In this document: one piece after another, positions 1 through 64,000 of the stretch
How the letters are laid out: each line of letters begins with the position of its first letter
Position numbering within the stretch: the first letter of the stretch is position 1
DNA from: Candidatus Alcyoniella australis
GTDB lineage: Bacteria; Lernaellota; Lernaellaia; JAVCCG01; Alcyoniellaceae
Reading direction: 5' to 3'
DNA length: 64,000 nt
Assembly (NCBI GenBank): GCA_030765605.1
Contig: JAVCCG010000095.1
Location: forward strand, 10,972-74,971
The notes under the pieces: generated by a model
What the model was told of the DNA's origin: nothing
Database searches by the model: none
The model's input: the letters and a program-made list of their open reading frames with translations, nothing else
Program-made: the position numbers and the translations under genes

Positions 1-1
1 C

Positions 2-91
2 GTCCACGGCGGCTTGCAGGCGCGCAAGATGCGCCGCGTCGAGGAGCACCTGGCGCAGCTGAGCGCGGCGCTGCTGGATCGGGAGGAATAG
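2..91 (+). CDS. ybeY: 3' end of a YbeY-like endoribonuclease gene (partial)
   Basis: Only the last 29 codons are in the window, ending VHGGLQARKMRRVEEHLAQL and nine further residues before TAG at 89-91. A His followed by a charged helix with MRRVEEHL is what follows the zinc-binding histidines at the C-terminus of YbeY, the 16S rRNA maturation factor. The gene directly downstream is corC (ybeX), and ybeY-ybeX adjacency is well known in proteobacteria. The zinc-site motif itself lies outside the window, so the name rests on context plus a weak tail match. Confidence 0.5.
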   Translation, partial: VHGGLQARKMRRVEEHLAQLSAALLDREE

Positions 92-934
92 TTGGCCGAC
101 GAAGACGACAGTTTCATCGTACGCTTCAGGCGGCTGATCAAGGGGCGCATGCCCGACCAGGGCGACGCGCAGCAACAAATCGAGCGCTTGCTCGAACAGG
201 TCGAGGAACAGGGCCTGATCAGCCCCAGCGAGAACGACCTGCTCAGCTCGGTGCTCGACTTCAGCGATACGCGGGTGGCCGAGATCATGGTGCCGCGGCC
301 GGAGATCACCGGCGTGAGCCTCGACGAGCCGCTGAGCAACGCGATCCGCAGCTTGATCGAGTCCGGGCACACGCGGCTGCCCGCCTTTCGCGACGACCTG
401 GACCACATCGAGGGCCTGCTTTACGCCAAGGACCTGCTGCGCTGCTGGGGACGTAGCGACGACGAGGTCGAGCTCGAACTGCTGCTGCGCGAGCCGTACT
501 TCATCCCCGAGTCCAAGCGCATTGAGGAACTGCTGCGCGAGTTCCAGAAGCAGCGGCTGCACATCGCGATCGTCATCGACGAGTACGGCGGCACCGCCGG
601 CCTGGTGACCCTCGAGGACATCATCGAGGAGGTCTTCGGCGAGATCGAGGACGAGTACGACGATTCGGAGAACGAGCCGCAACGCACTGCCGACGGCTGG
701 GTCGTGGTCAACCCGCGCTTCGAGCTGGGCGAGCTGGACCAACTGTTCCCCGACGTCGAGCATCCCCAAGGCGACTTCACCACCCTGGGCGGTTGGATCC
801 TCGAGGTCACCGGACGCATTCCGGACAAGGGCGAGAGCGTGCGCCTCGGCCCGTTGAGGGCTGTGGTCTTGGAGTCGGACGAAAAACGTATTATAAAGAT
901 CAAGATTAAACCCGATCTTTCCGGCGATAAGTAG
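92..934 (+). CDS. corC: CorC/HlyC family CBS-domain protein (YbeX)
   Basis: 280 aa. Two CBS motifs span about residues 55-185 (VAEIMVPRPEITG near 60; VIDEYGGTAGLVTLEDIIEE near 160-180), followed by a CorC_HlyC transporter-associated domain to the C-terminus. There is no membrane segment, so this is the soluble ybeX type linked to ribosome and metal homeostasis rather than the DUF21 membrane type. It starts with TTG immediately after the stop of the upstream gene, and GGAGG at 82-86 gives a good ribosome binding site for that start, implying translational coupling. lnt, its usual partner in ybeZ-ybeY-ybeX-lnt, lies 6.6 kb downstream. Confidence 0.9.
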   Translation: MADEDDSFIVRFRRLIKGRMPDQGDAQQQIERLLEQVEEQGLISPSENDLLSSVLDFSDTRVAEIMVPRPEITGVSLDEPLSNAIRSLIESGHTRLPAFRDDLDHIEGLLYAKDLLRCWGRSDDEVELELLLREPYFIPESKRIEELLREFQKQRLHIAIVIDEYGGTAGLVTLEDIIEEVFGEIEDEYDDSENEPQRTADGWVVVNPRFELGELDQLFPDVEHPQGDFTTLGGWILEVTGRIPDKGESVRLGPLRAVVLESDEKRIIKIKIKPDLSGDK

Positions 935-942
935 GAGGAACG

Positions 943-2166
943 ATGAAACGGTCGACCGCGCTGATGGCGCTGACATTGGCAATTTTGCTCACTCTGTTCG
1001 TGGCGGCCTGCGAGATTGAAGACGACGAAGACGCCCAGCCCCCCGATGATCAAGGGGGCGACGACGTCGAAGACCCGCGCGGCGAGTACTTCGATCCCTC
1101 CCAGACCGGTCCCTATCCGATCGGCCACCGCACGCTGTACTTCGAGAATCCCGACGACACCGACATGCTGGGCAACCCGCGGCAGCTCTGCGTCGAGTTC
1201 TGGTACCCCACGGACGAGGCCTATCGCGACGCCGAGCAGGATCGGCTGGGCGAGTTCTTCGGCGAATGGGAAGAGATGGTGCGCTCGATCCTCAGCCTGC
1301 TGGTATCACCCGAGGAGCTGGACAACTTCGATCTGCCCACCGGCGCGGTGCGCGACGCGCCGCCGCGCGCCGAGCTCGACGAGCTGCCGATCATCATCTT
1401 CAGCCACGGCAACTCCGGCGTACGCTCGCAGAACTACACGATGTGCAACCACCTGGCGAGCCACGGCTACCTGGTGATCGCGCCGGATCACACGGGCAAC
1501 GCGCTGTTCGCGCCGTTCCCCGGCTCGTACGTGATCTACAACATCTTGGGAATGCCCGCGTCGATCTGTCAGCGCCAGCGCGACTTCTCGTTCCTGCTCG
1601 ACCAGTGCTACAAGATGAACGAGGAACCCGGCGGATTGTTCGAGGGACGGCTCGATCCCGAGCGCGTGGGCCTGGTCGGCCACAGCTTTGGCGGGCTGAC
1701 CGCGGTCGAGGCGGCTAAAAAGGACACGCGCTTTCGTGCGGCGGTCGATCTGTGCTGCTACTTGATTCCCAGCTACCCGCAGAACTACCAGACAGCAACC
1801 ATGTTCTGGCTCTCGCGTGAGGACAACACGATGTTCGACACCGACGAGCTGATCATGCTCGGCTACGAGACCGCGCCCGCGCCCAAGGTGATGCTCGAGG
1901 TGCTGCGCGGCGGTCACTACTCGCCCACAGACGCCTGCTCGTTCATCCCCAGCCTGATGGGCGAGGGCGACGGCTGCGGCATGGGCGAATACGACGAGAC
2001 CGGCGATCCGTTCGAGTTCCTGCCGCCGGATCAGGCCAAGTTCCTGCTCAACACCTACCTCGCGTCGTTTTTCGGGGTCTACGTCAAGTACGACCTGCGC
2101 TACGTGGACGACCTGATCAACGAGTGGATGCCCGAGGAGGCGCGGCTCAAGTTCGACCTGGGGTAG
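943..2166 (+). CDS. Secreted lipoprotein alpha/beta-hydrolase (PAF-acetylhydrolase-like)
   Basis: 407 aa. A signal peptide ends in the lipobox LFVAAC (Cys23), followed by an acidic linker rich in Asp/Glu to about residue 48. The hydrolase core shows an oxyanion-type strand IIIFSHGNSGV, the nucleophile elbow GHSFGG with Ser248, and a late His325 in GGHYSPTD, consistent with a Ser-Asp-His triad of the dienelactone hydrolase/platelet-activating factor acetylhydrolase group. AGGAGGAAC just upstream supports this ATG. It follows corC by 8 bp and may be cotranscribed. The substrate cannot be told from sequence; an esterase or lipase role at the outer membrane is inferred. Confidence 0.8.
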   Translation: MKRSTALMALTLAILLTLFVAACEIEDDEDAQPPDDQGGDDVEDPRGEYFDPSQTGPYPIGHRTLYFENPDDTDMLGNPRQLCVEFWYPTDEAYRDAEQDRLGEFFGEWEEMVRSILSLLVSPEELDNFDLPTGAVRDAPPRAELDELPIIIFSHGNSGVRSQNYTMCNHLASHGYLVIAPDHTGNALFAPFPGSYVIYNILGMPASICQRQRDFSFLLDQCYKMNEEPGGLFEGRLDPERVGLVGHSFGGLTAVEAAKKDTRFRAAVDLCCYLIPSYPQNYQTATMFWLSREDNTMFDTDELIMLGYETAPAPKVMLEVLRGGHYSPTDACSFIPSLMGEGDGCGMGEYDETGDPFEFLPPDQAKFLLNTYLASFFGVYVKYDLRYVDDLINEWMPEEARLKFDLG

Positions 2167-2356
2167 GCCCGCAAAGCTCGGCGCGCCGGATCAATGCTGT
2201 GAAAGCGCTTCGACGCGCCGTGCTTGCCTTTTACATCAAAGATTGGTCCGCGCAGTGGCCGGGCGCTGATGGCCCGGGTTATCTTGATGGATGGAATCGT
2301 GCTGTGCGCTAGGCTGCGTTGCTGTGGGCCGGGGGCTTACGGACGATTGCGGGAGA

Positions 2357-2929
2357 TCAGTCCCAGTCGGCGCTGGAGATCCAGGCCGGCATCTTGCAAA
2401 TCTTGCCGTTGTTGGTGTGGCCGTTGCGGGACTTGCGCGACATGTTGCAATACGGCCAGCTCGATGGGTTTTTAACCAGGCCGTGCTTGACCGGATTCCA
2501 GAAGACGTACTCGATGTGCTTGGCCAGGTCCGCGTCGTCGCAGATCAGGTGGTTGCAGTAGCGCCGCCGCCAGATCGTCGACTGTCGCACCCTGCTTGAG
2601 TCCGGGCTGTCTTTGCCCAGGTCGAGGTTGCGGCCGTAGGTTTTGGCGAACGCGGTCTGGATCGCCTGCACTCGCAGGTTGAGCACGTCGTCGTCTTGGG
2701 GCAGGGTCAAGATCAGGTGCAGGTGGTCGGGCATGGTGACCAGAGCCTCGACCTCGAAGGGGTAACGGCTCTGTACCTTGCGGATGCATTCCCTGAGACT
2801 CTGCACGGCTTTCTTTTCTTGAAAGACCGGGTGCTTGTCCTGGATTTTAATCGTGATAAAGTGTGTATCGCCACCCATCTTGGGGCGGCGGCGATTGCGG
2901 TTGGTTGAGCTTGAGGTGTTCGTGGCCAT
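2357..2929 (-). CDS. REP-associated tyrosine transposase (Y1/IS200-like, RAYT)
   Basis: 190 aa. The HUH motif is PDHLHLI near residue 65, and the catalytic tyrosine is in WRRRYCNHLI near residue 125, followed by the HIEYVFWNPVKHGLV segment typical of RAYTs (usually YIHLNPVK). RAYTs are single-domain nucleases that act on REP hairpins. The gene is a lone passenger between a lipoprotein gene and a propeller gene. A thin basic N-terminus (TSSSTNRNRRRPK) precedes the fold. I see no matching REP hairpins directly beside it, although hairpin repeats of another kind occur at 6.6-7.4 kb. Confidence 0.85.
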   Translation of the reverse strand: MATNTSSSTNRNRRRPKMGGDTHFITIKIQDKHPVFQEKKAVQSLRECIRKVQSRYPFEVEALVTMPDHLHLILTLPQDDDVLNLRVQAIQTAFAKTYGRNLDLGKDSPDSSRVRQSTIWRRRYCNHLICDDADLAKHIEYVFWNPVKHGLVKNPSSWPYCNMSRKSRNGHTNNGKICKMPAWISSADWD

Positions 2930-3076
2930 TATCCGACATTCACTCCATACATATAATAGCGGCCCTTCAATTACGAAGCGCCAGTCCCTGCGGGGACGCG
3001 TATTCTAACACATCTGATATATATTGTACAACCCGGCGCTGCAAATGGGCATTTCCCATAAAGATCAATTAGATAC

Positions 3077-4696
3077 ATGCCGCAACGCGTCAGGAGGCGG
3101 AGCGCGTTGAGTAGTACCGTGCGCCGTGCCCTGATCGATCTGCGCGGCAGCTGGGCGATGCTGCTCGGATGCGCGTTGCTCGCTTTGGCGCTGCCTACGC
3201 AGTTTGACCACAACCAGGGTCTGCGGATGCTCGGAGCGCTGAGCATGGCGCGCAACATCTTCTGGTTCGCCCTGACCCTTTTGGCCGTGAACCTGATGTT
3301 GCCCGGAAAGCCACGGGCCAAATTAACCAAATTATCCATTGTGTTACAGATCGCGATCCTGGCCGGGATTCCATTGTGGCTGTGGACCGCAATTCGAAAT
3401 TTGGTTTTGCAATCCAACGGGTTGGTTGCCGACGAGCTGGCCCGGAGATGGATTGTGCTCAACATACTGGGAATGACGGCGATCAGCCTCAATGTGAAGC
3501 GTAACGGCCCGCTGGATCGTGTGATGCGCGTGCCGTTGCTCGGCGATCTACTGCTGCCGGCGGCCGCTTGGGCCTCGTCGTGGCGCAGGTACTATCCCAC
3601 CGGCGCTCTGCCGCGGCAGCACCGCCTGGCGCCGCTGATCCCAGTGGTTCTGTTCGCGGGGATGCTGACCCTGCTGGGCATGAGCCGTGCGCCGTGGCGG
3701 CCCGAGGCCTATCAACTGCGCGAACGCATCCTTTGGGAGCGCGAGTGCTACGGGCTGGCATTGGACTCCGAGCAGCGCATTGCCATGGCCACCAGTCAAG
3801 AGGGACGTGTGATGCTCGTCGACACCTCGGAGGGCACGCTGACCGGCGAGGTCGAGCTGGGGATCGACGTGGACCTCACCGGCGTGAGCTACGATTCATC
3901 GCGCGGCCTGCTCTACGCCGTTGCCGCAGACGGCAGAGCCTTTACCGTTGATCCGCGCCTTGGCGAGGCGCAGTTGCTGGGTACGCTCGAAGATGAGCAG
4001 GTCGGCTTTGTTGTCGCGGGCTGCACCGACCATAGCTCGATGCTGCTCTCCTATGGCAACCAGGGCCGCATCGATCGTCTCGATCTCTTTGGACTGCGCA
4101 TCGAACGCAGCTCAACAGCGGCGAAGCCCAATTCGCGCGACTCGCTGTTCGACCTGCTGTGCATTGAATCGCGCGGGTTGCTCTACGCTTTGAGCCTGCA
4201 AGGGACGCTCGACGAGCTCAAGCTGGAGACCCTCGATTTCGAGCGCCGGGTGGGTGTGCCCGGAAACAGTGCGGGCCTGGCCTACGATCCGCAGACAGAC
4301 CGCCTGCTGGTGGCCGCGCCCACCCAGGCCCAAGTGCTGCTGATCGATCGCAAGACCCTGGAGCCCGCGGGATCGATCCAGACCCTGGTCGGCTGCCGAG
4401 CCCTGGCCGTGGAACCCGAGCAGCGGCTGTTGTTCGTGGCCGGGTTCGCGCCCTACCTGGAGATTTTCGATCTGGACACACTCGAGCCCCTTGACCGCGT
4501 TTTGTGCCCGCCGTGGGTCAGAAAGATCGTGGTCGATCCGCAATCGCGCCTGGCGTTGATGACCGACAAGCACATCGGGCTGACCTTTTACCGCTACGGC
4601 CCGGCGGTCCGGCGCGGACGCGGCCCGCTGGGCGCGTTCGACGATCCGTTTTTCCCTTTGGCGCGGGCCGTGGGATTGAGATTACTCAAACAATAA
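3077..4696 (+). CDS. Membrane-anchored YncE-like beta-propeller protein
   Basis: 539 aa. The N-terminal 200 residues carry about five hydrophobic segments (around 25-42, 58-76, 86-105, 125-140 and 184-201). After these comes a region of repeated beta strands (GLALDSEQRIAMATSQEG, GVSYDSSRGLLYAVAADG, GLAYDPQTDRLLVAAPTQ, ALAVEPEQRLLFVAG) matching the YncE/WD-like propeller pattern. No catalytic motif is seen. ATG at 3077 lacks a clear ribosome binding site; AGGAGG at 3092-3097 fits a TTG start at 3107 (residue 11) better. It converges on the next gene with a shared hairpin between them. Function unknown; a periplasmic sensing or binding role is only a guess. Confidence 0.7.
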   Translation: MPQRVRRRSALSSTVRRALIDLRGSWAMLLGCALLALALPTQFDHNQGLRMLGALSMARNIFWFALTLLAVNLMLPGKPRAKLTKLSIVLQIAILAGIPLWLWTAIRNLVLQSNGLVADELARRWIVLNILGMTAISLNVKRNGPLDRVMRVPLLGDLLLPAAAWASSWRRYYPTGALPRQHRLAPLIPVVLFAGMLTLLGMSRAPWRPEAYQLRERILWERECYGLALDSEQRIAMATSQEGRVMLVDTSEGTLTGEVELGIDVDLTGVSYDSSRGLLYAVAADGRAFTVDPRLGEAQLLGTLEDEQVGFVVAGCTDHSSMLLSYGNQGRIDRLDLFGLRIERSSTAAKPNSRDSLFDLLCIESRGLLYALSLQGTLDELKLETLDFERRVGVPGNSAGLAYDPQTDRLLVAAPTQAQVLLIDRKTLEPAGSIQTLVGCRALAVEPEQRLLFVAGFAPYLEIFDLDTLEPLDRVLCPPWVRKIVVDPQSRLALMTDKHIGLTFYRYGPAVRRGRGPLGAFDDPFFPLARAVGLRLLKQ

Positions 4697-4722
4697 AAAA
4701 CGGCGGCCAGCAGGCCGCCGTT
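4691..4722 (-). terminator. Rho-independent terminator of the acidic lipoprotein gene
   Basis: Perfect stem CGGCGGCC (4701-4708) / GGCCGCCG (4713-4720) with a 4-nt loop, extended by AA/TT, followed on the minus strand by a run of U. It lies between convergent genes and is canonical only for the minus-strand one, though it may also slow plus-strand transcription. Confidence 0.8.
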
Positions 4723-4748
4723 GTAAAAAGCTCTAATCGTGCTGCCGT

Positions 4749-5831
4749 CTATTTAACCTCTGGCAGCTGCTGGTCGAACGAGCAGTCCGACTCAATCCCT
4801 TGCTCCTCGATTGTCTCCTCGTTGCCGTTGGCGAGCACGACCATTTCCAGCCAGTAGTCGCGCAGAAAGTCGTTGCCCCAGCACTCGGCGAGCACATAGC
4901 TGGCAATAGTCGATCCACCGACCTCGATGTCGGGCAGGTCGCCGTCAGTGACCAACACATCCGAGCGTCCGCGGCCGTCGCCGTACCAGCGGGTGTTGAA
5001 CCAGAAGTGCTCGCGCTGGTCGTACTGTTCGCCGTGGTACTGCTCGTAATGCATGTCGGCCAGCACGTCGAAGGTGAACTCGCCGCTGTCGTCCGCGCGA
5101 TTGTGATACGAGTACAGGCCGTCGACCAGATCCTGGTAATCGTCGTCGTCGGGCTTGAATCCCACGTATTCGACGTCGATTGCGCGGCCGTCGTTGATCG
5201 TGTCGTAGGTCACGATCACTTGCCCCTCCTCGACCATCCACAGTTCGATCGAGCGCGCGGCGTCGAAGTCCACGCTGTAGCTGCCCACGCCGCGTCGCGC
5301 GGTCTGGGCGTCCGAGACGTCGACGTGCCCGGACCAGACGTTGCCCCACGGGTCCTCGCTGCCGCGGCTACGCCCCTGCAGCACGTACTCGTAATAGCCC
5401 TGGGAACCGCGGGTCATCACGAAGCGGTATTCGCCGCCGTACAGTCCGCCGGCGTTCCACGGGCCCCAGGTGTAGGCGTCGTCTTGCTCGTCATAGTTCG
5501 AGGGCGGGTAGGAGGTGATCTCGTCGATCCATGAGAGGAACATCAACGCGTGCTCGTTGACGTCGGTGGTGAAGTTCACGGTGTCCCGGTAGAGCTGCGC
5601 CAACTCGCCCAGATCTTTTGCATCGCTTTCAGGCAGGCTCAACCTTAGGTTCAGCGGATCGGGCAGCGCGTCGAGGAAGTCGTCCAGCCCGCCGCCGTCG
5701 TCGTCGTCGTCGAACCAGTCGTCGTCGTCGTCATCGTCCTCGTCGCTGCCCGAGCAGGCGGCCAGGCCGATTGCCAACGCCAGCACGGTGCACAAGGCGA
5801 TAAACATCAGTGGCCTTAGTTTTTCGGTCAT
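4749..5831 (-). CDS. Acidic lipoprotein of unknown function
   Basis: 360 aa. Signal peptide with lipobox GLAAC (Cys26), then SGSDED and two aspartate runs (7 and 5 Asp) before about residue 50. The rest has alternating short strands and many aromatic residues (YEYVLQGRSRGSEDPWGNVW, VEYVGFKPDDDDYQDL), suggesting a beta-rich fold. No known motif recognised. The Asp tract after the lipid-modified Cys recurs in other exported proteins of this window and probably is a lineage-specific linker or sorting feature. Confidence 0.7.
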   Translation of the reverse strand: MTEKLRPLMFIALCTVLALAIGLAACSGSDEDDDDDDDWFDDDDDGGGLDDFLDALPDPLNLRLSLPESDAKDLGELAQLYRDTVNFTTDVNEHALMFLSWIDEITSYPPSNYDEQDDAYTWGPWNAGGLYGGEYRFVMTRGSQGYYEYVLQGRSRGSEDPWGNVWSGHVDVSDAQTARRGVGSYSVDFDAARSIELWMVEEGQVIVTYDTINDGRAIDVEYVGFKPDDDDYQDLVDGLYSYHNRADDSGEFTFDVLADMHYEQYHGEQYDQREHFWFNTRWYGDGRGRSDVLVTDGDLPDIEVGGSTIASYVLAECWGNDFLRDYWLEMVVLANGNEETIEEQGIESDCSFDQQLPEVK

Positions 5832-5885
5832 TGTTTCGATCCTCCCTGTCTGTATGCCGTTTGGACACCACGGCCCAGGGTTGGG

Positions 5886-6104
5886 TTAAGTCCAGCGGTC
5901 CGGTTTTTCCCGGCGGCTCCGCCGGTGCTCCAGGTAGACGTTGAGAAACGTATACAGGTTGAGCACGATCGCCACGCCGACGATGATCCGAAACAGCGGC
6001 TGCTGGAAATGAAAAAAGAAGAAGATCAGCGCGCAGAACATCACGATGTTGAACGCCAGATTCAGCCCCGCTGCTCCGCGTTGTCGCATATCGTTAGTCG
6101 GCAT
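5886..6104 (-). CDS. Small two-helix membrane protein, hypothetical
   Basis: 72 aa with two hydrophobic segments (about 17-33 and 39-59) and a basic C-terminal tail EHRRSRREKPDRW, so both ends probably face the cytoplasm. It sits 12 bp downstream of the lipoprotein gene at 6117-6587 on the same strand and is likely cotranscribed. No family recognised. Confidence 0.55.
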   Translation of the reverse strand: MPTNDMRQRGAAGLNLAFNIVMFCALIFFFFHFQQPLFRIIVGVAIVLNLYTFLNVYLEHRRSRREKPDRWT

Positions 6105-6116
6105 CGCGCAATCTCG

Positions 6117-6587
6117 TCAGTGCATCAGGCCGAACAGCTCGTCGATCTGCCATTGGTTCGCCTGTTTGATCATTCGTACCTGCTTGCCGTTGATCAGCAC
6201 CAGCGCCTCGCGATCGGCCGAGGAGACGATGCTCACCTCGGGGCGGCCGTTGCCCGGGCTGGGCCCGGCGGGCAGCACCGCGACCTGAAAGGCGTAGGCC
6301 TGTTTGAGCATGCCGCTCAGGGCCTTGATCTCGTAAACGTACTCTTCGCCCGCGATTTGCAGGTAGTTGTTCTCGAAATAGCTGCGGGCCTGCGGGCTGA
6401 AGCAGTTGATCAACTTGCCGTAGGCCATGCCATCCACGCTGTGTTCGAGGAAATAGGCGTTGCTGATGTAGTAGGCGGCCGTGGACTGCGGCGTGGCCAA
6501 CTCGGGGTTGTCGTGGTTGCCGCAGCCGCTACATGCCAGAATCATAATACCGGCGATCAGCGCCGCTCGTGCTATTGCGATCATCAA
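6117..6587 (-). CDS. Small lipoprotein, hypothetical
   Basis: 156 aa. Hydrophobic signal ending ILACSGCG; the lipidated cysteine is Cys19 or Cys22. The mature part has a helical half (YYISNAYFLEHSVDG, YGKLINCFSPQARSYFENNY) and a C-terminal beta-hairpin-like part ending ANQWQIDELFGLMH, resembling the NTF2-like or DUF4878-type accessory lipoproteins that end in 'W.I..'. That similarity is only by pattern. First gene of a two-gene unit with 5886-6104. Confidence 0.6.
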   Translation of the reverse strand: MMIAIARAALIAGIMILACSGCGNHDNPELATPQSTAAYYISNAYFLEHSVDGMAYGKLINCFSPQARSYFENNYLQIAGEEYVYEIKALSGMLKQAYAFQVAVLPAGPSPGNGRPEVSIVSSADREALVLINGKQVRMIKQANQWQIDELFGLMH

Positions 6588-6631
6588 TACCTCGATGGAT
6601 AAATCCTAGCACAGATTTTATGGGGGAGATA

Positions 6632-6804
6632 AAGATCGATAAATCGATCTTTGTGTGTAGGCTCGCCGAGGGCACCTTTGAGGTGCCCGCAAAACTCGCG
6701 CAGTACGACCATCATTGTTCAACGCCAAGCCCCGCGTCGCGGAGAGCATTATTGAGTCATAAAACAGGTGACGCTCGCGAGTATCGTGCCGGCTCCAAGC
6801 CGGC
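6632..6804 (+). repeat. Paired-hairpin dispersed repeat, copy B
   Basis: Three hairpins in order: AAAGATCGA/TCGATCTTT with a 4-nt loop (6632-6653); GGGCACCT/AGGTGCCC with a 3-nt loop (6670-6688); GCCGGCT/AGCCGGC with a 3-nt loop (6788-6804). Between the last two lies a conserved stretch with CAAAACTCGCGCAGTACG and CGCGGAGA. The same order and spacing recur at 51773-51942 with different stem sequences that still pair. Confidence 0.75.
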
Positions 6805-6993
6805 AGCGCGTTCTCAAAGAAGGTTTGTTCATCGAGAGAAGATGTTCCGCACGATTGTCGACCATAGAACGTGGCGTGGCACCTGGCACCGCAAACTGCG
6901 CGTATCAGCCGACCCACGGATGAGACCGCGCTGAGCGAGCAATCGCGCTTCCGGCTTAGTGCTGATCCTCGGCGAGCAGGGTGGGGTGGGAAT

Positions 6994-7022
6994 GCGGCGC
7001 AGCATGTTCCATGCTGCGCCGC
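6994..7022. repeat. Perfect 13-bp hairpin with 3-nt loop
   Basis: Arms 6994-7006 and 7010-7022 (GCGGCGCAGCATG and its complement) separated by TTC. The 3-nt loop matches that of the other hairpins in this intergenic region. No U-tract follows, so it is not a standard terminator. Confidence 0.7.
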
Positions 7023-7230
7023 CGCCTCTCCTCCCCAGTTCGCGGGGTGTTCGAAATTAATTTTGAGGTGGACTGAGCGGCGTGCTTTTCCACGTGCATG
7101 TCGAAGAAAACGTGCGTCGAGAACCCTGTAAGGCTGACCTACTGACTGTTGAGGGTCGCGGATACTGTCAAAGGGGGCATGCACTCCGATATTAATAAAT
7201 TTTGAGACAATGCCCTGCTCGCGCCCACCT

Positions 7231-7401
7231 AATAATGTTATCCAACATTATTCTCCACCCCCATCTTTCTACGCGGGGCGGGGCGTGGCATTAGGACCAG
7301 CGGACTGCGCGAGCCTTGCCCCCGGCTCAAAGCCGGGCGCGGAGAGGCTCGTTGGATTACGACCATGGTTGCTCGCGTGCATTGCTGCGGCTCGAAGCCG
7401 C
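7231..7401. repeat. Paired-hairpin dispersed repeat, composite copy C
   Basis: Hairpins at 7231-7252 (AATAATGTT/AACATTATT), 7321-7337 (CCCGGCT/AGCCGGG, loop CAA) and 7387-7401 (GCGGCT/AGCCGC, loop CGA). Read on the minus strand from 7337 to about 7240, the sequence aligns with the left half of copies A and B (hairpin, then CTCGCGCAGTCCGCTGGTC). Read on the plus strand from 7338, it aligns with their right half (CGCGGAGAGGCTCGTTGGAT). It therefore looks like two half elements fused head to head. Confidence 0.6.
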
Positions 7402-7511
7402 CGCGGCTGATGGCCGCTGGTAAGCCGCCGGCCTTTCCACGGATCAATCGATCGAGTATAATCCGCCGATTTTTAAACCGGTTTGTAGATTAACAAAGAA
7501 GTGATGCAGCG

Positions 7512-9335
7512 ATGAAACCGCTCTGGCGCTACCTATTGACCGCGATTTCCGCCCTGGCGGCGGCAGCGGTATTTCCGCGCCTCGAGCTGTATCACCTGGC
7601 GTGGTTCGCGCTGATCCCGGCCCTGGCGGCTATTCCGGGAGCCGGTCGTAAGCAGGCGTTTTGGCTGGGATTTGTCTTCAACGTAATCAACAAGGGTTGC
7701 TGCTGCTACTGGCTGGTTTACACGATCAACTACTACGGCGAGTTCCCCTTGATCGTGGCTCTGCTGGTCTTTGCCTTGCTGCTCGCGGCCATGGGCGTGC
7801 TGTTTGCACTGCCGTGGTATTTGCTGGGACGGATCGTCAACGAGCTACGCGTGCCGCTGGTCGTGGCCGCGCCCATCATTTGGACCGCCTACGAACTGCT
7901 GATCTCGCGCTTTCTCGGCGGATTTCCCTGGACGCTCTACGGCTACGGCCTGTGGCCCGACCTTTACGCCTGCCAGCTGGCCGACGTGATCTCGGTCTAC
8001 GGCCTGAGCCTGTGTTTGGTGCTGATCAACGCCTGCCTGGCGCAGGTGGCGTTTTGGATCGCACGGAACCGCCGCAGCTTTCCAGCTGTCGCAGTGATAG
8101 TGGCCGTGCTGACGGTCGTGGCGCTCTATGCCTACGGCCTGTGGCGCGTGCCGCAGATTCAACGGGCAATCGACGGGCAGACCGAGCTGAGGGTGGGAGT
8201 GGTGCAGGGGAACATCGATCAGTTCGAGAAGCGCGCAGGGGATCGCAATCAGATCCTCGACAAGTACCGTGCGCTGAGCATGCAGGCCGCAGTGTTGCAG
8301 CCGGATCTGATCGTCTGGCCCGAGACCTCGGTGCCCGGGTATCAGAATCGGCGCAAGCGGCCGCGGCCGTTCGTGGTCGAGCTGGTCAAGGAAGTCGGTG
8401 TGCCGATGCTGCTGGGCATGCCCAGTAAATACGTGCCCACGCGCGAGACGCGGGTCAACTACAACAGCGCCTACCTTTATTCGGCCCAAGGCCAGGTGCT
8501 GGGCTCGTACGACAAGAATCACATGGTCCCCTTTGGCGAGTTCGTGCCGCTCAAGCCCTGGCTGCGGGTGGTGGCGCCCGAACAGGCCGGCCGCACCCTG
8601 GGCTTCAGCCCCTCGGGCAAGTACAACGTGATCAAGCCCGCGCCCGGACCGCTGGGTGTAATTATTTGTTACGAGGCGATCTACCCCGGTCACGGCCTGC
8701 GCCTGGCGCGGATGGGTATCGACTACTTCGTCAACATCACCAACGACGTCTGGTTCGGCGACACCTCGGCCCCGCCGCAGCACCTGCGGATGACCGCTAT
8801 GCGCGCCATTGAGAACCGACGCTGGATCGTCCGCGCGGCCAACACCGGCATTTCGGCGCTGATCGACCCCCTGGGTCGAATCAGCAACGCGACCGACTAT
8901 CGGGTGGACGCGCAGTTCGTCGGCACCATCGGCCGACTGCGGATCCAGACGCTGTTTCAGCGCATCGGCCTGCTGATCCCGGCGCTGTGCTCGCTGGCGG
9001 CGCTGCTGGCGATCGCGATTTTAGCGGCTCGCGGTTGGGGAATTTGGGGATTGCTCGGTACTCTGGCCTTGGCAGGAGCCGGTCTGTGGCTATACTCTGC
9101 CCAGGATCACAGTGCAGGGCTGTTGGTGATTGGCGTGGGCCTGTGGCTGGTCCAGCGCGCCAGGCTGATCCAGCGTGGACGCAAGCGCAGCTTTGCGGCG
9201 TTCATCGCCCTGGGTCTGATCTGGCCGTTTTTCGGCTGGGTCGGCTGGGGCGTGCCGTTCGCCCTGGGGCTGTTCGCGTTCCAAGTGCTGCCCGCGTTGG
9301 CCCTGGGACGGATGATCGCGCGCCGCCGCGCATAA
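7512..9335 (+). CDS. lnt: Apolipoprotein N-acyltransferase with C-terminal membrane extension
   Basis: 607 aa inner-membrane enzyme that N-acylates the lipoprotein cysteine. About six N-terminal membrane helices precede a carbon-nitrogen-hydrolase domain (about 210-465) with the Glu-Lys-Cys triad: Glu271 in VWPETSVPG, Lys335 in YDKNHMVPFGEF, Cys386 in VIICYEAIYPG. Family members are about 510 aa; here about 100 extra residues form perhaps four more membrane helices after the usual final one (LGLIWPFFGWVGWG). It is followed 11 bp later by prfB. The many lipoproteins in the window are its expected substrates. Confidence 0.93.
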   Translation: MKPLWRYLLTAISALAAAAVFPRLELYHLAWFALIPALAAIPGAGRKQAFWLGFVFNVINKGCCCYWLVYTINYYGEFPLIVALLVFALLLAAMGVLFALPWYLLGRIVNELRVPLVVAAPIIWTAYELLISRFLGGFPWTLYGYGLWPDLYACQLADVISVYGLSLCLVLINACLAQVAFWIARNRRSFPAVAVIVAVLTVVALYAYGLWRVPQIQRAIDGQTELRVGVVQGNIDQFEKRAGDRNQILDKYRALSMQAAVLQPDLIVWPETSVPGYQNRRKRPRPFVVELVKEVGVPMLLGMPSKYVPTRETRVNYNSAYLYSAQGQVLGSYDKNHMVPFGEFVPLKPWLRVVAPEQAGRTLGFSPSGKYNVIKPAPGPLGVIICYEAIYPGHGLRLARMGIDYFVNITNDVWFGDTSAPPQHLRMTAMRAIENRRWIVRAANTGISALIDPLGRISNATDYRVDAQFVGTIGRLRIQTLFQRIGLLIPALCSLAALLAIAILAARGWGIWGLLGTLALAGAGLWLYSAQDHSAGLLVIGVGLWLVQRARLIQRGRKRSFAAFIALGLIWPFFGWVGWGVPFALGLFAFQVLPALALGRMIARRRA

Positions 9336-9346
9336 GGAGAGAGATA

Positions 9347-10465
9347 ATGAATCCTGAGATCAGAGCCAAGATCGGCAAGGCCCGCGAACGGCTCGACGAA
9401 CATCGGAGGTATCTTTGACCTGCCTGTGCTTATCAAGCGGGTTACCGAAATAGAGCAGAAGATGTCCCAGCCCGGCTTTTGGGACGAGCGCGAGAACTCA
9501 CAGCAGCTGGCCCAGGAAAAGTCCAACGCCGAATCGTCGATCACGCTGTTGAACGGAATCGCCCTCGAGATCCAGGACGCCGGGGTATTGTTGGAAATGG
9601 CGCAGGAGGCTGACGACGAGCAGACCGCATCCGAGGCCGGCGATAAGATCGACCAAGCGTTGCGCAAGTTCGACCAGCTGGATTTGGAGCGGATGTTCTC
9701 CGGCGAGCACGACTCGGCGAACGCGATTTTGCAGATCCACTCCGGCGCCGGCGGCACCGAGGCCTGCGACTGGGCCGAGATGCTCACGCGGATGTACACC
9801 CGCTGGTGCGAGCGCCGGGGCCACAAGGTCGAGCTGATCGATTCGATGCCCGGCGAAGAGGCCGGGCTCAAGAGCGCCACGTTGGGCGTGGAGGGCAAGA
9901 ACATCTACGGCATGCTCAAAGCCGAGGTCGGCATCCACCGACTGGTGCGCATCAGCCCCTTCGACGCTCAGTCGCGGCGGCACACCAGCTTTGCCTCGAT
10001 CTTTGCCTATCCCGACGTCGAGGCCGACCTCTCGGTGGAGATCGACGAGAAGGAACTGCGCATCGACACCTACCGTGCCTCCGGCGCGGGCGGCCAGCAT
10101 GTGAACAAGACCTCCTCCGCGGTGCGCATCACGCATCTGCCGACCAACATCGTAGTCCAGTGCCAGAACGAGCGCAGCCAGCACAAGAACAAGGCGCTGG
10201 CGCTCAAGGTGCTCAAGGCGCGGCTGCTGCGGGTCAAAGAGGAGGAGGCCGAGGCCAAGATGGCGCTGATGCACGCCGCAAAGAAGGAAATCGCCTGGGG
10301 CTCGCAGATCCGCTCCTACGTGCTGCAGCCCTACCGGATGGTCAAGGATCACCGCACCAGCTTTGAGAAGGGCAACGTCGACGATGTGCTCGACGGCAAC
10401 ATCGACCAGTTCATCGAGTCGTATCTGAAGATGGTCGGCGGAGCACAGACAACGGAGAAGGCAAA

Positions 10466-10469
<4 letters not shown>
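9347..10469 (+). CDS. prfB: Peptide chain release factor 2, with programmed +1 frameshift
   Basis: The product is join(9347-9415, 9417-10469), 373 aa. ATG at 9347 follows AAGGAGAGA. The first 23 codons end CTT, then in-frame TGA at 9416-9418; slipping one base gives GAC and the long second frame. The peptide motif SPF (in RISPFDAQSRR) reads UGA/UAA, and GGQ (Gln250, in GAGGQHVNKTS) triggers hydrolysis. Low RF2 favours the shift, so the protein autoregulates. The lnt-prfB-lysS order includes the classical prfB-lysS pair. A start at 9426 in the second frame would drop the N-terminal helix and is rejected. Confidence 0.97.
9404..9419 (+). promoter_or_regulatory. RF2 programmed frameshift site
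   Basis: CGGAGGTATCTTTGAC: an SD-like GGAGG, a 3-nt spacer (TAT, counting to CTT), then the slippery CTT TGA C. This matches the classical recoding signal of prfB. The shortened SD (GGAGGT rather than AGGGGGT) is the only departure. Confidence 0.95.
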
Positions 10470-12004
<1,535 letters not shown>

Positions 12005-12013
12005 ACCAAGCCG

Positions 12014-13342
12014 ATGCGCTTTGAGGTCAAAGTCGGACTGCGGTTGCTGATGCCGCGCCTGAACCAGCTGCTGCTGGCCGTGATCACCGTGATCTGCGTG
12101 CTGGGCGTGACCGTGGGCGTGGGCACGCTGATTTTGGTGACCTCGGTGCAGGAGGGGCTTTCGCGCGACATGCGCGAGAAGTTCCTCGGCGCATACAGCC
12201 ATCTGCTGGTGCTCGATCCGCCGGTGTTTGAGGGTTGGCGCGAGGTGCTCGAGCAGGTGCGCGCCTTTCCGGGGATCGAGCAGGCCAGTCCGTTTGTCTA
12301 TTCCGAGGTGATGATCAGCTCCGAGACCGGCGTCTCGGGCGTGGTGCTGCGCGGCATCGACCCGGATACCGTGCCCACGGTGGTCGACACCCTTGATCTA
12401 TCCGGAAGCAAGGGCGGGGCCGGAGTACTGTTGCGCGGCAGGTTGGCCGACCTCAAACGCGACGAGGACCAACTGCCTGGGATCCTCCTGGGCATTCAGC
12501 TCGCGCGCGACCTGGGCGTGCTGTTCGAGGGCGAGACCGTCAACGTGATCTCGCCCCAGGGCGAGCAGACGCCGTTTGGCGCCATGCCGCGGCTCAAGCG
12601 TTTCGAGGTGGTCGGGATCTTCGAGTACGAGATGTTCGAGTTCGACGCCAAGCTGGCCTACATCACGATCCCCGAGGCGCAGAAATTCTTCGACGTGGGC
12701 GATCGGATTACCGGCGTCGAGTGCACGCTGAACGATCAGGACCTGTTCCGTGCTTCGCAAATCGCCGGACAGGTGCAGGACTATCTGCACGGGCCGTTCC
12801 GCGACCGCGACCGGGTCTCAGGGGCGCTCTACGGCGCAACGGGCGGGGTCTACGCGCCGGAGCACTTCATCGTCAAGGACTGGGAGCAGATCAACCGCAA
12901 TCTGTTCTCCGCGCTCAAGCTCGAGCGTCTGGCATCGTTCCTGATCGTCGGGTTGATCGTGTTCGTCGCGGCGATGAACATTCTCTCGATCCTTTATATG
13001 AACGTCACCAACCGCCGACAGAGCCTGGCGATGCTCAAGGTGATGGGCGCGACCAGCGGCTCGATCATGCGCATCGTGCTCTTCCACGGCCTGATAATCG
13101 GACTGCTGGGCAGTCTGCTCGGCGGTCTGCTGGGCGGATCGCTGACCTGGATGCAGGAGACCTACCACATGGTTCCGCTGCCGCCCGAGGTCTACAACAT
13201 CGACCACGTGCCCGTGGCCTTCAGCCCGGCGAACTACGTGATTATCGCCTTGATCGCCATGGGCAGCACGATGTTCTTCAGCGCCCTAGTGGCGATGGTC
13301 GCCGGGATGATCGACCCGGTGCGGGTGTTGCGCTATGAGTGA
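12014..13342 (+). CDS. lolC: Lipoprotein-releasing ABC transporter permease (LolC/LolE family)
   Basis: 442 aa. One N-terminal membrane helix (LLLAVITVICVLGVTVGVGTLI), a large periplasmic MacB-like domain (about 50-290), then three helices near the C-terminus (FLIVGLIVFVAAMNILSILY; IMRIVLFHGLIIGLLGSLLG; YVIIALIAMGSTMFFSALVA) and the FtsX-type end DPVRVLRYE. Only one permease gene is present, so the complex may be a homodimer of a LolC/E (LolF-like) type. It extracts mature lipoproteins from the inner membrane together with the overlapping downstream ATPase. Confidence 0.92.
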   Translation: MRFEVKVGLRLLMPRLNQLLLAVITVICVLGVTVGVGTLILVTSVQEGLSRDMREKFLGAYSHLLVLDPPVFEGWREVLEQVRAFPGIEQASPFVYSEVMISSETGVSGVVLRGIDPDTVPTVVDTLDLSGSKGGAGVLLRGRLADLKRDEDQLPGILLGIQLARDLGVLFEGETVNVISPQGEQTPFGAMPRLKRFEVVGIFEYEMFEFDAKLAYITIPEAQKFFDVGDRITGVECTLNDQDLFRASQIAGQVQDYLHGPFRDRDRVSGALYGATGGVYAPEHFIVKDWEQINRNLFSALKLERLASFLIVGLIVFVAAMNILSILYMNVTNRRQSLAMLKVMGATSGSIMRIVLFHGLIIGLLGSLLGGLLGGSLTWMQETYHMVPLPPEVYNIDHVPVAFSPANYVIIALIAMGSTMFFSALVAMVAGMIDPVRVLRYE

Positions 13343-14039
13343 GCGTACGCTGATCCAGGTGCGCGATCTGCGCAAGTCGTTCAACTCGCCCGGCGGCGAG
13401 CTGACGGTGCTCAGCGAACTGCAGATGCAGATCAAGGCCGGCGAGCTGCTCGGAATCGTCGGCGCCTCGGGCGTGGGCAAGACTACCTTGCTCTACATTC
13501 TGGGCGCGCTGGAACGTCCCAGCGCTGGCGAAGTACTATTTGAGGGCCGTGCCGTGAACTACGCCAACGATCGCAGCATGGCGCGCTTTCGCAACACCAA
13601 CGTCGGCTTCGTGTTCCAGATGCACCATCTGATTCCCGAGTTTAACGCCCTGGAAAACGTGACGCTGCCGCTGCTGATGCGACGGGTGACCAACCGGCAG
13701 GCAGTCCAGCGCGCGAGCCGCGCTCTGGAGCAGGTCGGGCTTCGCGATCGGCTGCGCCACATGCCCGGCGCACTTTCCGGCGGTGAACAGCAACGCGTGG
13801 CGATTGCGCGCGCACTGGTCACCGACCCGCCAATGGTGCTCGCCGACGAGCCCACGGGCAACCTCGATCGCGACACCGGTGATCGGGTGTTCGAGCTTAT
13901 CAGACAAATCAATGGCTCCCTGGGTACTACTTTTGTTATAGTCACGCACAATGAGCGCCTGGCCGCCCGCATGGACCGTGTGGTTCAGCTTGAAGGCGGG
14001 ATGGCATTGCCGCGTTTCCCCGAGGCTCCGAGGACATGA
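13335..14039 (+). CDS. lolD: Lipoprotein-releasing ABC transporter ATPase LolD
   Basis: 234 aa. Walker A GASGVGKTT, Q-loop FVFQMHHLIPEFNALENV, signature LSGGEQQRVAIARAL, Walker B MVLADEPTGNLD and the switch His in VIVTHNERLA. The MHHLxPEFxxxENV stretch is characteristic of LolD. It overlaps the permease gene by 8 bp and the bamA start by 4 bp, so the three are translationally coupled. Confidence 0.95.
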   Translation: MSERTLIQVRDLRKSFNSPGGELTVLSELQMQIKAGELLGIVGASGVGKTTLLYILGALERPSAGEVLFEGRAVNYANDRSMARFRNTNVGFVFQMHHLIPEFNALENVTLPLLMRRVTNRQAVQRASRALEQVGLRDRLRHMPGALSGGEQQRVAIARALVTDPPMVLADEPTGNLDRDTGDRVFELIRQINGSLGTTFVIVTHNERLAARMDRVVQLEGGMALPRFPEAPRT

Positions 14040-16342
14040 CCCGCGTAAAAACTTTTGCCCTGACTATCTTTGTGCTCATCCTGCTTACGGCCGCCAATGC
14101 GACGGCCCAGGGAAAGAGCGTGATCGCCCTACAGGTCGAGGGCAACCAGCGGATCGAGAGCGATGCGGTTCTCGACCGCGTGCTGACCCGCGTCGGGCAA
14201 CCGATCGACATTTTGGCGCTGGATAAAGACCTGCTGGCGATCTGGGAGATGGGATTTTTCTACGACGTGCAGGTCGACGTCGAGCAACGCGACAACGGCG
14301 TGGTCGTGACCTACGTTGTGGTCGAGAAGCCCTCGGTCAAGGAATTCGTCTACGAGGGAAACCGCAAGCTCAAAGACGACAAGCTCAACGAGGTGGTCAC
14401 CCTGCGGCCGAACACGATCCTCGACGAGGCTTCGATCAAGGAGAACATCGCCAAGATCGAGAAGCTCTACTCGGACGAGGGCTACTTCATGGCCGACGTG
14501 GAGTACCGCATCGAGCCGCTGGAGAACAACCGCGTGCGCGTGGTGCTGGTGGTTACCGAGTACCGCAAGGTGATGATCAAGAAGATCAACTTCGTCGGCA
14601 ACTCGGAGTTTGACGACGAGGAGCTGCGCAAGCAGATCATGTCCAAAGAGAACGACCTGTTCTCGTGGGCGACTTCGACCGGCATTTACCGCGAGGACAT
14701 GTTCGAAAACGACATCGGCCTGCTCACCGCCTACTACCTGGACAACGGCTACATCAACGTCCAGATCGACCCGCCGCTGATCAGCCTCTCGCCCGACCGG
14801 CGCTGGATGTACATCACGGTCAACATCGACGAGGGCGAGCAGTACAACATCGGCAAGGTCGACGTTGACGGCGACCTGCTGTTCGAGGCCGAGGACCTGC
14901 TGGAAATGGTCCACAGCAAGCCAGGCGAGGTCTTCTCGCGCTCGGTGCTGATTCGCGACATCGAGCAGCTCACTTCGCGCTATACCGACATCGGCTTTGC
15001 CTTTGCCGACGTCGAACCCAAGACCAAGGCCGACGAAGAGCAGCGCAAGGTCGACCTGGTGTTCGTGATCCGCAAGGGACAGCTGGCCTACGTCGAGCGG
15101 GTCAAGATCGTGGGCAACGACTCGACCCGCGACAAGGTGATCCGCCGCGAGCTGCGGATCAACGAGGGCGATCTGTTCTCCGGCCCGGCAGTGCGCGCCA
15201 GCAAGCAGCGGCTGATGCGGCTGGGGTACTTCGAGGAAGTCAACATCGTCACCGAGCGCGGCTCGAGCCCGGATCGAGTCAACCTGGTGATCAGCGTCAC
15301 CGAGCAGATGGCCGGCAACTTCCTGATCGGCGTGGGCTTCAGCTCGCTGGAGAACTTCGTGGGCAACGCCCAGGTCAGCCACTCGAACCTGCTGGGCTAC
15401 GGCCTGAAGGTCGCGCTGACCGCCGAGCTGGGCAAGTTCCGCCGCAACATCGACCTGAAATTCGTCGAGCCCTATTTGTTCGACTCGCGCTGGATCATGC
15501 GCCTGACGCTGCTCAACTCCGAGCGCGACTACTACACCTTCGACCGGCTGGACAAGTCGGTCTCGCTGCGCTTCGGCCACCCGCTGGGCTGGGACGTAAA
15601 CGGCTACGTGGGGTACGCCTTCGAGGAAGTGGAGATCGCCAAAATCGCCAACAACGCCTCGGCGTTTCTGATGCTGCAAAAGGGCGTGACGCGCACCAGC
15701 TCGCTGCTGCTCAGCGTCGAGCGCGAAACGGTGAACAATCCCTACGATCCCTCGCGCGGCTCGCGCAACCAGCTGGGCATGGAATACGCCGGTCCGACGT
15801 TGGGCTCGGAGATCGAGTTCCTCAAGTACACCGGCCAGACCCGCTGGTACGTGCCTGTGCGTTGGGGGATCGTGATGATGTTCAACGCCGAGGCGGGCTA
15901 CGGCCAGCCGCTGGAGGGCGGACGGCTGCCGATCAGCCAGCGCTACTTCCTCGGCGGCATCAACTCGGTGCGCGGCTTCTACTCGCGCTCGCTGGGTCCC
16001 GAGCAAAAGACGGTCACCGCCTCGCGCAGCGACGATCCGGCCACCAAGCTGGTCGAGGTCACGAGCAACATCGGCGGCAATAAATACGCCCAGGGCAACG
16101 CCGAGCTGGTGTTCCCGATCGTCCCCAGCCTGGGGATCAAAGGCCTGCTGTTTTACGATATCGGCAACGCCTTCATTGAGGAGGAGCCGATCGAATACGG
16201 CCAGCTGCGCCAGGCCTGGGGCTTCGGCGTGCGCTGGTTCAGCCCGATCGGTCCGCTGCGCTTCGAGTGGGGCTTCCCGCTCTACCCGCAGCCGGGCGAG
16301 GAAAAACAAAACTTCGAATTCGGGATCGGAACGTTCTTCTGA
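14036..16342 (+). CDS. bamA: Outer membrane protein assembly factor BamA
   Basis: 768 aa. Signal peptide (about 1-24, ending ANATAQG), five POTRA domains to about residue 440 (each with a VxGNxRI/VEGN-type strand, e.g. VKEFVYEGNRKLKDDKLNEV, IKKINFVGNSEFDDEELRKQ), then the Omp85 barrel. The loop 6 motif is SVRGFYSRSLG, and the protein ends in Phe as outer-membrane barrels do. It folds beta-barrels into the outer membrane. The bamA-ompH/skp-lpxD-fabZ-lpxA order is conserved in many proteobacteria. Confidence 0.96.
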   Translation: MTRVKTFALTIFVLILLTAANATAQGKSVIALQVEGNQRIESDAVLDRVLTRVGQPIDILALDKDLLAIWEMGFFYDVQVDVEQRDNGVVVTYVVVEKPSVKEFVYEGNRKLKDDKLNEVVTLRPNTILDEASIKENIAKIEKLYSDEGYFMADVEYRIEPLENNRVRVVLVVTEYRKVMIKKINFVGNSEFDDEELRKQIMSKENDLFSWATSTGIYREDMFENDIGLLTAYYLDNGYINVQIDPPLISLSPDRRWMYITVNIDEGEQYNIGKVDVDGDLLFEAEDLLEMVHSKPGEVFSRSVLIRDIEQLTSRYTDIGFAFADVEPKTKADEEQRKVDLVFVIRKGQLAYVERVKIVGNDSTRDKVIRRELRINEGDLFSGPAVRASKQRLMRLGYFEEVNIVTERGSSPDRVNLVISVTEQMAGNFLIGVGFSSLENFVGNAQVSHSNLLGYGLKVALTAELGKFRRNIDLKFVEPYLFDSRWIMRLTLLNSERDYYTFDRLDKSVSLRFGHPLGWDVNGYVGYAFEEVEIAKIANNASAFLMLQKGVTRTSSLLLSVERETVNNPYDPSRGSRNQLGMEYAGPTLGSEIEFLKYTGQTRWYVPVRWGIVMMFNAEAGYGQPLEGGRLPISQRYFLGGINSVRGFYSRSLGPEQKTVTASRSDDPATKLVEVTSNIGGNKYAQGNAELVFPIVPSLGIKGLLFYDIGNAFIEEEPIEYGQLRQAWGFGVRWFSPIGPLRFEWGFPLYPQPGEEKQNFEFGIGTFF

Positions 16343-16365
16343 TCTGATTTGAAAGGGGGAGGGCT

Positions 16366-16932
16366 ATGCTACGCCCTGCAGTGAAATACCTGGCCTGTTT
16401 GGGACTGATCGCCGCGGCGCTGATGTTGATCGGTCCCAGTGCGGCGCGGGCTGCCGAGATGAAGATCGGCTACGTCGAGATGCAGCGCGTGCTCGACCTG
16501 ACCGATCGCGGCAAGCAGATCATGCGCGATCTGGCAGCCAAAAAGGACGAGCTCGAGCTTAAAGAGCAGACGATGAAGCTCGACATCATGAAGATGGAGG
16601 ACGATCTGCGCAAGACCGGCGAAGCGCTGTCCGAACAGGCGTTGCAAGAGAGGGTCGGGCTGCTCGAGAAGAAATACTACGAGTACCAGCAGTTCGTCTC
16701 CACGGCCCAGATGCAGTTCGAGGGCCAGAAGATCAACGCGTTAAAGGGCTTTATCCAAGACATCCAGACCATCGCCGCGCAGGTTGCCGGCGAACAGGGC
16801 TACGCGATTATTTTGCTCAAGGTCGAGGATGTGTTCACCGAGAGCTCGATCATCCTCTTCGCCGACCCGGCCTACGATCTGACCGACGAGGTAGTTCGCA
16901 GGATCAACTCCCGCGGGTCGGGCCAGAAGTAG
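16366..16932 (+). CDS. skp: OmpH/Skp family periplasmic chaperone
   Basis: 188 aa. A signal peptide (about 1-29, ending SAARAAEM) is followed by IGYVEMQRVLDLTDRGKQIM, the typical start of the OmpH family, then a long charged coiled coil (about 60-135) and a C-terminal beta part with DLTDEVVRRIN. Skp trimers hold unfolded outer-membrane proteins on their way to BamA, encoded just upstream. AGGGGGAGG precedes the ATG. Confidence 0.9.
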   Translation: MLRPAVKYLACLGLIAAALMLIGPSAARAAEMKIGYVEMQRVLDLTDRGKQIMRDLAAKKDELELKEQTMKLDIMKMEDDLRKTGEALSEQALQERVGLLEKKYYEYQQFVSTAQMQFEGQKINALKGFIQDIQTIAAQVAGEQGYAIILLKVEDVFTESSIILFADPAYDLTDEVVRRINSRGSGQK

Positions 16933-16951
16933 TCCTGCGAACGGAGGGTCG

Positions 16952-17983
16952 ATGGTGGCCCAACACAAGACCCTGGCCGCTTTGGCGGAACTGACCGGCG
17001 GAGAGCTGCGCGGCGACGGCAACGTCGAGATCCAAGACGTGGCCGCGGCCGAGAAGGCCGGTCCGGGCAACATTACCTTCGCGGTCTCCCCACGCTACTT
17101 GGCAAAGGTTAGACAGCTGCGACCGGCGGCGGTGATCGTCGACGCGGCGGTCGAGGACCTCGATATTCCGCAGATCGTACATCCGCTGCCGCAGTTGGCG
17201 TTCATCCAGATCGCGACCGAGTTTCACTATCGCGAGCCGCTGCACGGCGGAATCAGCGATCAGGCGCAGATCCACGACACGGCGAGCGTTGACCCCGATT
17301 GCACGGTCTATCCCTTGGTGTTCATCGGCGCGCGTTCGCGCATTGCCGCAGGCTGCCGGCTGCACCCCGGGGTGGTGATCGGCGAGGACTGCGTCGTGGG
17401 CGAGGCCAGCGAACTGCGTCCCAACGTCACCCTTGGCGACGGCTGCGAGATCGGCAGGCGTTGCTTGCTGCATGCCGGGACCGTGATCGGCGCCGACGGC
17501 TTTGGCTTTTTACAGGTCGGCGGGACCCACGTCAAAGTGCCACACTACGGCACGGTGCGCATCGAGGACGACGTTGAGATGGGCGCCAACTGCACGGTCG
17601 ACCGCGCGGTTCTGGGCTTCACCCGCATCGGCGAGGGGAGCAAGTTCGATAACATGGTGCACGTGGGTCACAACTGCGATGTGGGGCGCAACGTGCTGCT
17701 GGTGGCCTACGTAGCGCTTGCGGGCTCGACCGTGATCGGCGACGGCGCGATCCTCGGGCCGCGTTCGGGAACCGGCGACCACGTGCGCATCGGCGCGGGC
17801 GCGATCGTGGCCGGAATGTCGGGCGTACATAAAGATGTGCCCGACGGCGCGATGGTCGCCGGGATGCCCGCGTTCGACGCCCATCTATGGCGGCGCTTCG
17901 CCGTGTCGCAGAAACGGCTGCCCGAGCTGATATCGCGCGTGCGCGAACTCGAGCGCCGGTTGGCGCTGATCGAGAAAGAATGA
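16952..17983 (+). CDS. lpxD: UDP-3-O-(3-hydroxyacyl)glucosamine N-acyltransferase
   Basis: 343 aa. An N-terminal LpxD domain (GGELRGDGNVEIQDVAAAEKA, then NITFAVSPRYL) is followed by left-handed beta-helix hexapeptide repeats. The catalytic His240 lies in NMVHVGHNCDVG; GFLQVGGTHVKVPHYGTV and DVEMGANCTVDRA are typical LpxD blocks. It performs the third step of lipid A synthesis in the cytoplasm. ACGGAGGGTC precedes the ATG. The C-terminal helix RVRELERRLALIEKE is acidic/basic as in trimeric LpxD. Confidence 0.95.
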   Translation: MVAQHKTLAALAELTGGELRGDGNVEIQDVAAAEKAGPGNITFAVSPRYLAKVRQLRPAAVIVDAAVEDLDIPQIVHPLPQLAFIQIATEFHYREPLHGGISDQAQIHDTASVDPDCTVYPLVFIGARSRIAAGCRLHPGVVIGEDCVVGEASELRPNVTLGDGCEIGRRCLLHAGTVIGADGFGFLQVGGTHVKVPHYGTVRIEDDVEMGANCTVDRAVLGFTRIGEGSKFDNMVHVGHNCDVGRNVLLVAYVALAGSTVIGDGAILGPRSGTGDHVRIGAGAIVAGMSGVHKDVPDGAMVAGMPAFDAHLWRRFAVSQKRLPELISRVRELERRLALIEKE

Positions 17984-18444
17984 CCATCGACGATCTTCCG
18001 TCGGCCCCGTTTGGCCGGGAGCAGATCGAGCTACTGCTGCCGCATCGCGGGCCGATGCTGTTGATCGACGTCATCGACAGCTACCACGTGCCCGAGCGGA
18101 TCAGCGGTCGCAAGCTGGTGCAGACCGACGAGCTGTTTTTACAAGGACACTTTCCCGGACGACCGGTACTGCCCGGGGTGATCGTAATCGAGGCCATGGG
18201 GCAGGTGGCGGCCTGTCTGGCCTATCTCTCGACGCCCGCACAGGAGCGGCGGCTGGGGATCCACCTGATGAGCCTCGATCGCGTCAAGTTCCGCCGGCCG
18301 GTGCTGCCCGGCGACGAGCTGCGCTTCGACGTGCGCACCCTGCGCGTGCGCGGTCCGATCTGGAATTTTAACGCCAAGGCCTACGTCGAGGACCAACTGG
18401 CTGCCCAGGCGCGCTACCTGGCCGCCTTTGCCGAGGAAACATGA
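17980..18444 (+). CDS. fabZ: 3-hydroxyacyl-ACP dehydratase
   Basis: 154 aa from ATG at 17980, which overlaps the lpxD stop (ATGA). The hot-dog fold carries the FabZ active site GHFPGRPVLPGV (His) and IEAMGQ (Glu), after the LLPHRGPMLLIDVI N-terminal strand. It dehydrates 3-hydroxyacyl-ACP in fatty acid synthesis and competes with LpxA and LpxD for hydroxyacyl-ACP, which explains the conserved clustering. A longer upstream in-frame extension inside lpxD exists but is not expected to be used. Confidence 0.95.
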   Translation: MTIDDLPSAPFGREQIELLLPHRGPMLLIDVIDSYHVPERISGRKLVQTDELFLQGHFPGRPVLPGVIVIEAMGQVAACLAYLSTPAQERRLGIHLMSLDRVKFRRPVLPGDELRFDVRTLRVRGPIWNFNAKAYVEDQLAAQARYLAAFAEET

Positions 18445-19217
18445 GCATTAAAATTCATCCCACGGCCGTGGTCGATTCCGCGGCGCAGCTTGGCAAGGGC
18501 GTGGTTGTCGGCCCGGGCTGCGTGATCTGCGCCGGAGCGTCCATCGGCGAGGACTGCACACTGGTGAGCAACGTCCGGGTCGAGGGGAACACCACCATCG
18601 GGCCCGGCGCGCTGATTAAGCACGGCGCGAGCCTTGGCGGCGATCCGCAGACCATCGACTACGGCGGCTGGCCGACTTTTCTCGAGATCGGGCCCAAGGC
18701 CTGGATCGGCGAGTACGTCACCGTGCACCGCGGCAGTAAAGAGGGCGCGGCCACCCGGCTGGGCAGCGAGGTCTACATGATGGCCTACTCCCACGTTGGG
18801 CACGACTGCCAGGTGGGCGATTGCGTGATCATGACCAACTACGCGGGGCTGGCCGGGCACGTGACCGTCGAGCAACGCGCGATCATCGCGGCCTACGGCG
18901 GTGTGCACCAGTTCTGCCGCATCGGAACCTATGCGATGCTCGGGGCGCACTCGGGAGTGGGCAAGGACGTCACCCCCTATACAATCGTCCAGGGGGTGCC
19001 GGCAGTGCCGCGTTCGCTCAACATCGTCGGGCTGCAACGGGCCGGATTTTCCGAGCAGACCCTTGCACAGCTCAAGAAGCTGTATAAACTCTTTTTCCGT
19101 TCAAGCCTGGACACGTCTCAGGCGGTCCAGCGCGCCCGCCTCGATCTCGAGCCGACCGAACAGGTCGAGCATTTTATTGCGTTCGTTGAGGCCAGCGAGC
19201 GCGGAATTTGCAAGTAG
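18441..19217 (+). CDS. lpxA: UDP-N-acetylglucosamine acyltransferase
   Basis: 258 aa. Hexapeptide-repeat beta-helix from residue 1 (IHPTAVVDSAAQLGKGVVVG), catalytic His121 in SHVGHDCQVGD (His118 is also conserved), GGVHQFCRIGTYAMLGA and a helical C-terminus. It catalyses the first step of lipid A assembly. Start overlaps fabZ by 4 bp (ATGA). Confidence 0.95.
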   Translation: MSIKIHPTAVVDSAAQLGKGVVVGPGCVICAGASIGEDCTLVSNVRVEGNTTIGPGALIKHGASLGGDPQTIDYGGWPTFLEIGPKAWIGEYVTVHRGSKEGAATRLGSEVYMMAYSHVGHDCQVGDCVIMTNYAGLAGHVTVEQRAIIAAYGGVHQFCRIGTYAMLGAHSGVGKDVTPYTIVQGVPAVPRSLNIVGLQRAGFSEQTLAQLKKLYKLFFRSSLDTSQAVQRARLDLEPTEQVEHFIAFVEASERGICK

Positions 19218-19227
19218 GAGAGAACCA

Positions 19228-20187
19228 GTGAGCAAGATCAGAGCCGGTGTGGTCGGCGTCGGACATATGGGACGCTTTCATGTTTCAGCATACACCGAGA
19301 TCATCGACGTCGAGCTGGTGGGAGTCTGCGATGCCGACGCCCAGCGTGTGGCGAAGGTCGCCGAGCACTACAAGACCAGGGGCGTGACCGACTACCGCGA
19401 GATGTTCGGCGAGGTCGATGTGGTGAGCATCGCCGTGCCCACCGAGCTGCACGTGCAGGTGGCGCGTGACTTTCTCGAGGCCGGCATTCACGTGCTGCTT
19501 GAAAAGCCCATCGCCCGTTCGTTCAGCGACGCCCACGAGCTGTTTACCTTTGCCCAGGAAAAGGACCTGGTGCTGCAGATCGGCCACGTCGAGCGTTTCA
19601 ACGGCGCGATCAATGAAATTAAAAAGATCGTCGAGAACCCGACCTTGTTTGAGAGCCGTCGCATCGGGCCGTTTACCGGTCGCAACTCCGACGACGGCGT
19701 TGTGCTCGACCTGCTGATCCACGACATCGACATTGTGCTCCAGCTTTCCAACAGCCCGCTGGTTCAGATGCAGGCGATGGGACGCTCGGTAGTCAGCGGA
19801 CGCGACGACCTGGTGACCGCGCAGCTGCGTTTCGAGAACGGCTGCATGGCCCACCTGCTGGCCAGCCGGGTCAGCGAGGAGAAGTCGCGCACCCTGGCCG
19901 TGACCCAGCCCGGCGCCTACATCTTTCTGGACTACACCGACCAGGAGATCCACATCCATCGCCAGGCCAGCTCCGAGGCGGTGGTGACCACCGAGCAGCT
20001 GCGCTACAAGCAGGAGAGCATCATCGAGCGACTGTTCGTCTACAAGGGCAACCCGCTCAAGCTCGAGCTGCAACATTTCATCGGTTGCGCGATGAAGGGC
20101 GACGAGGTGCGCGTCAGCCCCGAGGACGAGCTGCGCAGCCTGCGGGTCGCCTTGGACATCCTCGACGGCATCGGCAATGCCGTCTGA
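19228..20187 (+). CDS. Gfo/Idh/MocA family NAD(P)-dependent oxidoreductase
   Basis: 319 aa from GTG at 19228 (GTAGGAGAGAACCA upstream). Rossmann motif VGVGHMGRFH, the family EKP motif in LLEKPIARS, and GHVERFNGA with the catalytic-region His/Asp in LLIHDIDIVLQ. Between lpxA and lpxI a member of this family recurs in several proteobacterial lineages. GnnA, which oxidises the 3-OH of UDP-GlcNAc to allow amide-linked acyl chains on lipid A, belongs to the family and is encoded beside lpxA in some species. Its partner aminotransferase GnnB is not in this window, so the GnnA reading is only a hypothesis. Confidence 0.85.
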   Translation: MSKIRAGVVGVGHMGRFHVSAYTEIIDVELVGVCDADAQRVAKVAEHYKTRGVTDYREMFGEVDVVSIAVPTELHVQVARDFLEAGIHVLLEKPIARSFSDAHELFTFAQEKDLVLQIGHVERFNGAINEIKKIVENPTLFESRRIGPFTGRNSDDGVVLDLLIHDIDIVLQLSNSPLVQMQAMGRSVVSGRDDLVTAQLRFENGCMAHLLASRVSEEKSRTLAVTQPGAYIFLDYTDQEIHIHRQASSEAVVTTEQLRYKQESIIERLFVYKGNPLKLELQHFIGCAMKGDEVRVSPEDELRSLRVALDILDGIGNAV

Positions 20188-21004
20188 TCCGATCCCCTCG
20201 ACTGTCGGGATTGTCGCCGGCGGCGGCACAATGCCCGCCGAGGCCCTGCACGCGCTAAGAGCGCGCGGGCGGCGCGTGGTGCTGGCCGCGATCCGCGAGA
20301 GCGGCGCTGTCGATCCCGGGGCCGACGCCTTTGCCGAGCTATCCGTGGGACGGATCGGCGAGCTGGTGAGCTTCTTCAAGGACAACGGCGTCCGCGATCT
20401 GCTGGTGCTGGGCAAGCTTGACAAGGGCCTGCACTTCGCCGGCATCGAGTTCGACGAGTTGGCCCTGCGCGGCCTGGCGCTGATGCAGGACCGTACCGAT
20501 ATGAGCCTGTTCGGTGCGGTTGTGGCGGTGCTCGAGGAACAGGGGCTGCGCCTGCTGCCCCAGGATGCGGCGCTCTACGACCTGCTGTGCCCGGTCGGGA
20601 CCATGGGCAAAGTGTCCGTCGGTACGTACGCAAAGGACGTGCAACGCGCCCTGAGTCTGGCTCGCGAAATCGCGCGCCTGGACATCGGCCAAAGCGTGGC
20701 CGTACGCGAGGGACTGTGTCTGGCCGTGGAGGCCGCCGAACATACCGACGAGATGATTAAGCGTGCGGGCGCGCTGCCCGGCGGCGGCACGGTGATCGCC
20801 AAGGTCCCGCGCCCCGGACAGGACCCGCGCTTCGACGTACCCACGGTGGGCCCGCAGACGATCCGCACGATGGCAAAGATCGAAGCCGCGGGCCTGGCCC
20901 TGGCAGCGGGCGCGGTGTTCGTGATCGATTCTGAACAGACAATCCGACTGGCTGACGAGGCTGGGATCTTCATCGTCGGCCAGCGGCTCCCCGGGGGAAG
21001 CTGA
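20177..21004 (+). CDS. lpxI: UDP-2,3-diacylglucosamine diphosphatase LpxI
   Basis: 275 aa. N-terminal Rossmann-like part (IGIVAGGG-like VGIVAGGGTMPAEALHALRARG) and the C-terminal DUF1009 catalytic part (SVAVREGLCLAVEAAEHTDEMI, GGGTVIAKVPRPGQDPRFDVPTVGP). LpxI replaces LpxH in alpha- and deltaproteobacteria and cleaves UDP-2,3-diacylglucosamine by attack on the alpha phosphate. It overlaps the oxidoreductase by 11 bp. lpxB, often next in line, is absent here. Confidence 0.93.
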   Translation: MPSDPIPSTVGIVAGGGTMPAEALHALRARGRRVVLAAIRESGAVDPGADAFAELSVGRIGELVSFFKDNGVRDLLVLGKLDKGLHFAGIEFDELALRGLALMQDRTDMSLFGAVVAVLEEQGLRLLPQDAALYDLLCPVGTMGKVSVGTYAKDVQRALSLAREIARLDIGQSVAVREGLCLAVEAAEHTDEMIKRAGALPGGGTVIAKVPRPGQDPRFDVPTVGPQTIRTMAKIEAAGLALAAGAVFVIDSEQTIRLADEAGIFIVGQRLPGGS

Positions 21005-22569
21005 TGCGGCTGTTGATTAGACTGACGCTGATCTGCGCTTTAACCCTGTGCCTCGCGGGCGCGGTCTGGGCCGACGAAAGCGGCGGCGACGACGAGGACG
21101 GCGACAATGACGACGACGGCGCGAGCGTCGAGGACCTCGAACGGCGCGTGTCGCGGCTGGAGCAGCAGAACAAACGGCTGCGCGGCGACTCCCAGACCCT
21201 GGTCTTTCCCAACGGCTGGCAGGTCAAGTTCGAGGGCGAGCTGCGCAACCGCGCGCTGATCGAGGCCAACACGCTGAACAACTATGAGAACTTCGCCGGG
21301 GTCCGGGTCTACGCCTACGACAAGCGCTCGACGTTCAAGAACGACTACGGCTGGTGGGACATGCGCTTTGTCAACAAGCTGGTGGTCGACTTCGGCTACG
21401 GCGCGGAGCTGGGGATCAAGCTCCAGCTGGGCGACATCGTCTGGGGCAGCCACGCGCCGGTCTACGGCCTGGGCGGCTCCGATAAGTTCGACCAGGTCAC
21501 CTTGCAGTTCCGCGAGCTGTACGCACGTTGGTCGATCTGGCCGATCCCGCTGTACATGGAGGCCGGCCGCACGCGCTTCGACCTGGGGCACCGGATGCTG
21601 ATGGGCGGCGAGTTCGACGGCGTCAAGGCCTGGTACCAGCACGAGTACTTCAACGTCGGATTCTGGTCGGCGCGGCAGTACGAGGGCGAGAATTACGAGA
21701 TGAGCATGCAGACCAACGACGATGAGGACACCTTTGTCCTCAGCGTCGAGGGCTACCCGGCGCAGCAATCGGTGGTCGGCGCTTACGGCTGGATCAACGA
21801 CTGGAAGGTCGTGGCGCAGCCCAGCTACCCCGACCCGAGCTCGCCGCTGTACCTGCTGCCGGCGTTCGAGCAGGACCTGTACACCGAGCAGAACAGCCAG
21901 CAGTGGGACGTCGGCGTCTGGACCGAGTTGCGGCCCAGCAACCTGATCCGCATCAAGGCGCAGTACGACCATCAGTTCGGCAAACTGATTCACAGCGAGG
22001 ACTACCCGGACCAGCCCGATATCGAGTTCAAGGGCTTCGCCGGATTCGCCAAGCTCGACTTTCTCTGGAGCGAGGATCGCAACATGATCTTCCTCGCCGG
22101 CGGTTACGGCTCGGGAGACGACCCGGACACAGTCGACTACGAGGGCTTCTTTGCGCCGGACAACCGCTTCGGGATCTACGAGGAGGGGATGGACGAGTAC
22201 GCGGAGCACGGCTACTTCGCGGTCTACGAGCATCTCTCGCCCGGCGCCGGAGTGCCCGGCAGGCTCAAAGACGACCTGGGATCCGGCGGCGTGGAAAACA
22301 CGATCTGGGCCAACGTGGGCTGGGACTCCTCGTGGCAGGCCAACCACCACTACTACGTGTCAGTGGGCTACATCCAGGCCGCGCGCGAGAACCCCTACAC
22401 CGACTCCGCGCTGATCGGGATCGAGAACGACGTGCGCATCGACTACCTGTTCTCCAACAACGTGGTGTTCTCGATTTACGGAGGACACCTGTTCATCATC
22501 GGCGACTACTTCCGCAACGATGCCCACGATGCGGCGCAGCTCTACTTCGAGTGGAAGCTGCTGTGGTGA
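21004..22569 (+). CDS. Outer-membrane porin-like barrel with N-terminal coiled coil
   Basis: 521 aa. Signal peptide to AVWADES, then an acidic Gly/Asp stretch (GGDDEDGDNDDDG), a short coiled coil with heptads (VEDLERRVSRLEQQNKRL) and an aromatic-rich beta-barrel ending FEWKLLW. The coil-plus-barrel layout is that of trimeric porins or alginate-export-like proteins. Its start shares one base with the lpxI stop (TGATG). Substrate unknown. Confidence 0.7.
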   Translation: MRLLIRLTLICALTLCLAGAVWADESGGDDEDGDNDDDGASVEDLERRVSRLEQQNKRLRGDSQTLVFPNGWQVKFEGELRNRALIEANTLNNYENFAGVRVYAYDKRSTFKNDYGWWDMRFVNKLVVDFGYGAELGIKLQLGDIVWGSHAPVYGLGGSDKFDQVTLQFRELYARWSIWPIPLYMEAGRTRFDLGHRMLMGGEFDGVKAWYQHEYFNVGFWSARQYEGENYEMSMQTNDDEDTFVLSVEGYPAQQSVVGAYGWINDWKVVAQPSYPDPSSPLYLLPAFEQDLYTEQNSQQWDVGVWTELRPSNLIRIKAQYDHQFGKLIHSEDYPDQPDIEFKGFAGFAKLDFLWSEDRNMIFLAGGYGSGDDPDTVDYEGFFAPDNRFGIYEEGMDEYAEHGYFAVYEHLSPGAGVPGRLKDDLGSGGVENTIWANVGWDSSWQANHHYYVSVGYIQAARENPYTDSALIGIENDVRIDYLFSNNVVFSIYGGHLFIIGDYFRNDAHDAAQLYFEWKLLW

Positions 22570-22579
22570 AGAGCGGCGA

Positions 22580-24601
22580 TTGTCTGAAGCACTAGCGCGT
22601 AACATCATCCTGCGCATAGCCGCGCTGCTGATGACGGCGCTGCTGTGCGCAATGTTCTGCAGCTGCCGCGACCAGCGGCCGACCACGACGCCGGAGCAGG
22701 GTGTAGCGCAGCCGATTGTCGAGCCGACCCCCGAGATGCCCGCCGCATTGCCGTTGCCCGCCACCGTGGGGCTCGAGGGCGCGCCGGTCTATGTTGCGGG
22801 CGAGGTCGGACCGGACCTGGTGCTGCGCCTGACCGCGGGCGAAGCGGGATTGCCCACGGGTACGCTGCTGCGCGTGACTCTGCCCGGCGAAAGTTGGAGC
22901 GTGCCCCAGCTCGAGCGCGGTGAGGATTCGGGTTACATCTCGTGCAAAATCTCCGGCAGCGAACCGTTGATAACAATTCACGCCCGGGGTACGGGCCGCA
23001 TTCCCAGCCGCAGTCGCTCGGTGGTCGACGTGGAGCTGACCGCGGACCTGGCAACGGGTGAGCCTGCGCTGCTGCGCTACGTCAAGCCGCGGGTCCAGCC
23101 CACTGCCGGTCGGGTCGCAATCCGCGCGCAACTGCGCCTGCCCGGAAACACGGAGCCGCTTGAGCTGGAAAGCCCGAGCCTAAACGTGGAGCCCGGGCCG
23201 ATGGTCTGGGTGCGTGTGCTCGCGCCCAGCGACGTGATCGTCGGCCAACCGTTCAGCGTCCGGCTGCGACCGCTGGACCGTTTGGGCAACCTGGCCCGCG
23301 CACAGGCCGGTCGCTACAACCTCGAGCTGATGCGGCCGGGCAACACTGCGGGCCGCGAGGTCGACCTGCTGCACCCCCAGATCGAATGGACGGTTGACCA
23401 GCCGACCAGCGGCTGGTTCACGCTGTTTGCCCAGGACGGCTCGGTGGCGGGCAGGGCGCAGCCGTTGATTGCTCATCAGGCGCAGCCGCAGTACGTGCGC
23501 GCCTGGGCCGACCTGAGCTTTCACTCCGGGCTCTCCGACGCGTACGCGCCGATCGATCCGGGCCAGGCGTTCGCCTACGCCCGCGACGTGTCGGGGCTGG
23601 ACCTGGCCTGCCTGACCGACCACGCCGAGGGGATCTGGAGCGATCCGTTGAGCTCCGAGGAGTTCAGGCGCAGCGTTGCCGAGGCGCAGCGCGCGAGCAC
23701 GCCGCAGTTTTTAGCCCTGGCCGGGTTCACCTGGACCGGCTCGTTTTTCTGGGATCAGGAGTATCCCGAGGGTCCGGGACACGCCCACGTGCTGCCGCTG
23801 GGCGAGGTGGTTGAGCCCTGCCGGGCCGACCTGGAACAGTGCGACGAGCCGCAGGAACTGTTTGCGCAGTTGGACGGGGCCGACGCAGTGGCGATCTGGG
23901 AGCACAGCCTGACGCAGTGGGGCGCGGCCGATTTTAGCGCGTTGCCGCTGCCGACAAAGCTCGCGCCGCTGGTGCAGATCTACTCGTACTTGGGTTCCAA
24001 CGAGTGCGTGGACTGCAAACCGCGGCAGCGCGAGGGCACGGGCGATTCGCGCCACAGCGTGCAGGCCGCACTGGTGCGCGGCGAGCACGTCGGATTCAGC
24101 GCCTCGAGCAACAGCCTCTACGGCCATCCTGGTCTCGGACGTTTTCCGGGATACGCCGGGCCCGAGGAGGATGCCGGCGGCCTGACCTGCCTGCTGGTCA
24201 GCGAACGCGGCAAGTCCGGGTACCTTGAGGCGATCCGCGCGAGGCGCAGTTACGCCACCACCGGCATTCGCCCGCTGATCGACTTCAGCTGCGCCGGTGC
24301 GCCGATGGGCGGCCGGGCCCAAAGCGACGGCCCGCCCCAGTGCCGCTTGGCCGTGACCTGCGCCGCGAACATCGAGTCGATCGAGATCGTCAGGGGCGGC
24401 GCGGGCTGTCGGCTGCCGCTGGAGAGCGTGCTCAACTCGCGTCCGGACGCGCGCTCGGCCGCCTTTGACTGGATCGACCGGGACTTCGACGGCGCGGCGT
24501 TCTACTACCTGCGTGTGACCGACGTCAACGGCGAGCGGGCCTGGACCAGCCCGATCTGGGTCGACTCCGCGCCGCAGCCAGAGGCCACGGCGGAGCAGTG
24601 A
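22580..24601 (+). CDS. Exported DUF3604/PHP-like protein
   Basis: About 673 aa from TTG at 22580; a hydrophobic signal ends in AMFCSC, so it may be a lipoprotein. Residues about 40-310 look like beta-sandwich domains. The C-terminal half has the DUF3604-type blocks DLSFHSGLSDAY, LDLACLTDHAEGIW, FLALAGFTWTG, IWEHSLTQWG, FSASSNSLYGHPG and RARRSYATTGIRPLIDF. In PHP-type enzymes the first motif normally reads HxH; here it is SFH, so one metal ligand appears lost. GTGA overlap with the next gene. Activity unknown. Confidence 0.65.
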   Translation: MSEALARNIILRIAALLMTALLCAMFCSCRDQRPTTTPEQGVAQPIVEPTPEMPAALPLPATVGLEGAPVYVAGEVGPDLVLRLTAGEAGLPTGTLLRVTLPGESWSVPQLERGEDSGYISCKISGSEPLITIHARGTGRIPSRSRSVVDVELTADLATGEPALLRYVKPRVQPTAGRVAIRAQLRLPGNTEPLELESPSLNVEPGPMVWVRVLAPSDVIVGQPFSVRLRPLDRLGNLARAQAGRYNLELMRPGNTAGREVDLLHPQIEWTVDQPTSGWFTLFAQDGSVAGRAQPLIAHQAQPQYVRAWADLSFHSGLSDAYAPIDPGQAFAYARDVSGLDLACLTDHAEGIWSDPLSSEEFRRSVAEAQRASTPQFLALAGFTWTGSFFWDQEYPEGPGHAHVLPLGEVVEPCRADLEQCDEPQELFAQLDGADAVAIWEHSLTQWGAADFSALPLPTKLAPLVQIYSYLGSNECVDCKPRQREGTGDSRHSVQAALVRGEHVGFSASSNSLYGHPGLGRFPGYAGPEEDAGGLTCLLVSERGKSGYLEAIRARRSYATTGIRPLIDFSCAGAPMGGRAQSDGPPQCRLAVTCAANIESIEIVRGGAGCRLPLESVLNSRPDARSAAFDWIDRDFDGAAFYYLRVTDVNGERAWTSPIWVDSAPQPEATAEQ

Positions 24602-26643
24602 GGATCAGCGCGGCGGCGATCATCACGTTGTTGCTCGCTGCGATGCTTGTCGCCTGCGGCCCTTCAGCGGCCGAGCAACAGGCCTGGCGTGACGCGGCGC
24701 GTTATATTCGGCCGCATCTGGATCAGCGCGACGTGATCGTGGCCGACAGCGTAAGCAGCGCCCAGGGGCTGTTACGCGGGATCCACGGCGATCAGCCGTT
24801 GCCGTTGCTTGCTCCCGCGCGCTCCGGAGAGTCGAGCATCGCGACTTACGAAAATCTGACCGTGCTGGTGCTGCCCCACGACGCCGAGGCAATCGGCGAA
24901 CTGATCCGCGAGCAACTCGGAGAACAGACAAGGTTCTGGCTGTTACGTGACGAACGAAAATCCCGACCAGCCGCGGAATTGATCGCGGACCAAGGCCTGG
25001 CCGTTGATCGTGCGTTGTTTGACGAGCGCTTCAGCGTAACGCGGATGCTCTATCCGCGTCCGCCGTCATGGGGCACGCTGCTCGATTTACACACCGTCTC
25101 CGGCGCGCCGCCCGAGCTGTCGGGTAACTTGGTGGGCATGCTGCGCGCGCCGCTGACCTACGGTCCGCAGCAGGCTGCACTGGCCGCGCTTAAGGGACTG
25201 ATCGCGGGCCTCGATCCCACGCGCGGCATGCTCCCTTGGTGCGGTATGGCCCGCGACTCCAACGGCTGGAGCGGCAGCCACTGCGGCACGGACTGGGTGG
25301 TCGGCGCGTCAACGGACCTGGAGGGACTGCTGTTGTTGCGCCGCGCCTGCGGATCGGACCACGGGGTCGAGGCCGAGGCTGCGTTGCGACGCGGGTTGCT
25401 TGGTCGGGCGATGAGCGACGGCCTGGTCTACCGCGAGGACGCGGCCTTCTCCGATCTGGAGGCGGTGATTGCGGACCAAGCTTCGTATCTGAGCATGCTT
25501 GCCACACGGATCGAGCTCGATAACGCCCAGTACGCGCGCGTGCTGGTCGGCGCCAACGTACGCGGGCTGCTGTTGCGCTCGGAGTCGGGTGCACACGGCC
25601 TGCATTTGCCCGAGGCGAGCTATTTTCCCGACCGATCGGCCGGCTGGACTGCGGGCACGGTCGACTGGTACGACGAGGCGCTGCTGCTGCCGGGTTTGGC
25701 GCGTGCCTCGGCGCTGATCGACGACCCGCTGCTTGAGCAGCTGACCAACGGCCTGGCCGAATACCTTGAATACGAAAGCGGCGCGTACATCAGCGCTGGA
25801 GACTACAGCGGCGAGCCGTTGCCCTATCTGCGCGGGCTGCGCGGCCTGCTGATCCATGCGCACAATCGCTCAAACGAGGCGCTGGCAACGCGGGTGCGCG
25901 AGCGGCTCGATCCGTTGTTCGACGCTCCGTTGGCACCGAGCATGCACACACGGTGGACCGAAGATCCCGATGCACTGGCCGAGCTGATCCAGATCGCGCT
26001 GTTGCTGGGCGAGCAGGATCCGCGCTATTACGAGCATGCCGAGGGACTGGCGCGAAATCAGCTGCGCACCTGTCAGTGGCCGATCGAGGCCGATCCGGCC
26101 GTGGCCGGATCGTTTGACAACAATTGCGCGGGAATCTGCCGTGGCAACCAGACCGCCGGACCCACGACCGCGGCGGTCGCTATCGCGCGGCTGGCCCTTA
26201 GCGCGGTGCTCGGTCGCGACGGGCGCTGTCGCGTCAACCTGCTGTGTAACAGCGCCGACCCGCTGCTGGTTGTGCTAAGCGAGCTGCCCTACGCCGGTCG
26301 GATCGTGGTCGAGGCCAGGAACGATTGTCAGGCCGAGCTACGCATTCCACCCTGGGCCACCAGGCTGACGTTGGACAACACGCCGGTGCCCGACGGGGCC
26401 TGGAGCAACGGCTACCTCGACCTGGGAGTAATCGAGGCCGGCCAGCGCAGGGAGCTGGGCTTCGCAGTGCCCGAACGGTTGGAGAGTCCGACCGACGGCG
26501 GACTGAGCGTGTTGTGGCGCGGCAACGTCGTGGCCGCGGTGATCTGGGCTCAAGCCTGCGACGATCCATCGTACTTAGGCGACGTAGCGCACTTCGAGGG
26601 CGAGGCGCCCCGCGGCATGGTCAACCTATTCGTCGCTGATTAA
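24598..26643 (+). CDS. Lipoprotein with alpha/alpha-toroid, GH127-like
   Basis: 681 aa from GTG overlapping the upstream stop. Lipobox MLVAC (Cys20). The first 200 residues look like a small alpha/beta domain; after that comes a helical repeat region (GLIAGLDPTRGMLPWCGMARD, YDEALLLPGLARASALIDDP, GICRGNQTAGPTTAAVAIARL) and a beta-sandwich with ELRIPPWATRLTLDN, close to the RIPGWA segment of beta-L-arabinofuranosidase (GH127/GH146) families. No catalytic Cys/Glu cluster can be assigned with confidence, so a glycosidase role is tentative. It is coupled to the upstream DUF3604-like gene. Confidence 0.6.
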   Translation: MRISAAAIITLLLAAMLVACGPSAAEQQAWRDAARYIRPHLDQRDVIVADSVSSAQGLLRGIHGDQPLPLLAPARSGESSIATYENLTVLVLPHDAEAIGELIREQLGEQTRFWLLRDERKSRPAAELIADQGLAVDRALFDERFSVTRMLYPRPPSWGTLLDLHTVSGAPPELSGNLVGMLRAPLTYGPQQAALAALKGLIAGLDPTRGMLPWCGMARDSNGWSGSHCGTDWVVGASTDLEGLLLLRRACGSDHGVEAEAALRRGLLGRAMSDGLVYREDAAFSDLEAVIADQASYLSMLATRIELDNAQYARVLVGANVRGLLLRSESGAHGLHLPEASYFPDRSAGWTAGTVDWYDEALLLPGLARASALIDDPLLEQLTNGLAEYLEYESGAYISAGDYSGEPLPYLRGLRGLLIHAHNRSNEALATRVRERLDPLFDAPLAPSMHTRWTEDPDALAELIQIALLLGEQDPRYYEHAEGLARNQLRTCQWPIEADPAVAGSFDNNCAGICRGNQTAGPTTAAVAIARLALSAVLGRDGRCRVNLLCNSADPLLVVLSELPYAGRIVVEARNDCQAELRIPPWATRLTLDNTPVPDGAWSNGYLDLGVIEAGQRRELGFAVPERLESPTDGGLSVLWRGNVVAAVIWAQACDDPSYLGDVAHFEGEAPRGMVNLFVAD

Positions 26644-26664
26644 ACTAGATCAGATCAATCGATC

Positions 26665-27219
26665 TCAACGGGCGCGCAGGCCCTCGATGATGCTGCGCGT
26701 TATCCGGCCGCAGTTGGCGTATTCGCGGCATTCGCCCGTGGTCTGGGCCGCCACGCTCATCACCCGCTGTTGGTCGGGATGCACGAAGGTGAACAGAAAC
26801 AGCTCGTGATCCTGGCCCTCGGTGTTGTGTTGGATCAGCATCAGGTTGCCCTTGATCCGGCCGGCATTGAGCTCGCCCAGGTCCTTGGTACGCGAGTCGT
26901 CGGGACCGGCCCCGCCGATCAGCACGTAGGCCAGGTGTTGCTGTTCGCGCTGCACTGAGTTCGATTCGCCCTGGGTCTGCTTGGGGAGCAGCGTTACGGT
27001 CAGATTCGATCCGGGGCTGGCGTACTCGATCACCCTGCTCGGGCCGCCGTAATCAACATGCTTCATCTCGAAATCGGGCGGCAGCCAGAACACCAGATCG
27101 ACTTGCGGATCGGTCACCGTGGTCCAATGATTATCGCCACTGGGGGAACAACCCGAAACGAGGATCAGCGCTTGCATGATTATCGCGAGCAGAGTGAAGG
27201 TCAGGGCATTGCGTATCAT
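26665..27219 (-). CDS. Small lipoprotein, hypothetical
   Basis: 184 aa from ATG at 27219; a GTG 11 codons upstream is possible. Signal ends LVSGCS. The mature part has short strands (VDLVFWLPPDFEMK, RVIEYASPGSNLTVTLLP, GRIKGNLMLIQHN, LFLFTFVHPDQQRVMSVAAQT) resembling PsbP/Mog1-like or DUF1795-type folds in pattern (stress-related 'fxlPxxf' proteins). A late pair of cysteines (ECREYANCGRI) may form a disulfide. It is convergent with the upstream lipoprotein gene. Confidence 0.6.
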   Translation of the reverse strand: MIRNALTFTLLAIIMQALILVSGCSPSGDNHWTTVTDPQVDLVFWLPPDFEMKHVDYGGPSRVIEYASPGSNLTVTLLPKQTQGESNSVQREQQHLAYVLIGGAGPDDSRTKDLGELNAGRIKGNLMLIQHNTEGQDHELFLFTFVHPDQQRVMSVAAQTTGECREYANCGRITRSIIEGLRAR

Positions 27220-27318
27220 TGGGAATTGGGCACCTCGCGAGGAAAATATCACGCCGCGCTGGACGCGGCAAGGTCGAGCGAACGCGGGAAAAGGCGCGAT
27301 TACCGCGATAAAGAGCGG

Positions 27319-27699
27319 TTATACAGAAAAGTTGAGCATGCTACGGACGATTTTGAGCACGTCCTCGTGATTGATCGGCTGGTGGATGCACGGCGCCTGA
27401 CTGAAATGTAAAAAACGGAGCAGGTCATCGCCAATGTGCATCGGCACCAGGAACAGCAACTTTTTCAGATTCTCCAAGTCCTGCCGCCGTAGTTCGAAAT
27501 AGAACTCCGGTCCGGAGATGTTGCGCATGGCAAGGTCAATTATATATACGTCGTATTTATTAAGGCCGATGTGGTCAATTGCTTTTTTCGCGCTGTTCAG
27601 CGCAATGGTACGGATTGGTAAGCTTTTGGCGAGCAACTCGCACAGCTTATTGCAATTGTCTTTATCGTCGTCGATGATCAATATCTTCTGTTGCTTCAC
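27319..27699 (-). CDS. Stand-alone response-regulator receiver domain (atypical)
   Basis: 126 aa, one receiver domain, no output domain. Acidic pocket DDD at 10-12 and phospho-acceptor Asp55 in YIIDLAMRN are present. The conserved Thr/Ser of strand 4 is replaced (LLFLVPMH) and the invariant Lys of strand 5 appears as Gln (CIHQPINHED), so the phosphorylation switch may be altered. No kinase is nearby. Codon use is more AT-rich than its neighbours. Confidence 0.75.
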   Translation of the reverse strand: MKQQKILIIDDDKDNCNKLCELLAKSLPIRTIALNSAKKAIDHIGLNKYDVYIIDLAMRNISGPEFYFELRRQDLENLKKLLFLVPMHIGDDLLRFLHFSQAPCIHQPINHEDVLKIVRSMLNFSV

Positions 27700-27950
27700 G
27701 TTGCAAGGACCTCTTCAAATACAGGTGCGATAGAACTGATCAGGTTCATCTGACCTTTAAGTTTGACTGCAACACCTGTGCCGACGCTGACGATCCTTAT
27801 ATCAAACAGGGAGGCATAGCGCAATTAATTAGTGATTTAGACCAGTTAGCAATTAGGCATGCGATATGGTCAAAGATGATTGTCATGGTTTAAAAGTGTA
27901 ATAAAAATAAGAGGCTGGATGATAATCAGGCAGTCAGAACGGGGCGAAAT

Positions 27951-27975
27951 GCCCGGGGCGGCGTACACCCCGGGC
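27951..27975 (-). terminator. Strong hairpin after the 3-hydroxybutyryl-CoA dehydrogenase gene
   Basis: GCCCGGGG (27951-27958) pairs with CCCCGGGC (27968-27975), 7 bp past the stop of the minus-strand operon. No U-tract follows, so termination efficiency is doubtful; it may instead protect the 3' end. The remaining 27700-27950 shows no gene. Confidence 0.45.
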
Positions 27976-27982
27976 AGTGACG

Positions 27983-28837
27983 TTACTCTTCGTAAGAGTA
28001 GAAACCTTTACCGGTCTTTCGGCCGAGCAGTCCGCCGGCCACCATGTTCTTCAGCAGCGGGCAGGGACGATACTTGGGATCGCCGAATCCCTCGTGCAGG
28101 CGATGCAGCGCGTTGAGGCAAATGTCAAGGCCGATCAGGTCTGCCAGGGCCAGCGGTCCCATCGGGTGGTTCATGCCCAAACGCATGGCCGTGTCGATGT
28201 CCTCGGCCTTGGCCAGACCCTCCCAAAAGCCGTAGATCGCCTCGTTGATCATCACCATGATGAAGCGCGTGCTGGCGAAGCCCGGGTAGTCCTTGACCAG
28301 GATCGGCTCCTTGCCCAGCTCGATGCCGAACTCGCGGGCCTGCTCGCAGGACTCAGCGGAGGTCAGCTCGCCGCGCACGATCTCGATCAGCTTCATCACC
28401 GGCACCGGGTTAAAAAAGTGCATGCCCAGCACCTTGTCCGGACGGTTGGTGAAGCCGCCGATGGCGGTGATCGACTGGCTGCTGGTGTTCGAGGCCAGGA
28501 TCACCTCGGGCCGGCAGATCTTGTCGAACTTGGCGAACAGCTCCTGCTTGAGTTTGAGCGATTCGGGCGCGGCCTCGATTACCAGGTCACAGTCCGCGGC
28601 GTCGGCCAGATTAATGGACGCGCTGATGTTTTGACTGACGGCCTCGGCCTGATCTTTACGCATCCGGCCCTTGGACACGGCGCGATCGAGCAGCTTGTGG
28701 ATGCGCGTTACGCCGCGTTGGACGAACAGTTCCTTGACGTCGTAGAGCACGACCTTGACGTCTTTGGCAGCGCACAGATAGGCGATGCCGTGCCCCATGG
28801 TCCCGGCACCGGCTACGAAAACTTTGTTGTACTTCAC
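27983..28837 (-). CDS. hbd: 3-hydroxybutyryl-CoA dehydrogenase
   Basis: 284 aa, GTG start with GGGAGGGAG upstream. NAD-binding [16 protein letters not shown], catalytic His in [17 protein letters not shown], conserved [14 protein letters not shown] and C-terminal dimer domain [18 protein letters not shown]. It oxidises (S)-3-hydroxybutyryl-CoA to acetoacetyl-CoA. Last gene of a four-gene minus-strand unit with glutaryl-CoA dehydrogenase, where it would act after hydration of crotonyl-CoA; no enoyl-CoA hydratase gene lies in the window. Confidence 0.92.
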
Positions 28838-28859
28838 GATCTCCCTCCCATGCTAAAGA

Positions 28860-30047
28860 TCAAACTGCAAATGGATCCTGCCCGGTGATATCGCGGGCGA
28901 CGATCAGTTGGTGGATGTCGTACGTCCCCTCGTAGGTGTTGACCGACTCGAGGTTGAGCATGTGGCGGATCACCGGGTACTCGGTGGTGATGCCGTTGGC
29001 GCCGTGGATGTCGCGCGCCACGCGGGCGATCTCCAGCGCGCGTCCCACGCAGTTGGCCTTGGCCATGCTCACCTGCTGGTGGCGCAGCTTCTTGGCGTCC
29101 TTGAGCCGACCCAGCTGCATCACCATTAGCTGGCTTTTGGTGATCTCGGTGAGCATCCAGGCCAGCTTGTGCTGCACCAGCTGGTGCGCGGCGATCGGCT
29201 TGTGGAACTGCACGCGCTCCTTGGCGTAGTCCAGCGACGCTTGGTAGCAGGCCATGGCCGAGCCGGTGGCGCCCCAGGCGATGCCGTAGCGCGCTTGGTT
29301 CAGGCAGCTCAGCGGTCCGGCCAGTCCCTTGACCCCGGGCAGCAAGTTGGCTGCGGGTATCCGGCAGTCCTCAAAGATCAGCTCGCCGGTGATCGAAGCG
29401 CGCAGGCTGAACTTGTTGTGCGTCTCCAGCGTGCTGAAGCCCGGAGTGTCGGCCTCGACGATGAAGCCGCGGATCGCCTCATGCTCTTCGCCCGTAAGCT
29501 TGACCTTGGCCCAGACCACGGCCAGGTCGGCGACCGTGGCGTTGGTGATCCACATTTTGGCGCCGTTGAGCACGAAGCAATCGCCCTCGACGCGCGCGCG
29601 GGTGATCATGCTGCCCGCGTCGGAGCCGTAGTCGGGCTCGGTCAGGCCGAAGGCGCCGATCAGCTCGCCGGTCGCCATTTTCGGCAAATACTTGCGGCGT
29701 TGCTCTTCGGTGCCGTAAGTGAAGATCGGCCACATGCACAGGCTGGTCTGCACCGAGCAAAAGCTGCGCACGCCCGAATCGCCGCGCTCGAGCTCCTGCA
29801 TGATCAGTCCGTAGATTACGTTGTTCACGCCCGCGCAGCCGTACTCCTCGGGCAAGTAGCAGCCCAAGTAGCCCAGATCGGCCATCTGCTTGGTGAGGTG
29901 CGCGGGGAAGGTGTGGTCGTTGAAGTGCTCGCTGATGATCGGCAGCACCTCGTTGTCCACAAAATGACGCGCTTGGTCGCGGGCCATGCGCTCGTCGTCG
30001 GTGAGCATGCTATCAACGTCGAAATAATCAACCCCTGGGAAGCCCAT
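28860..30047 (-). CDS. gcdH: Glutaryl-CoA dehydrogenase
   Basis: 395 aa acyl-CoA dehydrogenase. Subfamily markers of glutaryl-CoA dehydrogenase are present: KFSLRASITGELIFEDC, CLNQARYGIAWGATG, MLTEITKSQLMVMQLGRLKD and LESVNTYEGTYDIHQLIV with catalytic Glu373. It converts glutaryl-CoA to crotonyl-CoA plus CO2 using FAD and an electron-transfer flavoprotein. Neighbouring aminotransferase and aldehyde dehydrogenase genes fit lysine breakdown. AGGAGTGAAGG precedes the ATG. Confidence 0.92.
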   Translation of the reverse strand: MGFPGVDYFDVDSMLTDDERMARDQARHFVDNEVLPIISEHFNDHTFPAHLTKQMADLGYLGCYLPEEYGCAGVNNVIYGLIMQELERGDSGVRSFCSVQTSLCMWPIFTYGTEEQRRKYLPKMATGELIGAFGLTEPDYGSDAGSMITRARVEGDCFVLNGAKMWITNATVADLAVVWAKVKLTGEEHEAIRGFIVEADTPGFSTLETHNKFSLRASITGELIFEDCRIPAANLLPGVKGLAGPLSCLNQARYGIAWGATGSAMACYQASLDYAKERVQFHKPIAAHQLVQHKLAWMLTEITKSQLMVMQLGRLKDAKKLRHQQVSMAKANCVGRALEIARVARDIHGANGITTEYPVIRHMLNLESVNTYEGTYDIHQLIVARDITGQDPFAV

Positions 30048-30116
30048 CCTTCACTCCTGTTGCGGTTGGTGCATCAGTGGCGGCGGTGATATCTCCTAAC
30101 GCTGGATCTCTATTAA

Positions 30117-31613
30117 TCAGTCCTCGTCGAGTTGGGCGCGCTGCAGGCGGCCCGAGTAATCGACGTAGATCGTCTTCCATTCCGAATAGGTGCTAAGCAC
30201 CTCGGTTCCCGATTCGCGGTGGCCGTTGCCCGTGTTCTTGAATCCACCGAACGGCATGTGGGTCTCGGCGCCGATGGTCGGACCGTTGATGTAGGTGATG
30301 CCGCATTCGATGTCGCGGATCGCTTCGTGGGCGCGGTTGACGTCCTGGGTGTAGATCGAGCTCGAGAGTCCGTAGTCGGTGTCGTTGAGCACGTCGATCG
30401 CCTCGTCGAAGCTGTCGACCGGGATGATCAGCACCAGCGGGCCGAAGATCTCCTCGCGGGCGATGCGCATCGTGCGTTTGCCGTTGGCAAAGATCGTCGG
30501 TTCGAAAAACCAGCCCTTGGCAAAGTCGCCCGCGGTCATCCGCTTGCCGCCGAGGATCAGCTCGGCGTGGTCCTCGTCGCGGCCGATTGCCACGTACGAC
30601 TCGACCTTGTTCAGCGCGGCCTCGTTGATCAGCGGACCGACGTTGGTCGACTCGGCGTTGCCCGGGCCGATGTTCACTCGCTTGGCGCCGTCGATCAGCC
30701 GCTGAGTGAACTCGTCGAGCACCTTACGGTGTACGATCAACCGGCTGGTCGCGGTGCAGCGCTGGCCGGCAGTGCCAAACGCGCCCCAGACCGCGCCCTC
30801 GACCGCCAGGTCGAGCTTGGCATCATCCATCACGATCTGCGCGTTTTTGCCGCCCATCTCCAGGCTCAGCCGTTTGAGATCGCGACCGGTGATCTGGGCC
30901 AGCTTGCTGCCGGTGGCGGTGGAGCCGGTGAAGCTGATCACGTTGACCTGTGGATGCTCGGCCAGGGCAGTCCCGGCCTTGCCGCCGGAGCCGCAGACCA
31001 CGTTGAACAGCCCCTTGGGCAGCCCGGCCTCGGCGAAGATTTCGGCCATGCGCACGGCCGTGGCCGGAGCGTCGGACGCGGGTTTGATTACAACGGCGTC
31101 GCCGCAGATCAGCGCGGGGAAGGCTTTCCAGCAGGGGATTGCGCAGGGGAAGTTCCAGGGCGTGATCAGCCCGGCGACGCCCATCGGCATCCGCAGCGAG
31201 TAGGCCATCTTGCCCTTGAACTCGGCGGTCGAGGTCTGGCCGAACATTCGGCGTCCCTCGCCGGACATGTACATCGCGGTCTCGATCCCCTCCTGCACGT
31301 CGCCGCGCGCCTCGCCGATCGGCTTGCCCATCTCGCGCGACATCAGCTGCGCCAGTTGCTCTTTGTGCTCCATCATCTTGTGGTAGATGTCGAGCAGCAC
31401 TGCGCCGCGCTTGGGCGGCGGCACCAGGCGCCATTCTTTGTACGCCGCGCGCGCGGCTTGGCAGGCGCGGTCCACGTCCTCGGGCCCGCTGGCCGGAAAC
31501 TCGCCCACTACGTCGTCAATGTTGGAGGGGTTGCGGTTGAGAAAAGTTTCGCCCGATGCGGCGTCGCACCACTGACCGTCAATGAAGTTGCGATACTTGT
31601 CGACCATCTTCAT
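30117..31613 (-). CDS. NAD(P)-dependent semialdehyde dehydrogenase (ALDH family)
   Basis: 498 aa. Substrate-binding Asn in LITPWNFPCAIPCWK, NAD loop ISFTGSTATGSKLAQ, catalytic Glu in SLEMGGKNA, catalytic Cys in GTAGQRCTATSRLIV, and EEIFGPLVLI. The end PFGGFKNTGNGHRESGTEVL followed by WKTIYVDYSGRLQRAQ is a distinctive subfamily tail. Its ATG overlaps the aminotransferase stop by 4 bp, with GGGAGGAA as ribosome binding site. Context suggests 2-aminoadipate- or glutarate-semialdehyde as substrate; this is inference. Confidence 0.88.
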   Translation of the reverse strand: MKMVDKYRNFIDGQWCDAASGETFLNRNPSNIDDVVGEFPASGPEDVDRACQAARAAYKEWRLVPPPKRGAVLLDIYHKMMEHKEQLAQLMSREMGKPIGEARGDVQEGIETAMYMSGEGRRMFGQTSTAEFKGKMAYSLRMPMGVAGLITPWNFPCAIPCWKAFPALICGDAVVIKPASDAPATAVRMAEIFAEAGLPKGLFNVVCGSGGKAGTALAEHPQVNVISFTGSTATGSKLAQITGRDLKRLSLEMGGKNAQIVMDDAKLDLAVEGAVWGAFGTAGQRCTATSRLIVHRKVLDEFTQRLIDGAKRVNIGPGNAESTNVGPLINEAALNKVESYVAIGRDEDHAELILGGKRMTAGDFAKGWFFEPTIFANGKRTMRIAREEIFGPLVLIIPVDSFDEAIDVLNDTDYGLSSSIYTQDVNRAHEAIRDIECGITYINGPTIGAETHMPFGGFKNTGNGHRESGTEVLSTYSEWKTIYVDYSGRLQRAQLDED

Positions 31614-32950
31614 TTCCTCCCGCGGTTGCTTGGCAGGTTAAGCGTCTGTTCGAAGATCTCCAGGGCCTTATCGATCTCGTCGGGGGTGACGACCAGGCCC
31701 GGCACGAAACGTACTACGTTATCGCCGCAAGGCAGCAGCAGCAGCCCGCGTTTGAAGCAATCCTGGATCAGCTTGTCGCGCAGTTGCGGATCGGGCTGCT
31801 CCTCAAGATCGACGATCTCCGCGCCGACCATCAGGCCCAAGCCGCGCACGTCGCTGATCCGCGGGCTGTCCGCGGCCAGCGAGTTTAGCCCCTTGGTCAG
31901 CCGCTCGCCCTGCACGCGGGCGTTTTCGATCAGCCCGCCGCGCAGCAGCGCAATGGTTTCCAGGGCCGCGGCGCAGCTCAGCGGGTTGCCGCCGAAGGTG
32001 CTGGCGTGGGCCCCGGGGCCCCAGTCCATCACGCTCTCCGGCGCGACGATCGCCGAGATCGGCAGGCCCGAGGCCAGTCCCTTGGCGCAGACCAGGATGT
32101 CGGGCTTAACCTTCGAGTGCTCCACCGCAAACATCTTGCCAGTGCGTCCCATGCCGGTCTGGATCTCGTCGGCCACGAGCATGATGCCGTGTCGGTCGCA
32201 GATCTCGCGCAGGCGTTTGAGATAGCCCGGCGGCGGCACGATGTATCCGCCTTCGCCCTGGATCGGCTCGACGAAGATCGCCGCCACCTCGTCGGCCGGG
32301 GCGATGGTGTTGAAGATTGTCTGCTCGATGTAGTCCGCACAGTGCAGATCACATTCGGGATGGCGCATGTTGTACGGGCAACGATGGCAATAGGCGAAGG
32401 GCACGTGCACCACGCCGGGAACAAGGCTGCCGAAGCCCTGGCGCTGGGTCGACTTGCTGGCGGTTAGGCTCAGCGCGCCCATGGTGCGGCCGTGGAACGC
32501 GCCGAGAAACGCGATCACCCGCTGGCGACCGGTGTGGTGGCGCGCCAGCTTGAACGCGGCCTCGACACCCTCTGCGCCGGAGTTGCCGAAGTAGACCGTC
32601 TTGCGCCCTTTGATCGGAGCTATGCTGCTTAGTTCGCGGGCCAGCTCGATCTGCGGCACGTAGTAGAAGTCGGTGCCCGACATGTGCAGCAGTTTGCCCG
32701 CCTGTTCGCGGATCGCCGCCACCACCCGCGGGTGGCAGTGTCCGCTGGCCGTGACCGCGATTCCCGAGGTGAAGTCGAGGAACTGGTTGCCGTCCACGTC
32801 GACTACCTTGTTGCCCACGCCGTGGTCCGCAACCAGCGGATAGGTGCGAGTGTACGAGCGGCTGATGTAGCGCCGATCAAGGTTGAGCAGGCGCTTGGCC
32901 TCGGGGCCGGGAAGACGAGTTTTAAGCTTGGGGTAGGTCAGGCTTTTCAT
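31610..32950 (-). CDS. Class III aminotransferase (lysine 6-/ornithine/4-aminobutyrate type)
   Basis: 446 aa, PLP fold type I. Cofactor motifs: FGNSGAEGVEAAFKLARHHTGR, FLGAFHGRTMGALSLTASK, IFVEPIQGEGGY, VADEIQTGMGRTG and the PLP-lysine segment ILVCAKGLASGLPI. A small insertion with four cysteines and histidines (YCHRCPYNMRHPECDLHCADY) marks the subgroup close to archaeal ornithine/lysine omega-aminotransferases. First gene of the unit with the aldehyde dehydrogenase and gcdH, so lysine or 5-aminovalerate is the likely amino donor. Confidence 0.85.
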   Translation of the reverse strand: MKSLTYPKLKTRLPGPEAKRLLNLDRRYISRSYTRTYPLVADHGVGNKVVDVDGNQFLDFTSGIAVTASGHCHPRVVAAIREQAGKLLHMSGTDFYYVPQIELARELSSIAPIKGRKTVYFGNSGAEGVEAAFKLARHHTGRQRVIAFLGAFHGRTMGALSLTASKSTQRQGFGSLVPGVVHVPFAYCHRCPYNMRHPECDLHCADYIEQTIFNTIAPADEVAAIFVEPIQGEGGYIVPPPGYLKRLREICDRHGIMLVADEIQTGMGRTGKMFAVEHSKVKPDILVCAKGLASGLPISAIVAPESVMDWGPGAHASTFGGNPLSCAAALETIALLRGGLIENARVQGERLTKGLNSLAADSPRISDVRGLGLMVGAEIVDLEEQPDPQLRDKLIQDCFKRGLLLLPCGDNVVRFVPGLVVTPDEIDKALEIFEQTLNLPSNRGRK

Positions 32951-33145
32951 GGTTGTCTGCCTCGAAGTGTGTGGCTGGGTTGCGGGTTTGGGGTATCACC
33001 GTACAACACACTGCAAATACCCTGTGGCGCGGCAAGTCTATCGCCACCCCTGGCACAGTTCAACCCCGGTAATTGGGCCCTTGAGAGCCTCGACGCACTT
33101 CGTCATAATCGGCGTTCGCCTGCTCGACACCAATGGAGGGTGCTG

Positions 33146-34522
33146 ATGAATTACGACTACGACGTGCTGGTGATCGGCGCCGGTCCCGGCGGCTGTATTG
33201 CGGCGCGCGAGATGGCTGCGGCCGGATTGCGGGTCTGCCTGTGCGATCGCAGCACGCGCGAGGATCTGGGCAACCCGATCGTGATCGAACTCGAGAAGTC
33301 GATCTGGGATCCACTGATGGGCGGAGCGCCATTGGATCAGGAGATCCCATACAACGCAAAACAAGTAAACATCTTCTCGCCGCGCGGGAACCTCGGCATC
33401 GCAGTCAAGGACGAGGGGCTGATCTACGCGGTCTATTTACACAAGATCGTCAGGCGTATGGCCGAGCAGGCCCAGGCCGCGGGCGCACAGTTTTTACCGC
33501 AGCACAGCGCCACGCAGGCGCTGGTCGAGGACGGTTACGTGGTCGGCGCACGGTTCCGGGTCGGACGCGGCAGCGCGAAGATTCGCGCACGGCTGACGGT
33601 CGATGCCTCGGGTTATGACGCGGCCCTGGTGCGCAAACTCGATCCGCAACTGGGCATCGAGCTGCCCGAACATCGGCTGGACAATGTGGCGGCCGAGAAC
33701 CACATCTGCAACATCGACCGCGAGGCTGCGCAGGAAGCGGTCAACAAGGGGTTGGCAGGCGACGAGCAGGTCTGGACCAAGCTGGCCTTTGCCGGCAACT
33801 ACTCCACGGAGTTCGCCTTCCTCTCGCTGCGGCAGGAGCTGGGCTACATCCTGGTCGGGCTCAACGCGGCCTACGATCAGCCGACCCCCGCCGAGCTGAT
33901 TAAAGCCTACGCCGCGCGCGTGGGATTTCTGGGTAAACGCCTGATCGGCGGCAAGGGACTGATTCGCGTGCGCCGCGCCATTCCGCGGCTGGTGACCGAC
34001 GGCCTGGCCGTGATCGGCGAGGCGGCCTGCCAGGTGATCCCGACTTTGGGCAGCGGCGCTGCGGGTTCGATGCTCGCGGCGAAGTACCTGAGCCAGGCGG
34101 CGGTTGCGGCGCTGAACTACGGCAGGCCGAGCACTGCTGCGCTGTGGCCTTACGCCTGGCGCTATATGAGCGGTCGCGGCAGCGTGTTGGCCAGCTACGA
34201 CATCACCCGCCTGCTGCTCGAACGCTTTTCAACCGAGCAGATGACGGCCTTTATCGAGGACGGACTGCTGCAACCCGAGGATCAGGCCACGTCGGTCACC
34301 GTGCAGCCGATGATCCCCAGCCTGTCGAGCATGCCGGCGCGAGCGCGCGGACTGTACAAACACCCGGATCTGCTGCCGCTGTTCGCGGGCCAGGGCCTGG
34401 CCATGCGCCGGGCGCGCAAGCTCTACGCGGCCTATCCGCGAGTCTGGGATCCGGAACTGTTCCAGCGCTGGCGTAAGGCCGAGCGCGAGCTGTTCAAACC
34501 AGCAGAGGCGTTCGGCTCCTGA
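33146..34522 (+). CDS. FAD-dependent oxidoreductase, geranylgeranyl reductase family
   Basis: 458 aa from ATG at 33146 (GGAGGG 9 bp upstream). Dinucleotide motif VLVIGAGPGGCIAAREMAAAGLRVCLCDR, then the second FAD motif GLAVIGEAACQVIPTLGSGAAGSMLAAKYL (the Gly-Asp position reads GEA). The family reduces isoprenoid chains or acts on polyprenyl substrates in membranes. It is divergent from the lysine-type operon and convergent with hypB. Substrate unknown. Confidence 0.78.
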   Translation: MNYDYDVLVIGAGPGGCIAAREMAAAGLRVCLCDRSTREDLGNPIVIELEKSIWDPLMGGAPLDQEIPYNAKQVNIFSPRGNLGIAVKDEGLIYAVYLHKIVRRMAEQAQAAGAQFLPQHSATQALVEDGYVVGARFRVGRGSAKIRARLTVDASGYDAALVRKLDPQLGIELPEHRLDNVAAENHICNIDREAAQEAVNKGLAGDEQVWTKLAFAGNYSTEFAFLSLRQELGYILVGLNAAYDQPTPAELIKAYAARVGFLGKRLIGGKGLIRVRRAIPRLVTDGLAVIGEAACQVIPTLGSGAAGSMLAAKYLSQAAVAALNYGRPSTAALWPYAWRYMSGRGSVLASYDITRLLLERFSTEQMTAFIEDGLLQPEDQATSVTVQPMIPSLSSMPARARGLYKHPDLLPLFAGQGLAMRRARKLYAAYPRVWDPELFQRWRKAERELFKPAEAFGS

Positions 34523-34543
34523 ATGTAAGCTGATCCAAGACGA

Positions 34544-35209
34544 TCAGGCGTCGCGCTTCTGCCGGATCCGAGTCTCGATCCAATCGATCCAGCGTTCGAG
34601 CCCCTCGCCGGTGCGCGCGGAGATGCGCAGCACCTCGACATTGGGATTGGTGGCGCGCACGTTGCGCTCCATCAGGTCCAGGTCAGCGCCCAGGGCGTCG
34701 GCCGCGTCGATCTTGTTGAGCAGCACCAGCGACGCGCACTGGAACAGCAGCGGGTACTTCAGCGGTTTATCTTCACCCTCGGCCGCCGAGAGTAGGGCGA
34801 TCTTGTGATCCTCGCCCAGGTCCTCATCGGCCGGACAGACCAGGTTGCCCACGTTCTCGATCACCAGCAGCTCCAGGCCATCGAGGTTCAGCGCCTCGAT
34901 GGCGCGCTTGGCCGTGGGCTGCGGGATGTGGCAGGCGGTGACCCCGGCGCAGATCATTTCGACCTCGATGCCGAGCTTCTCCAGCCGGTCGGCGTCGTTG
35001 CGCGTGGCGCAGTCGGCCTCGACCACGGCCAGCTTGTAGCGTTGCGCCAAGCGGGGAAGGGTCTGTTCGAGCAGCGTGGTCTTGCCCGAGCCCGGCGAGC
35101 TGATCAGGTTTAGCGCCAGGATTTTACGGCGCAACAAATCCTGCCGCACCTGCTGGGCAATGCGCTGCTCAGGGCTGCGCGGGTCCTTGTTGATTTGAAT
35201 CTCGGTCAT
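34544..35209 (-). CDS. hypB: Hydrogenase nickel incorporation GTPase
   Basis: 221 aa from ATG at 35209, which overlaps the hypA stop (ATGA). P-loop NLISSPGSGKTTLLEQTL, metal-site residues in EADCATRNDADRL and CAGVTACHIPQPT, guanine-specificity NKID in LLNKIDAADALG. It lacks the His-rich N-terminal nickel-storage tail. It donates nickel to the large subunit precursor with HypA. Last gene of the hydrogenase operon. Confidence 0.95.
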   Translation of the reverse strand: MTEIQINKDPRSPEQRIAQQVRQDLLRRKILALNLISSPGSGKTTLLEQTLPRLAQRYKLAVVEADCATRNDADRLEKLGIEVEMICAGVTACHIPQPTAKRAIEALNLDGLELLVIENVGNLVCPADEDLGEDHKIALLSAAEGEDKPLKYPLLFQCASLVLLNKIDAADALGADLDLMERNVRATNPNVEVLRISARTGEGLERWIDWIETRIRQKRDA

Positions 35210-35550
35210 TGATCCACCTCGATTGAAGTCACCAGCAGTTCCTTGCCCTGGATCAGCTCCATCTGCGATCCGCACTCGGGGCAGAACAGTATCGGCAGGT
35301 CCAGCTGGTGCTGTTTATCGCACGTCGGGCAATGGGCGATCATCGGCTGCAGCTCGATCACCAGTTCGGCCTCGGCCAGTGGCGTCCCCGGCCGCTCCAT
35401 CTCAAAGAACATCTGCATCGCGTCGGGCACCAGGCCCTGGCACACGCCGATGGTGACGTTGACCTTGCGCACCACAGACTCGATCCGTTCGCGCTCGAGT
35501 GTCTCGAGCACCGTGTCCATGATCCCGCGGGTGATGCCCGGCTCGTGCAT
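35206..35550 (-). CDS. hypA: Hydrogenase maturation nickel metallochaperone
   Basis: 114 aa. N-terminal MHEPGITRGIM supplies the nickel-binding MHE motif, and the zinc site is CPTCDKQHQLDLPILFCPEC. The ATG overlaps the hypE stop by one base. It partners HypB in nickel delivery. Confidence 0.95.
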   Translation of the reverse strand: MHEPGITRGIMDTVLETLERERIESVVRKVNVTIGVCQGLVPDAMQMFFEMERPGTPLAEAELVIELQPMIAHCPTCDKQHQLDLPILFCPECGSQMELIQGKELLVTSIEVDQ

Positions 35551-36563
35551 CAGCAGATCCTGGGCAGCCCGGCCTCGAGGGGCATTTCGATTACGCGGCG
35601 GGTGCCGATGGCGGTTTGGAGCACCACGCGTCCGCGGCGCTTGGCCGGTTCCACGTGGCCGATTTGGGTCGCGTTCTCGCCGTAGGGCGCGCTACGCACC
35701 GCGTCGAGCACGTCTCCTGCGGCCGATGGATCGACGAAAAGCAGGCACTTGCCCTCGTTGGCCAACGGCAGCGGATCCAGGCCCAGCACTTCGAGGAACG
35801 CGGCCACGTCATCGCGGATCGGCAGGTTCTGCTCCTGGATCACGTATTGCAATCCGGTATCGGTGGCAAACTCGTTGAGCGTGGCGGCCAGTCCGCCGCG
35901 GGTCGGGTCGCGCAAGGCGTGCAACTTATCGGCAGCAGCCTCATGCGCCGCCTGCACGATGGGCCACAGCGGCGCGCAGTCGCTTTTAAGCTCACCGCGG
36001 AATCCCATCTGTTCGCGCTCGTTGAGGATCGCCGCGCCGTGGTCGCCGATGGTGCCCGAAATCAAAATCGCGTCGCCCTCACGCACCTGCGCCGGGCCCA
36101 AGGGACCGGTCAGTCGCGGGCCGATCCCGGTGGTGTTGATGAACAGTTTGTCCAGCGCGCCGCGCTCCAAGACCTTGGTGTCGCCAGTGACCACCTCGAC
36201 CCCCTGGCCGCGGCAGGTGTCGCCGATGGAGGCCATCACCCGCCGCAGGTCGTCAAGCGGCAACCCCTCCTCGATCAGCAGGCTCAGCGAGAGGTAGCGC
36301 GGACGCGCGCCGATCATCGCCACGTCGTTGAGCGTGCCGCAGACCGCCAGCTTGCCGATGTCGCCGCCGGGGAAAAAGATCGGACTGATGGTGAACGAGT
36401 CGGTGGAAAAGGCCAGCGGAGTTTCGATGTCTTCAATCAGTGCCGCGTCGAGGGTGATCGCATGCCCCTCGCGCCCTGAGAGCGCGGGCAGGATCAACTC
36501 GTCGAGCAGCTCCTGGGTCAGCCGTCCGCCGAAACCGTGTGCCAGTCGAATGTTGTCAGTCAT
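35550..36563 (-). CDS. hypE: Hydrogenase expression/formation protein HypE
   Basis: 337 aa from ATG at 36563; it overlaps hypD by 8 bp. PurM-like ATPase fold with AHGFGGRLTQELLDELI, FSTDSFTISPIFFPGGDIGKLAVCGTLNDVAMIGA and DPTRGGLAATLNEFA. The C-terminus PRIC carries the cysteine that is carbamoylated and dehydrated to thiocyanate as source of the CN ligand. A longer upstream reading start is unlikely. Confidence 0.95.
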   Translation of the reverse strand: MTDNIRLAHGFGGRLTQELLDELILPALSGREGHAITLDAALIEDIETPLAFSTDSFTISPIFFPGGDIGKLAVCGTLNDVAMIGARPRYLSLSLLIEEGLPLDDLRRVMASIGDTCRGQGVEVVTGDTKVLERGALDKLFINTTGIGPRLTGPLGPAQVREGDAILISGTIGDHGAAILNEREQMGFRGELKSDCAPLWPIVQAAHEAAADKLHALRDPTRGGLAATLNEFATDTGLQYVIQEQNLPIRDDVAAFLEVLGLDPLPLANEGKCLLFVDPSAAGDVLDAVRSAPYGENATQIGHVEPAKRRGRVVLQTAIGTRRVIEMPLEAGLPRIC

Positions 36564-37650
36564 CGTCGTTCTCCGGGAATAGATAGGCCGCGCGGCAGGT
36601 CCCCTCGTTGCCAACCATGCACGGACCCTGCGGGTGCTCGGGCGTGCAGCGGGAGCCGAACAGTCCGCACTGGTCCGGTTGCAATCGTCCGACCACGACC
36701 TTGTGGCATTGGCAGCCGGGCAGAATGTCGTCGGCAGGAACCTCGCTCAATCCGAGCCGCATCAAAGCGTCGTGGGCTGCGAATCGCTCCTTGAGTTTGA
36801 ATCCTGTGCCGGGCAGTACGCCGATGCCGCGCCAGGACGCATCCTCGATGTCGAATACCTCGGCCAGAACGGCCTGGGCGCGCTCGTTGCCCGCGGCGCG
36901 CACGGCCCGCGGGTAGCAGTTAGCCACGTGCGGCTCGCCGGTACGCAACTGGCGCAAGATGGAGAGCAGTCCGCTGAGCACATCCACCGGCTCGAACCCG
37001 GTCACAGCGCTTGCCGCGTTGCATTGTTCGGGCAAAAACTCGTAGGCGCGGGTGCCGGTGATCACCGCCGCGTGTCCGGGAAGCAGGTAGCCGCTGATAA
37101 AACCGTCGTCGTCTTGGGCCAGGGTGCGTACTGCGGGCGGCACGTAGCGATGACAGCAGTAGAGCAGCAGATTGTCGGGAAGTTCGCCGAGCAGCAGCCC
37201 GGCCACGGGCGCGGCCGTGGTCTCGAATCCCACGCTGAAGAAGATCACCGTGCGCTCCGGATTTTCGCGCGCCAAGCGCACTGCGTCGCGTGGACCGTAG
37301 ACAATGCGCACGTCGGCCCCTGCGGCGCGTTGCGACCACAGGGAGCCGGACTCGATCGGCACGCGTACGATGTCGCCGTAGGTGCACAGCATCGGCCGCT
37401 GATCGAGTTGCGCCAGGCTGATTGCCGTGGCAATCGCCGAGGCGGGCGTGATGCACACCGGGCAGCCCGGCCCGGCGATCACCTCCAGGTTGGAGGGCAG
37501 CAGCGAGCGCAGGGCAAAGCGTCTGATCTCGTGTTCGTGAGTGCCGCAGACGTGCATGATCCGCACGTGCCCAAGCAAAGCAGCCTCGTCCGCCAGCGCG
37601 TCGGTCAGACGCTGCACCAGCTCGCGCGAGCGCATTGCCGAGTCAGTCAT
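36556..37650 (-). CDS. hypD: Hydrogenase formation protein HypD
   Basis: 364 aa. Conserved cysteine motifs HVCGTHEHEIRRF, GPGCPVCITP and the C-terminal iron-sulfur region GCQCHKVVVGRLQPDQCGLFGSRCTPEHPQGPCMVGNEGTCRAA (positions about 310-355). FSVGFETTAAPVA is also typical. It scaffolds the Fe(CN)2CO unit with HypC. Overlaps hypC by 8 bp. Confidence 0.95.
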   Translation of the reverse strand: MTDSAMRSRELVQRLTDALADEAALLGHVRIMHVCGTHEHEIRRFALRSLLPSNLEVIAGPGCPVCITPASAIATAISLAQLDQRPMLCTYGDIVRVPIESGSLWSQRAAGADVRIVYGPRDAVRLARENPERTVIFFSVGFETTAAPVAGLLLGELPDNLLLYCCHRYVPPAVRTLAQDDDGFISGYLLPGHAAVITGTRAYEFLPEQCNAASAVTGFEPVDVLSGLLSILRQLRTGEPHVANCYPRAVRAAGNERAQAVLAEVFDIEDASWRGIGVLPGTGFKLKERFAAHDALMRLGLSEVPADDILPGCQCHKVVVGRLQPDQCGLFGSRCTPEHPQGPCMVGNEGTCRAAYLFPENDDD

Positions 37651-37894
37651 TGTGCTCCGGCTCGATCATCCCGGGCACCTGGGCGTACTCGCGATAGATC
37701 TCGATGGTCTTGCGCGCCTCGTCCTCGTCCATGCGCTCGATGGCCATGCCTGCATGCACCAATAGATAGTCGCCGGGCTGTGCGTCGGGCACCAGATCGA
37801 GTCCGACCTCGATGGTCGTGCTGCCGCTGCTCACGGTTCCGACGTTGAGTGCCTTATCTACATCGATCAACCGTAGCGGAACTGCCAGACACAT
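37643..37894 (-). CDS. hypC: Hydrogenase assembly chaperone HypC
   Basis: 83 aa beginning MCLAVPLRLIDV with the essential Cys2, then the OB-fold part VGLDLVPDAQPGDYLLVHAGMAIERMDEDEA. It binds HypD and the large subunit precursor. Four bases separate it from the truncated hypF. Confidence 0.95.
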   Translation of the reverse strand: MCLAVPLRLIDVDKALNVGTVSSGSTTIEVGLDLVPDAQPGDYLLVHAGMAIERMDEDEARKTIEIYREYAQVPGMIEPEHND

Positions 37895-37898
37895 TTGC

Positions 37899-39032
37899 CT
37901 ACCCCTTATCGCGCGGAAGCGGTTCGTGATTAAGGGCCAAGCCGATCTGCCCCAAGGCGATAGCCTGGTCGCCCACAGGCAACTTGTTCGACTTGAGATA
38001 TTGCAGCCCCGCGGCGTGCAGGCGTTCGACGAGCAATCCCTCGAACAGGCTGTTGAGAAAACATCCGCCAGCGGCTAGCACCTTGTCGGTCGAGGCTTGC
38101 GCCGCCAACTCAATTGCAACGCTGGCCGTGGCCTGTGCCGCTGCGACGTGAAACGCGGCCGCCAGCTCGGGTGCATGTTCGGGCGCGCTCAGAGCGTCTT
38201 GGACCAGGTTGGGAAAGTCGATTTGCAGCAGGCCGTCGGCATTGGATTCGACCCTAAACGGCCACTGGGCGGTCAAACCGTGCACGTCTTGTTGCTGTGC
38301 CAAGTTCTGCAGGTCAATGGCGGGCTGGGCCTCGAATTGGGCCTGGGTGCGTACACCGAGCAAAGCTGAGACCGCGTCGAACCAGCGGCCAAGGGAGGTC
38401 GAACGCGCCATTGGCATGTCGCTGGTCAGCGAGCGCAGCAGCAGGTCCAGATCGCCCGGATCGACCTTGCGCAGTGCAAGCCAACCTTCGATGGTATCGT
38501 GGGGCATGCCGCGTTCGAGCAGCAGAGCCAGGGCGATGCGCCAAGGCTGTCTGATTGCCGCGTCGCCGCCGGGCAGGGGCAGGGGGGCGAAGTGCGCGCG
38601 CCGCACAAGACCATCGTCCAACGAGCCGCTGAACAGCTCGCCGCCCCAGGCCGTGCCGTCGTCGCCAAATCCCGTGCCGTCAAACGCCAGGCCGACAACC
38701 GGTTCGTGGTACAGCCCGTGTTCCAGGCAAACCGCGGCCACATGCGCCCGGTGGTGCTGGACCGTGATCAGCTCGATCCCGCGCTCGTCGGCGATGCGCT
38801 GCGCGAGCATGCTCGAGAAGTAGCCGGGGTGCGCGTCTCGTACAATGCCTGCCGGCCGGTGCTGTTCGACGAAGTCCTCGAGGGCGTCCTGATTGTCCGG
38901 GTCGGCCAGATCGCCGATCTCGTCGGCCACGTGCGCCATGCCGCCATCGGCCAGAGCAGGGCGGCACTTGAGATCGCCGCCGATGGCTATCAGCGGAACG
39001 GCGGTCGGGCGGGGTAGTTGGATGCTGACCAT
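37899..39032 (-). CDS. hypF: HypF C-terminal half only: Kae1-like carbamoyltransferase
   Basis: 377 aa from ATG at 39032 (GTG at 39041 also possible). It matches only the Kae1-like C-terminal half of HypF: metal-binding HHRAH in ELITVQHHRAHVAAV, GLAFDGTGFGDDGTAWGGE, and AAGGCFLNSLF. The acylphosphatase domain, the two zinc fingers and the YrdC-like domain of full HypF (about 750 aa) are absent, and no sequence for them occurs in the window. It follows the protease gene directly. Either the missing half is encoded elsewhere or another protein makes the carbamoyl-adenylate. Shortened HypF forms are known in some hydrogenase clusters. Confidence 0.85.
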   Translation of the reverse strand: MVSIQLPRPTAVPLIAIGGDLKCRPALADGGMAHVADEIGDLADPDNQDALEDFVEQHRPAGIVRDAHPGYFSSMLAQRIADERGIELITVQHHRAHVAAVCLEHGLYHEPVVGLAFDGTGFGDDGTAWGGELFSGSLDDGLVRRAHFAPLPLPGGDAAIRQPWRIALALLLERGMPHDTIEGWLALRKVDPGDLDLLLRSLTSDMPMARSTSLGRWFDAVSALLGVRTQAQFEAQPAIDLQNLAQQQDVHGLTAQWPFRVESNADGLLQIDFPNLVQDALSAPEHAPELAAAFHVAAAQATASVAIELAAQASTDKVLAAGGCFLNSLFEGLLVERLHAAGLQYLKSNKLPVGDQAIALGQIGLALNHEPLPRDKG

Positions 39033-39047
39033 AGATGACACTCTAAA

Positions 39048-39548
39048 TTAGTTTAAATCAGCAAACGATAAGTCGTCGGTGAGCGCGGTCTCGAAATCTT
39101 TAGAGAGCAGTAACGGTACGATGAACTCCAACGCGGCCTCGAGGTTGGCTGTTGCGCGCTCGCCCAGCCACTGGCCGAACTCGTTGAACTCGTGGCCGCG
39201 GATTCCCAATGCGTAGCCGCGGGCCTTGCTCTGGAACAGCTCATGGGCCAGGGCAAGCACCGCCGCGGGTTCCACGCTGTGGCTGCTGAAGCTCGTCGCC
39301 GCCTTGGGCTGGATTCGGCAAAAGAAAAACGGCTCAGGCCCTTTAACCGCGGCGTCAACGAAGATCACCACGTCGTGTTCGGCCACGGCCGCAGCGTCCT
39401 CCACGCTGAGCTGATAGTTGGAGTCCACCGTGACCTCTGGAAGATCCAGCCCGGTCAGCCTTTCAATCAGCGCCGGACCCAAGCCATCGTCAAGGCGACC
39501 CGGGTTGCCGTAGCCGATCAGCAGCACCCGGGTTTTGGAATCGATCAA
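39048..39548 (-). CDS. Hydrogenase maturation protease (HoxW/HyaD type)
   Basis: 166 aa from TTG at 39548, overlapping the hoxH stop (TTGA). Motif RVLLIGYGNPGRLDDGLGPA gives the first metal-binding Asp; VIFVDAAVKG gives the second acidic site, and SSHSVEPAAVLALA the His. It removes the C-terminal peptide from HoxH after nickel insertion. A longer in-frame reading inside hoxH is rejected. Confidence 0.9.
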   Translation of the reverse strand: MIDSKTRVLLIGYGNPGRLDDGLGPALIERLTGLDLPEVTVDSNYQLSVEDAAAVAEHDVVIFVDAAVKGPEPFFFCRIQPKAATSFSSHSVEPAAVLALAHELFQSKARGYALGIRGHEFNEFGQWLGERATANLEAALEFIVPLLLSKDFETALTDDLSFADLN

Positions 39549-40987
39549 CCTTTGACTTTCCTGTCGACCAGATCGCCCGCGTGATCGTAGAGCTCGACGA
39601 TCAGCGGCATTTGACCCATGGCGTGCGTGGCGCACGACAGGCACGGATCGTAGGCGCGGATCGCGACCTCGATGTGGTTGAGAAGGCCCTCGGTGATCTC
39701 GCGACCGTCGAAGTATTCATCGCAGACCTTCTGCACGGCGCGATTCATCGGCTCATTGTTGTTGGTCGTGGAGACGATCAGGTTGGCCATGGTGATCTGG
39801 TCGTTCTGATCGACTTTATAGTGATGGAACAGCGTGCCGCGCGGCGCCTCGAGCAGGCCCACGGCCTCGCCGCGACGCTCGCCGGTCTTGACCAGGTCGA
39901 GCTTCTGCAGATCCGGGTCGTGCAGCAGCTCGTTGATCTTCTCGGCCGAATGCAGCAGCTCGATCAGCCGCGCCCAGTGATAGGCCATCGAGACGTGGAC
40001 CGGCTTGCCGTTGCCGAGCTCCATGAACTCCTTGCGTTCGGCCTCGGCCTCGGGAGTGTCGATGAAGTCGCAGCAGTTGATGCGCGACAGCGGTCCCACG
40101 CGGTACCAGCCGTCTTCAGGTCCGATCGATTTGATGAACGGGAACTTCATGTACGACCAGGGGCGGACCTCTTCGGCGATGTAGTCGGTGTAGTTCGAGT
40201 AGTCGACCTGGTCGAAGATCTTGTTGCCCTCGGCGTCGATGGCGCGCAGGTTGCCGTGATAGAGGTCCAGCGCTCCGTCCTCGCGCACCAGGCTCAGGTG
40301 GTTTGACTCAAACGTGCCGAAGCTGGCCAGGGTGCCCAGGTGTTCACGCGTGTAGTTCTTGCAAAGCTCCAGGGCCGAGCGCGACCAGGCGAGCATCTGA
40401 TCGATGTCCTTGAGGAACTCGTCGCGTTCTTCGATAGTCAGGTTCTTGTTGATGCCGCCGGGGATCGCGCCGGTGCCGTGGATCTTCTTGCCCGCGGTGG
40501 CGCGGATGATCTCCTGGCCGTACTTGCGCATCATTACGCCCTGTACCGCCAGTTCCGGGAACTTTTTGGCCACGCCGATCACGTTGCGGATCGCCGGGTC
40601 GGCGTCAAAGCCGAACAGCAGGTCCGGAGAGACCAGGTGGAAGAAGTGCAGCGCGTGCGATTGGAAGGTCTGGCCGTAGTGCATCAGCCGTCGCATTTTT
40701 TCGGCGGTGGGAGTCAGCTGGTCCACGCCCACGATGAGGTCCATCGCCTTGGCCGCGGCCAGGTGATGGCTCACCGGGCAGATGCCGCACAGACGCTGGA
40801 CCAGCACCGGCGCCTCCCAATAGGGTCGGCCTTGGACAAAGCGTTCGAACCCGCGAAATTCGACGATATGCAGCCGTGCCTGCTTGACCTTGTTGTGCTC
40901 GTCAAGCAACAGCGAGACCTTGCCGTGCCCTTCGACGCGGGTCACGGGCTCAATGGCGATTCGTTTTAAATTGGAGTTGGCTTCCAC
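39545..40987 (-). CDS. hoxH: NAD-linked [NiFe]-hydrogenase large subunit HoxH
   Basis: 480 aa. Proximal nickel ligands RLCGICPVSHH (Cys67, Cys70) and distal ligands DPCLSCATH (Cys449, Cys452). After His455 a 25-residue tail (AMGQMPLIVELYDHAGDLVD...) would be cut off by the protease encoded next door. The sequence type and the partner subunits fit group 3 bidirectional cytoplasmic hydrogenases (HoxHY-type, 3d or close). No signal peptide. Confidence 0.93.
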   Translation of the reverse strand: MEANSNLKRIAIEPVTRVEGHGKVSLLLDEHNKVKQARLHIVEFRGFERFVQGRPYWEAPVLVQRLCGICPVSHHLAAAKAMDLIVGVDQLTPTAEKMRRLMHYGQTFQSHALHFFHLVSPDLLFGFDADPAIRNVIGVAKKFPELAVQGVMMRKYGQEIIRATAGKKIHGTGAIPGGINKNLTIEERDEFLKDIDQMLAWSRSALELCKNYTREHLGTLASFGTFESNHLSLVREDGALDLYHGNLRAIDAEGNKIFDQVDYSNYTDYIAEEVRPWSYMKFPFIKSIGPEDGWYRVGPLSRINCCDFIDTPEAEAERKEFMELGNGKPVHVSMAYHWARLIELLHSAEKINELLHDPDLQKLDLVKTGERRGEAVGLLEAPRGTLFHHYKVDQNDQITMANLIVSTTNNNEPMNRAVQKVCDEYFDGREITEGLLNHIEVAIRAYDPCLSCATHAMGQMPLIVELYDHAGDLVDRKVKG

Positions 40988-41016
40988 TGTTGGGCTCCTA
41001 GTGTCCGTGAGTTGGC

Positions 41017-41562
41017 TCAGTCGTACTTGATCAGCTCATAGGGCAGATCGAGCGGTTTGTCGGTCAGCAGCGCCACTAAAGCCTCCCAGAGCATGTCCGC
41101 CGGGGGCGGGCAGCCGGGGAGGTGGTAGTCGATTTTAACTACTTCGTGGCAAGGGTAGACGCGATCGAGAATCAGTGGCAGTTCGGGGTCGTTGGGGATC
41201 TGCCCGCTGGGGTTGTAAACCGTGGGGCCGTTGATATAGGCCTCGTCCAGGCATTCCTTAAGCGGGATGCCGTTGCGCACCGCCGGGATGCCGCCCATGA
41301 TCGCGCAGTCGCCCACCGAGATCAGAATCTCGCAGTTGCGACGGAAATCTTGCAGTACGTGAACGTTGTGTTCGTTGGCGCAGCCGCCCTCGACCAGGCC
41401 CACGGCGCAGCGCCCCGTGAACTTCTTGATGTCGTTGATCGGCGACTTGTCGAAATCCACAAGTTCGATCAGCTTGAGAATGCGATCGTCGATGTCCAGC
41501 AGCGACATGTGGCAGCCGAAGCAGCCGGCCAGCGACGTTGTTGCCACTTTGGGTTTGCTCAT
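41017..41562 (-). CDS. hoxY: NAD-linked hydrogenase small subunit HoxY
   Basis: 181 aa from ATG at 41562 (GGAG 8 bp upstream; a GTG at 41574 would add four residues). Iron-sulfur ligands CFGCHMSLLD, VEGGCANEHN, GDC and HLPGCPPPAD build the single proximal [4Fe-4S] cluster. Short length without the medial/distal cluster domain or Tat signal is typical of HoxY. Confidence 0.92.
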   Translation of the reverse strand: MSKPKVATTSLAGCFGCHMSLLDIDDRILKLIELVDFDKSPINDIKKFTGRCAVGLVEGGCANEHNVHVLQDFRRNCEILISVGDCAIMGGIPAVRNGIPLKECLDEAYINGPTVYNPSGQIPNDPELPLILDRVYPCHEVVKIDYHLPGCPPPADMLWEALVALLTDKPLDLPYELIKYD

Positions 41563-41573
41563 TTGATTCTCCA

Positions 41574-42290
41574 CTACTGGGCCGCGGATTTACCGGATTC
41601 GATATCCGATCCGATGGGCGTATTGTCGTAGTCGCGTTTGCCGATCGGCTTGGCAAAGCCCACGCGCTTGCGCAACAGCGCTCCCACGGGGCAGACCTCG
41701 GCGGCTTTGTCCGAGGCGGCCATGTCGGTGTCGGCGAGGTTGGCCTCGGAGTTGACTGCCACGCGCTTATCGCTGCCGCGGCCGACGAACTGGAATACGT
41801 TTTTACCGTCGACGTCGCGCGAGGCCTGGACGCAGCGGCCGCACATCACGCAGCGGTTGCGGTCGATGAAGATGTCCGGGTGCGTGGCGTCGATGTCGCG
41901 CTTGGGGAACATGTAGGGATACTGCGGCGCGGTGATGCCGAAGCGGTAGGCCAGGGCCTGCAGCTCGCAGTCTCCGCTCTTCTCGCAGAACATGCAGAAG
42001 TGATTTCCCTCGACGAAGTGCATGTCGATCAAGGCGCGGCGGTGCTTGTTGAGTTCCGCCGATTCGTTGGTGACCTCGATCCCGGGCGCTGCGGGCTGGG
42101 TGCAGGCCGCCTGCGGCCGGCCGTTGATCAGCACGGTGCAGATCCGGCAGCCGCCGTAGGGCTTGAGCCCCTCGCAGTAGCACAGGCGCGGGATGTACAC
42201 GCCGGATTGATCCGCCGCCTCGATGATCGTCTGGCCCTTGGTTGCGGTGACCTCGACGCCGTCGATCGTGAATGTGAAAGTGTCGCTCAT
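41574..42290 (-). CDS. hoxU: Hydrogenase diaphorase subunit HoxU (NuoG-like)
   Basis: 238 aa. N-terminal [2Fe-2S] site LCYCEGLKPYGGCRICTVLI...ACTQP, the His-containing [4Fe-4S] motif HFCMFCEKSGDCELQ, and a further cluster NRCVMCGRCVQA with distal EVCPVGALL. It relays electrons between HoxF and HoxY. It has 14 bp to hoxF and 11 bp to hoxY. Confidence 0.94.
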   Translation of the reverse strand: MSDTFTFTIDGVEVTATKGQTIIEAADQSGVYIPRLCYCEGLKPYGGCRICTVLINGRPQAACTQPAAPGIEVTNESAELNKHRRALIDMHFVEGNHFCMFCEKSGDCELQALAYRFGITAPQYPYMFPKRDIDATHPDIFIDRNRCVMCGRCVQASRDVDGKNVFQFVGRGSDKRVAVNSEANLADTDMAASDKAAEVCPVGALLRKRVGFAKPIGKRDYDNTPIGSDIESGKSAAQ

Positions 42291-42304
42291 CTGTTTATTT
42301 CCTC

Positions 42305-44122
42305 TCAGTCGTCAAAGTGAACCGGCTGACGGCCCTGAACCCTCACTGCGTCGCCCAGCGCCTTGTTGATGTCGAACGTCGACTGCATGCCGTCGGTGAC
42401 CTCGTGCAGCTTCGAATCGTACAGGGCACGGAAATTCTCGATCGTGGTCAGTATCGGGTTGGGCGAGGTCTGCCCCAGGCCGCAGCGGCTGGTGACCTTG
42501 ACCGCCTTGCCAAGTTCGGTCAGGTAATCGATGTCGCTGGGCTCGCCCTGGCCCTCGCGGATCAAGTCGAGGCGCTGTTTGAGCAGCACATTGCCCACGC
42601 GGCAGGGGGTGCAGAAGCCGCAGCTCTCCTCGATGAAGAATTCCATGAAGTGCGAGGCGATCTCCAACACGTCGCGCTGCGGGCCGAAGACCATCATCGA
42701 TCCGCCCGTGGCCAGGTCGGAGTAGCTGATCCTGTTGTCGAACTTGTCCTGGCCGATGCACTGGCCCGAGGGGCCGCCGACCTGCACCGCCACTGCGTCT
42801 TGGGCGCCGACCTCGGCCAGCAGCTCGGTGACCGTGACGCCCATTTCCATCTCGTAGACGCCGGGGCGCTCGATGTCGCCCGAGACGCTGAGCAGCTTGG
42901 TGCCCGGGCTCTCCGGGTCGCCGATGGCCGCGAACCACGCTGGGCCGTTTTCGGCCACGCGCGCCGCGCAGCAGAAGGTCTCGACGTTGTTGACGATCGT
43001 CGGCGCGTCGAGGTAGCCCTTTTGAGCGGGGAAGGGCGGGCGATTCTTGGGCTCGCCGCGTCCGCCCTCGGCCGAGGCGATCAGCGCGGTCTCCTCGCCG
43101 CAGATATAGGCGCCGGCGCCCATCTGGATCCGGATGTCGAAGTAAAACCCAGCCTTGCCGCCGATGTCCTTGCCCAGCAGTCCGGCGGCGCGACGCTGAT
43201 CCAGGGTGGCCTCAAGGAACCGGCGCAGATAGGCGTATTCGCCGCGTAGGTAGATGATGCCCTCGCTTGAGCCGATGGCGTAGCCCGCTAAGGTCATGCC
43301 CTCGATCATCAGCTCGGGCATCTGGGTCAGGATCACGCGGTCTTTGAAAGTGCCCGGCTCGCCCTCGTCGGCGTTGCAGATCACAAAACGCCGCTCGCCC
43401 TTGGCCCTGCGCGCAAATTCCCACTTCATGCCCGTGGGGAATCCGGCGCCGCCGCGGCCGCGCAGCTTGCTGTCCTTGATCTGTCCGATCAACTCCTCGG
43501 GGCTGAGCTCGAGCGCCTTGGCCAACGCCGCGCCGGGCTGGTAGTCGCTGAAGATCACCTCGCCGGCCTTGCGCAGGTTGTTGCGCACCATCTGGTTTAC
43601 CAGCTCCGAGGCGTTGTTGCCCTCGCCCGGCTGGGTGATCAGCGAGCGCGGGTCGCCGGTCTGCTTAAGCTTGCGCGCCATCTCGCGCGCGCTGTCGGGA
43701 GTCAGGCCGGTGACCACCACGTCGTTGACCAGGGCCGCGGGACACTGGTCGCACATTCCGATGCATGAGGTGTGCTCAAGGGAGATCATCGAGTCCGGCG
43801 TGGTCTGGCCAAAGCTGATGCCCAGCTCCTGCTCCAGCGCCTCGCCGATCTGCTGGGCGCCGCCGATGTTGCCCATCGCACAGTTCGATAGTCGGATGAC
43901 AATTTTGCCCTGGGGTTGCTCGGAGAGAAAAGCGTAGAAGCTGACCACTCCCTGAACCTCGACGCGGTGTGTACCCAGCTGGCGAGCGATGATCTCCATT
44001 GCCTCGCCGCTGACGTGGCCGAACTTCGCCTGCACTGCCTGGACAACGTCCATTAAGCGCATTGGTGAATTGCCATAATCCTTGCACAAGGATATAATGG
44101 TGCCATTAGTGGAAGTTTGCAT
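42305..44122 (-). CDS. hoxF: Hydrogenase diaphorase subunit HoxF (HoxE-HoxF fusion)
   Basis: 605 aa. Residues 1-150 are a NuoE/HoxE-like thioredoxin fold; 170-605 are NuoF-like with GRGGAGFPTGMKW (NADH/FMN), ICNADEGEPGTFKDR, GAGAYICGEETALIAS and the [4Fe-4S] motif ESCGFCTPCRVGN with a later Cys in SRCGLGQTSPNP. It oxidises or reduces NAD(H). In the first domain only HTSCIGMC is clear; the usual first cysteine pair is reduced to a single Cys in RLSNCAMGN, so that [2Fe-2S] site may be missing. First gene of the operon; GAGGT precedes the ATG. Confidence 0.93.
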   Translation of the reverse strand: MQTSTNGTIISLCKDYGNSPMRLMDVVQAVQAKFGHVSGEAMEIIARQLGTHRVEVQGVVSFYAFLSEQPQGKIVIRLSNCAMGNIGGAQQIGEALEQELGISFGQTTPDSMISLEHTSCIGMCDQCPAALVNDVVVTGLTPDSAREMARKLKQTGDPRSLITQPGEGNNASELVNQMVRNNLRKAGEVIFSDYQPGAALAKALELSPEELIGQIKDSKLRGRGGAGFPTGMKWEFARRAKGERRFVICNADEGEPGTFKDRVILTQMPELMIEGMTLAGYAIGSSEGIIYLRGEYAYLRRFLEATLDQRRAAGLLGKDIGGKAGFYFDIRIQMGAGAYICGEETALIASAEGGRGEPKNRPPFPAQKGYLDAPTIVNNVETFCCAARVAENGPAWFAAIGDPESPGTKLLSVSGDIERPGVYEMEMGVTVTELLAEVGAQDAVAVQVGGPSGQCIGQDKFDNRISYSDLATGGSMMVFGPQRDVLEIASHFMEFFIEESCGFCTPCRVGNVLLKQRLDLIREGQGEPSDIDYLTELGKAVKVTSRCGLGQTSPNPILTTIENFRALYDSKLHEVTDGMQSTFDINKALGDAVRVQGRQPVHFDD

Positions 44123-44567
44123 TGATTACCTCAACCGGATGTGCTTACTACGTTACTTGCCAGCAAAAACCAAACATTTAATTAGCATCTAAAAAGTCAT
44201 AAGTCCACATGAAGAATGACAAATAAACGATAATATGTTGATAAAAACACAAATAATTCCTATATTGATATTAATTGGTCAAACAAGTCCGCCAGCCCCC
44301 GCTTCGGCCGTCGTTAAGAGCCGGTAACAAACCAAAAGAAAAAAACAATATCAAATCGAGCTTGTCGGAATCGCAAATAAAAGCTAGACTCCCGCGCAGT
44401 GAATGAGGGCTCATTCATAAGGCGGTTTGGTAGCCACCTATACCAATCACAGAAAGCAGACATAAATTATCGGCAACTGGCGATATGTCTGACTAGATGA
44501 TCGGGCAACAAGTAGCGTGAGCCCATGATTGAAAAAACAACCCGATGAAACAAAAAGGGAGCGAGTG
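44123..44567. other. 445-bp AT-rich divergent control region between hoxF and the FocA gene
   Basis: No gene seen. AT-rich compared with both flanks. It must hold promoters for the 11-gene hydrogenase operon and the divergent channel gene. I found no clear sigma54 -24/-12 element and no consensus FNR box (TTGATN4ATCAA). Confidence 0.6.
44400..44417. promoter_or_regulatory. Candidate operator palindrome
   Basis: TGAATGAGGGCTCATTCA: perfect 8-bp arms with a 2-nt centre, about 150 bp upstream of the FocA-type gene and within the hox divergent region. Size and symmetry fit a dimeric regulator site. No regulator gene is adjacent. Confidence 0.4.
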
Positions 44568-45419
44568 ATGAGCGAGAAAATCTCTTTTGACGCTTTGATC
44601 CCGGCTGCGATGGCGAACAAGGCCGAGAACGTCGGAGTGGCAAAGGGTAACATGGACGCGATTTCCATGTTTTTCCTTGCCATTCTGGCTGGCGCCTTCA
44701 TCGCGATGGGCGCCGTGTTCTGCACAACTGCGGTCACCAACGGTGGCGATCTGCCTTATGGCATTACCAAGCTGCTCGGTGGCTTGGCGTTCTGCCTGGG
44801 TTTAATCCTGGTAGTAGTTGCGGGCGCGGAACTTTTCACCGGCAACAACTTGATCGTGATGGCCGTTGCCAGCAAAAAGCTGCCGATGTCCAAGCTGCTG
44901 CGCAACTGGGTGATCGTCTACGTGGGCAACTTAATCGGCTCAGTGCTGACAGCCTACTTGATGTACCTCACCCGCACCTGGGAGACCGGTGCTGGTGGAG
45001 CATTGGGTATCACGGCCGTCAATATCGCCGGCGGCAAAGCCGGTTTGACCTTCGTCGTGGCGCTGACCCGCGGCATTTTCTGTAACGCGCTGGTCTGCCT
45101 GGCCGTGTGGCTGTGCTTCTCGGCGCGTAGCGTCGAAGGCAAGATCCTGGCAATCATCTTCCCGATCGCAGCGTTTGTCGCCGCCGGGTTTGAGCATTGT
45201 GTTGCCAACATGTACTTCATCCCGGCCGGCCTGTTCATCAAGTCCGGTGCGAGCCCCGAGTACTTGGCAGCGGCCAAGGATGTGGCGCTGGCCAACCTGA
45301 CCTGGGGGAAATTCTTCATCGGCAACCTGCTGCCTGTAACCATCGGTAACATCATCGGTGGTTCCGGATTCGTGGGCGTTGTCTACTGGATCGTCTATCG
45401 CAGGAATGCAAAAGACTGA
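44568..45419 (+). CDS. focA: Formate/nitrite transporter (FocA/NirC family)
   Basis: 283 aa from ATG at 44568 with AAGGGAG upstream. Six membrane helices (e.g. FFLAILAGAFIAMGAVFCTTA, LGGLAFCLGLILVVVAGAELFTGNN, IFPIAAFVAAGFEHCVANMYFIP). The AELFTGNN and GFEHCVANMYF segments carry the family pore and central His. It forms pentameric channels for formate or related monovalent anions. Divergence from a hydrogenase operon favours formate. No formate dehydrogenase or pyruvate formate-lyase is in the window. Confidence 0.9.
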   Translation: MSEKISFDALIPAAMANKAENVGVAKGNMDAISMFFLAILAGAFIAMGAVFCTTAVTNGGDLPYGITKLLGGLAFCLGLILVVVAGAELFTGNNLIVMAVASKKLPMSKLLRNWVIVYVGNLIGSVLTAYLMYLTRTWETGAGGALGITAVNIAGGKAGLTFVVALTRGIFCNALVCLAVWLCFSARSVEGKILAIIFPIAAFVAAGFEHCVANMYFIPAGLFIKSGASPEYLAAAKDVALANLTWGKFFIGNLLPVTIGNIIGGSGFVGVVYWIVYRRNAKD

Positions 45420-45438
45420 TCGGACTACACGAGAGCTT

Positions 45439-45471
45439 AAAAGGGCCGGCCTTGCGCCGGCCCTTTTTTTT
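45439..45471 (+). terminator. Rho-independent terminator after the FocA gene
   Basis: GGGCCGGC (45443-45450) / GCCGGCCC (45456-45463), 5-nt loop, extended by A/T pairs and followed by eight T. Confidence 0.9.
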
Positions 45472-45491
45472 ACCCGCGCTAATTATCCGGG

Positions 45492-47138
45492 TTAGCCGTC
45501 GTTGCCAATCGCCGCGGCGATGCGCTCGATTTGTGTGGCCGGATCAGGTCCCAGGCCGATGCGCAGCACGTGCCTGCCGCACTTTAGCAGCGCGCGACAA
45601 TCGCCCATGGCCTGGGCGTGTTTCAATACGGCGAAACTGACGTTTGAACTGATCCCGCCGGGCTCGTCTGGGATCGGCACGTCCAGTTCGGCCCTGGAGA
45701 TGATTTGCACGAACACGCCGTTGTTCGGTCCGCCCTTATGCAGCTGTCCTGTCGAGTGCAAATAGCGCGGGCCGAAGCTCGCGGTGGTGGCCACGGGATT
45801 GATTGCGAACAGGCGGCCGCGCAGCTTGTTCAGCGCGGCATAGGTCTGCGGCCGGGGATCGACGTAGGCCTGCAACGCCAAGTAGCCGCCCTGCGGGCAG
45901 CTTTGCGCAAACTTCGACAGGACGGCGCTGATTTGCGCCTCGTCGGTCAGCAGTGGGGGCAGGGCCTTGTCCGCCGATTCCAAGGACTCGGTGCGGATGT
46001 ACTCGGCGGTCAGTTCCCGCGCCACGGCCTTGGCCGATTCTACGTCCGGCTGGTCAAAGGGGTTGACTCCCAGCACGTGGCAGGTCGCGGCCGTTGCCAG
46101 CTCCCAGAGCATGATCTGCTCTCCCAGCTGGTAGACATCGTGCAGCCGGAAGCTGATCAGCGGGTGGCCGCGTTCGACCAGGGAGCTGCACAGGGCTTGG
46201 TGCGGTACGTCCCCGGCAAGACCGATGCGCACGAACACGCGATCCGATCCGTATTCGTCGACCGCGGCGATCGGCTCGTGGATGATCGGCAAAATGCCTT
46301 GGCCGTGTTTGCCGGTGCTCTCGGCGATTAGCTGTTCGAGCCAGTCGCCCAGCGCGGCCAGCTGGGGGGAGAGCAATAGGGTTAATTTGTCGCGTCCGGC
46401 CAGCGCCAGTTCGCCCAGGGCCGCGCCGAGCTCCAGCCCGGGCCCGGGATCAACGGCCAGGCGCGCGGCCGGTTCCAGCAGCCGTTCGAGGTCTACGCCG
46501 ATCAGGCCCGCGGGCACCAGGCCGAAGTAGGTCAGGGCCGAGTAGCGGCCGCCGACCTGCGGGTCGTTGATAAAGCAATCGCGCAGCCCCAGCTCGCCGG
46601 CCAGCTTCTCAAGCTGCTTCCCGGAGTCGGTGATCGCCACGAAGTGCTCGCCGGCCTTAGTCGCGCCCAGGGCCCGCACGTACATCCCGTGGAAGAATTT
46701 GAACAGCGAGAGCGTCTCGATCGTTCCGCCGGACTTGGTCGAGACCACGAACACGGTCTGCGCCAGCTCCAGCGAGCGGGCGCAGTCGAGGATCGCGCCC
46801 GGGTCGGTGGTGTCCAGCAGCGTGAACTGCAAGTAGCCCGCAGTGCTGCCCAGGATCGACGAGAACATCTGCGGCGCCAGGCTCGAGCCGCCCATGCCCA
46901 GCAGAACCACGTGGGTAATGCCCTCCTGGAGAAGCTTTTGGGTCAGATCACGGATGCGTTGCAGGTCGACCCGGCGCGTGGTGGGCGCCCAGAGCCAACC
47001 GAGCTTGTCAGCACAGTCCTTTGGTTCGTCGGTCCACAGAGTGTGGTCCATGTGCTGCATGCGCTCAAAAAAGCGTTGGTCCGTCATTTGCTTCAGTCGC
47101 TCGCGTTGCGCTGTTTGATACTCTCCCAGGCGGTACAT
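45492..47138 (-). CDS. pgi: Glucose-6-phosphate isomerase-like protein
   Basis: 548 aa from ATG at 47138, overlapping the upstream stop (TGATG). SIS-fold segments: VVLLGMGGSSLAPQMFSSIL, VFVVSTKSGGTIETLSLFKFF (GGTxET signature), QVGGRYSALTYFGLVP and the second SIS half GVNPFDQPDVESAKAVARE. It resembles the isomerase part of the transaldolase/phosphoglucose isomerase fusions of deltaproteobacteria and actinobacteria; no transaldolase domain is attached here. Confidence 0.85.
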   Translation of the reverse strand: MYRLGEYQTAQRERLKQMTDQRFFERMQHMDHTLWTDEPKDCADKLGWLWAPTTRRVDLQRIRDLTQKLLQEGITHVVLLGMGGSSLAPQMFSSILGSTAGYLQFTLLDTTDPGAILDCARSLELAQTVFVVSTKSGGTIETLSLFKFFHGMYVRALGATKAGEHFVAITDSGKQLEKLAGELGLRDCFINDPQVGGRYSALTYFGLVPAGLIGVDLERLLEPAARLAVDPGPGLELGAALGELALAGRDKLTLLLSPQLAALGDWLEQLIAESTGKHGQGILPIIHEPIAAVDEYGSDRVFVRIGLAGDVPHQALCSSLVERGHPLISFRLHDVYQLGEQIMLWELATAATCHVLGVNPFDQPDVESAKAVARELTAEYIRTESLESADKALPPLLTDEAQISAVLSKFAQSCPQGGYLALQAYVDPRPQTYAALNKLRGRLFAINPVATTASFGPRYLHSTGQLHKGGPNNGVFVQIISRAELDVPIPDEPGGISSNVSFAVLKHAQAMGDCRALLKCGRHVLRIGLGPDPATQIERIAAAIGNDG

Positions 47139-48115
47139 CAATCCGCCCCGAAAAGTCCACGCATGCGCTTGAGGCTTTGCTCGGCCTGCTGCGCCATCTC
47201 CTCAATCAAGACCTTGATCGGCCTGATCTCTTTGATAAAGCCCACGGCCTGGCCCAGCCACAGCACGCCGGCATCCAGGTTCCCATCCTGCCACAGGGCC
47301 TGCGATTTGGCCCCGGAGATCAGGGGCAGCAGTTGTTCGATGTCAGCCTGTTCTTCCTCCATCTGCTGCACCTTGTGCGCAACCTCGGTGTCGGCCACGC
47401 GGTGGGTGTTGTGCAGCGAGCGCAGGATCAACGTGGTCTCGTGCTCCTGCAGCCGGATCAGCTCCTCGCGCACCCGCGGGTGGATCTTCGCCTCCTCGGC
47501 CGACAGCAGCAGCGTGCCGATGATCGCCGCATCAGCGCCCAGGGCCAGCATCGCGGCCAGTCCGCGGCCGTCGCCCACGCCGCCGCCGCCGATCAACGGC
47601 AGCGAGACCGAGTCCACTGTGCGCGGGATCAGTATGCTCGTGGCCAGGTCGAGTACTCCGGTGGCGCCGCCGTTCTCCCAGCCGACCACGGCCACGGCGT
47701 CCACGCCCACCGACTCGGCCTTGCGCGCGTAGCGCGGAGCCACGCACTTGTGGATCAGCAGCATGCCCGCGTCGTGGATCCGGCCCACCAGATCATCGGG
47801 CGCCTTGTGGCCCGAGGTCTCGACGATCTTGATTCCCTCGCGCTCCATTTCGTCCAGGTAGAGGTTGTTGTCCGCCTGCTGGATCGCGGGGAACATGTTG
47901 AGGTTGACTGCGAAAGGTTTGTCGGTCAGGTCCTTGGTCTGCTTAAGCGCGTCGCGGAACTGCGGCATCTGTTTGTAGTTGGCCGAGGCCAGAATTCCCA
48001 GGGCGCCGGCCTCGCTGATCGCCGCGGTGAGCTCGGGGTAGCTTAAGTACATCATCGTGCCGCCGATAACCGGATATTGGATGCCCAGCAGCTCGGTTAT
48101 TCTCGTTTTGAACAT
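47138..48115 (-). CDS. Nitronate monooxygenase/FabK-like flavoprotein
   Basis: 325 aa from ATG at 48115 (GAGGAG 9 bp upstream). TIM-barrel FMN enzyme: PVIGGTMMYLSYPELTAAISEAGALGILAS, HKCVAPRYARKAESVGVDAVAVVGWENGG, PLIGGGGVGDGRGLAAMLALGADAAIIGTLLL. NMO-type enzymes carry His in the GHG/GxEAGGH loop; here it reads VVGWENGGATG, so the catalytic detail may differ. Substrate could be a nitronate or an enoyl thioester. Coupled to pgi. Confidence 0.82.
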   Translation of the reverse strand: MFKTRITELLGIQYPVIGGTMMYLSYPELTAAISEAGALGILASANYKQMPQFRDALKQTKDLTDKPFAVNLNMFPAIQQADNNLYLDEMEREGIKIVETSGHKAPDDLVGRIHDAGMLLIHKCVAPRYARKAESVGVDAVAVVGWENGGATGVLDLATSILIPRTVDSVSLPLIGGGGVGDGRGLAAMLALGADAAIIGTLLLSAEEAKIHPRVREELIRLQEHETTLILRSLHNTHRVADTEVAHKVQQMEEEQADIEQLLPLISGAKSQALWQDGNLDAGVLWLGQAVGFIKEIRPIKVLIEEMAQQAEQSLKRMRGLFGAD

Positions 48116-48287
48116 CAATGCGCTCCTCGCTTACGAACCATCATGAATGATACGGGTAATGCCCCGCATCCTACATGTCATCTTGCCGTTCACTCAAGCG
48201 GGCTCATTGTGCCTGTATGTGCTTTTCATTATATTAGCAACGGAATTTGCGCCCAGCCGGTTGCCACGCGCAGCCTGATTAGGAGAA

Positions 48288-48761
48288 ATGATGAGCAGCA
48301 GAGCGATATACATCGTTGTCTTCTCGCTATTGACGGCGCTGCTGCTGGCGGCCTCGTGCGGCAGCGGTTCGTCCGGCGACGATGACGACGACGACGACAG
48401 CGAGGTGCTCGGAACCCTGGCCGGGACGATCCAGTACGACGGCGACGCTGTGGGCGAGGAGATCGTGATCGGCCTGATCAACGAGTGGCCGATGACCAGC
48501 CCGCCCCAACAGTTCATCAGGGTGACCGTGCCCGATGGCGGGTTTCCCATGGCCTACGAGATCGAGCTGAACTACGTCGGCGACTATTTTCTGGCCTCGT
48601 TCCTCGACGTCGACCCGATGGACGGCGTGGCAATGAACAGCGAGATCGACCCGATGGATATGCCCGACGAGGGCGAGACCAAACAGACTCTGGTCCAGGG
48701 AGTCAACCAGCGCGACTTCACGCTGCTCGATCCCGAGGACGTCGATTTCTGGTGGCAGTGA
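48288..48761 (+). CDS. Small lipoprotein with one copy of a repeated acidic domain
   Basis: 157 aa. Lipobox LAASC (Cys24), GSGSSG, then seven Asp. The following about 90 residues (GTIQYDGDAVGEEIVIGLIN ... SFLDVDPMDGVAMNSEIDPM) form a domain also found twice in the next gene. Strand-like pattern, no known motif; a transthyretin/FN3-like sandwich is possible. AGGAGAA precedes the ATG. Confidence 0.7.
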   Translation: MMSSRAIYIVVFSLLTALLLAASCGSGSSGDDDDDDDSEVLGTLAGTIQYDGDAVGEEIVIGLINEWPMTSPPQQFIRVTVPDGGFPMAYEIELNYVGDYFLASFLDVDPMDGVAMNSEIDPMDMPDEGETKQTLVQGVNQRDFTLLDPEDVDFWWQ

Positions 48762-48799
48762 GCGTACACTCCGACCACCCCTAGACAGAATTGGCTAAA

Positions 48800-49636
48800 A
48801 TGAAACGTAACAAGCTTACTTGGTTGTTTGCAATCGTGACGCTGCTTGCGGCGCTGATCTGGATCATTGCCTTGCCCGCGTGCTCTGGCGACGATGACGA
48901 CGATGACAACGACGACGACGATTGGAGCAATTTTCCGGCCACAATCAGCGGCACAATGTCCTACGAGGGCGACGCCGTGGGCGCGCAGGTGATGATCGCC
49001 ATCGCCGACCAGTGGCCGATGACATCGGCGCCGCTGTACTTCACCTACGTCGACGTGCCGCAAAGCGGATTCCCCTTCTCCTATCGCGCGGGCCTGGATC
49101 GCACCGGGCCGCTCTACGTGTTGGCGCTGATCGACGTCGACCCGGACGACGGCCTGGGCATGAATCCCGAGCTCGATCCGCTGGACATCCCCGAGGAGCC
49201 CAGCCAGATCGTGGCCGGCGACAACGTGATCGACTTCAACTTCCTCGACCCGGATCAGATCGCGGACGACGACGATGATGACGACGACGACGACGACGAT
49301 GACGACGACGTCACCGGGGTCAAGGGCGTGTTGGTCTACGACGGCGCGGCCGTGGGCGAGAACGTGGTGATCGGTCTGTGGGACACGCCGCTGCCGTTTC
49401 CCACCAGCGCGCCGGACCACTCGTTTCAGGTTCCGGTGCCCGAGAGCGGATTTGCCTTTGAGTACCGCGTTGAGTCCGAGGTGCCCGGCGAGTGGCGCAT
49501 GGCCGCCTACCTCGACGTGAACCCCGAGGACGGTCCGAGCATGAACGACGTGGATCCGCGCGACATGACCTTTGGCCAGACCACCATCGTCAGCGGGCAA
49601 ATGGCGACCCGCGACTTCATGCTGGTCGACAACTGA
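48800..49636 (+). CDS. Lipoprotein with two copies of the same acidic domain
   Basis: 278 aa from ATG at 48800 (TTG at 48791 possible). Lipobox ALPAC (Cys28), SG, then an Asp-rich tract; two domains of about 90 residues, each starting GxxxYxGxAVG and carrying DVxPxDGxxMN...DP, joined by a run of about twelve Asp interrupted once. Clearly paralogous to the gene 38 bp upstream. The pair lies upstream of a TonB-dependent receptor and may encode surface partners, which is inference. Confidence 0.7.
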   Translation: MKRNKLTWLFAIVTLLAALIWIIALPACSGDDDDDDNDDDDWSNFPATISGTMSYEGDAVGAQVMIAIADQWPMTSAPLYFTYVDVPQSGFPFSYRAGLDRTGPLYVLALIDVDPDDGLGMNPELDPLDIPEEPSQIVAGDNVIDFNFLDPDQIADDDDDDDDDDDDDDDVTGVKGVLVYDGAAVGENVVIGLWDTPLPFPTSAPDHSFQVPVPESGFAFEYRVESEVPGEWRMAAYLDVNPEDGPSMNDVDPRDMTFGQTTIVSGQMATRDFMLVDN

Positions 49637-49667
49637 GCCGCGCAACAGGCAATCAAGGCAGCGTAGC

Positions 49668-51761
49668 GTGAACATCCTGGGAATAAAAACCTATTGTCCG
49701 ATGGCGCTGCTGGCCGCGGCCGTGGCTATGCTGTGCGTATTAATGCCGGCGGCGGCGATTGCCGCGGATCAAGAACAGAACGACGACGACGACGATCAGG
49801 ACCAGGGCGAGGGCAACGACGTCGAGCTGCCCGAGCTGGTGGTCACCGGCACACGAACGCCGCACGAGCTATCCGATGCGCCGGTGCCGATCTCGATCGT
49901 CGAGGGCGACGAGATCGAGGCCGCGGGCGCTGTTGACGCGGGCGATGCGATCCAGAGCGTGCCCGGCGTGTTCGTCGACGACTACGAGTCGGCCAGTCGC
50001 GGCGGCCCGGGATCGGGCGTCAACCTGCAAGGCCTGCCCACCGACCGCGTGCTGATCCTGGTCGACGGCCAGCGCGTGCCCTGGACCATGCGCGCGCCCG
50101 ACCTCGAACTGATCCCCGCGCGGCTGATCCGCCGTGTGGAGGTAGTTAAGGGACCGGCCAGCTCGCTCTACGGCTCGGACGCCGTGGGCGGCGTGGTCAA
50201 CATCCTGACCCACAACCCGACCCGCAAGCCGCGCGCCGAGTTCGAGCTCGGCGCGGGCAGCTTCTATACCTTCGGCGGTAACGTTTTTCACTCCTGGTCC
50301 GCCGGTCCCATGGGTTGGGTGCTGAACTTCAACCGCGAGCAGTCCGACGGCTGGATCGACGCCAACGCCGCGCGTTCGCTGATCCAGATGGGCAAGGGCG
50401 TGGTCGACACCCTGCCCAAGCCCTACCACCGCGGGCATCCCTACGAGCTCAACGACGTCTTCGGCAAGCTCACGGCGCGCGCCGGCGAGCACCTCAAACT
50501 GCGGGCCCAGTCGCGCTACCACTGGGAGGACAACCAGCTCAGCGACACCGACTACGGCACGGTCTCGGACAACAAAACGCGACTGTCCGGCCTGGTCGGC
50601 GCGCAGCTCGACATCGGACGACTCAGCGTCGATCTGGACCTGGGATACTTTCGCCGCACGTTCCGCTATCGCGAGTTCTCCACGACCTACGTGATTAATC
50701 CCGTGCCTCCGCCGGACTACATCAAGGGCACCTCGAACAAGGGCAACACCACGGTCGGCGATGATTTCGACGCGCAGCTCAACTCCTCGTACCTGCTGGC
50801 CGGCTGGAACCTGCTCAGCGCCGGGCTCGCCTGGCGTCACGAGCAACTGGACTACTCGGCGTTCGAGACCAGCTCGATGACCGACGCCGAGCAGGCCTAC
50901 GACGCATTTCAAACAGTGCTTTCGGCCTATTTGCAGGACGAGCTGTTTCTGCTGGGCGGTCGCTGGTCGATCGTGCCCGGCGTGCGTGTGGACTATCACG
51001 ACACATGGGGCGTGGAGACCAACCCCAAGCTTTCGACCCTGGCCAAGCTCGGACCGAGCACCGCGCTGCGCTTAAGCGCGGGCAGGGCGTTTCTGGCGCC
51101 AACGCTCTCGCAGCTCTATCGGCCGACCTTCCGCCATTCGGGTTACTACATGACCGGCAACGAGCAGCTCGAGCCCGAACAGGCCTGGGGATTCAACGCC
51201 GAGCTCGAACAGTCGATTTTCGAGTACGCACGGATCTGCGGCGGATACTTCCAGTACGAGATCGAGGAGATGATCTACACCACCGTGCTCGAGGACGACT
51301 ACGTCAGCGGCCTGCCGCTGATGACCTACACCAACCTCAAAAGCGCGCGGATTTACGGGGCCGAGGGGTCGGTCGGCGTCTATCCCCACGACTGGGTCGG
51401 GCTGCAACTGAGCTACACCTACAGCGAGACGCGCGACCTGGACGAAGACCAGCCGTTGGGCACTACTCCCAAGCACAACGCCTCGGCGCGGCTGTTCTGG
51501 GAGATCGAGCCCTGGGGCCTGGGCGGACACGTCGGCGCGCAGTATCAGTCCCAGCGTGACTACATCGGCATGGGCGGACGCTGGTACACGGCGGACGAGC
51601 GCTTCAGCACCAGCGCGCGGATCTATCAGCGCATCGGCCGCCACGTGGAGCTGGGGTTCAAGGTCGATAACTGGCTGGGGTACAAGTGGGACCGCGAAGG
51701 GGACGGCGATTGCGACATGCCGCCCACCGGCTATTACGGATCGCTCAAGCTCAAATTGTAG
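49668..51761 (+). CDS. TonB-dependent outer-membrane receptor
   Basis: 697 aa from GTG at 49668. Signal peptide ending AAAIAADQ, then an Asp-rich stretch (NDDDDDQDQG), a TonB-box-like start ELPELVVTGTRTPHELSDAPV, plug domain (IVEGDEIEAAGAVDAGDAIQ, NLQGLPTDRVLILVDGQR, RRVEVVKGPASSLYGSDAVGG) and a 22-strand-type barrel. Similar to BtuB/CirA-type receptors; ligand unknown. The last residue is Leu rather than Phe/Trp. Confidence 0.88.
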   Translation: MNILGIKTYCPMALLAAAVAMLCVLMPAAAIAADQEQNDDDDDQDQGEGNDVELPELVVTGTRTPHELSDAPVPISIVEGDEIEAAGAVDAGDAIQSVPGVFVDDYESASRGGPGSGVNLQGLPTDRVLILVDGQRVPWTMRAPDLELIPARLIRRVEVVKGPASSLYGSDAVGGVVNILTHNPTRKPRAEFELGAGSFYTFGGNVFHSWSAGPMGWVLNFNREQSDGWIDANAARSLIQMGKGVVDTLPKPYHRGHPYELNDVFGKLTARAGEHLKLRAQSRYHWEDNQLSDTDYGTVSDNKTRLSGLVGAQLDIGRLSVDLDLGYFRRTFRYREFSTTYVINPVPPPDYIKGTSNKGNTTVGDDFDAQLNSSYLLAGWNLLSAGLAWRHEQLDYSAFETSSMTDAEQAYDAFQTVLSAYLQDELFLLGGRWSIVPGVRVDYHDTWGVETNPKLSTLAKLGPSTALRLSAGRAFLAPTLSQLYRPTFRHSGYYMTGNEQLEPEQAWGFNAELEQSIFEYARICGGYFQYEIEEMIYTTVLEDDYVSGLPLMTYTNLKSARIYGAEGSVGVYPHDWVGLQLSYTYSETRDLDEDQPLGTTPKHNASARLFWEIEPWGLGGHVGAQYQSQRDYIGMGGRWYTADERFSTSARIYQRIGRHVELGFKVDNWLGYKWDREGDGDCDMPPTGYYGSLKLKL

Positions 51762-51772
51762 AGCGGCGGGAT

Positions 51773-51942
51773 AAAGATCGAGAAATCGATCTTTATATGT
51801 AGGGCTCGCCTGGGCGGCTTGGAGCCGCCACAAAACTCGCAAAGCACGCTGGTCGCAGCGCCACCCACCCCGCGCCGCGGAGAAGATCGTGGAGTTATGA
51901 CTATGGTCCGCCCGCGTGCCATGCGGGCACCTCAAAGGTGCC
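51773..51942 (+). repeat. Paired-hairpin dispersed repeat, copy A
   Basis: Hairpins AAAGATCGA/TCGATCTTT with GAAA loop (51773-51794), GGCGGCT/AGCCGCC (51813-51829) and GGCACCT/AGGTGCC with CAA loop (51926-51942). Same order and spacing as copy B (6632-6804), with CAAAACTCGC and CGCGGAGA in the middle. The last hairpin overlaps the stop codon and final codons of the minus-strand gene ending at 51932. Confidence 0.75.
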
Positions 51943-53596
51943 TGAGGACGTAGACCTGTTTTCCCTCAGCGTCCGCAACCGCGTCCACTGACCGATAGGG
52001 CGGCAGGTCGGCGCACAGCTCATCGAGCTGTTGCGCGGGCACATAGCCGAAATCTTCGCGCCGGGTGATCGGACCGCACGGCTCGCGATCCGGTGTGAGG
52101 ATCAGACCAAGGGGTGGGCCCAGGCGATAGAACAACGGATTGTGCTCGATCCCCACGTGCTCGTAGCTGTAGATCGGCACGATGCTCATGCCGTAATACG
52201 CGCTGTAGAGCATCACCTCGGCGGGCTCCACGCTGACCGTGCCCATGATTGCCGCGCTTGAACTTTGCGGCCACTGCCCGTGACGCAGCAGGGCGCAGGT
52301 GATGTCCAGGGACGCGCGCTCGAATCCGCGCGGCGAACGCGGTACGTCCTGCTCGAACACGAAACTGCGCGAGCGCCCGACCTGAGGGTCGAAGCTCAGA
52401 TCCAAGACCCGGACCCAGCCCAAGCCAAGCGCCACACAGATTGCGGCGGTTGCCATCAATGCCCGACGTTTGGGAAGCAGGGCGCGCGCCTGCACGAGTC
52501 CCACGCTGATCAGCACGGCCAGGGCGGGCAGCACCAACAGCAGCCGTCGCGATTCGCGGTTGGGCCATGCGCTGAGGAACGCCAGGGCGGCCAGGCAGTA
52601 CGCGACCAGGAACGCCGCGGCACGGCGCTTGCGGTTCGCTCGACTCAGGGCCAGGGGCATGGAGGCAATGGCGGCCAGGGCCCACCAGGGTTCGATGCTT
52701 ACTCGGAACAGCTCGACCGGCAGGGCCAGAAAGGGCAGGGCGCCCAGCGCACCGGGCAGGCTGAACTCGGGCGCGAACGGTCCCTCGGACAGGCCGGCGC
52801 GTAAAATCGCCAGCGACCCGGAGGGTACGATTTGAAAGTAGAGCCACAGGCCCAGGCCGAAGCTCGCCAGGGATAAAAATAGGTTGAGCCCAACCCTGCC
52901 GGTGTGCCGCAGCCGGTCGCGCGAGCGCCGCAGCTCGAGTAACACGGCGCACAGCCCGGCAACGATCGCGGGCAGGGCGTAGATCGGGAACTCGTAGCGT
53001 ACGAGCATTCCGGCGCTGAGCAGCAAGCCGGTGAAGATCGCGGTCAACGGCCTGAACCCGGCGCGCATGCGCCAGGCGGCCAGCGGCAGCCAGGCGGCCA
53101 GGGCCATGGCGCTGACCTCGAGGTGCATCACGCGGGTAAAGCCCAGGATCGCGGGGAAGGCCAGTACGATCAGAGCGGCGAGCAGGCCTTGGGCCGGACC
53201 CAACAGCGTGCGTCCCAATGCCGCGGCAGCCAGCACCAGCAAAATCAGCGCGGGGAGCAACGCCGCGACCTCGGCCGTTCGTCCGGGACCCAGGCGCGTG
53301 GTCAGCCAGGCCGGGAGCAGCACCCAGGCGTTGAACACGCGCAACGGCAGTCCGTGCCAAGCCTGGATCAGTGTGGCGAGGTCGGGCCGGTCCGATACGC
53401 TCAGCGCCTGATGTGCAATCTGACGGGCGTTGACCGAGTACTTGAAGCTGTCCAGTTCCGGCGGCAACGGGTTCAGGTCCAGGGCCGCCCAGCTTAGGTT
53501 GATCCAGCACGCAACGCACAGCGCCAGCAGCAGCAGCAACGCGGCCGGTGCGATCAGCGCACTACGCGCGATCGGTTTATTAAGGTCGAGTCTCAT
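51932..53596 (-). CDS. Polytopic membrane glycosyltransferase-like protein (GT39/ArnT type)
   Basis: 554 aa with about ten hydrophobic segments in the first 400 residues. An early periplasmic acidic site (LDLNPLPPELDSFKYSVNARQIAH) and the pattern of long loops resemble dolichyl-phosphate-mannose mannosyltransferase/ArnT family C-type glycosyltransferases that use polyprenyl-phosphate sugars. The classical DE/DD motif after helix 1 is only approximate (ELD). The C-terminal 130 residues are soluble. The gene's 3' end overlaps repeat copy A. Confidence 0.6.
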   Translation of the reverse strand: MRLDLNKPIARSALIAPAALLLLLALCVACWINLSWAALDLNPLPPELDSFKYSVNARQIAHQALSVSDRPDLATLIQAWHGLPLRVFNAWVLLPAWLTTRLGPGRTAEVAALLPALILLVLAAAALGRTLLGPAQGLLAALIVLAFPAILGFTRVMHLEVSAMALAAWLPLAAWRMRAGFRPLTAIFTGLLLSAGMLVRYEFPIYALPAIVAGLCAVLLELRRSRDRLRHTGRVGLNLFLSLASFGLGLWLYFQIVPSGSLAILRAGLSEGPFAPEFSLPGALGALPFLALPVELFRVSIEPWWALAAIASMPLALSRANRKRRAAAFLVAYCLAALAFLSAWPNRESRRLLLVLPALAVLISVGLVQARALLPKRRALMATAAICVALGLGWVRVLDLSFDPQVGRSRSFVFEQDVPRSPRGFERASLDITCALLRHGQWPQSSSAAIMGTVSVEPAEVMLYSAYYGMSIVPIYSYEHVGIEHNPLFYRLGPPLGLILTPDREPCGPITRREDFGYVPAQQLDELCADLPPYRSVDAVADAEGKQVYVLRHL

Positions 53597-53613
53597 AGCG
53601 ATAGCGACAAGGG

Positions 53614-54525
53614 CTACCAGACGATCTTGTGCCGGGCTGGATACTTCTCCTCGAACTTGGTCGTGTCGAGCTCATAGCGCATGTTATCCAGAAAGGTCTG
53701 CACCGCCTCGGCGTACTCGGGATCGTTGAAATAGGCCTTGATCCGCGGGGAGTGCGGCTTGATCTGCTCCTCGGCGAACCACTTGACCGCCTCGCCCGAT
53801 TCCGCGTCGCGCACGCATTCGAGGTAGACCGCCCACGAGACCTGGCTCAGGTCCATCCCCAGCTCGCTCATATCGCGCCAGATCGCCGACATCTCGGCCT
53901 GCTTGCGCGGGTCGAAAAAGTCGAAGAACTCGGAGTAGATCAAAGCGTTGTTGATGTACTCCGGGAAGTTGAGCAGCCCCTCTTTGGACAGCAGCTTGGT
54001 CAGCGCGTTGAGCAGGTGCACCACCTCGTTGCCCACGCCCAGGCCGGGGTGGTTTTGGCCGGGCAGCCGCGGCTTGTGCTCGCCGAACTCGCGGCGTTGG
54101 TCCTGCATCAGCATCCACTCGATTACCAGCAAGTCCATCTGCTGTAGGTCGTGCCCCTCGAGGAATTTGACCTTGGGAGTGAACGAACCCTCCTTGACGA
54201 TCACCTCGCCCAGCAGGCAGTACTCGTCGTCTTGGGGGTGCTCGATGGTCATCCGATAGGCGTAGGGGCCGTGGTCGGTGTAGCTGATCTTCAGGTCTTG
54301 GTATCCGCGGGCCGCGAGCTTGGCCGTGATGCCGAACCGTTCGAGCGCCTCGCGTACCTGAGTAGCGCTGTAGGTTCCCAAAAACAGCGCCGAGCTCTTG
54401 GTGCCGTCAAGCTGATCGGCCAGCTCGTCATCGGACAGGTCCAGTCCTTGCTCCAGGCCCGAGGGCGCGAAGAAATCGAAATGGTGAAACACTCGCGGTT
54501 TCCAGGAGCCCCGTAAGGGAGTCAT
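53614..54525 (-). CDS. Conserved-looking protein, possible GNAT-like fold
   Basis: 303 aa, soluble, 17 bp upstream of the glycosyltransferase-like gene on the same strand. Residues about 150-205 read RLPGQNHPGLGVGNEVVHLL then INNALIYSEFFDFFDP; the GLGVG loop plus N-x-A-x-x-Y resembles the acetyl-CoA loop and the Asn/Tyr of GNAT acetyltransferases. The remainder is unfamiliar. Function unknown. Confidence 0.6.
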   Translation of the reverse strand: MTPLRGSWKPRVFHHFDFFAPSGLEQGLDLSDDELADQLDGTKSSALFLGTYSATQVREALERFGITAKLAARGYQDLKISYTDHGPYAYRMTIEHPQDDEYCLLGEVIVKEGSFTPKVKFLEGHDLQQMDLLVIEWMLMQDQRREFGEHKPRLPGQNHPGLGVGNEVVHLLNALTKLLSKEGLLNFPEYINNALIYSEFFDFFDPRKQAEMSAIWRDMSELGMDLSQVSWAVYLECVRDAESGEAVKWFAEEQIKPHSPRIKAYFNDPEYAEAVQTFLDNMRYELDTTKFEEKYPARHKIVW

Positions 54526-54754
54526 CTTCAGCCGGGATTATTCATAGTGTTTACGTTACATCACACAATCGGTTCGCAGTCGTCTGGTTATCATCAGCGG
54601 CGTGGTTCCAATAGAGCGTACCCGCAGCAACGTGGGCCTGTCAACGGTTCTGCGCGTGGCGTCCACTGCCGGATAAGCGGCAAATAGCCTTTGAAACCAA
54701 CATGTTGACACCTGTTGCGCCGCGGCTGTAGTATTGGCGCCCCAAAGGAAGCAA

Positions 54755-56428
54755 ATGGAAAAGTACGACATCGATTCAGCATACGCCCGCGCACTGTTTC
54801 ACGCCTGCGGCGTGGGTGCGGACAAGTTCGCCGGGCTGAAGATCGGCGTGGCCAACTCATGGAACGAGCTGGTGCCCGGCCACGTGCATTTGCGCGGCCT
54901 GGCCGACCTGGTCAAGTCCGCAGTGCGCGACGCCGGAGCCACGGCGTTGGAGTTCAATACCATCGCGCTGTGCGACGGGATCTGCCAGGGCCGGGGGATG
55001 CACGCGGTGCTTCCCTCGCGCGAGGTGGTGGCCGCGTCGGTGGAACTCACGGCCCGCGCCTACCAATTTGACGCACTGGTAATGCTCTGCTCGTGCGACA
55101 AGATCGTGCCCGGCATGCTGATGGCCGCGGCGCGGTTGGATCTGCCCACGCTGTTTCTCACCGGCGGATTGATGGATGTCGGAGAATTCGGCGGGCGCGT
55201 GACCGTGGCCTCGGACGTCAAGGAGGGGATCGGCCGCGCCCAACGCGGCGATCTGAGCGCTGACGAGCTGCGCGCCCTGGGCGAGGCGGCCTGTCCCGGC
55301 CCGGGCGTGTGCAACATGCTGGGAACCGCCAATACGATGTGTACGCTGGTGGAGGCCGCGGGCCTGAGCCTGCCGGGCAACGCCACAGTGGCGGCCAACG
55401 GCGAGGCGTTGCGCGACATGGCGCGACGCGTGGGCGAGCTGGCTGTCGAACTGGCGCGCAATGGCGGCCCCACTGCGCGGCGGCATTTGAGCGCGGGCTC
55501 GCTGCGCAACTTGGTGCGCACGGTCCAGGCCAGCGGCGGATCGGCCAACGCGGTGCTGCATCTGCTGGCCCTGGCCCGCGAGCTGGACGACGATCTATCG
55601 CTGGACGACTTCGACCGATTGGGCGCTGACACGCCTCTGCTGTGCAAATTCAAACCCAGTTCCGAGCTGACTGTAAGCGACTTCGGCGCGGCGGGCGGGG
55701 TCTCGACGCTGCTGCGCGCATTGGGTTCGCGCATCGACGCAACGGTTCCGACCATCGAGGGCCACACGTTGGCCCAACGCGCGGCCGATGCGCCCGAGCC
55801 CGACGGTACGATCATTCATGCGATCGACGATCCGCTCGAGCCGCGCGGCGGGATCGTGGTGCTGCGCGGCAGCCTTGCGCCGCACGGCGCGGTGGTTAAG
55901 GAATCGGGGGTCGATCCGCAAATGCGCGTACATCAGGGACCGGCGCGGGTGGCTGATTGCGAGGAGGACGTCACGCATTTGCTGCGCGAGCGGCTGGTGC
56001 AACCCGGCGACGTGCTGGTGGTGCGCTACGAGGGCCCGCGCGGCGGACCGGGCATGCGCGAGCTGAGCCTGCCCGCGGCAATGCTCGTGGGCCAAGGGTT
56101 GCACACCTCGGTGGCGATGGTCACCGACGGCCGCTTTTCCGGGGCCACGCGCGGACCGTGCGTGGGCTACATCTGCCCCGAGGCCTGGGATTGCGGACCC
56201 CTGGCATTGGTGCGCGACGGCGACCAGGTGCGCATCGACCTCGAGGCCAAGGCCCTGGACCTGCTGGTCGACGACGACGAAATGACGCGCCGCGCCAAAG
56301 CCTGGCAGCGGCCCGCCAAAGATCGCGGCACGGGCTTCCTGCGGCTCTACGCCGACAACGCGTCGTCGGCCGCGGACGGCGCGCGGATTGAAACGCGAGG
56401 CGAGCCGGGCGATGATGCGTCCGAATAA
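54755..56428 (+). CDS. ilvD: IlvD/Edd family dehydratase (dihydroxy-acid dehydratase-like)
   Basis: 557 aa from ATG at 54755 (AAAGGA upstream). Conserved blocks: GVANSWNELVPGHVHLRGLA, LCDGICQGRGMHAVLPSRE, MLCSCDKIVPGMLMAAARL, GPGVCNMLGTANTMCTLVEAAGL, VKESGVDPQMRVHQGPA, TDGRFSGATRGPCVGYICPEA. These hold the iron-sulfur and Mg sites. It dehydrates 2,3-dihydroxy acids in valine/isoleucine synthesis or sugar acids in related members. It lies 18 bp before a ThDP enzyme of acetolactate-synthase type, without ilvC or ilvN. Confidence 0.88.
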   Translation: MEKYDIDSAYARALFHACGVGADKFAGLKIGVANSWNELVPGHVHLRGLADLVKSAVRDAGATALEFNTIALCDGICQGRGMHAVLPSREVVAASVELTARAYQFDALVMLCSCDKIVPGMLMAAARLDLPTLFLTGGLMDVGEFGGRVTVASDVKEGIGRAQRGDLSADELRALGEAACPGPGVCNMLGTANTMCTLVEAAGLSLPGNATVAANGEALRDMARRVGELAVELARNGGPTARRHLSAGSLRNLVRTVQASGGSANAVLHLLALARELDDDLSLDDFDRLGADTPLLCKFKPSSELTVSDFGAAGGVSTLLRALGSRIDATVPTIEGHTLAQRAADAPEPDGTIIHAIDDPLEPRGGIVVLRGSLAPHGAVVKESGVDPQMRVHQGPARVADCEEDVTHLLRERLVQPGDVLVVRYEGPRGGPGMRELSLPAAMLVGQGLHTSVAMVTDGRFSGATRGPCVGYICPEAWDCGPLALVRDGDQVRIDLEAKALDLLVDDDEMTRRAKAWQRPAKDRGTGFLRLYADNASSAADGARIETRGEPGDDASE

Positions 56429-56446
56429 AATCAGGGGTAGCAGACG

Positions 56447-58240
56447 ATGAAACTCACCGGCGGCGAGATTGTAGTCGAGATGTTGATCCGGCACCACGTG
56501 CCCTTTGCCTTCGGCATTCCGGGGCACGGCTGCCTGGCGCTGGCCGACGCGTTCGTGGGGCGCGAGGAGCGCATCAAGCTGCTGGGGGTCAAGCAGGAGA
56601 TGTCTGGCGGCCACGCTGCCGACGCCTATTACCGCGTCACGGGCCAGCCGCTGTGCATGTTCACCTCGATCGGCCCCGGCGCGCTGAACACGGCCATTGC
56701 CGCGGCCACGGCCTTTGTGGATTCGCGCGCGCTTTTAATCATCACCGGCTCGGCGCACACGCACATGCGCGGCAAAGGGCTGCTGCAGGAGGTCGAGCGC
56801 ACGCAGGACGACGACCTGGCCCAGGCGCTGCGGCCGCTGGTAAAACGCTCGTTCCGCGTATCCAACGTGGCGCTGCTGGCCTCGACCGTCAAACGCGCGT
56901 TCCAGACCATGCTCAGCGGACGCCCCGGCCCGGTGCACATTGAGCTGCCCATGGACATCCAGGCCCAGACCATCGAGGTCGAGCTGCCCGAGCCCTACGT
57001 GCCGGGCACCGGCGGGATCAGCCCCGGCGACCCGCAGCTGGTGGCGCGAGCGGCCGAGATGCTGGCTACGGCGCAGCGTCCGGTGATTTTGGCCGGCGGC
57101 GGCGTACACATTGCGCGGGCCTACGACGAGCTGGCCGAGCTGGCCCACGCCTCGGGCGCGGCGGTTGTTACGACCATGGCGGGCAAGGGTTGCTTTGACG
57201 AGACCGATCCGCTCTACGGCTGGCACACCGGGTCCAAGGGCACGCGCGTGGGGCTCGAGCTGACCTCCAAGGCCGACGTGCTGCTGGCCGTGGGCTGCCG
57301 CTTTGCCGACGAGACCTCCTCCTCCTACCGCCACGGCGTGAGCTTCAGCATTCCCGGCACCAAGCTGATCCAGGTCGACCTCGACCCGGCGGAGATCGGC
57401 AAGAACTACCCGGTCGACGTCGGTATCCTGGGCGACATGCGCGGCGTACTGCCCGCGATTAGCGCCAAGCTCGAGGGCCGGACCATCGACCGCAGCGATT
57501 TTCACGCACACGTGGCAAAGCTGCGCACCCAGTGGCTCGATTACGTGCGAACGCTTGTGGAGCGCGAGCTCGAGCCGCCGACCATCTCGCGCCTGCTGAG
57601 CGAGCTGCGCCAGGCCCTGGCCGACGATGCCTTTGTGGTTACGTCGTCTGGCAACACCCAGGCGCAGATGCTCCAGGAGTTCCCGTTCTCCGTGCCCGGC
57701 ACCTGCCTGACCACCGGGGGCTTTAGCGCCATGGGCTGGACCCTGCCAGCGGCCATCGGCGCCAAACTGGCGCGGCCCGAGCGCCAGGTGGTGGCGCTGC
57801 TGGGTGACGGCGATTTCCTGATGACCATGCAGGAGATGGCCACGGCAATCGAGCTGGGGACCAACGTTGTGGTCGTGCTGGCCAACAACCGCGGATGGTT
57901 GGCGATCTCGGATTTGCAGATGGACGCTTTCGGCCTTGAGCGTGCCTCGGGCACGCTGTTTACCACACCCGACGGCCAACGCTACACCCCGGACTTTGCC
58001 GCCTGCGCCCAAGCCTTTGGCTGGCACTCCGAACGCGTGGCGCGCGGCGACCAGATCGCCGATGCCATTGGCCGCGCCCTGGACGCGGGCAAACCGGCCC
58101 TGGTCGAGGTGATGGTCAGCGAGCAGTACCCCTACACCGGCTCCCCGGCCGTTGGCTGGTGGGACGTGCCGATCCCCGAATACCTCGGCGCCGAAAAACG
58201 CCAAGCCTACGAACAGGGCAAAAAAGAAGAGAAGCTGTAG
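56447..58240 (+). CDS. Thiamine-diphosphate enzyme, acetolactate synthase/IolD-like
   Basis: 597 aa. N-terminal PYR domain with catalytic Glu51 in GVKQEMSGGHAADAYYRVTG, central domain (PVILAGGGVHIARAYDELAE), C-terminal PP domain with the ThDP motif LLGDGDFLMTMQEM ... ANNRGW. The end PAVGWWDVPIPEYLG recalls IolD-like (trihydroxycyclohexanedione hydrolase) members, while overall length and Gly-rich loops fit acetolactate synthase-type enzymes. No regulatory subunit gene follows. With the adjacent IlvD-type gene it may act in a branched-chain or sugar-acid pathway. Confidence 0.82.
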   Translation: MKLTGGEIVVEMLIRHHVPFAFGIPGHGCLALADAFVGREERIKLLGVKQEMSGGHAADAYYRVTGQPLCMFTSIGPGALNTAIAAATAFVDSRALLIITGSAHTHMRGKGLLQEVERTQDDDLAQALRPLVKRSFRVSNVALLASTVKRAFQTMLSGRPGPVHIELPMDIQAQTIEVELPEPYVPGTGGISPGDPQLVARAAEMLATAQRPVILAGGGVHIARAYDELAELAHASGAAVVTTMAGKGCFDETDPLYGWHTGSKGTRVGLELTSKADVLLAVGCRFADETSSSYRHGVSFSIPGTKLIQVDLDPAEIGKNYPVDVGILGDMRGVLPAISAKLEGRTIDRSDFHAHVAKLRTQWLDYVRTLVERELEPPTISRLLSELRQALADDAFVVTSSGNTQAQMLQEFPFSVPGTCLTTGGFSAMGWTLPAAIGAKLARPERQVVALLGDGDFLMTMQEMATAIELGTNVVVVLANNRGWLAISDLQMDAFGLERASGTLFTTPDGQRYTPDFAACAQAFGWHSERVARGDQIADAIGRALDAGKPALVEVMVSEQYPYTGSPAVGWWDVPIPEYLGAEKRQAYEQGKKEEKL

Positions 58241-58358
58241 CGCGAGCAGCAGGTACTAAATTGCGATTGATGAAGTCATTGCAAATTTATATCTTGACAT
58301 TATTTTCATCTTATGGTAAGCGTCATACGATACGACATGTTTTTGTAACGGTTTTTAC

Positions 58359-58697
58359 CTGAATCAGCCGCTGGCCGCGGCCTATTACATGCGCGAGGAA
58401 CTGCGCCAAATGTGGGAACAGGACGACATCCCGGCGGCACGGGCGTTTCTCGAATCCTGGTGCGAACGGGCCGAAGCCTCGGGAATCCGAATGCTGATCA
58501 AGATGGCCAAAACCATCCGAATGCACCGATGGGGAATCTACGCTTGGTACGAACACCCGATCTCAACCGGGCCGCTCGAAGGAACCAACAACAAAATCAA
58601 AACCATGCAAAGGCAAGCGTATGGCTTTCGAGATAAGGAGTTTTTCATGCTGAAAATCTATGCGTTGCATCAGATGAAGTACGCATTAATCGGATGA
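58359..58697 (+). pseudogene. 3' remnant of an ISL3-family transposase
   Basis: About 112 codons remain, starting LNQPLAAAYYMREELRQMWE and ending TGPLEGTNNKIKTMQRQAYG then FRDKEFFMLKIYALH, the C-terminus of ISL3/IS204-type DDE transposases including the late Glu. The N-terminal two thirds and both inverted repeats are missing. It marks the change from GC-rich to AT-rich DNA and may be the scar of an insertion or recombination event. Confidence 0.85.
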
Positions 58698-59335
58698 GCC
58701 CAAAAAAAAATATCTCCGGATGTCTATCTTTAGTCATTATACTTGGTGTACTGTTTTTCTTTGCTATTATTGGAGTACGACTAAGTGATGTTAAAAATCA
58801 AACCCCATCAAAGACTTCAGCGGTTATACATACACCCCAACCAACTCCTACTCCAATCGAATTACCGGCAAAACAAGTGGCGTTTACGCATGCAGTAACA
58901 ATATTTTTCCATCAATATAGAAGTGCACCAAATGAGTTAAAAAAATCTGCTCTACGCACACAGAGAAGAAACGGAATAAAAACCGCACTGGCCAATTCGC
59001 GATCTGTAAAGGATTGGATTGGTAAAATCGACAACATGGGAACTAACTCCGAAGGTAAAGCATATATTTATATAAAAATGGAAAGTGAAGACAGGATCAA
59101 GCTAGGAACATGGAATAACGCTTTTTCAGATATTGGGGCCAACACTCTAATTGATCAATCAAATCCACTATTTCATGTATTAGCCGAGCTGTCTGAAGGC
59201 AACAGAGTAATATTTAGCGGTACTTTTATCCAGAGTGATCAAGATTTTATTCGTGAATCAAGCCTAACCGAATTTGGCGCAATGACAGATCCTTCATTTA
59301 TTTTTAAGTTTTCTACCCTTGAGTTATACAAATAG
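58694..59335 (+). CDS. Single-pass membrane protein, hypothetical
   Basis: 213 aa. One N-terminal membrane helix (CLSLVIILGVLFFFAIIGV), a Thr/Pro linker (TPQPTPTPIELP), then a soluble domain with RSVKDWIGKIDNMGTNSEGK, YIYIKMESEDRIKLGTWNNAFSD and NRVIFSGTFI, a pattern seen in small OB-like domains. ATG overlaps the transposase remnant's stop (ATGA). AT-rich codon use. No function assigned. Confidence 0.6.
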   Translation: MSPKKNISGCLSLVIILGVLFFFAIIGVRLSDVKNQTPSKTSAVIHTPQPTPTPIELPAKQVAFTHAVTIFFHQYRSAPNELKKSALRTQRRNGIKTALANSRSVKDWIGKIDNMGTNSEGKAYIYIKMESEDRIKLGTWNNAFSDIGANTLIDQSNPLFHVLAELSEGNRVIFSGTFIQSDQDFIRESSLTEFGAMTDPSFIFKFSTLELYK

Positions 59336-59776
59336 GGAGTTCCGGTGACACCGATAACCGCACTACTTCGCTAAAGCTTCATTACTACGTAAAAGCTCTC
59401 TAGTAAATGAGCAATCACGAATACTATTTCTACCCGTAGGTTCCGAAAATTCAATCCGGCCAGGAATCGGGCATGATTGGACATCGGGCAAGGTGATTGC
59501 GGCTTGTAATGGAGTCGTTCAGCCTGGAGAAATCGGGGCATCAGCGTGTGCCTCGCCAAAAATAGATCGGGCCTGATTTGGTCGTTGGATGACGAGATGG
59601 CGGTGTTTTTCGTAGCAGGCATGGACCTATGAACAGACTAATCAAGCGCGGGGAATCCCAGTTCCCTCCGCTGCTCCGCCCATTCGACTGGAAAACCCTG
59701 GTGTAGCCGGGCGAGCGACAGGCCCGACGGCTCCTTGCCGTCCAAAATGGCCTCGGATAATTCCAGGACAATTCCA
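59336..59776. other. Non-coding or decayed stretch
   Basis: No intact gene recognised. On the minus strand, 59638-59769 reads ELSEAILDGKEPSGLSLARL then HQGFPVEWAEQRRELGF before a stop, which looks like the C-terminus of a real protein cut by the repeat at 59777; family not recognised. Confidence 0.4.
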
Positions 59777-59794
59777 GGGACACGATACTTAATT
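59777..59794 (+). repeat. GGGACACGATACTTAATT-type short repeat, copy 1
   Basis: GGGACACGATACTTAATT lies immediately upstream of the RAYT N-terminal remnant. The same motif with one or two changes recurs at 59893, 59968, about 60048 (minus), 61431, 61461, 61868, 61972-62029 (minus, two copies) and 63247. Confidence 0.7.
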
Positions 59795-59829
59795 ATTGAC
59801 AAACAACCTGTTTTTGTTATCTTTTTCCC

Positions 59830-59913
59830 ATGACACGGATATCGCGAGTGGTGGCCCCCGGGATTCCTCATCATATTACCCAACAGAGTTTTGGGGACAC
59901 GAAACTTAATTGA
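59830..59913 (+). pseudogene. N-terminal fragment of a second RAYT transposase
   Basis: ATG at 59830 encodes MTRISRVVAPGIPHHITQQ, the canonical N-terminus of REP-associated tyrosine transposases (usually PHHVTQRGN). After 19 codons the frame runs into a copy of the short repeat (59893-59911) and stops at TGA 59911-59913. The rest of the gene is gone. Confidence 0.75.
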
Positions 59914-59986
59914 CTGTTGACGCTATAAATCTATTAGTGCTTATCTATCAGTTACTTTTGAGAGTTCGGGGGACATCATACTTAAT
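59893..59986 (+). repeat. Short repeat copies 2 and 3
   Basis: GGGGACACGAAACTTAATT at 59893-59911 and GGGGGACATCATACTTAATT at 59967-59986, both followed by GAC. Together with copy 1 they bracket the RAYT fragment. Confidence 0.7.
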
Positions 59987-60060
59987 TGACGGTCAGCCAT
60001 ATATACTGTTATTTGTAGTAATATCAGCTGATTTAATCGATAATAAAGTGTCATGTCCCC

Positions 60061-60366
60061 ATAACTCCCCTTTCTTCTTCTGAGAAATACGATACTAAAT
60101 TTGAATATGCTAGACTTTGTAGATCTGACCTGAAAGGAACTGACATTACAGGAGCCAATTTAAAGAACTCAGATCTCCGCAATGCTGACTTGCGAACAAA
60201 GAGCTTTTGGAACGTAAATAGTCTGGAAGGTGCTAAGTGGAATGAGAAGACAATATTTCCTGATGGTTTCGATATCGCCGAGCGTAAAAAACGAGGCATG
60301 ATAGAAGAGAACCGAGAACCTAACGTTAATTCGGACGAAGAAAATAGTTCTTCTAGATATACGTAG
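60061..60366 (+). pseudogene. C-terminal fragment of a pentapeptide-repeat protein
   Basis: The frame from 60061 to TAG at 60364-60366 has no usable start codon but reads FEYARLCRSDLKGTDITGAN then LKNSDLRNADLR, i.e. A(D/N)LxN pentapeptide repeats, then KSFWNVNSLEGAKWNEKTIFPDG and an acidic tail. It begins directly beside an inverted copy of the short repeat (about 60048-60070). Likely a truncated gene. Confidence 0.65.
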
Positions 60367-60497
60367 ACAACGTAATGTAAGTTTCGCCGGCCGTATCACA
60401 TACTGTAAATGATCACGTCAGCGTGCATCTAGTTCGCGACACTCCCTTCGACCTTCCTCATTTGGATCCTTTTGCTCTAGTTTTTATGTTTTTTATC

Positions 60498-60526
60498 TTG
60501 ACAGAGATAAAGTAATTATGTATTCT
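60498..60526 (+). promoter_or_regulatory. Sigma70-like promoter for the tRNA-like leader and HEPN gene
   Basis: TTGACA (60498-60503), 17-bp spacer, TATTCT (60521-60526). A start 7 nt downstream falls at about 60533, the first base of the tRNA-like sequence. Confidence 0.6.
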
Positions 60527-60532
60527 CTTTAT

Positions 60533-60598
60533 AGGGTGATGGTGTAATGGAAACACGCCCGTAAGGGAGTCTAATCGGGTTCGATTCCCGGTCACCAA
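60533..60598 (+). ncRNA. tRNA-like leader with a stub in place of the anticodon arm
   Basis: Foldable parts: acceptor-like 5 bp (60535-60539 with 60592-60596), D-arm GTGT/ACAC (60542-60545, 60553-60556) with AATGGAA loop, and a T-arm TCGGG/CCCGG closing a TTCGATT loop (60575-60591). Between D and T arms are only 18 nt, CCC-GTAA-GGG plus AGTCTAA, so there is no anticodon loop. It is either a decayed tRNA or a regulatory mimic; no CCA-ready 7-bp acceptor stem forms. Confidence 0.5.
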
Positions 60599-60632
60599 AG
60601 GGTATCGATTATTCCGGTCTCCTTTGGTGACC
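60590..60632 (+). promoter_or_regulatory. 11-bp inverted repeat overlapping the tRNA-like acceptor strand
   Basis: GGTCACCAAAG (60590-60600) and CTTTGGTGACC (60622-60632) are perfectly complementary with a 21-nt loop. The left arm is the 3' strand of the tRNA-like acceptor and part of its T-stem, so the two folds exclude each other. No U-tract follows. It ends 20 bp before the HEPN start codon. Confidence 0.6.
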
Positions 60633-60652
60633 TGAAATCACGAAGTGAGTGC

Positions 60653-61375
60653 ATGAAATCAAAAGAGAAAATTTATAAGTTTCATGTTAAAAACCTTAGA
60701 TCCGTTGAAAGCGGCATGCTTCAAGTCGCTCGCTCAATTCGAAAAGCGATTTCCAAGGACGAAAAAACCATTGTTGATTCCTTTACGAGGTTATTCGCCC
60801 TATTGCTTGGCGTATGGTCCGAGTGCCGACTTTGCAAGCTAACATTTGAACCTAACGCTTTTAATGACATAGATATTGAATTGATTTATGATCAACCAAC
60901 ACAAATAGACAAGTGGCAGAAAGCAATTGAATTGGCTTTCCGAAAACACTATAAAGTCCCTAGGGCTGCCCTTTCAGATACAACGTTACCCCATTCAGTT
61001 TTCGCGAGATACACGACATTGATTGGCCTCCTTGAAAACGACCTTAAGCCTATTATTGAACTCAGGAATAAACTTGCGCATGGTCAGTGGATTTATCCAT
61101 TAAATTACGATGGGAATGACATCGCCCAGAAACAAATGGATGCCCTACGCTTAGAAAACCTTCTGTCACTCCAATATAAAGCAAAGATATTATCTTATAT
61201 CACTGATATTGTTAATGATCTAGCGGTATCTGAATCAACATTCGACCGCGATTTTGATAAGCATTACTCTCTGGTTATTCAAATAAGAACTAATCTTAGC
61301 AAGCATAGCTATTGTAACTATGAACGACGGCTAAAACAAAACTACAACACTGGAAGACAACATCATGCAAATTAG
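60653..61375 (+). CDS. HEPN-domain protein, predicted ribonuclease
   Basis: 240 aa, mostly helical, no signal or membrane segment. The motif R138-N-K-L-A-H143 (in IIELRNKLAHGQW) fits the catalytic Rx4-6H signature of HEPN RNases, which act in toxin-antitoxin, abortive-infection and CRISPR systems. N-terminal part (FTRLFALLLGVWSECRLCKL) is a conserved-looking helix of MAE_28990/Cthe_2314-like HEPN proteins; this subfamily guess is weak. It is the only long intact gene in the 59.3-63 kb mosaic. No partner nucleotidyltransferase (MNT) gene is next to it. Confidence 0.65.
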   Translation: MKSKEKIYKFHVKNLRSVESGMLQVARSIRKAISKDEKTIVDSFTRLFALLLGVWSECRLCKLTFEPNAFNDIDIELIYDQPTQIDKWQKAIELAFRKHYKVPRAALSDTTLPHSVFARYTTLIGLLENDLKPIIELRNKLAHGQWIYPLNYDGNDIAQKQMDALRLENLLSLQYKAKILSYITDIVNDLAVSESTFDRDFDKHYSLVIQIRTNLSKHSYCNYERRLKQNYNTGRQHHAN

Positions 61376-61565
61376 AACCGTGCGTTTTTAAAGCCGAAGA
61401 GAGTTAAGGGGACGCCCATAGGAGTTAGGGGGACACCATCCCTAACTATTAGGAGTTCGGGGGACACCATACTTAATTATTACATAACATAATGTTTCTT
61501 AACATTTATTAAGTCACGTGCCTTCCGCGCCTAATGCCATTGGGGCCACCAAAGTCAAATAGTCA
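61376..61565. repeat. Short repeat copies flanking the HEPN gene
   Basis: No gene. GGAGTTAGGGGGACACCATC (61421-61440) and GGAGTTCGGGGGACACCATA (61452-61471, continuing CTTAATTATT) are two tandem copies, with a degenerate third (AAGGGGACGCCCATA) at 61407-61420. Confidence 0.65.
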
Positions 61566-61859
61566 TTGACACACCTCCTCATCCACTGGTAAAATATAGT
61601 GGTGCTCATTGAAATCTAAATCACGAACGGCGATTGGAAAATTACGCCTGAAGTCGTGTAGTTGACATAATGTTTTGCCAAAAATTCCATACGATTATAT
61701 CGCAGTAGAATTAGCAACTTACAAACCTGCGAAAACTCAACCTATGCGATCAACTAAGCCCTATCGTACTTAGGCGAAATTACAGGGAAATCGCGGTTTT
61801 TTTCGAAAGATTATCGCATGCGTACGGTTTCAGGATTACCCTGATTAATCAGCAACTTG
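61566..61859 (+). repeat. 294-bp direct repeat, copy 1 (candidate structured RNA)
   Basis: By eye it differs from 63586-63879 at about 17 of 294 positions, without indels, and about 99 bp (61725-61823) are identical. TTGACA (61566-61571), 18 bp, TAAAAT (61590-61595) form a promoter-like start. ATGCGAT (61744-61750) pairs with ATCGCAT (61813-61819), enclosing a CTAAG/CTTAG stem (61754-61773). A seven-T run occurs at about 61797-61803. No open frame is conserved. Confidence 0.75.
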
Positions 61860-62325
61860 GGGTAATCTGGGGACATCATACTTATTTCTGAATGAGTCCA
61901 GCTTAAGAACCGAAAATGTTAAATCGTTGATATATAGGACATAATCTTAATAGTTTTTGCTAGGAGATACTTTAATTAGTATGGTGTCCCTCGATTAACT
62001 TTAATTAGTATGGTGTCCCTCGATTAACTCCCTCGATTAACTCCCTCGATTAACCCTTTCTGTCTAAAATGCGCCAAGGACATCTTAATTAAAATCGGCA
62101 TGTCTCTTAAAGCGTCTTTCTCCGACGTGCCCTTCGGCTAATCACTGAAAGCGGAAAGGTGAATTAGGGCCGGGCATTAAGAAGTCCCTAGCACCTCGAC
62201 CCTGCGGGCACCGCTCACCCGGCAGGAAAACAAACCTGCGCGTTTGCCGGTAAGGAGCGTTGAGTGGTAAGAACGATAAACGATAAATACTCTAATACAT
62301 TATGCGTCTGACAAAGGATACAGAG
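61860..62325. other. Gene-free stretch with short repeats and a hairpin
   Basis: Holds a short-repeat copy (GGGGACATCATACTTATT, about 61869-61886), a tandem array (61972-62055) and a hairpin at 62219-62250 (CCGGCAGG... with TGCCGG, inner GCAGG/CCTGC). No gene recognised. Confidence 0.5.
61972..62055 (-). repeat. Tandem array containing inverted short-repeat copies
   Basis: Two identical 29-bp units (TTTAATTAGTATGGTGTCCC then TCGATTAAC; 61972-62000 and 62001-62029) followed by two 13-bp partial units TCCCTCGATTAAC (62030-62042, 62043-62055). The 29-mer is the reverse complement form of the GGGACACCATACTAATT motif. Confidence 0.85.
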
Positions 62326-62709
62326 TCACCATCGATCGCACCAACAATAGTTTGGTGCGCCGGTATAGCCGTCATAATTGCAAATGCCGGTGCCATGGCA
62401 GGATGGACAATTTGGATCCGGTCCTCTTCTTAGTAATTCGGGCAGCGGGTCCGGTTTAATATTGAAGGTTGTTGTTGGAGGCTCATATGTAGGTTTGGGA
62501 TCAAACTTAGGAAAAAGATATTTTTCAGGCAGCAAGTACGTGGGTTCTGGTTTTATTTCAGGAAAAAGGTTGGTTTTGGACAAATCGTAAGTTGTCTCCT
62601 GTACTAAATTTTTAAAAAAATTGACATTCGGGATGAAAGACTGGAAATGATTCAGGACATTATCGGAATCGCAATGACAGTTGCGTCGATGAATACCATG
62701 CGGGCCCAA
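62326..62709 (-). CDS. Small protein with Cys-rich DnaJ-like C-terminal motif
   Basis: 127 aa as read from ATG at 62709. The middle is Pro/Lys-rich with repeats (FPEIKPEPTYLLPEKY, FPKFDPKPTYEPPTT); the C-terminus is CPSCHGTGICNYDGYTGAPN then YCWCDRW, a CxxCxGxG zinc-binding pattern like half a DnaJ finger. Another minus-strand frame ending at 62652 overlaps its first 19 codons, so the true start may lie further inside. Possibly a genuine small gene. Confidence 0.4.
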   Translation of the reverse strand: MGPHGIHRRNCHCDSDNVLNHFQSFIPNVNFFKNLVQETTYDLSKTNLFPEIKPEPTYLLPEKYLFPKFDPKPTYEPPTTTFNIKPDPLPELLRRGPDPNCPSCHGTGICNYDGYTGAPNYCWCDRW

Positions 62710-62856
62710 ACCATCGTGTAGTCCCCAACTGGAACTGCTTTTGCAGCTTCAAGTCCCAGAGCAATAACGACCGCACTTGTAACAATAATGTATTTTGAAC
62801 CTCCTACGCTTTCTTGAATATTTCTCCGGGATCCCCCGTTTAAAATTCCGAAGCGG
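62652..62856 (-). pseudogene. Hydrophobic C-terminal fragment of a lost gene
   Basis: Without a start codon until late, this frame reads QESVGGSKYIIVTSAVVIAL then GLEAAKAVPVGDYTMVWARM and VFIDATVIAIPIMS before TGA. The composition looks like genuine protein with two hydrophobic segments; family not recognised. Confidence 0.3.
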
Positions 62857-63100
62857 GCTTTTCAAGCACCATGCACGGCAAAAACCACCCTTCGACTTTC
62901 TGATCTCGCGCAAACCGTCGTTGCTATGCCTAATCGTACCCCTCTCTCGCCATAAAATCAACCGTTTCCGCGAAGAAATCCTTGGATACCACTATCTCTG
63001 TTATTTGGTCTTGTATTCAGAAATTTGGGGGGGAAAACGCGGGAAAAAACTTCCATCTGCCGTTCTTGCCCTTTTCAAATCGCACCCTTATCCTGCTCGT

Positions 63101-63232
63101 ATGAAGAAGCTGATCGCCTATTTGGAAAAGCTCATCGCCGACCGATTTTTCGGATCGGTAACGCTCAGTTTCCAGAGCGGCAAACTGTGCAACGTGAAGG
63201 TCGAGCGGAGCCTGAAGCCGACCGACCTCTGA
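63101..63232 (+). CDS. DUF2292/YezD-family small protein
   Basis: 43 aa from ATG at 63101: MKKLIAYLEKLIADRFFGSV then TLSFQSGKLCNVKVERSLKP. Length and the pattern K-x-L-x-x-L-x-x-L-I-x-x-R-F-x-G-x-x-x-x-x-F-x-x-G-K match the YezD (DUF2292) family. GC content is higher than the surrounding DNA. A longer in-frame reading from 62795 has poor composition and is probably not used. No clear ribosome binding site. Confidence 0.5.
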   Translation: MKKLIAYLEKLIADRFFGSVTLSFQSGKLCNVKVERSLKPTDL

Positions 63233-63239
63233 TAACCGG

Positions 63240-63270
63240 CGAGTTAAGGGGACACCATACCTAACTATTG
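63240..63270 (+). repeat. Short repeat, last copy
   Basis: CGAGTTAAGGGGACACCATA followed by CCTAACTATTG, directly after the DUF2292 stop codon; same family as at 61421-61481. Confidence 0.7.
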
Positions 63271-63302
63271 TCCGCCAATTCACACCAAATTCACCATCCG
63301 CA

Positions 63303-63414
63303 CGTAGATCCTTCGCCTGCGGCTCAGGATGACGGTTTATCGTATGATATCAATGCGATATAACGCTGTCAGTCGCCCGCAAACTGTCATTCTGAACGAA
63401 GTGAAGAATCTACG
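63303..63414. repeat. Palindromic dispersed repeat, unit 1
   Basis: Starts CGTAGATCCTTCGCCTGCGG (then CTCAGGATGACGG) and ends with the near complement TGTCATTCTGAACGAAGTGA (then AGAATCTACG). The ends can pair into a long imperfect hairpin. It resembles widespread MITE-like 'CATTCTGAGCGAAGCGAAGAATCT' repeats of environmental genomes. Confidence 0.8.
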
Positions 63415-63460
63415 TCCTGCAACCACCAATCGTCCATTATAGACAAATTCCACGTGCGCA

Positions 63461-63547
63461 CGTAGATCCTTCGCCTACGGCTCAGGATGACGGTTAGCGT
63501 ACGATATCAGTCCCTTATGTCATTCTGAGCGAAGCGAAGAATCTACG
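63461..63547. repeat. Palindromic dispersed repeat, unit 2
   Basis: Same ends as unit 1 (CGTAGATCCTTCGCCTACGG and TGTCATTCTGAGCGAAGCGA then AGAATCTACG) with a shorter centre. Tandem to unit 1 with a 46-bp gap. Confidence 0.8.
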
Positions 63548-63585
63548 TTGTAACGCCAAATTTCACCAGCCTTGTCTAGTAATAT

Positions 63586-63879
63586 TTGACACACCTCCCC
63601 ATCTCCTGGTAAAATATAAAGGTGCTCATTGAAAACCAAATCACGAACGGCGAGTGGAAAATTACGCCTGAAGTCGCGTAGTTGACATAATGTTTTGCCA
63701 AAATTTCCATGCGATTATATCGTATTAGAATCAGCAACTTACAGACCTGCGAAAACTCAACCTATGCGATCAACTAAGCCCTATCGTACTTAGGCGAAAT
63801 TACAGGGAAATCGCGGTTTTTTTCGAAAGATTATCGCATGCGTGCGGTTTCAGGATTCCCCTGATTAATCAGCAACTTG
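63586..63879 (+). repeat. 294-bp direct repeat, copy 2
   Basis: Starts exactly 2,020 bp after copy 1, same length. Promoter-like TTGACA (63586-63591), 18 bp, TAAAAT (63610-63615) is retained. The region 63745-63843 is identical to copy 1. From 63880 to the window end no gene or repeat is recognised. Confidence 0.75.
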
Positions 63880-64000
63880 CGCGACAGGGGAAAGCAGTAT
63901 ATGAACATCGCATGGAGCCAAATCGCGATTACCAAGTAATATCAACGACTATACGCGCTTCGTAACCTATACGAAATCTGTGATTTGAAATCCCAATTCG

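Follow-up and report, generated by a model that had tools for sequence, protein, structure and literature searches.

A tRNA-mimicking mRNA leader stands directly before the gene of a probable HEPN-type ribonuclease in Candidatus Alcyoniella australis, and at a probability that we put near 0.55 it makes up a self-contained module that switches translation of this RNase. Comparison of homologous sequences strongly supports that promoter, leader, alternative hairpin and HEPN gene are one unit with two mutually exclusive folds, as the earlier note on this DNA had proposed. The leader–HEPN pair is apparently a real and undescribed genetic switch. The unit lies in the window, that is, in the whole 64,000-nt stretch of DNA that was analysed, and its features are collected in Table 1. 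The unit, both folds, their exclusivity and their co-inheritance come from comparison; stabilities and the accessibility of the Shine-Dalgarno (SD) sequence were computed.

Table 1. Features of the leader–HEPN unit, in positions of the window
Feature	Position	Strand	Description
Sigma-70-type promoter	60498..60526	+	-35 TTGACA 60498-60503, 17-nt spacer, -10 TATTCT 60521-60526
tRNA-like leader	60533..60596	+	acceptor, D arm, stub, T arm; Rfam tRNA model sub-threshold
Leader acceptor	60535-60539 with 60592-60596	+	5 bp
Leader D arm	60542-60556	+	
Leader tetraloop stub	60558-60567	+	CCC-GTAA-GGG, three pairs, in place of the anticodon arm
Leader T arm	60575-60591	+	
Alternative hairpin	60590..60632	+	60590-60601 with 60621-60632, 12 perfect pairs and more pairs inside
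HEPN-fold protein gene	60653..61375	+	240 aa, phrog_12663
R-x4-H motif	61064..61081	+	RNKLAH (R138...H143), HEPN RNase active-site motif

The promoter that the earlier note had placed before a tRNA-like fold is confirmed in sequence, with a predicted transcription start at A60533/G60534, and the fold itself, said to have D and T arms and no anticodon loop, is borne out by the sequence and by homologous leaders. The window leader has a tRNA-type D arm with GG and a T arm with TTCRANT, and the 7-nt anticodon loop is absent, with the tetraloop stub there instead. The segment GGTCACCAAAGG (60590-60601) comprises the end of the T stem, the 3′ strand of the acceptor and five further bases. It is perfectly complementary to CCTTTGGTGACC (60621-60632), which ends 20 nt upstream of the HEPN ATG at 60653; thus the perfect match claimed earlier stands, and its length is 12 nt rather than the 11 nt given. 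Because both structures use the 3′ strand of T stem and acceptor, the hairpin excludes the tRNA-like fold. The 100-nt window leader folds into the hairpin with a z of -4.24 against shuffles. In the truncated leader the T arm is not the best fold by secondary-structure energy alone, and hence the tRNA-like fold of the window copy rests on comparative evidence. Upstream of the promoter, at 60085-60366, a pentapeptide-repeat-like frame remnant (DLKGTDITGANLKNSDLRNADL) without start codon was seen by eye. Repeats resembling GGGGACACCATACTTAATT flank the unit (59790-59990 and 61410-62040) and are scattered in intergenic DNA.

The open reading frame with an Rx4H HEPN motif, also pointed out before, encodes 240 aa and carries RNKLAH. 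The protein gave no match in Pfam (E ≤ 1), PADLOC or NCBIfam, the Abi_2 domain (PF07751) included, and belongs to PHROGs family phrog_12663, which is listed as of unknown function. All 40 aligned homologues share R138, N139, A142, H143, G144, Q145 and W146. The predicted structure of the protein has a pLDDT of 97. Plain Foldseek with this structure returned no match at E ≤ 0.001; in the VIA structural comparison the eight best matches were HEPN or HI0074-type chains with Z of 7.2-8.3, which is moderate for helical proteins. The top match was HepT of MntA-HepT (SO_3166-SO_3165 chain; Z 8.3, rmsd 3.7, 128 residues), and Csm6, Csx1 and AbiV came lower. The R-x4-H motif and this run of HEPN structural matches lead to the HEPN assignment, and from them we infer RNase activity, so that the protein is probably a HEPN RNase.

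Relatives of the HEPN protein were gathered by protein searches only, without use of the leader sequence, and comprised plasmid relatives, 80 genome loci and 15 viral loci. Their hosts are Chloroflexi, Cyanobacteria, Planctomycetes, Proteobacteria, Myxococcota, Bacteroidetes, Firmicutes, Actinobacteria, Deinococcales and methanogenic archaea, and phages also carry them. A tRNA-like leader, defined strictly by a T arm with five pairs and a D motif within 260 nt upstream, was found directly upstream in 84 of 95 evaluable HEPN loci, compared with 6 of 1,847 other 300-nt segments from the same loci; when four T pairs were allowed, the number rose to 89 of 95. Of the 84 leader loci, 62 also have an alternative hairpin with 12 pairs or more, as do 2 of the 1,847 control segments. 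A covariance model (R1) built from 26 leaders matched 51 of 75 loci at E ≤ 0.001, directly upstream and in sense orientation, one of these being a training row. Over 545 kb the only other R1 matches at this threshold were two at a single locus, L091, and in 289 alphaproteobacterial genomes R1 found one high-scoring leader, which was already known. Such a rare and sporadic occurrence of the leader–HEPN module is what mobile DNA would lead one to expect. A single leader was found at nearly all loci that R1 was run on, with no tandem repeats of the kind that make up type III toxin-antitoxin RNA.

The leader is also inherited with the gene. Leader type needs 6 changes on the HEPN protein tree, compared with 41.4 when shuffled, and the leaderless HEPN genes are two small clades and L091. 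In addition, genomes with leaderless HEPN genes have no leader elsewhere, and the weak matches checked in them were tRNAs. A pattern scan of viral contigs for D and T arms gave seven matches, of which six were tRNAs without HEPN and one was a leader with HEPN; D and T arms alone are therefore not specific. No neighbour gene besides the leader is conserved at the HEPN loci, which makes the leader RNA the only constant partner of the gene; integrases and AAA_15/AAA_21 genes turn up repeatedly, though at few of these loci. HEPN remnants that lack the 5′ part and the leader were seen next to sitABCD in the lambda-like Escherichia phages D2, 4A7 and Lambda_4C10 and in E. coli plasmid pMY504-2 (L042 3001-3297, and L043).

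The simple alternative of the earlier note was that a decayed tRNA gene lies by chance beside an unrelated gene. Such an origin would agree with the missing anticodon arm and with the score of the Rfam tRNA model (RF00005), which aligned to 60535-60597 with 23.9 bits and an E of 0.0078, below its gathering score of 29. No tRNA was called by ARAGORN at the window leader. However, 84-89 of the 95 homologous loci, which come from different domains of life, have a leader, the leader type follows the protein tree, compensatory changes are abundant in both folds (see below), and no sequence similar to the window leader occurs elsewhere in its genome at E ≤ 0.001, which also speaks against a truncated copy of a genomic tRNA. 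We regard a decayed or truncated tRNA as refuted, with next to no chance of being the right explanation, and each of the three refuting conditions that the earlier note set for its own proposal fails. Among 98 related genomes, no convincing DNA relatives of the window leader were found. No Rfam family matched the window leader above threshold, the sub-threshold matches at the window being tRNA, SpF41 sRNA (15 bits) and permuted tmRNA (11.1 bits). Over the window and 20 loci, no leader had an Rfam match above threshold, save one class C leader (L115) that matched the tRNA model.

Covariation was surveyed in three separate sets of leaders. In the close set, class A (26 leaders, aligned with MAFFT), 89.1% of cells are paired in the tRNA-like fold and 13 of 17 pairs have double changes; its covariation is 0.433, compared with 0.174 when shuffled and at most 0.144 in slid versions. 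In the hairpin of the same class, 86.8% of cells are paired, 14 of 19 pairs have double changes, and the covariation is 0.501 (shuffled 0.185, slid versions at most 0.164). For class B, which is independent and comprises 19 more distant leaders, the covariation is 0.393 in the tRNA-like fold (shuffled 0.177) and 0.755 in the hairpin (shuffled 0.241). The acceptor 3′ strand of class B (columns 79-83) is paired in 93.7% of cells when matched to the 5′ acceptor strand and in every cell when matched to the hairpin strand, and each of these pairs has double changes in both folds. Judged from this alignment, the three leader strands of class B evolve together. Kinship among the leaders inflates covariation counts, and the slid controls and the three separate sets agree.

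Class C, which consists of 15 loci between L083 and L123, has the tRNA-like fold (covariation 0.439, shuffled 0.178) and no alternative hairpin. An SD switch is therefore not universal, and the tRNA-like part is. Leaders of class C end in CCCCCC directly before the start codon, mostly with no evident SD. The place of the anticodon loop is taken by a stub with a loop of 3-4 nt, often GNRA or UUCG, in 66 of 88 parsed leaders, and the stem length of the stub varies among the homologous leaders that the script parsed.

Predicted transcription starts agree with a leader that begins at the acceptor. Over 65 leaders, the start that follows from the best promoter falls 12 to 6 nt ahead of the D stem in 38, and 31 of these have it at the first or second acceptor nucleotide; shuffled sequences place it in the 12-to-6-nt interval in 13.8 cases on average and in 25 at most. 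Archaeal leaders have TATA-like sequences at about the expected place instead, as seen by eye.

Folding computations describe how the two structures may follow each other. For RNA ending just behind the acceptor, acceptor and T stem are each computed to form in 34 of 43 leaders; with the downstream strand added, the acceptor forms in 0 of 43 and the T stem in 4 of 43. In the 30 leaders that have an SD-like sequence, the mean advantage of the hairpin over the tRNA fold is about 17 kcal/mol, and the unpaired share of the SD is 21% in the free ensemble compared with 44% when the tRNA fold is enforced. Enforcing this fold makes the SD more open in 22 of the 30 leaders and less open in 1, and the mean computed pairing of SD positions with the T/acceptor 3′ strand is 0.49. 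A ribosome-binding site is freed whenever a hairpin next to it is broken, hence the result on SD access carries less weight than the covariation. The window copy has a weak SD whose unpaired fraction barely changes, from 0.59 to 0.67, and no pairing between T-arm strand and SD was found there. This copy may be regulated through other features, or it may be a weakened one.

According to our model, the RNA would start at the acceptor strand, and its first ~65 nt would fold in a tRNA-like manner with a stub for the anticodon arm. Once a further ~35 nt have been transcribed, T stem and acceptor would lose their 3′ strands to a hairpin of ~20 bp, which would reach the SD sequence in most homologues and form the stable OFF state. 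The tRNA-like fold would be the ON state with a free ribosome-binding site, formed first during transcription and lost unless held; it is from the computed stabilities and SD access that the hairpin looks OFF and the tRNA-like fold looks ON. The holder would presumably be a protein that recognises the tRNA elbow or acceptor, and candidates are enzymes that process or modify tRNA, translation factors and the HEPN protein. Through such a holder, the output of a growth-stopping RNase would be coupled to the condition of the tRNA pool, with a role probably in phage defence or mobile-DNA maintenance. The RNase, if it acts on tRNA, may use the switch to regulate itself or to sense its substrate, as the earlier note suggested.

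The arrangement at L091 is different from that at other loci. The leader lies antisense immediately behind the HEPN stop codon (3618-3723, minus strand), the HEPN gene sits behind another gene without a leader in front, and the 5′ end of the leader, AAAGGAGGCTCTCTTGGATTCTGATC, is repeated before the next gene. This arrangement hints at a role in trans or at a rearrangement, and it stands against a purely cis-acting switch. As an antitoxin or cofactor, the tRNA-like RNA could bind the HEPN RNase and restrain it, either as an RNA of its own or once released from the mRNA: it would be a decoy tRNA without the anticodon loop, the likely cleavage site, and the hairpin would limit read-through or serve as a processing site. 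The stub in most parsed leaders would fit a decoy of this kind, and so would a tRNA-like part that is universal when the hairpin is not, an RNA that is the only constant partner of the gene, and an order of promoter, RNA and HEPN RNase as in AbiF/Abi_2 with its ncRNA (PMC12373285). However, the leader is almost always immediately upstream and in sense, and the hairpin competes with the tRNA-like fold base for base and often covers the SD, neither of which an antitoxin needs. The leaderless HEPN genes whose genomes have no leader elsewhere also argue against a partner in trans, and so do the leaders that were read, in which no terminator-like run of U follows the hairpin. We consider this explanation, the main rival of the switch, rather unlikely, and a trans role and a cis switch could be combined.

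Conservation of elbow and acceptor without the anticodon arm also bears on a possible processing signal, since RNase P, tRNase Z and tRNA-modifying enzymes recognise just these conserved parts. The leader would recruit such enzymes, and a cut at its 3′ end would free the mRNA from the hairpin; the SD would be left unpaired once the leader is removed. However, the start predicted at the acceptor strand leaves no 5′ leader for RNase P, and the acceptor has about 5 bp with no CCA after it, which make a processing signal quite improbable. The translational switch remains the reading that we prefer.

The covariance model that matched the HEPN leaders also reached a second tRNA-like leader with a stub anticodon arm in Bacillales, before a GNAT acetyltransferase gene (PF13302). 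It was read at L146/L166 (Lentibacillus, G101:C8:17492-17692) and L167-L184, with T arm GTGGGTTCGATTCCCAC and an alternative hairpin of CCACCCCGAAAUUU with AAAUUUCGAGGGUGG. Its core occurs in 94 of 120 genomes of the order and stands before the GNAT gene in 19 of 20 loci read; at L146 there was no Rfam match at E ≤ 0.5. The GNAT leader looks like a four-strand switch in which the tRNA fold would be ON, and it suggests a broader class of tRNA-like switches. A wider and more tentative proposal would be a pan-prokaryotic defence or selfish module, in which the tRNA-shaped RNA is both mRNA switch and physical partner of a tRNA-acting HEPN RNase, and loss, modification or occupation of tRNA, for example by phage, shifts the folds and releases the RNase; the Bacillales GNAT switch would belong to the same broader class. 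We consider this proposal less likely than not.

Several known systems resemble the leader–HEPN pair in part. As in AbiF/Abi_2 (RF03085, PMC12373285), a structured RNA lies directly upstream of an R-x4-H HEPN-type RNase, often in prophage or mobile DNA. However, the HEPN protein has no PF07751 match, the abiF RNA motif RF03085 has no match in the window or the loci tested, no terminator was seen, and the passages of PMC12373285 consulted do not call the AbiF RNA tRNA-like. HEPN fold and R-x4-H are shared with HepT and other HEPN RNases (MntA-HepT, Csm6/Csx1, AbiV); unlike these, our protein, which is 240 aa long, has additional helices and lacks both an MNT antitoxin gene and a CARF domain, and its partner is an RNA leader. 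The thrS and T-box leaders mimic or read tRNA to control translation or transcription, and the genes that they control are those of tRNA synthetases or amino acids. The HEPN leader, in contrast, is itself tRNA-shaped and stands before an RNase. In a literature search with preprints and most subscription journals outside its scope, the papers that contain both HEPN and tRNA-like do not seem, to judge from titles and abstracts, to describe the leader–HEPN pair.

The nearest described case is the yjdF riboswitch, in which a tRNA-like fold activates translation and the OFF state has the T arm paired to the SD, as experiments have shown, and which binds azaaromatic compounds in an extended J1/2 (PMC9142559). 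Both are mRNA leaders with a tRNA-like fold whose D and T loops form an elbow, and in both the SD is taken up by a T-arm strand when the switch is OFF, for the HEPN leader by computation in most of 30 loci. Gene family and hosts are different, and the yjdF family has no Rfam match at its gathering score over the window and 20 loci, and none at E ≤ 10 at the window leader. Moreover, the HEPN leader has a stub anticodon arm, and its OFF partner is a dedicated hairpin strand of ~20 bp with covariation. By analogy, the HEPN leader would work like yjdF, but it is not yjdF. If our reading is true, it offers a handle on how RNA-cutting defence or addiction enzymes stay silent and get released, and the RNA family, which is not in Rfam, and the protein family, which has no named function, are both easily testable. 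The HEPN leader would then be a new RNA family on a HEPN RNase and a tRNA-like translational switch, and tRNA-like leaders would be a recurrent form of gene control of which yjdF is the described case.
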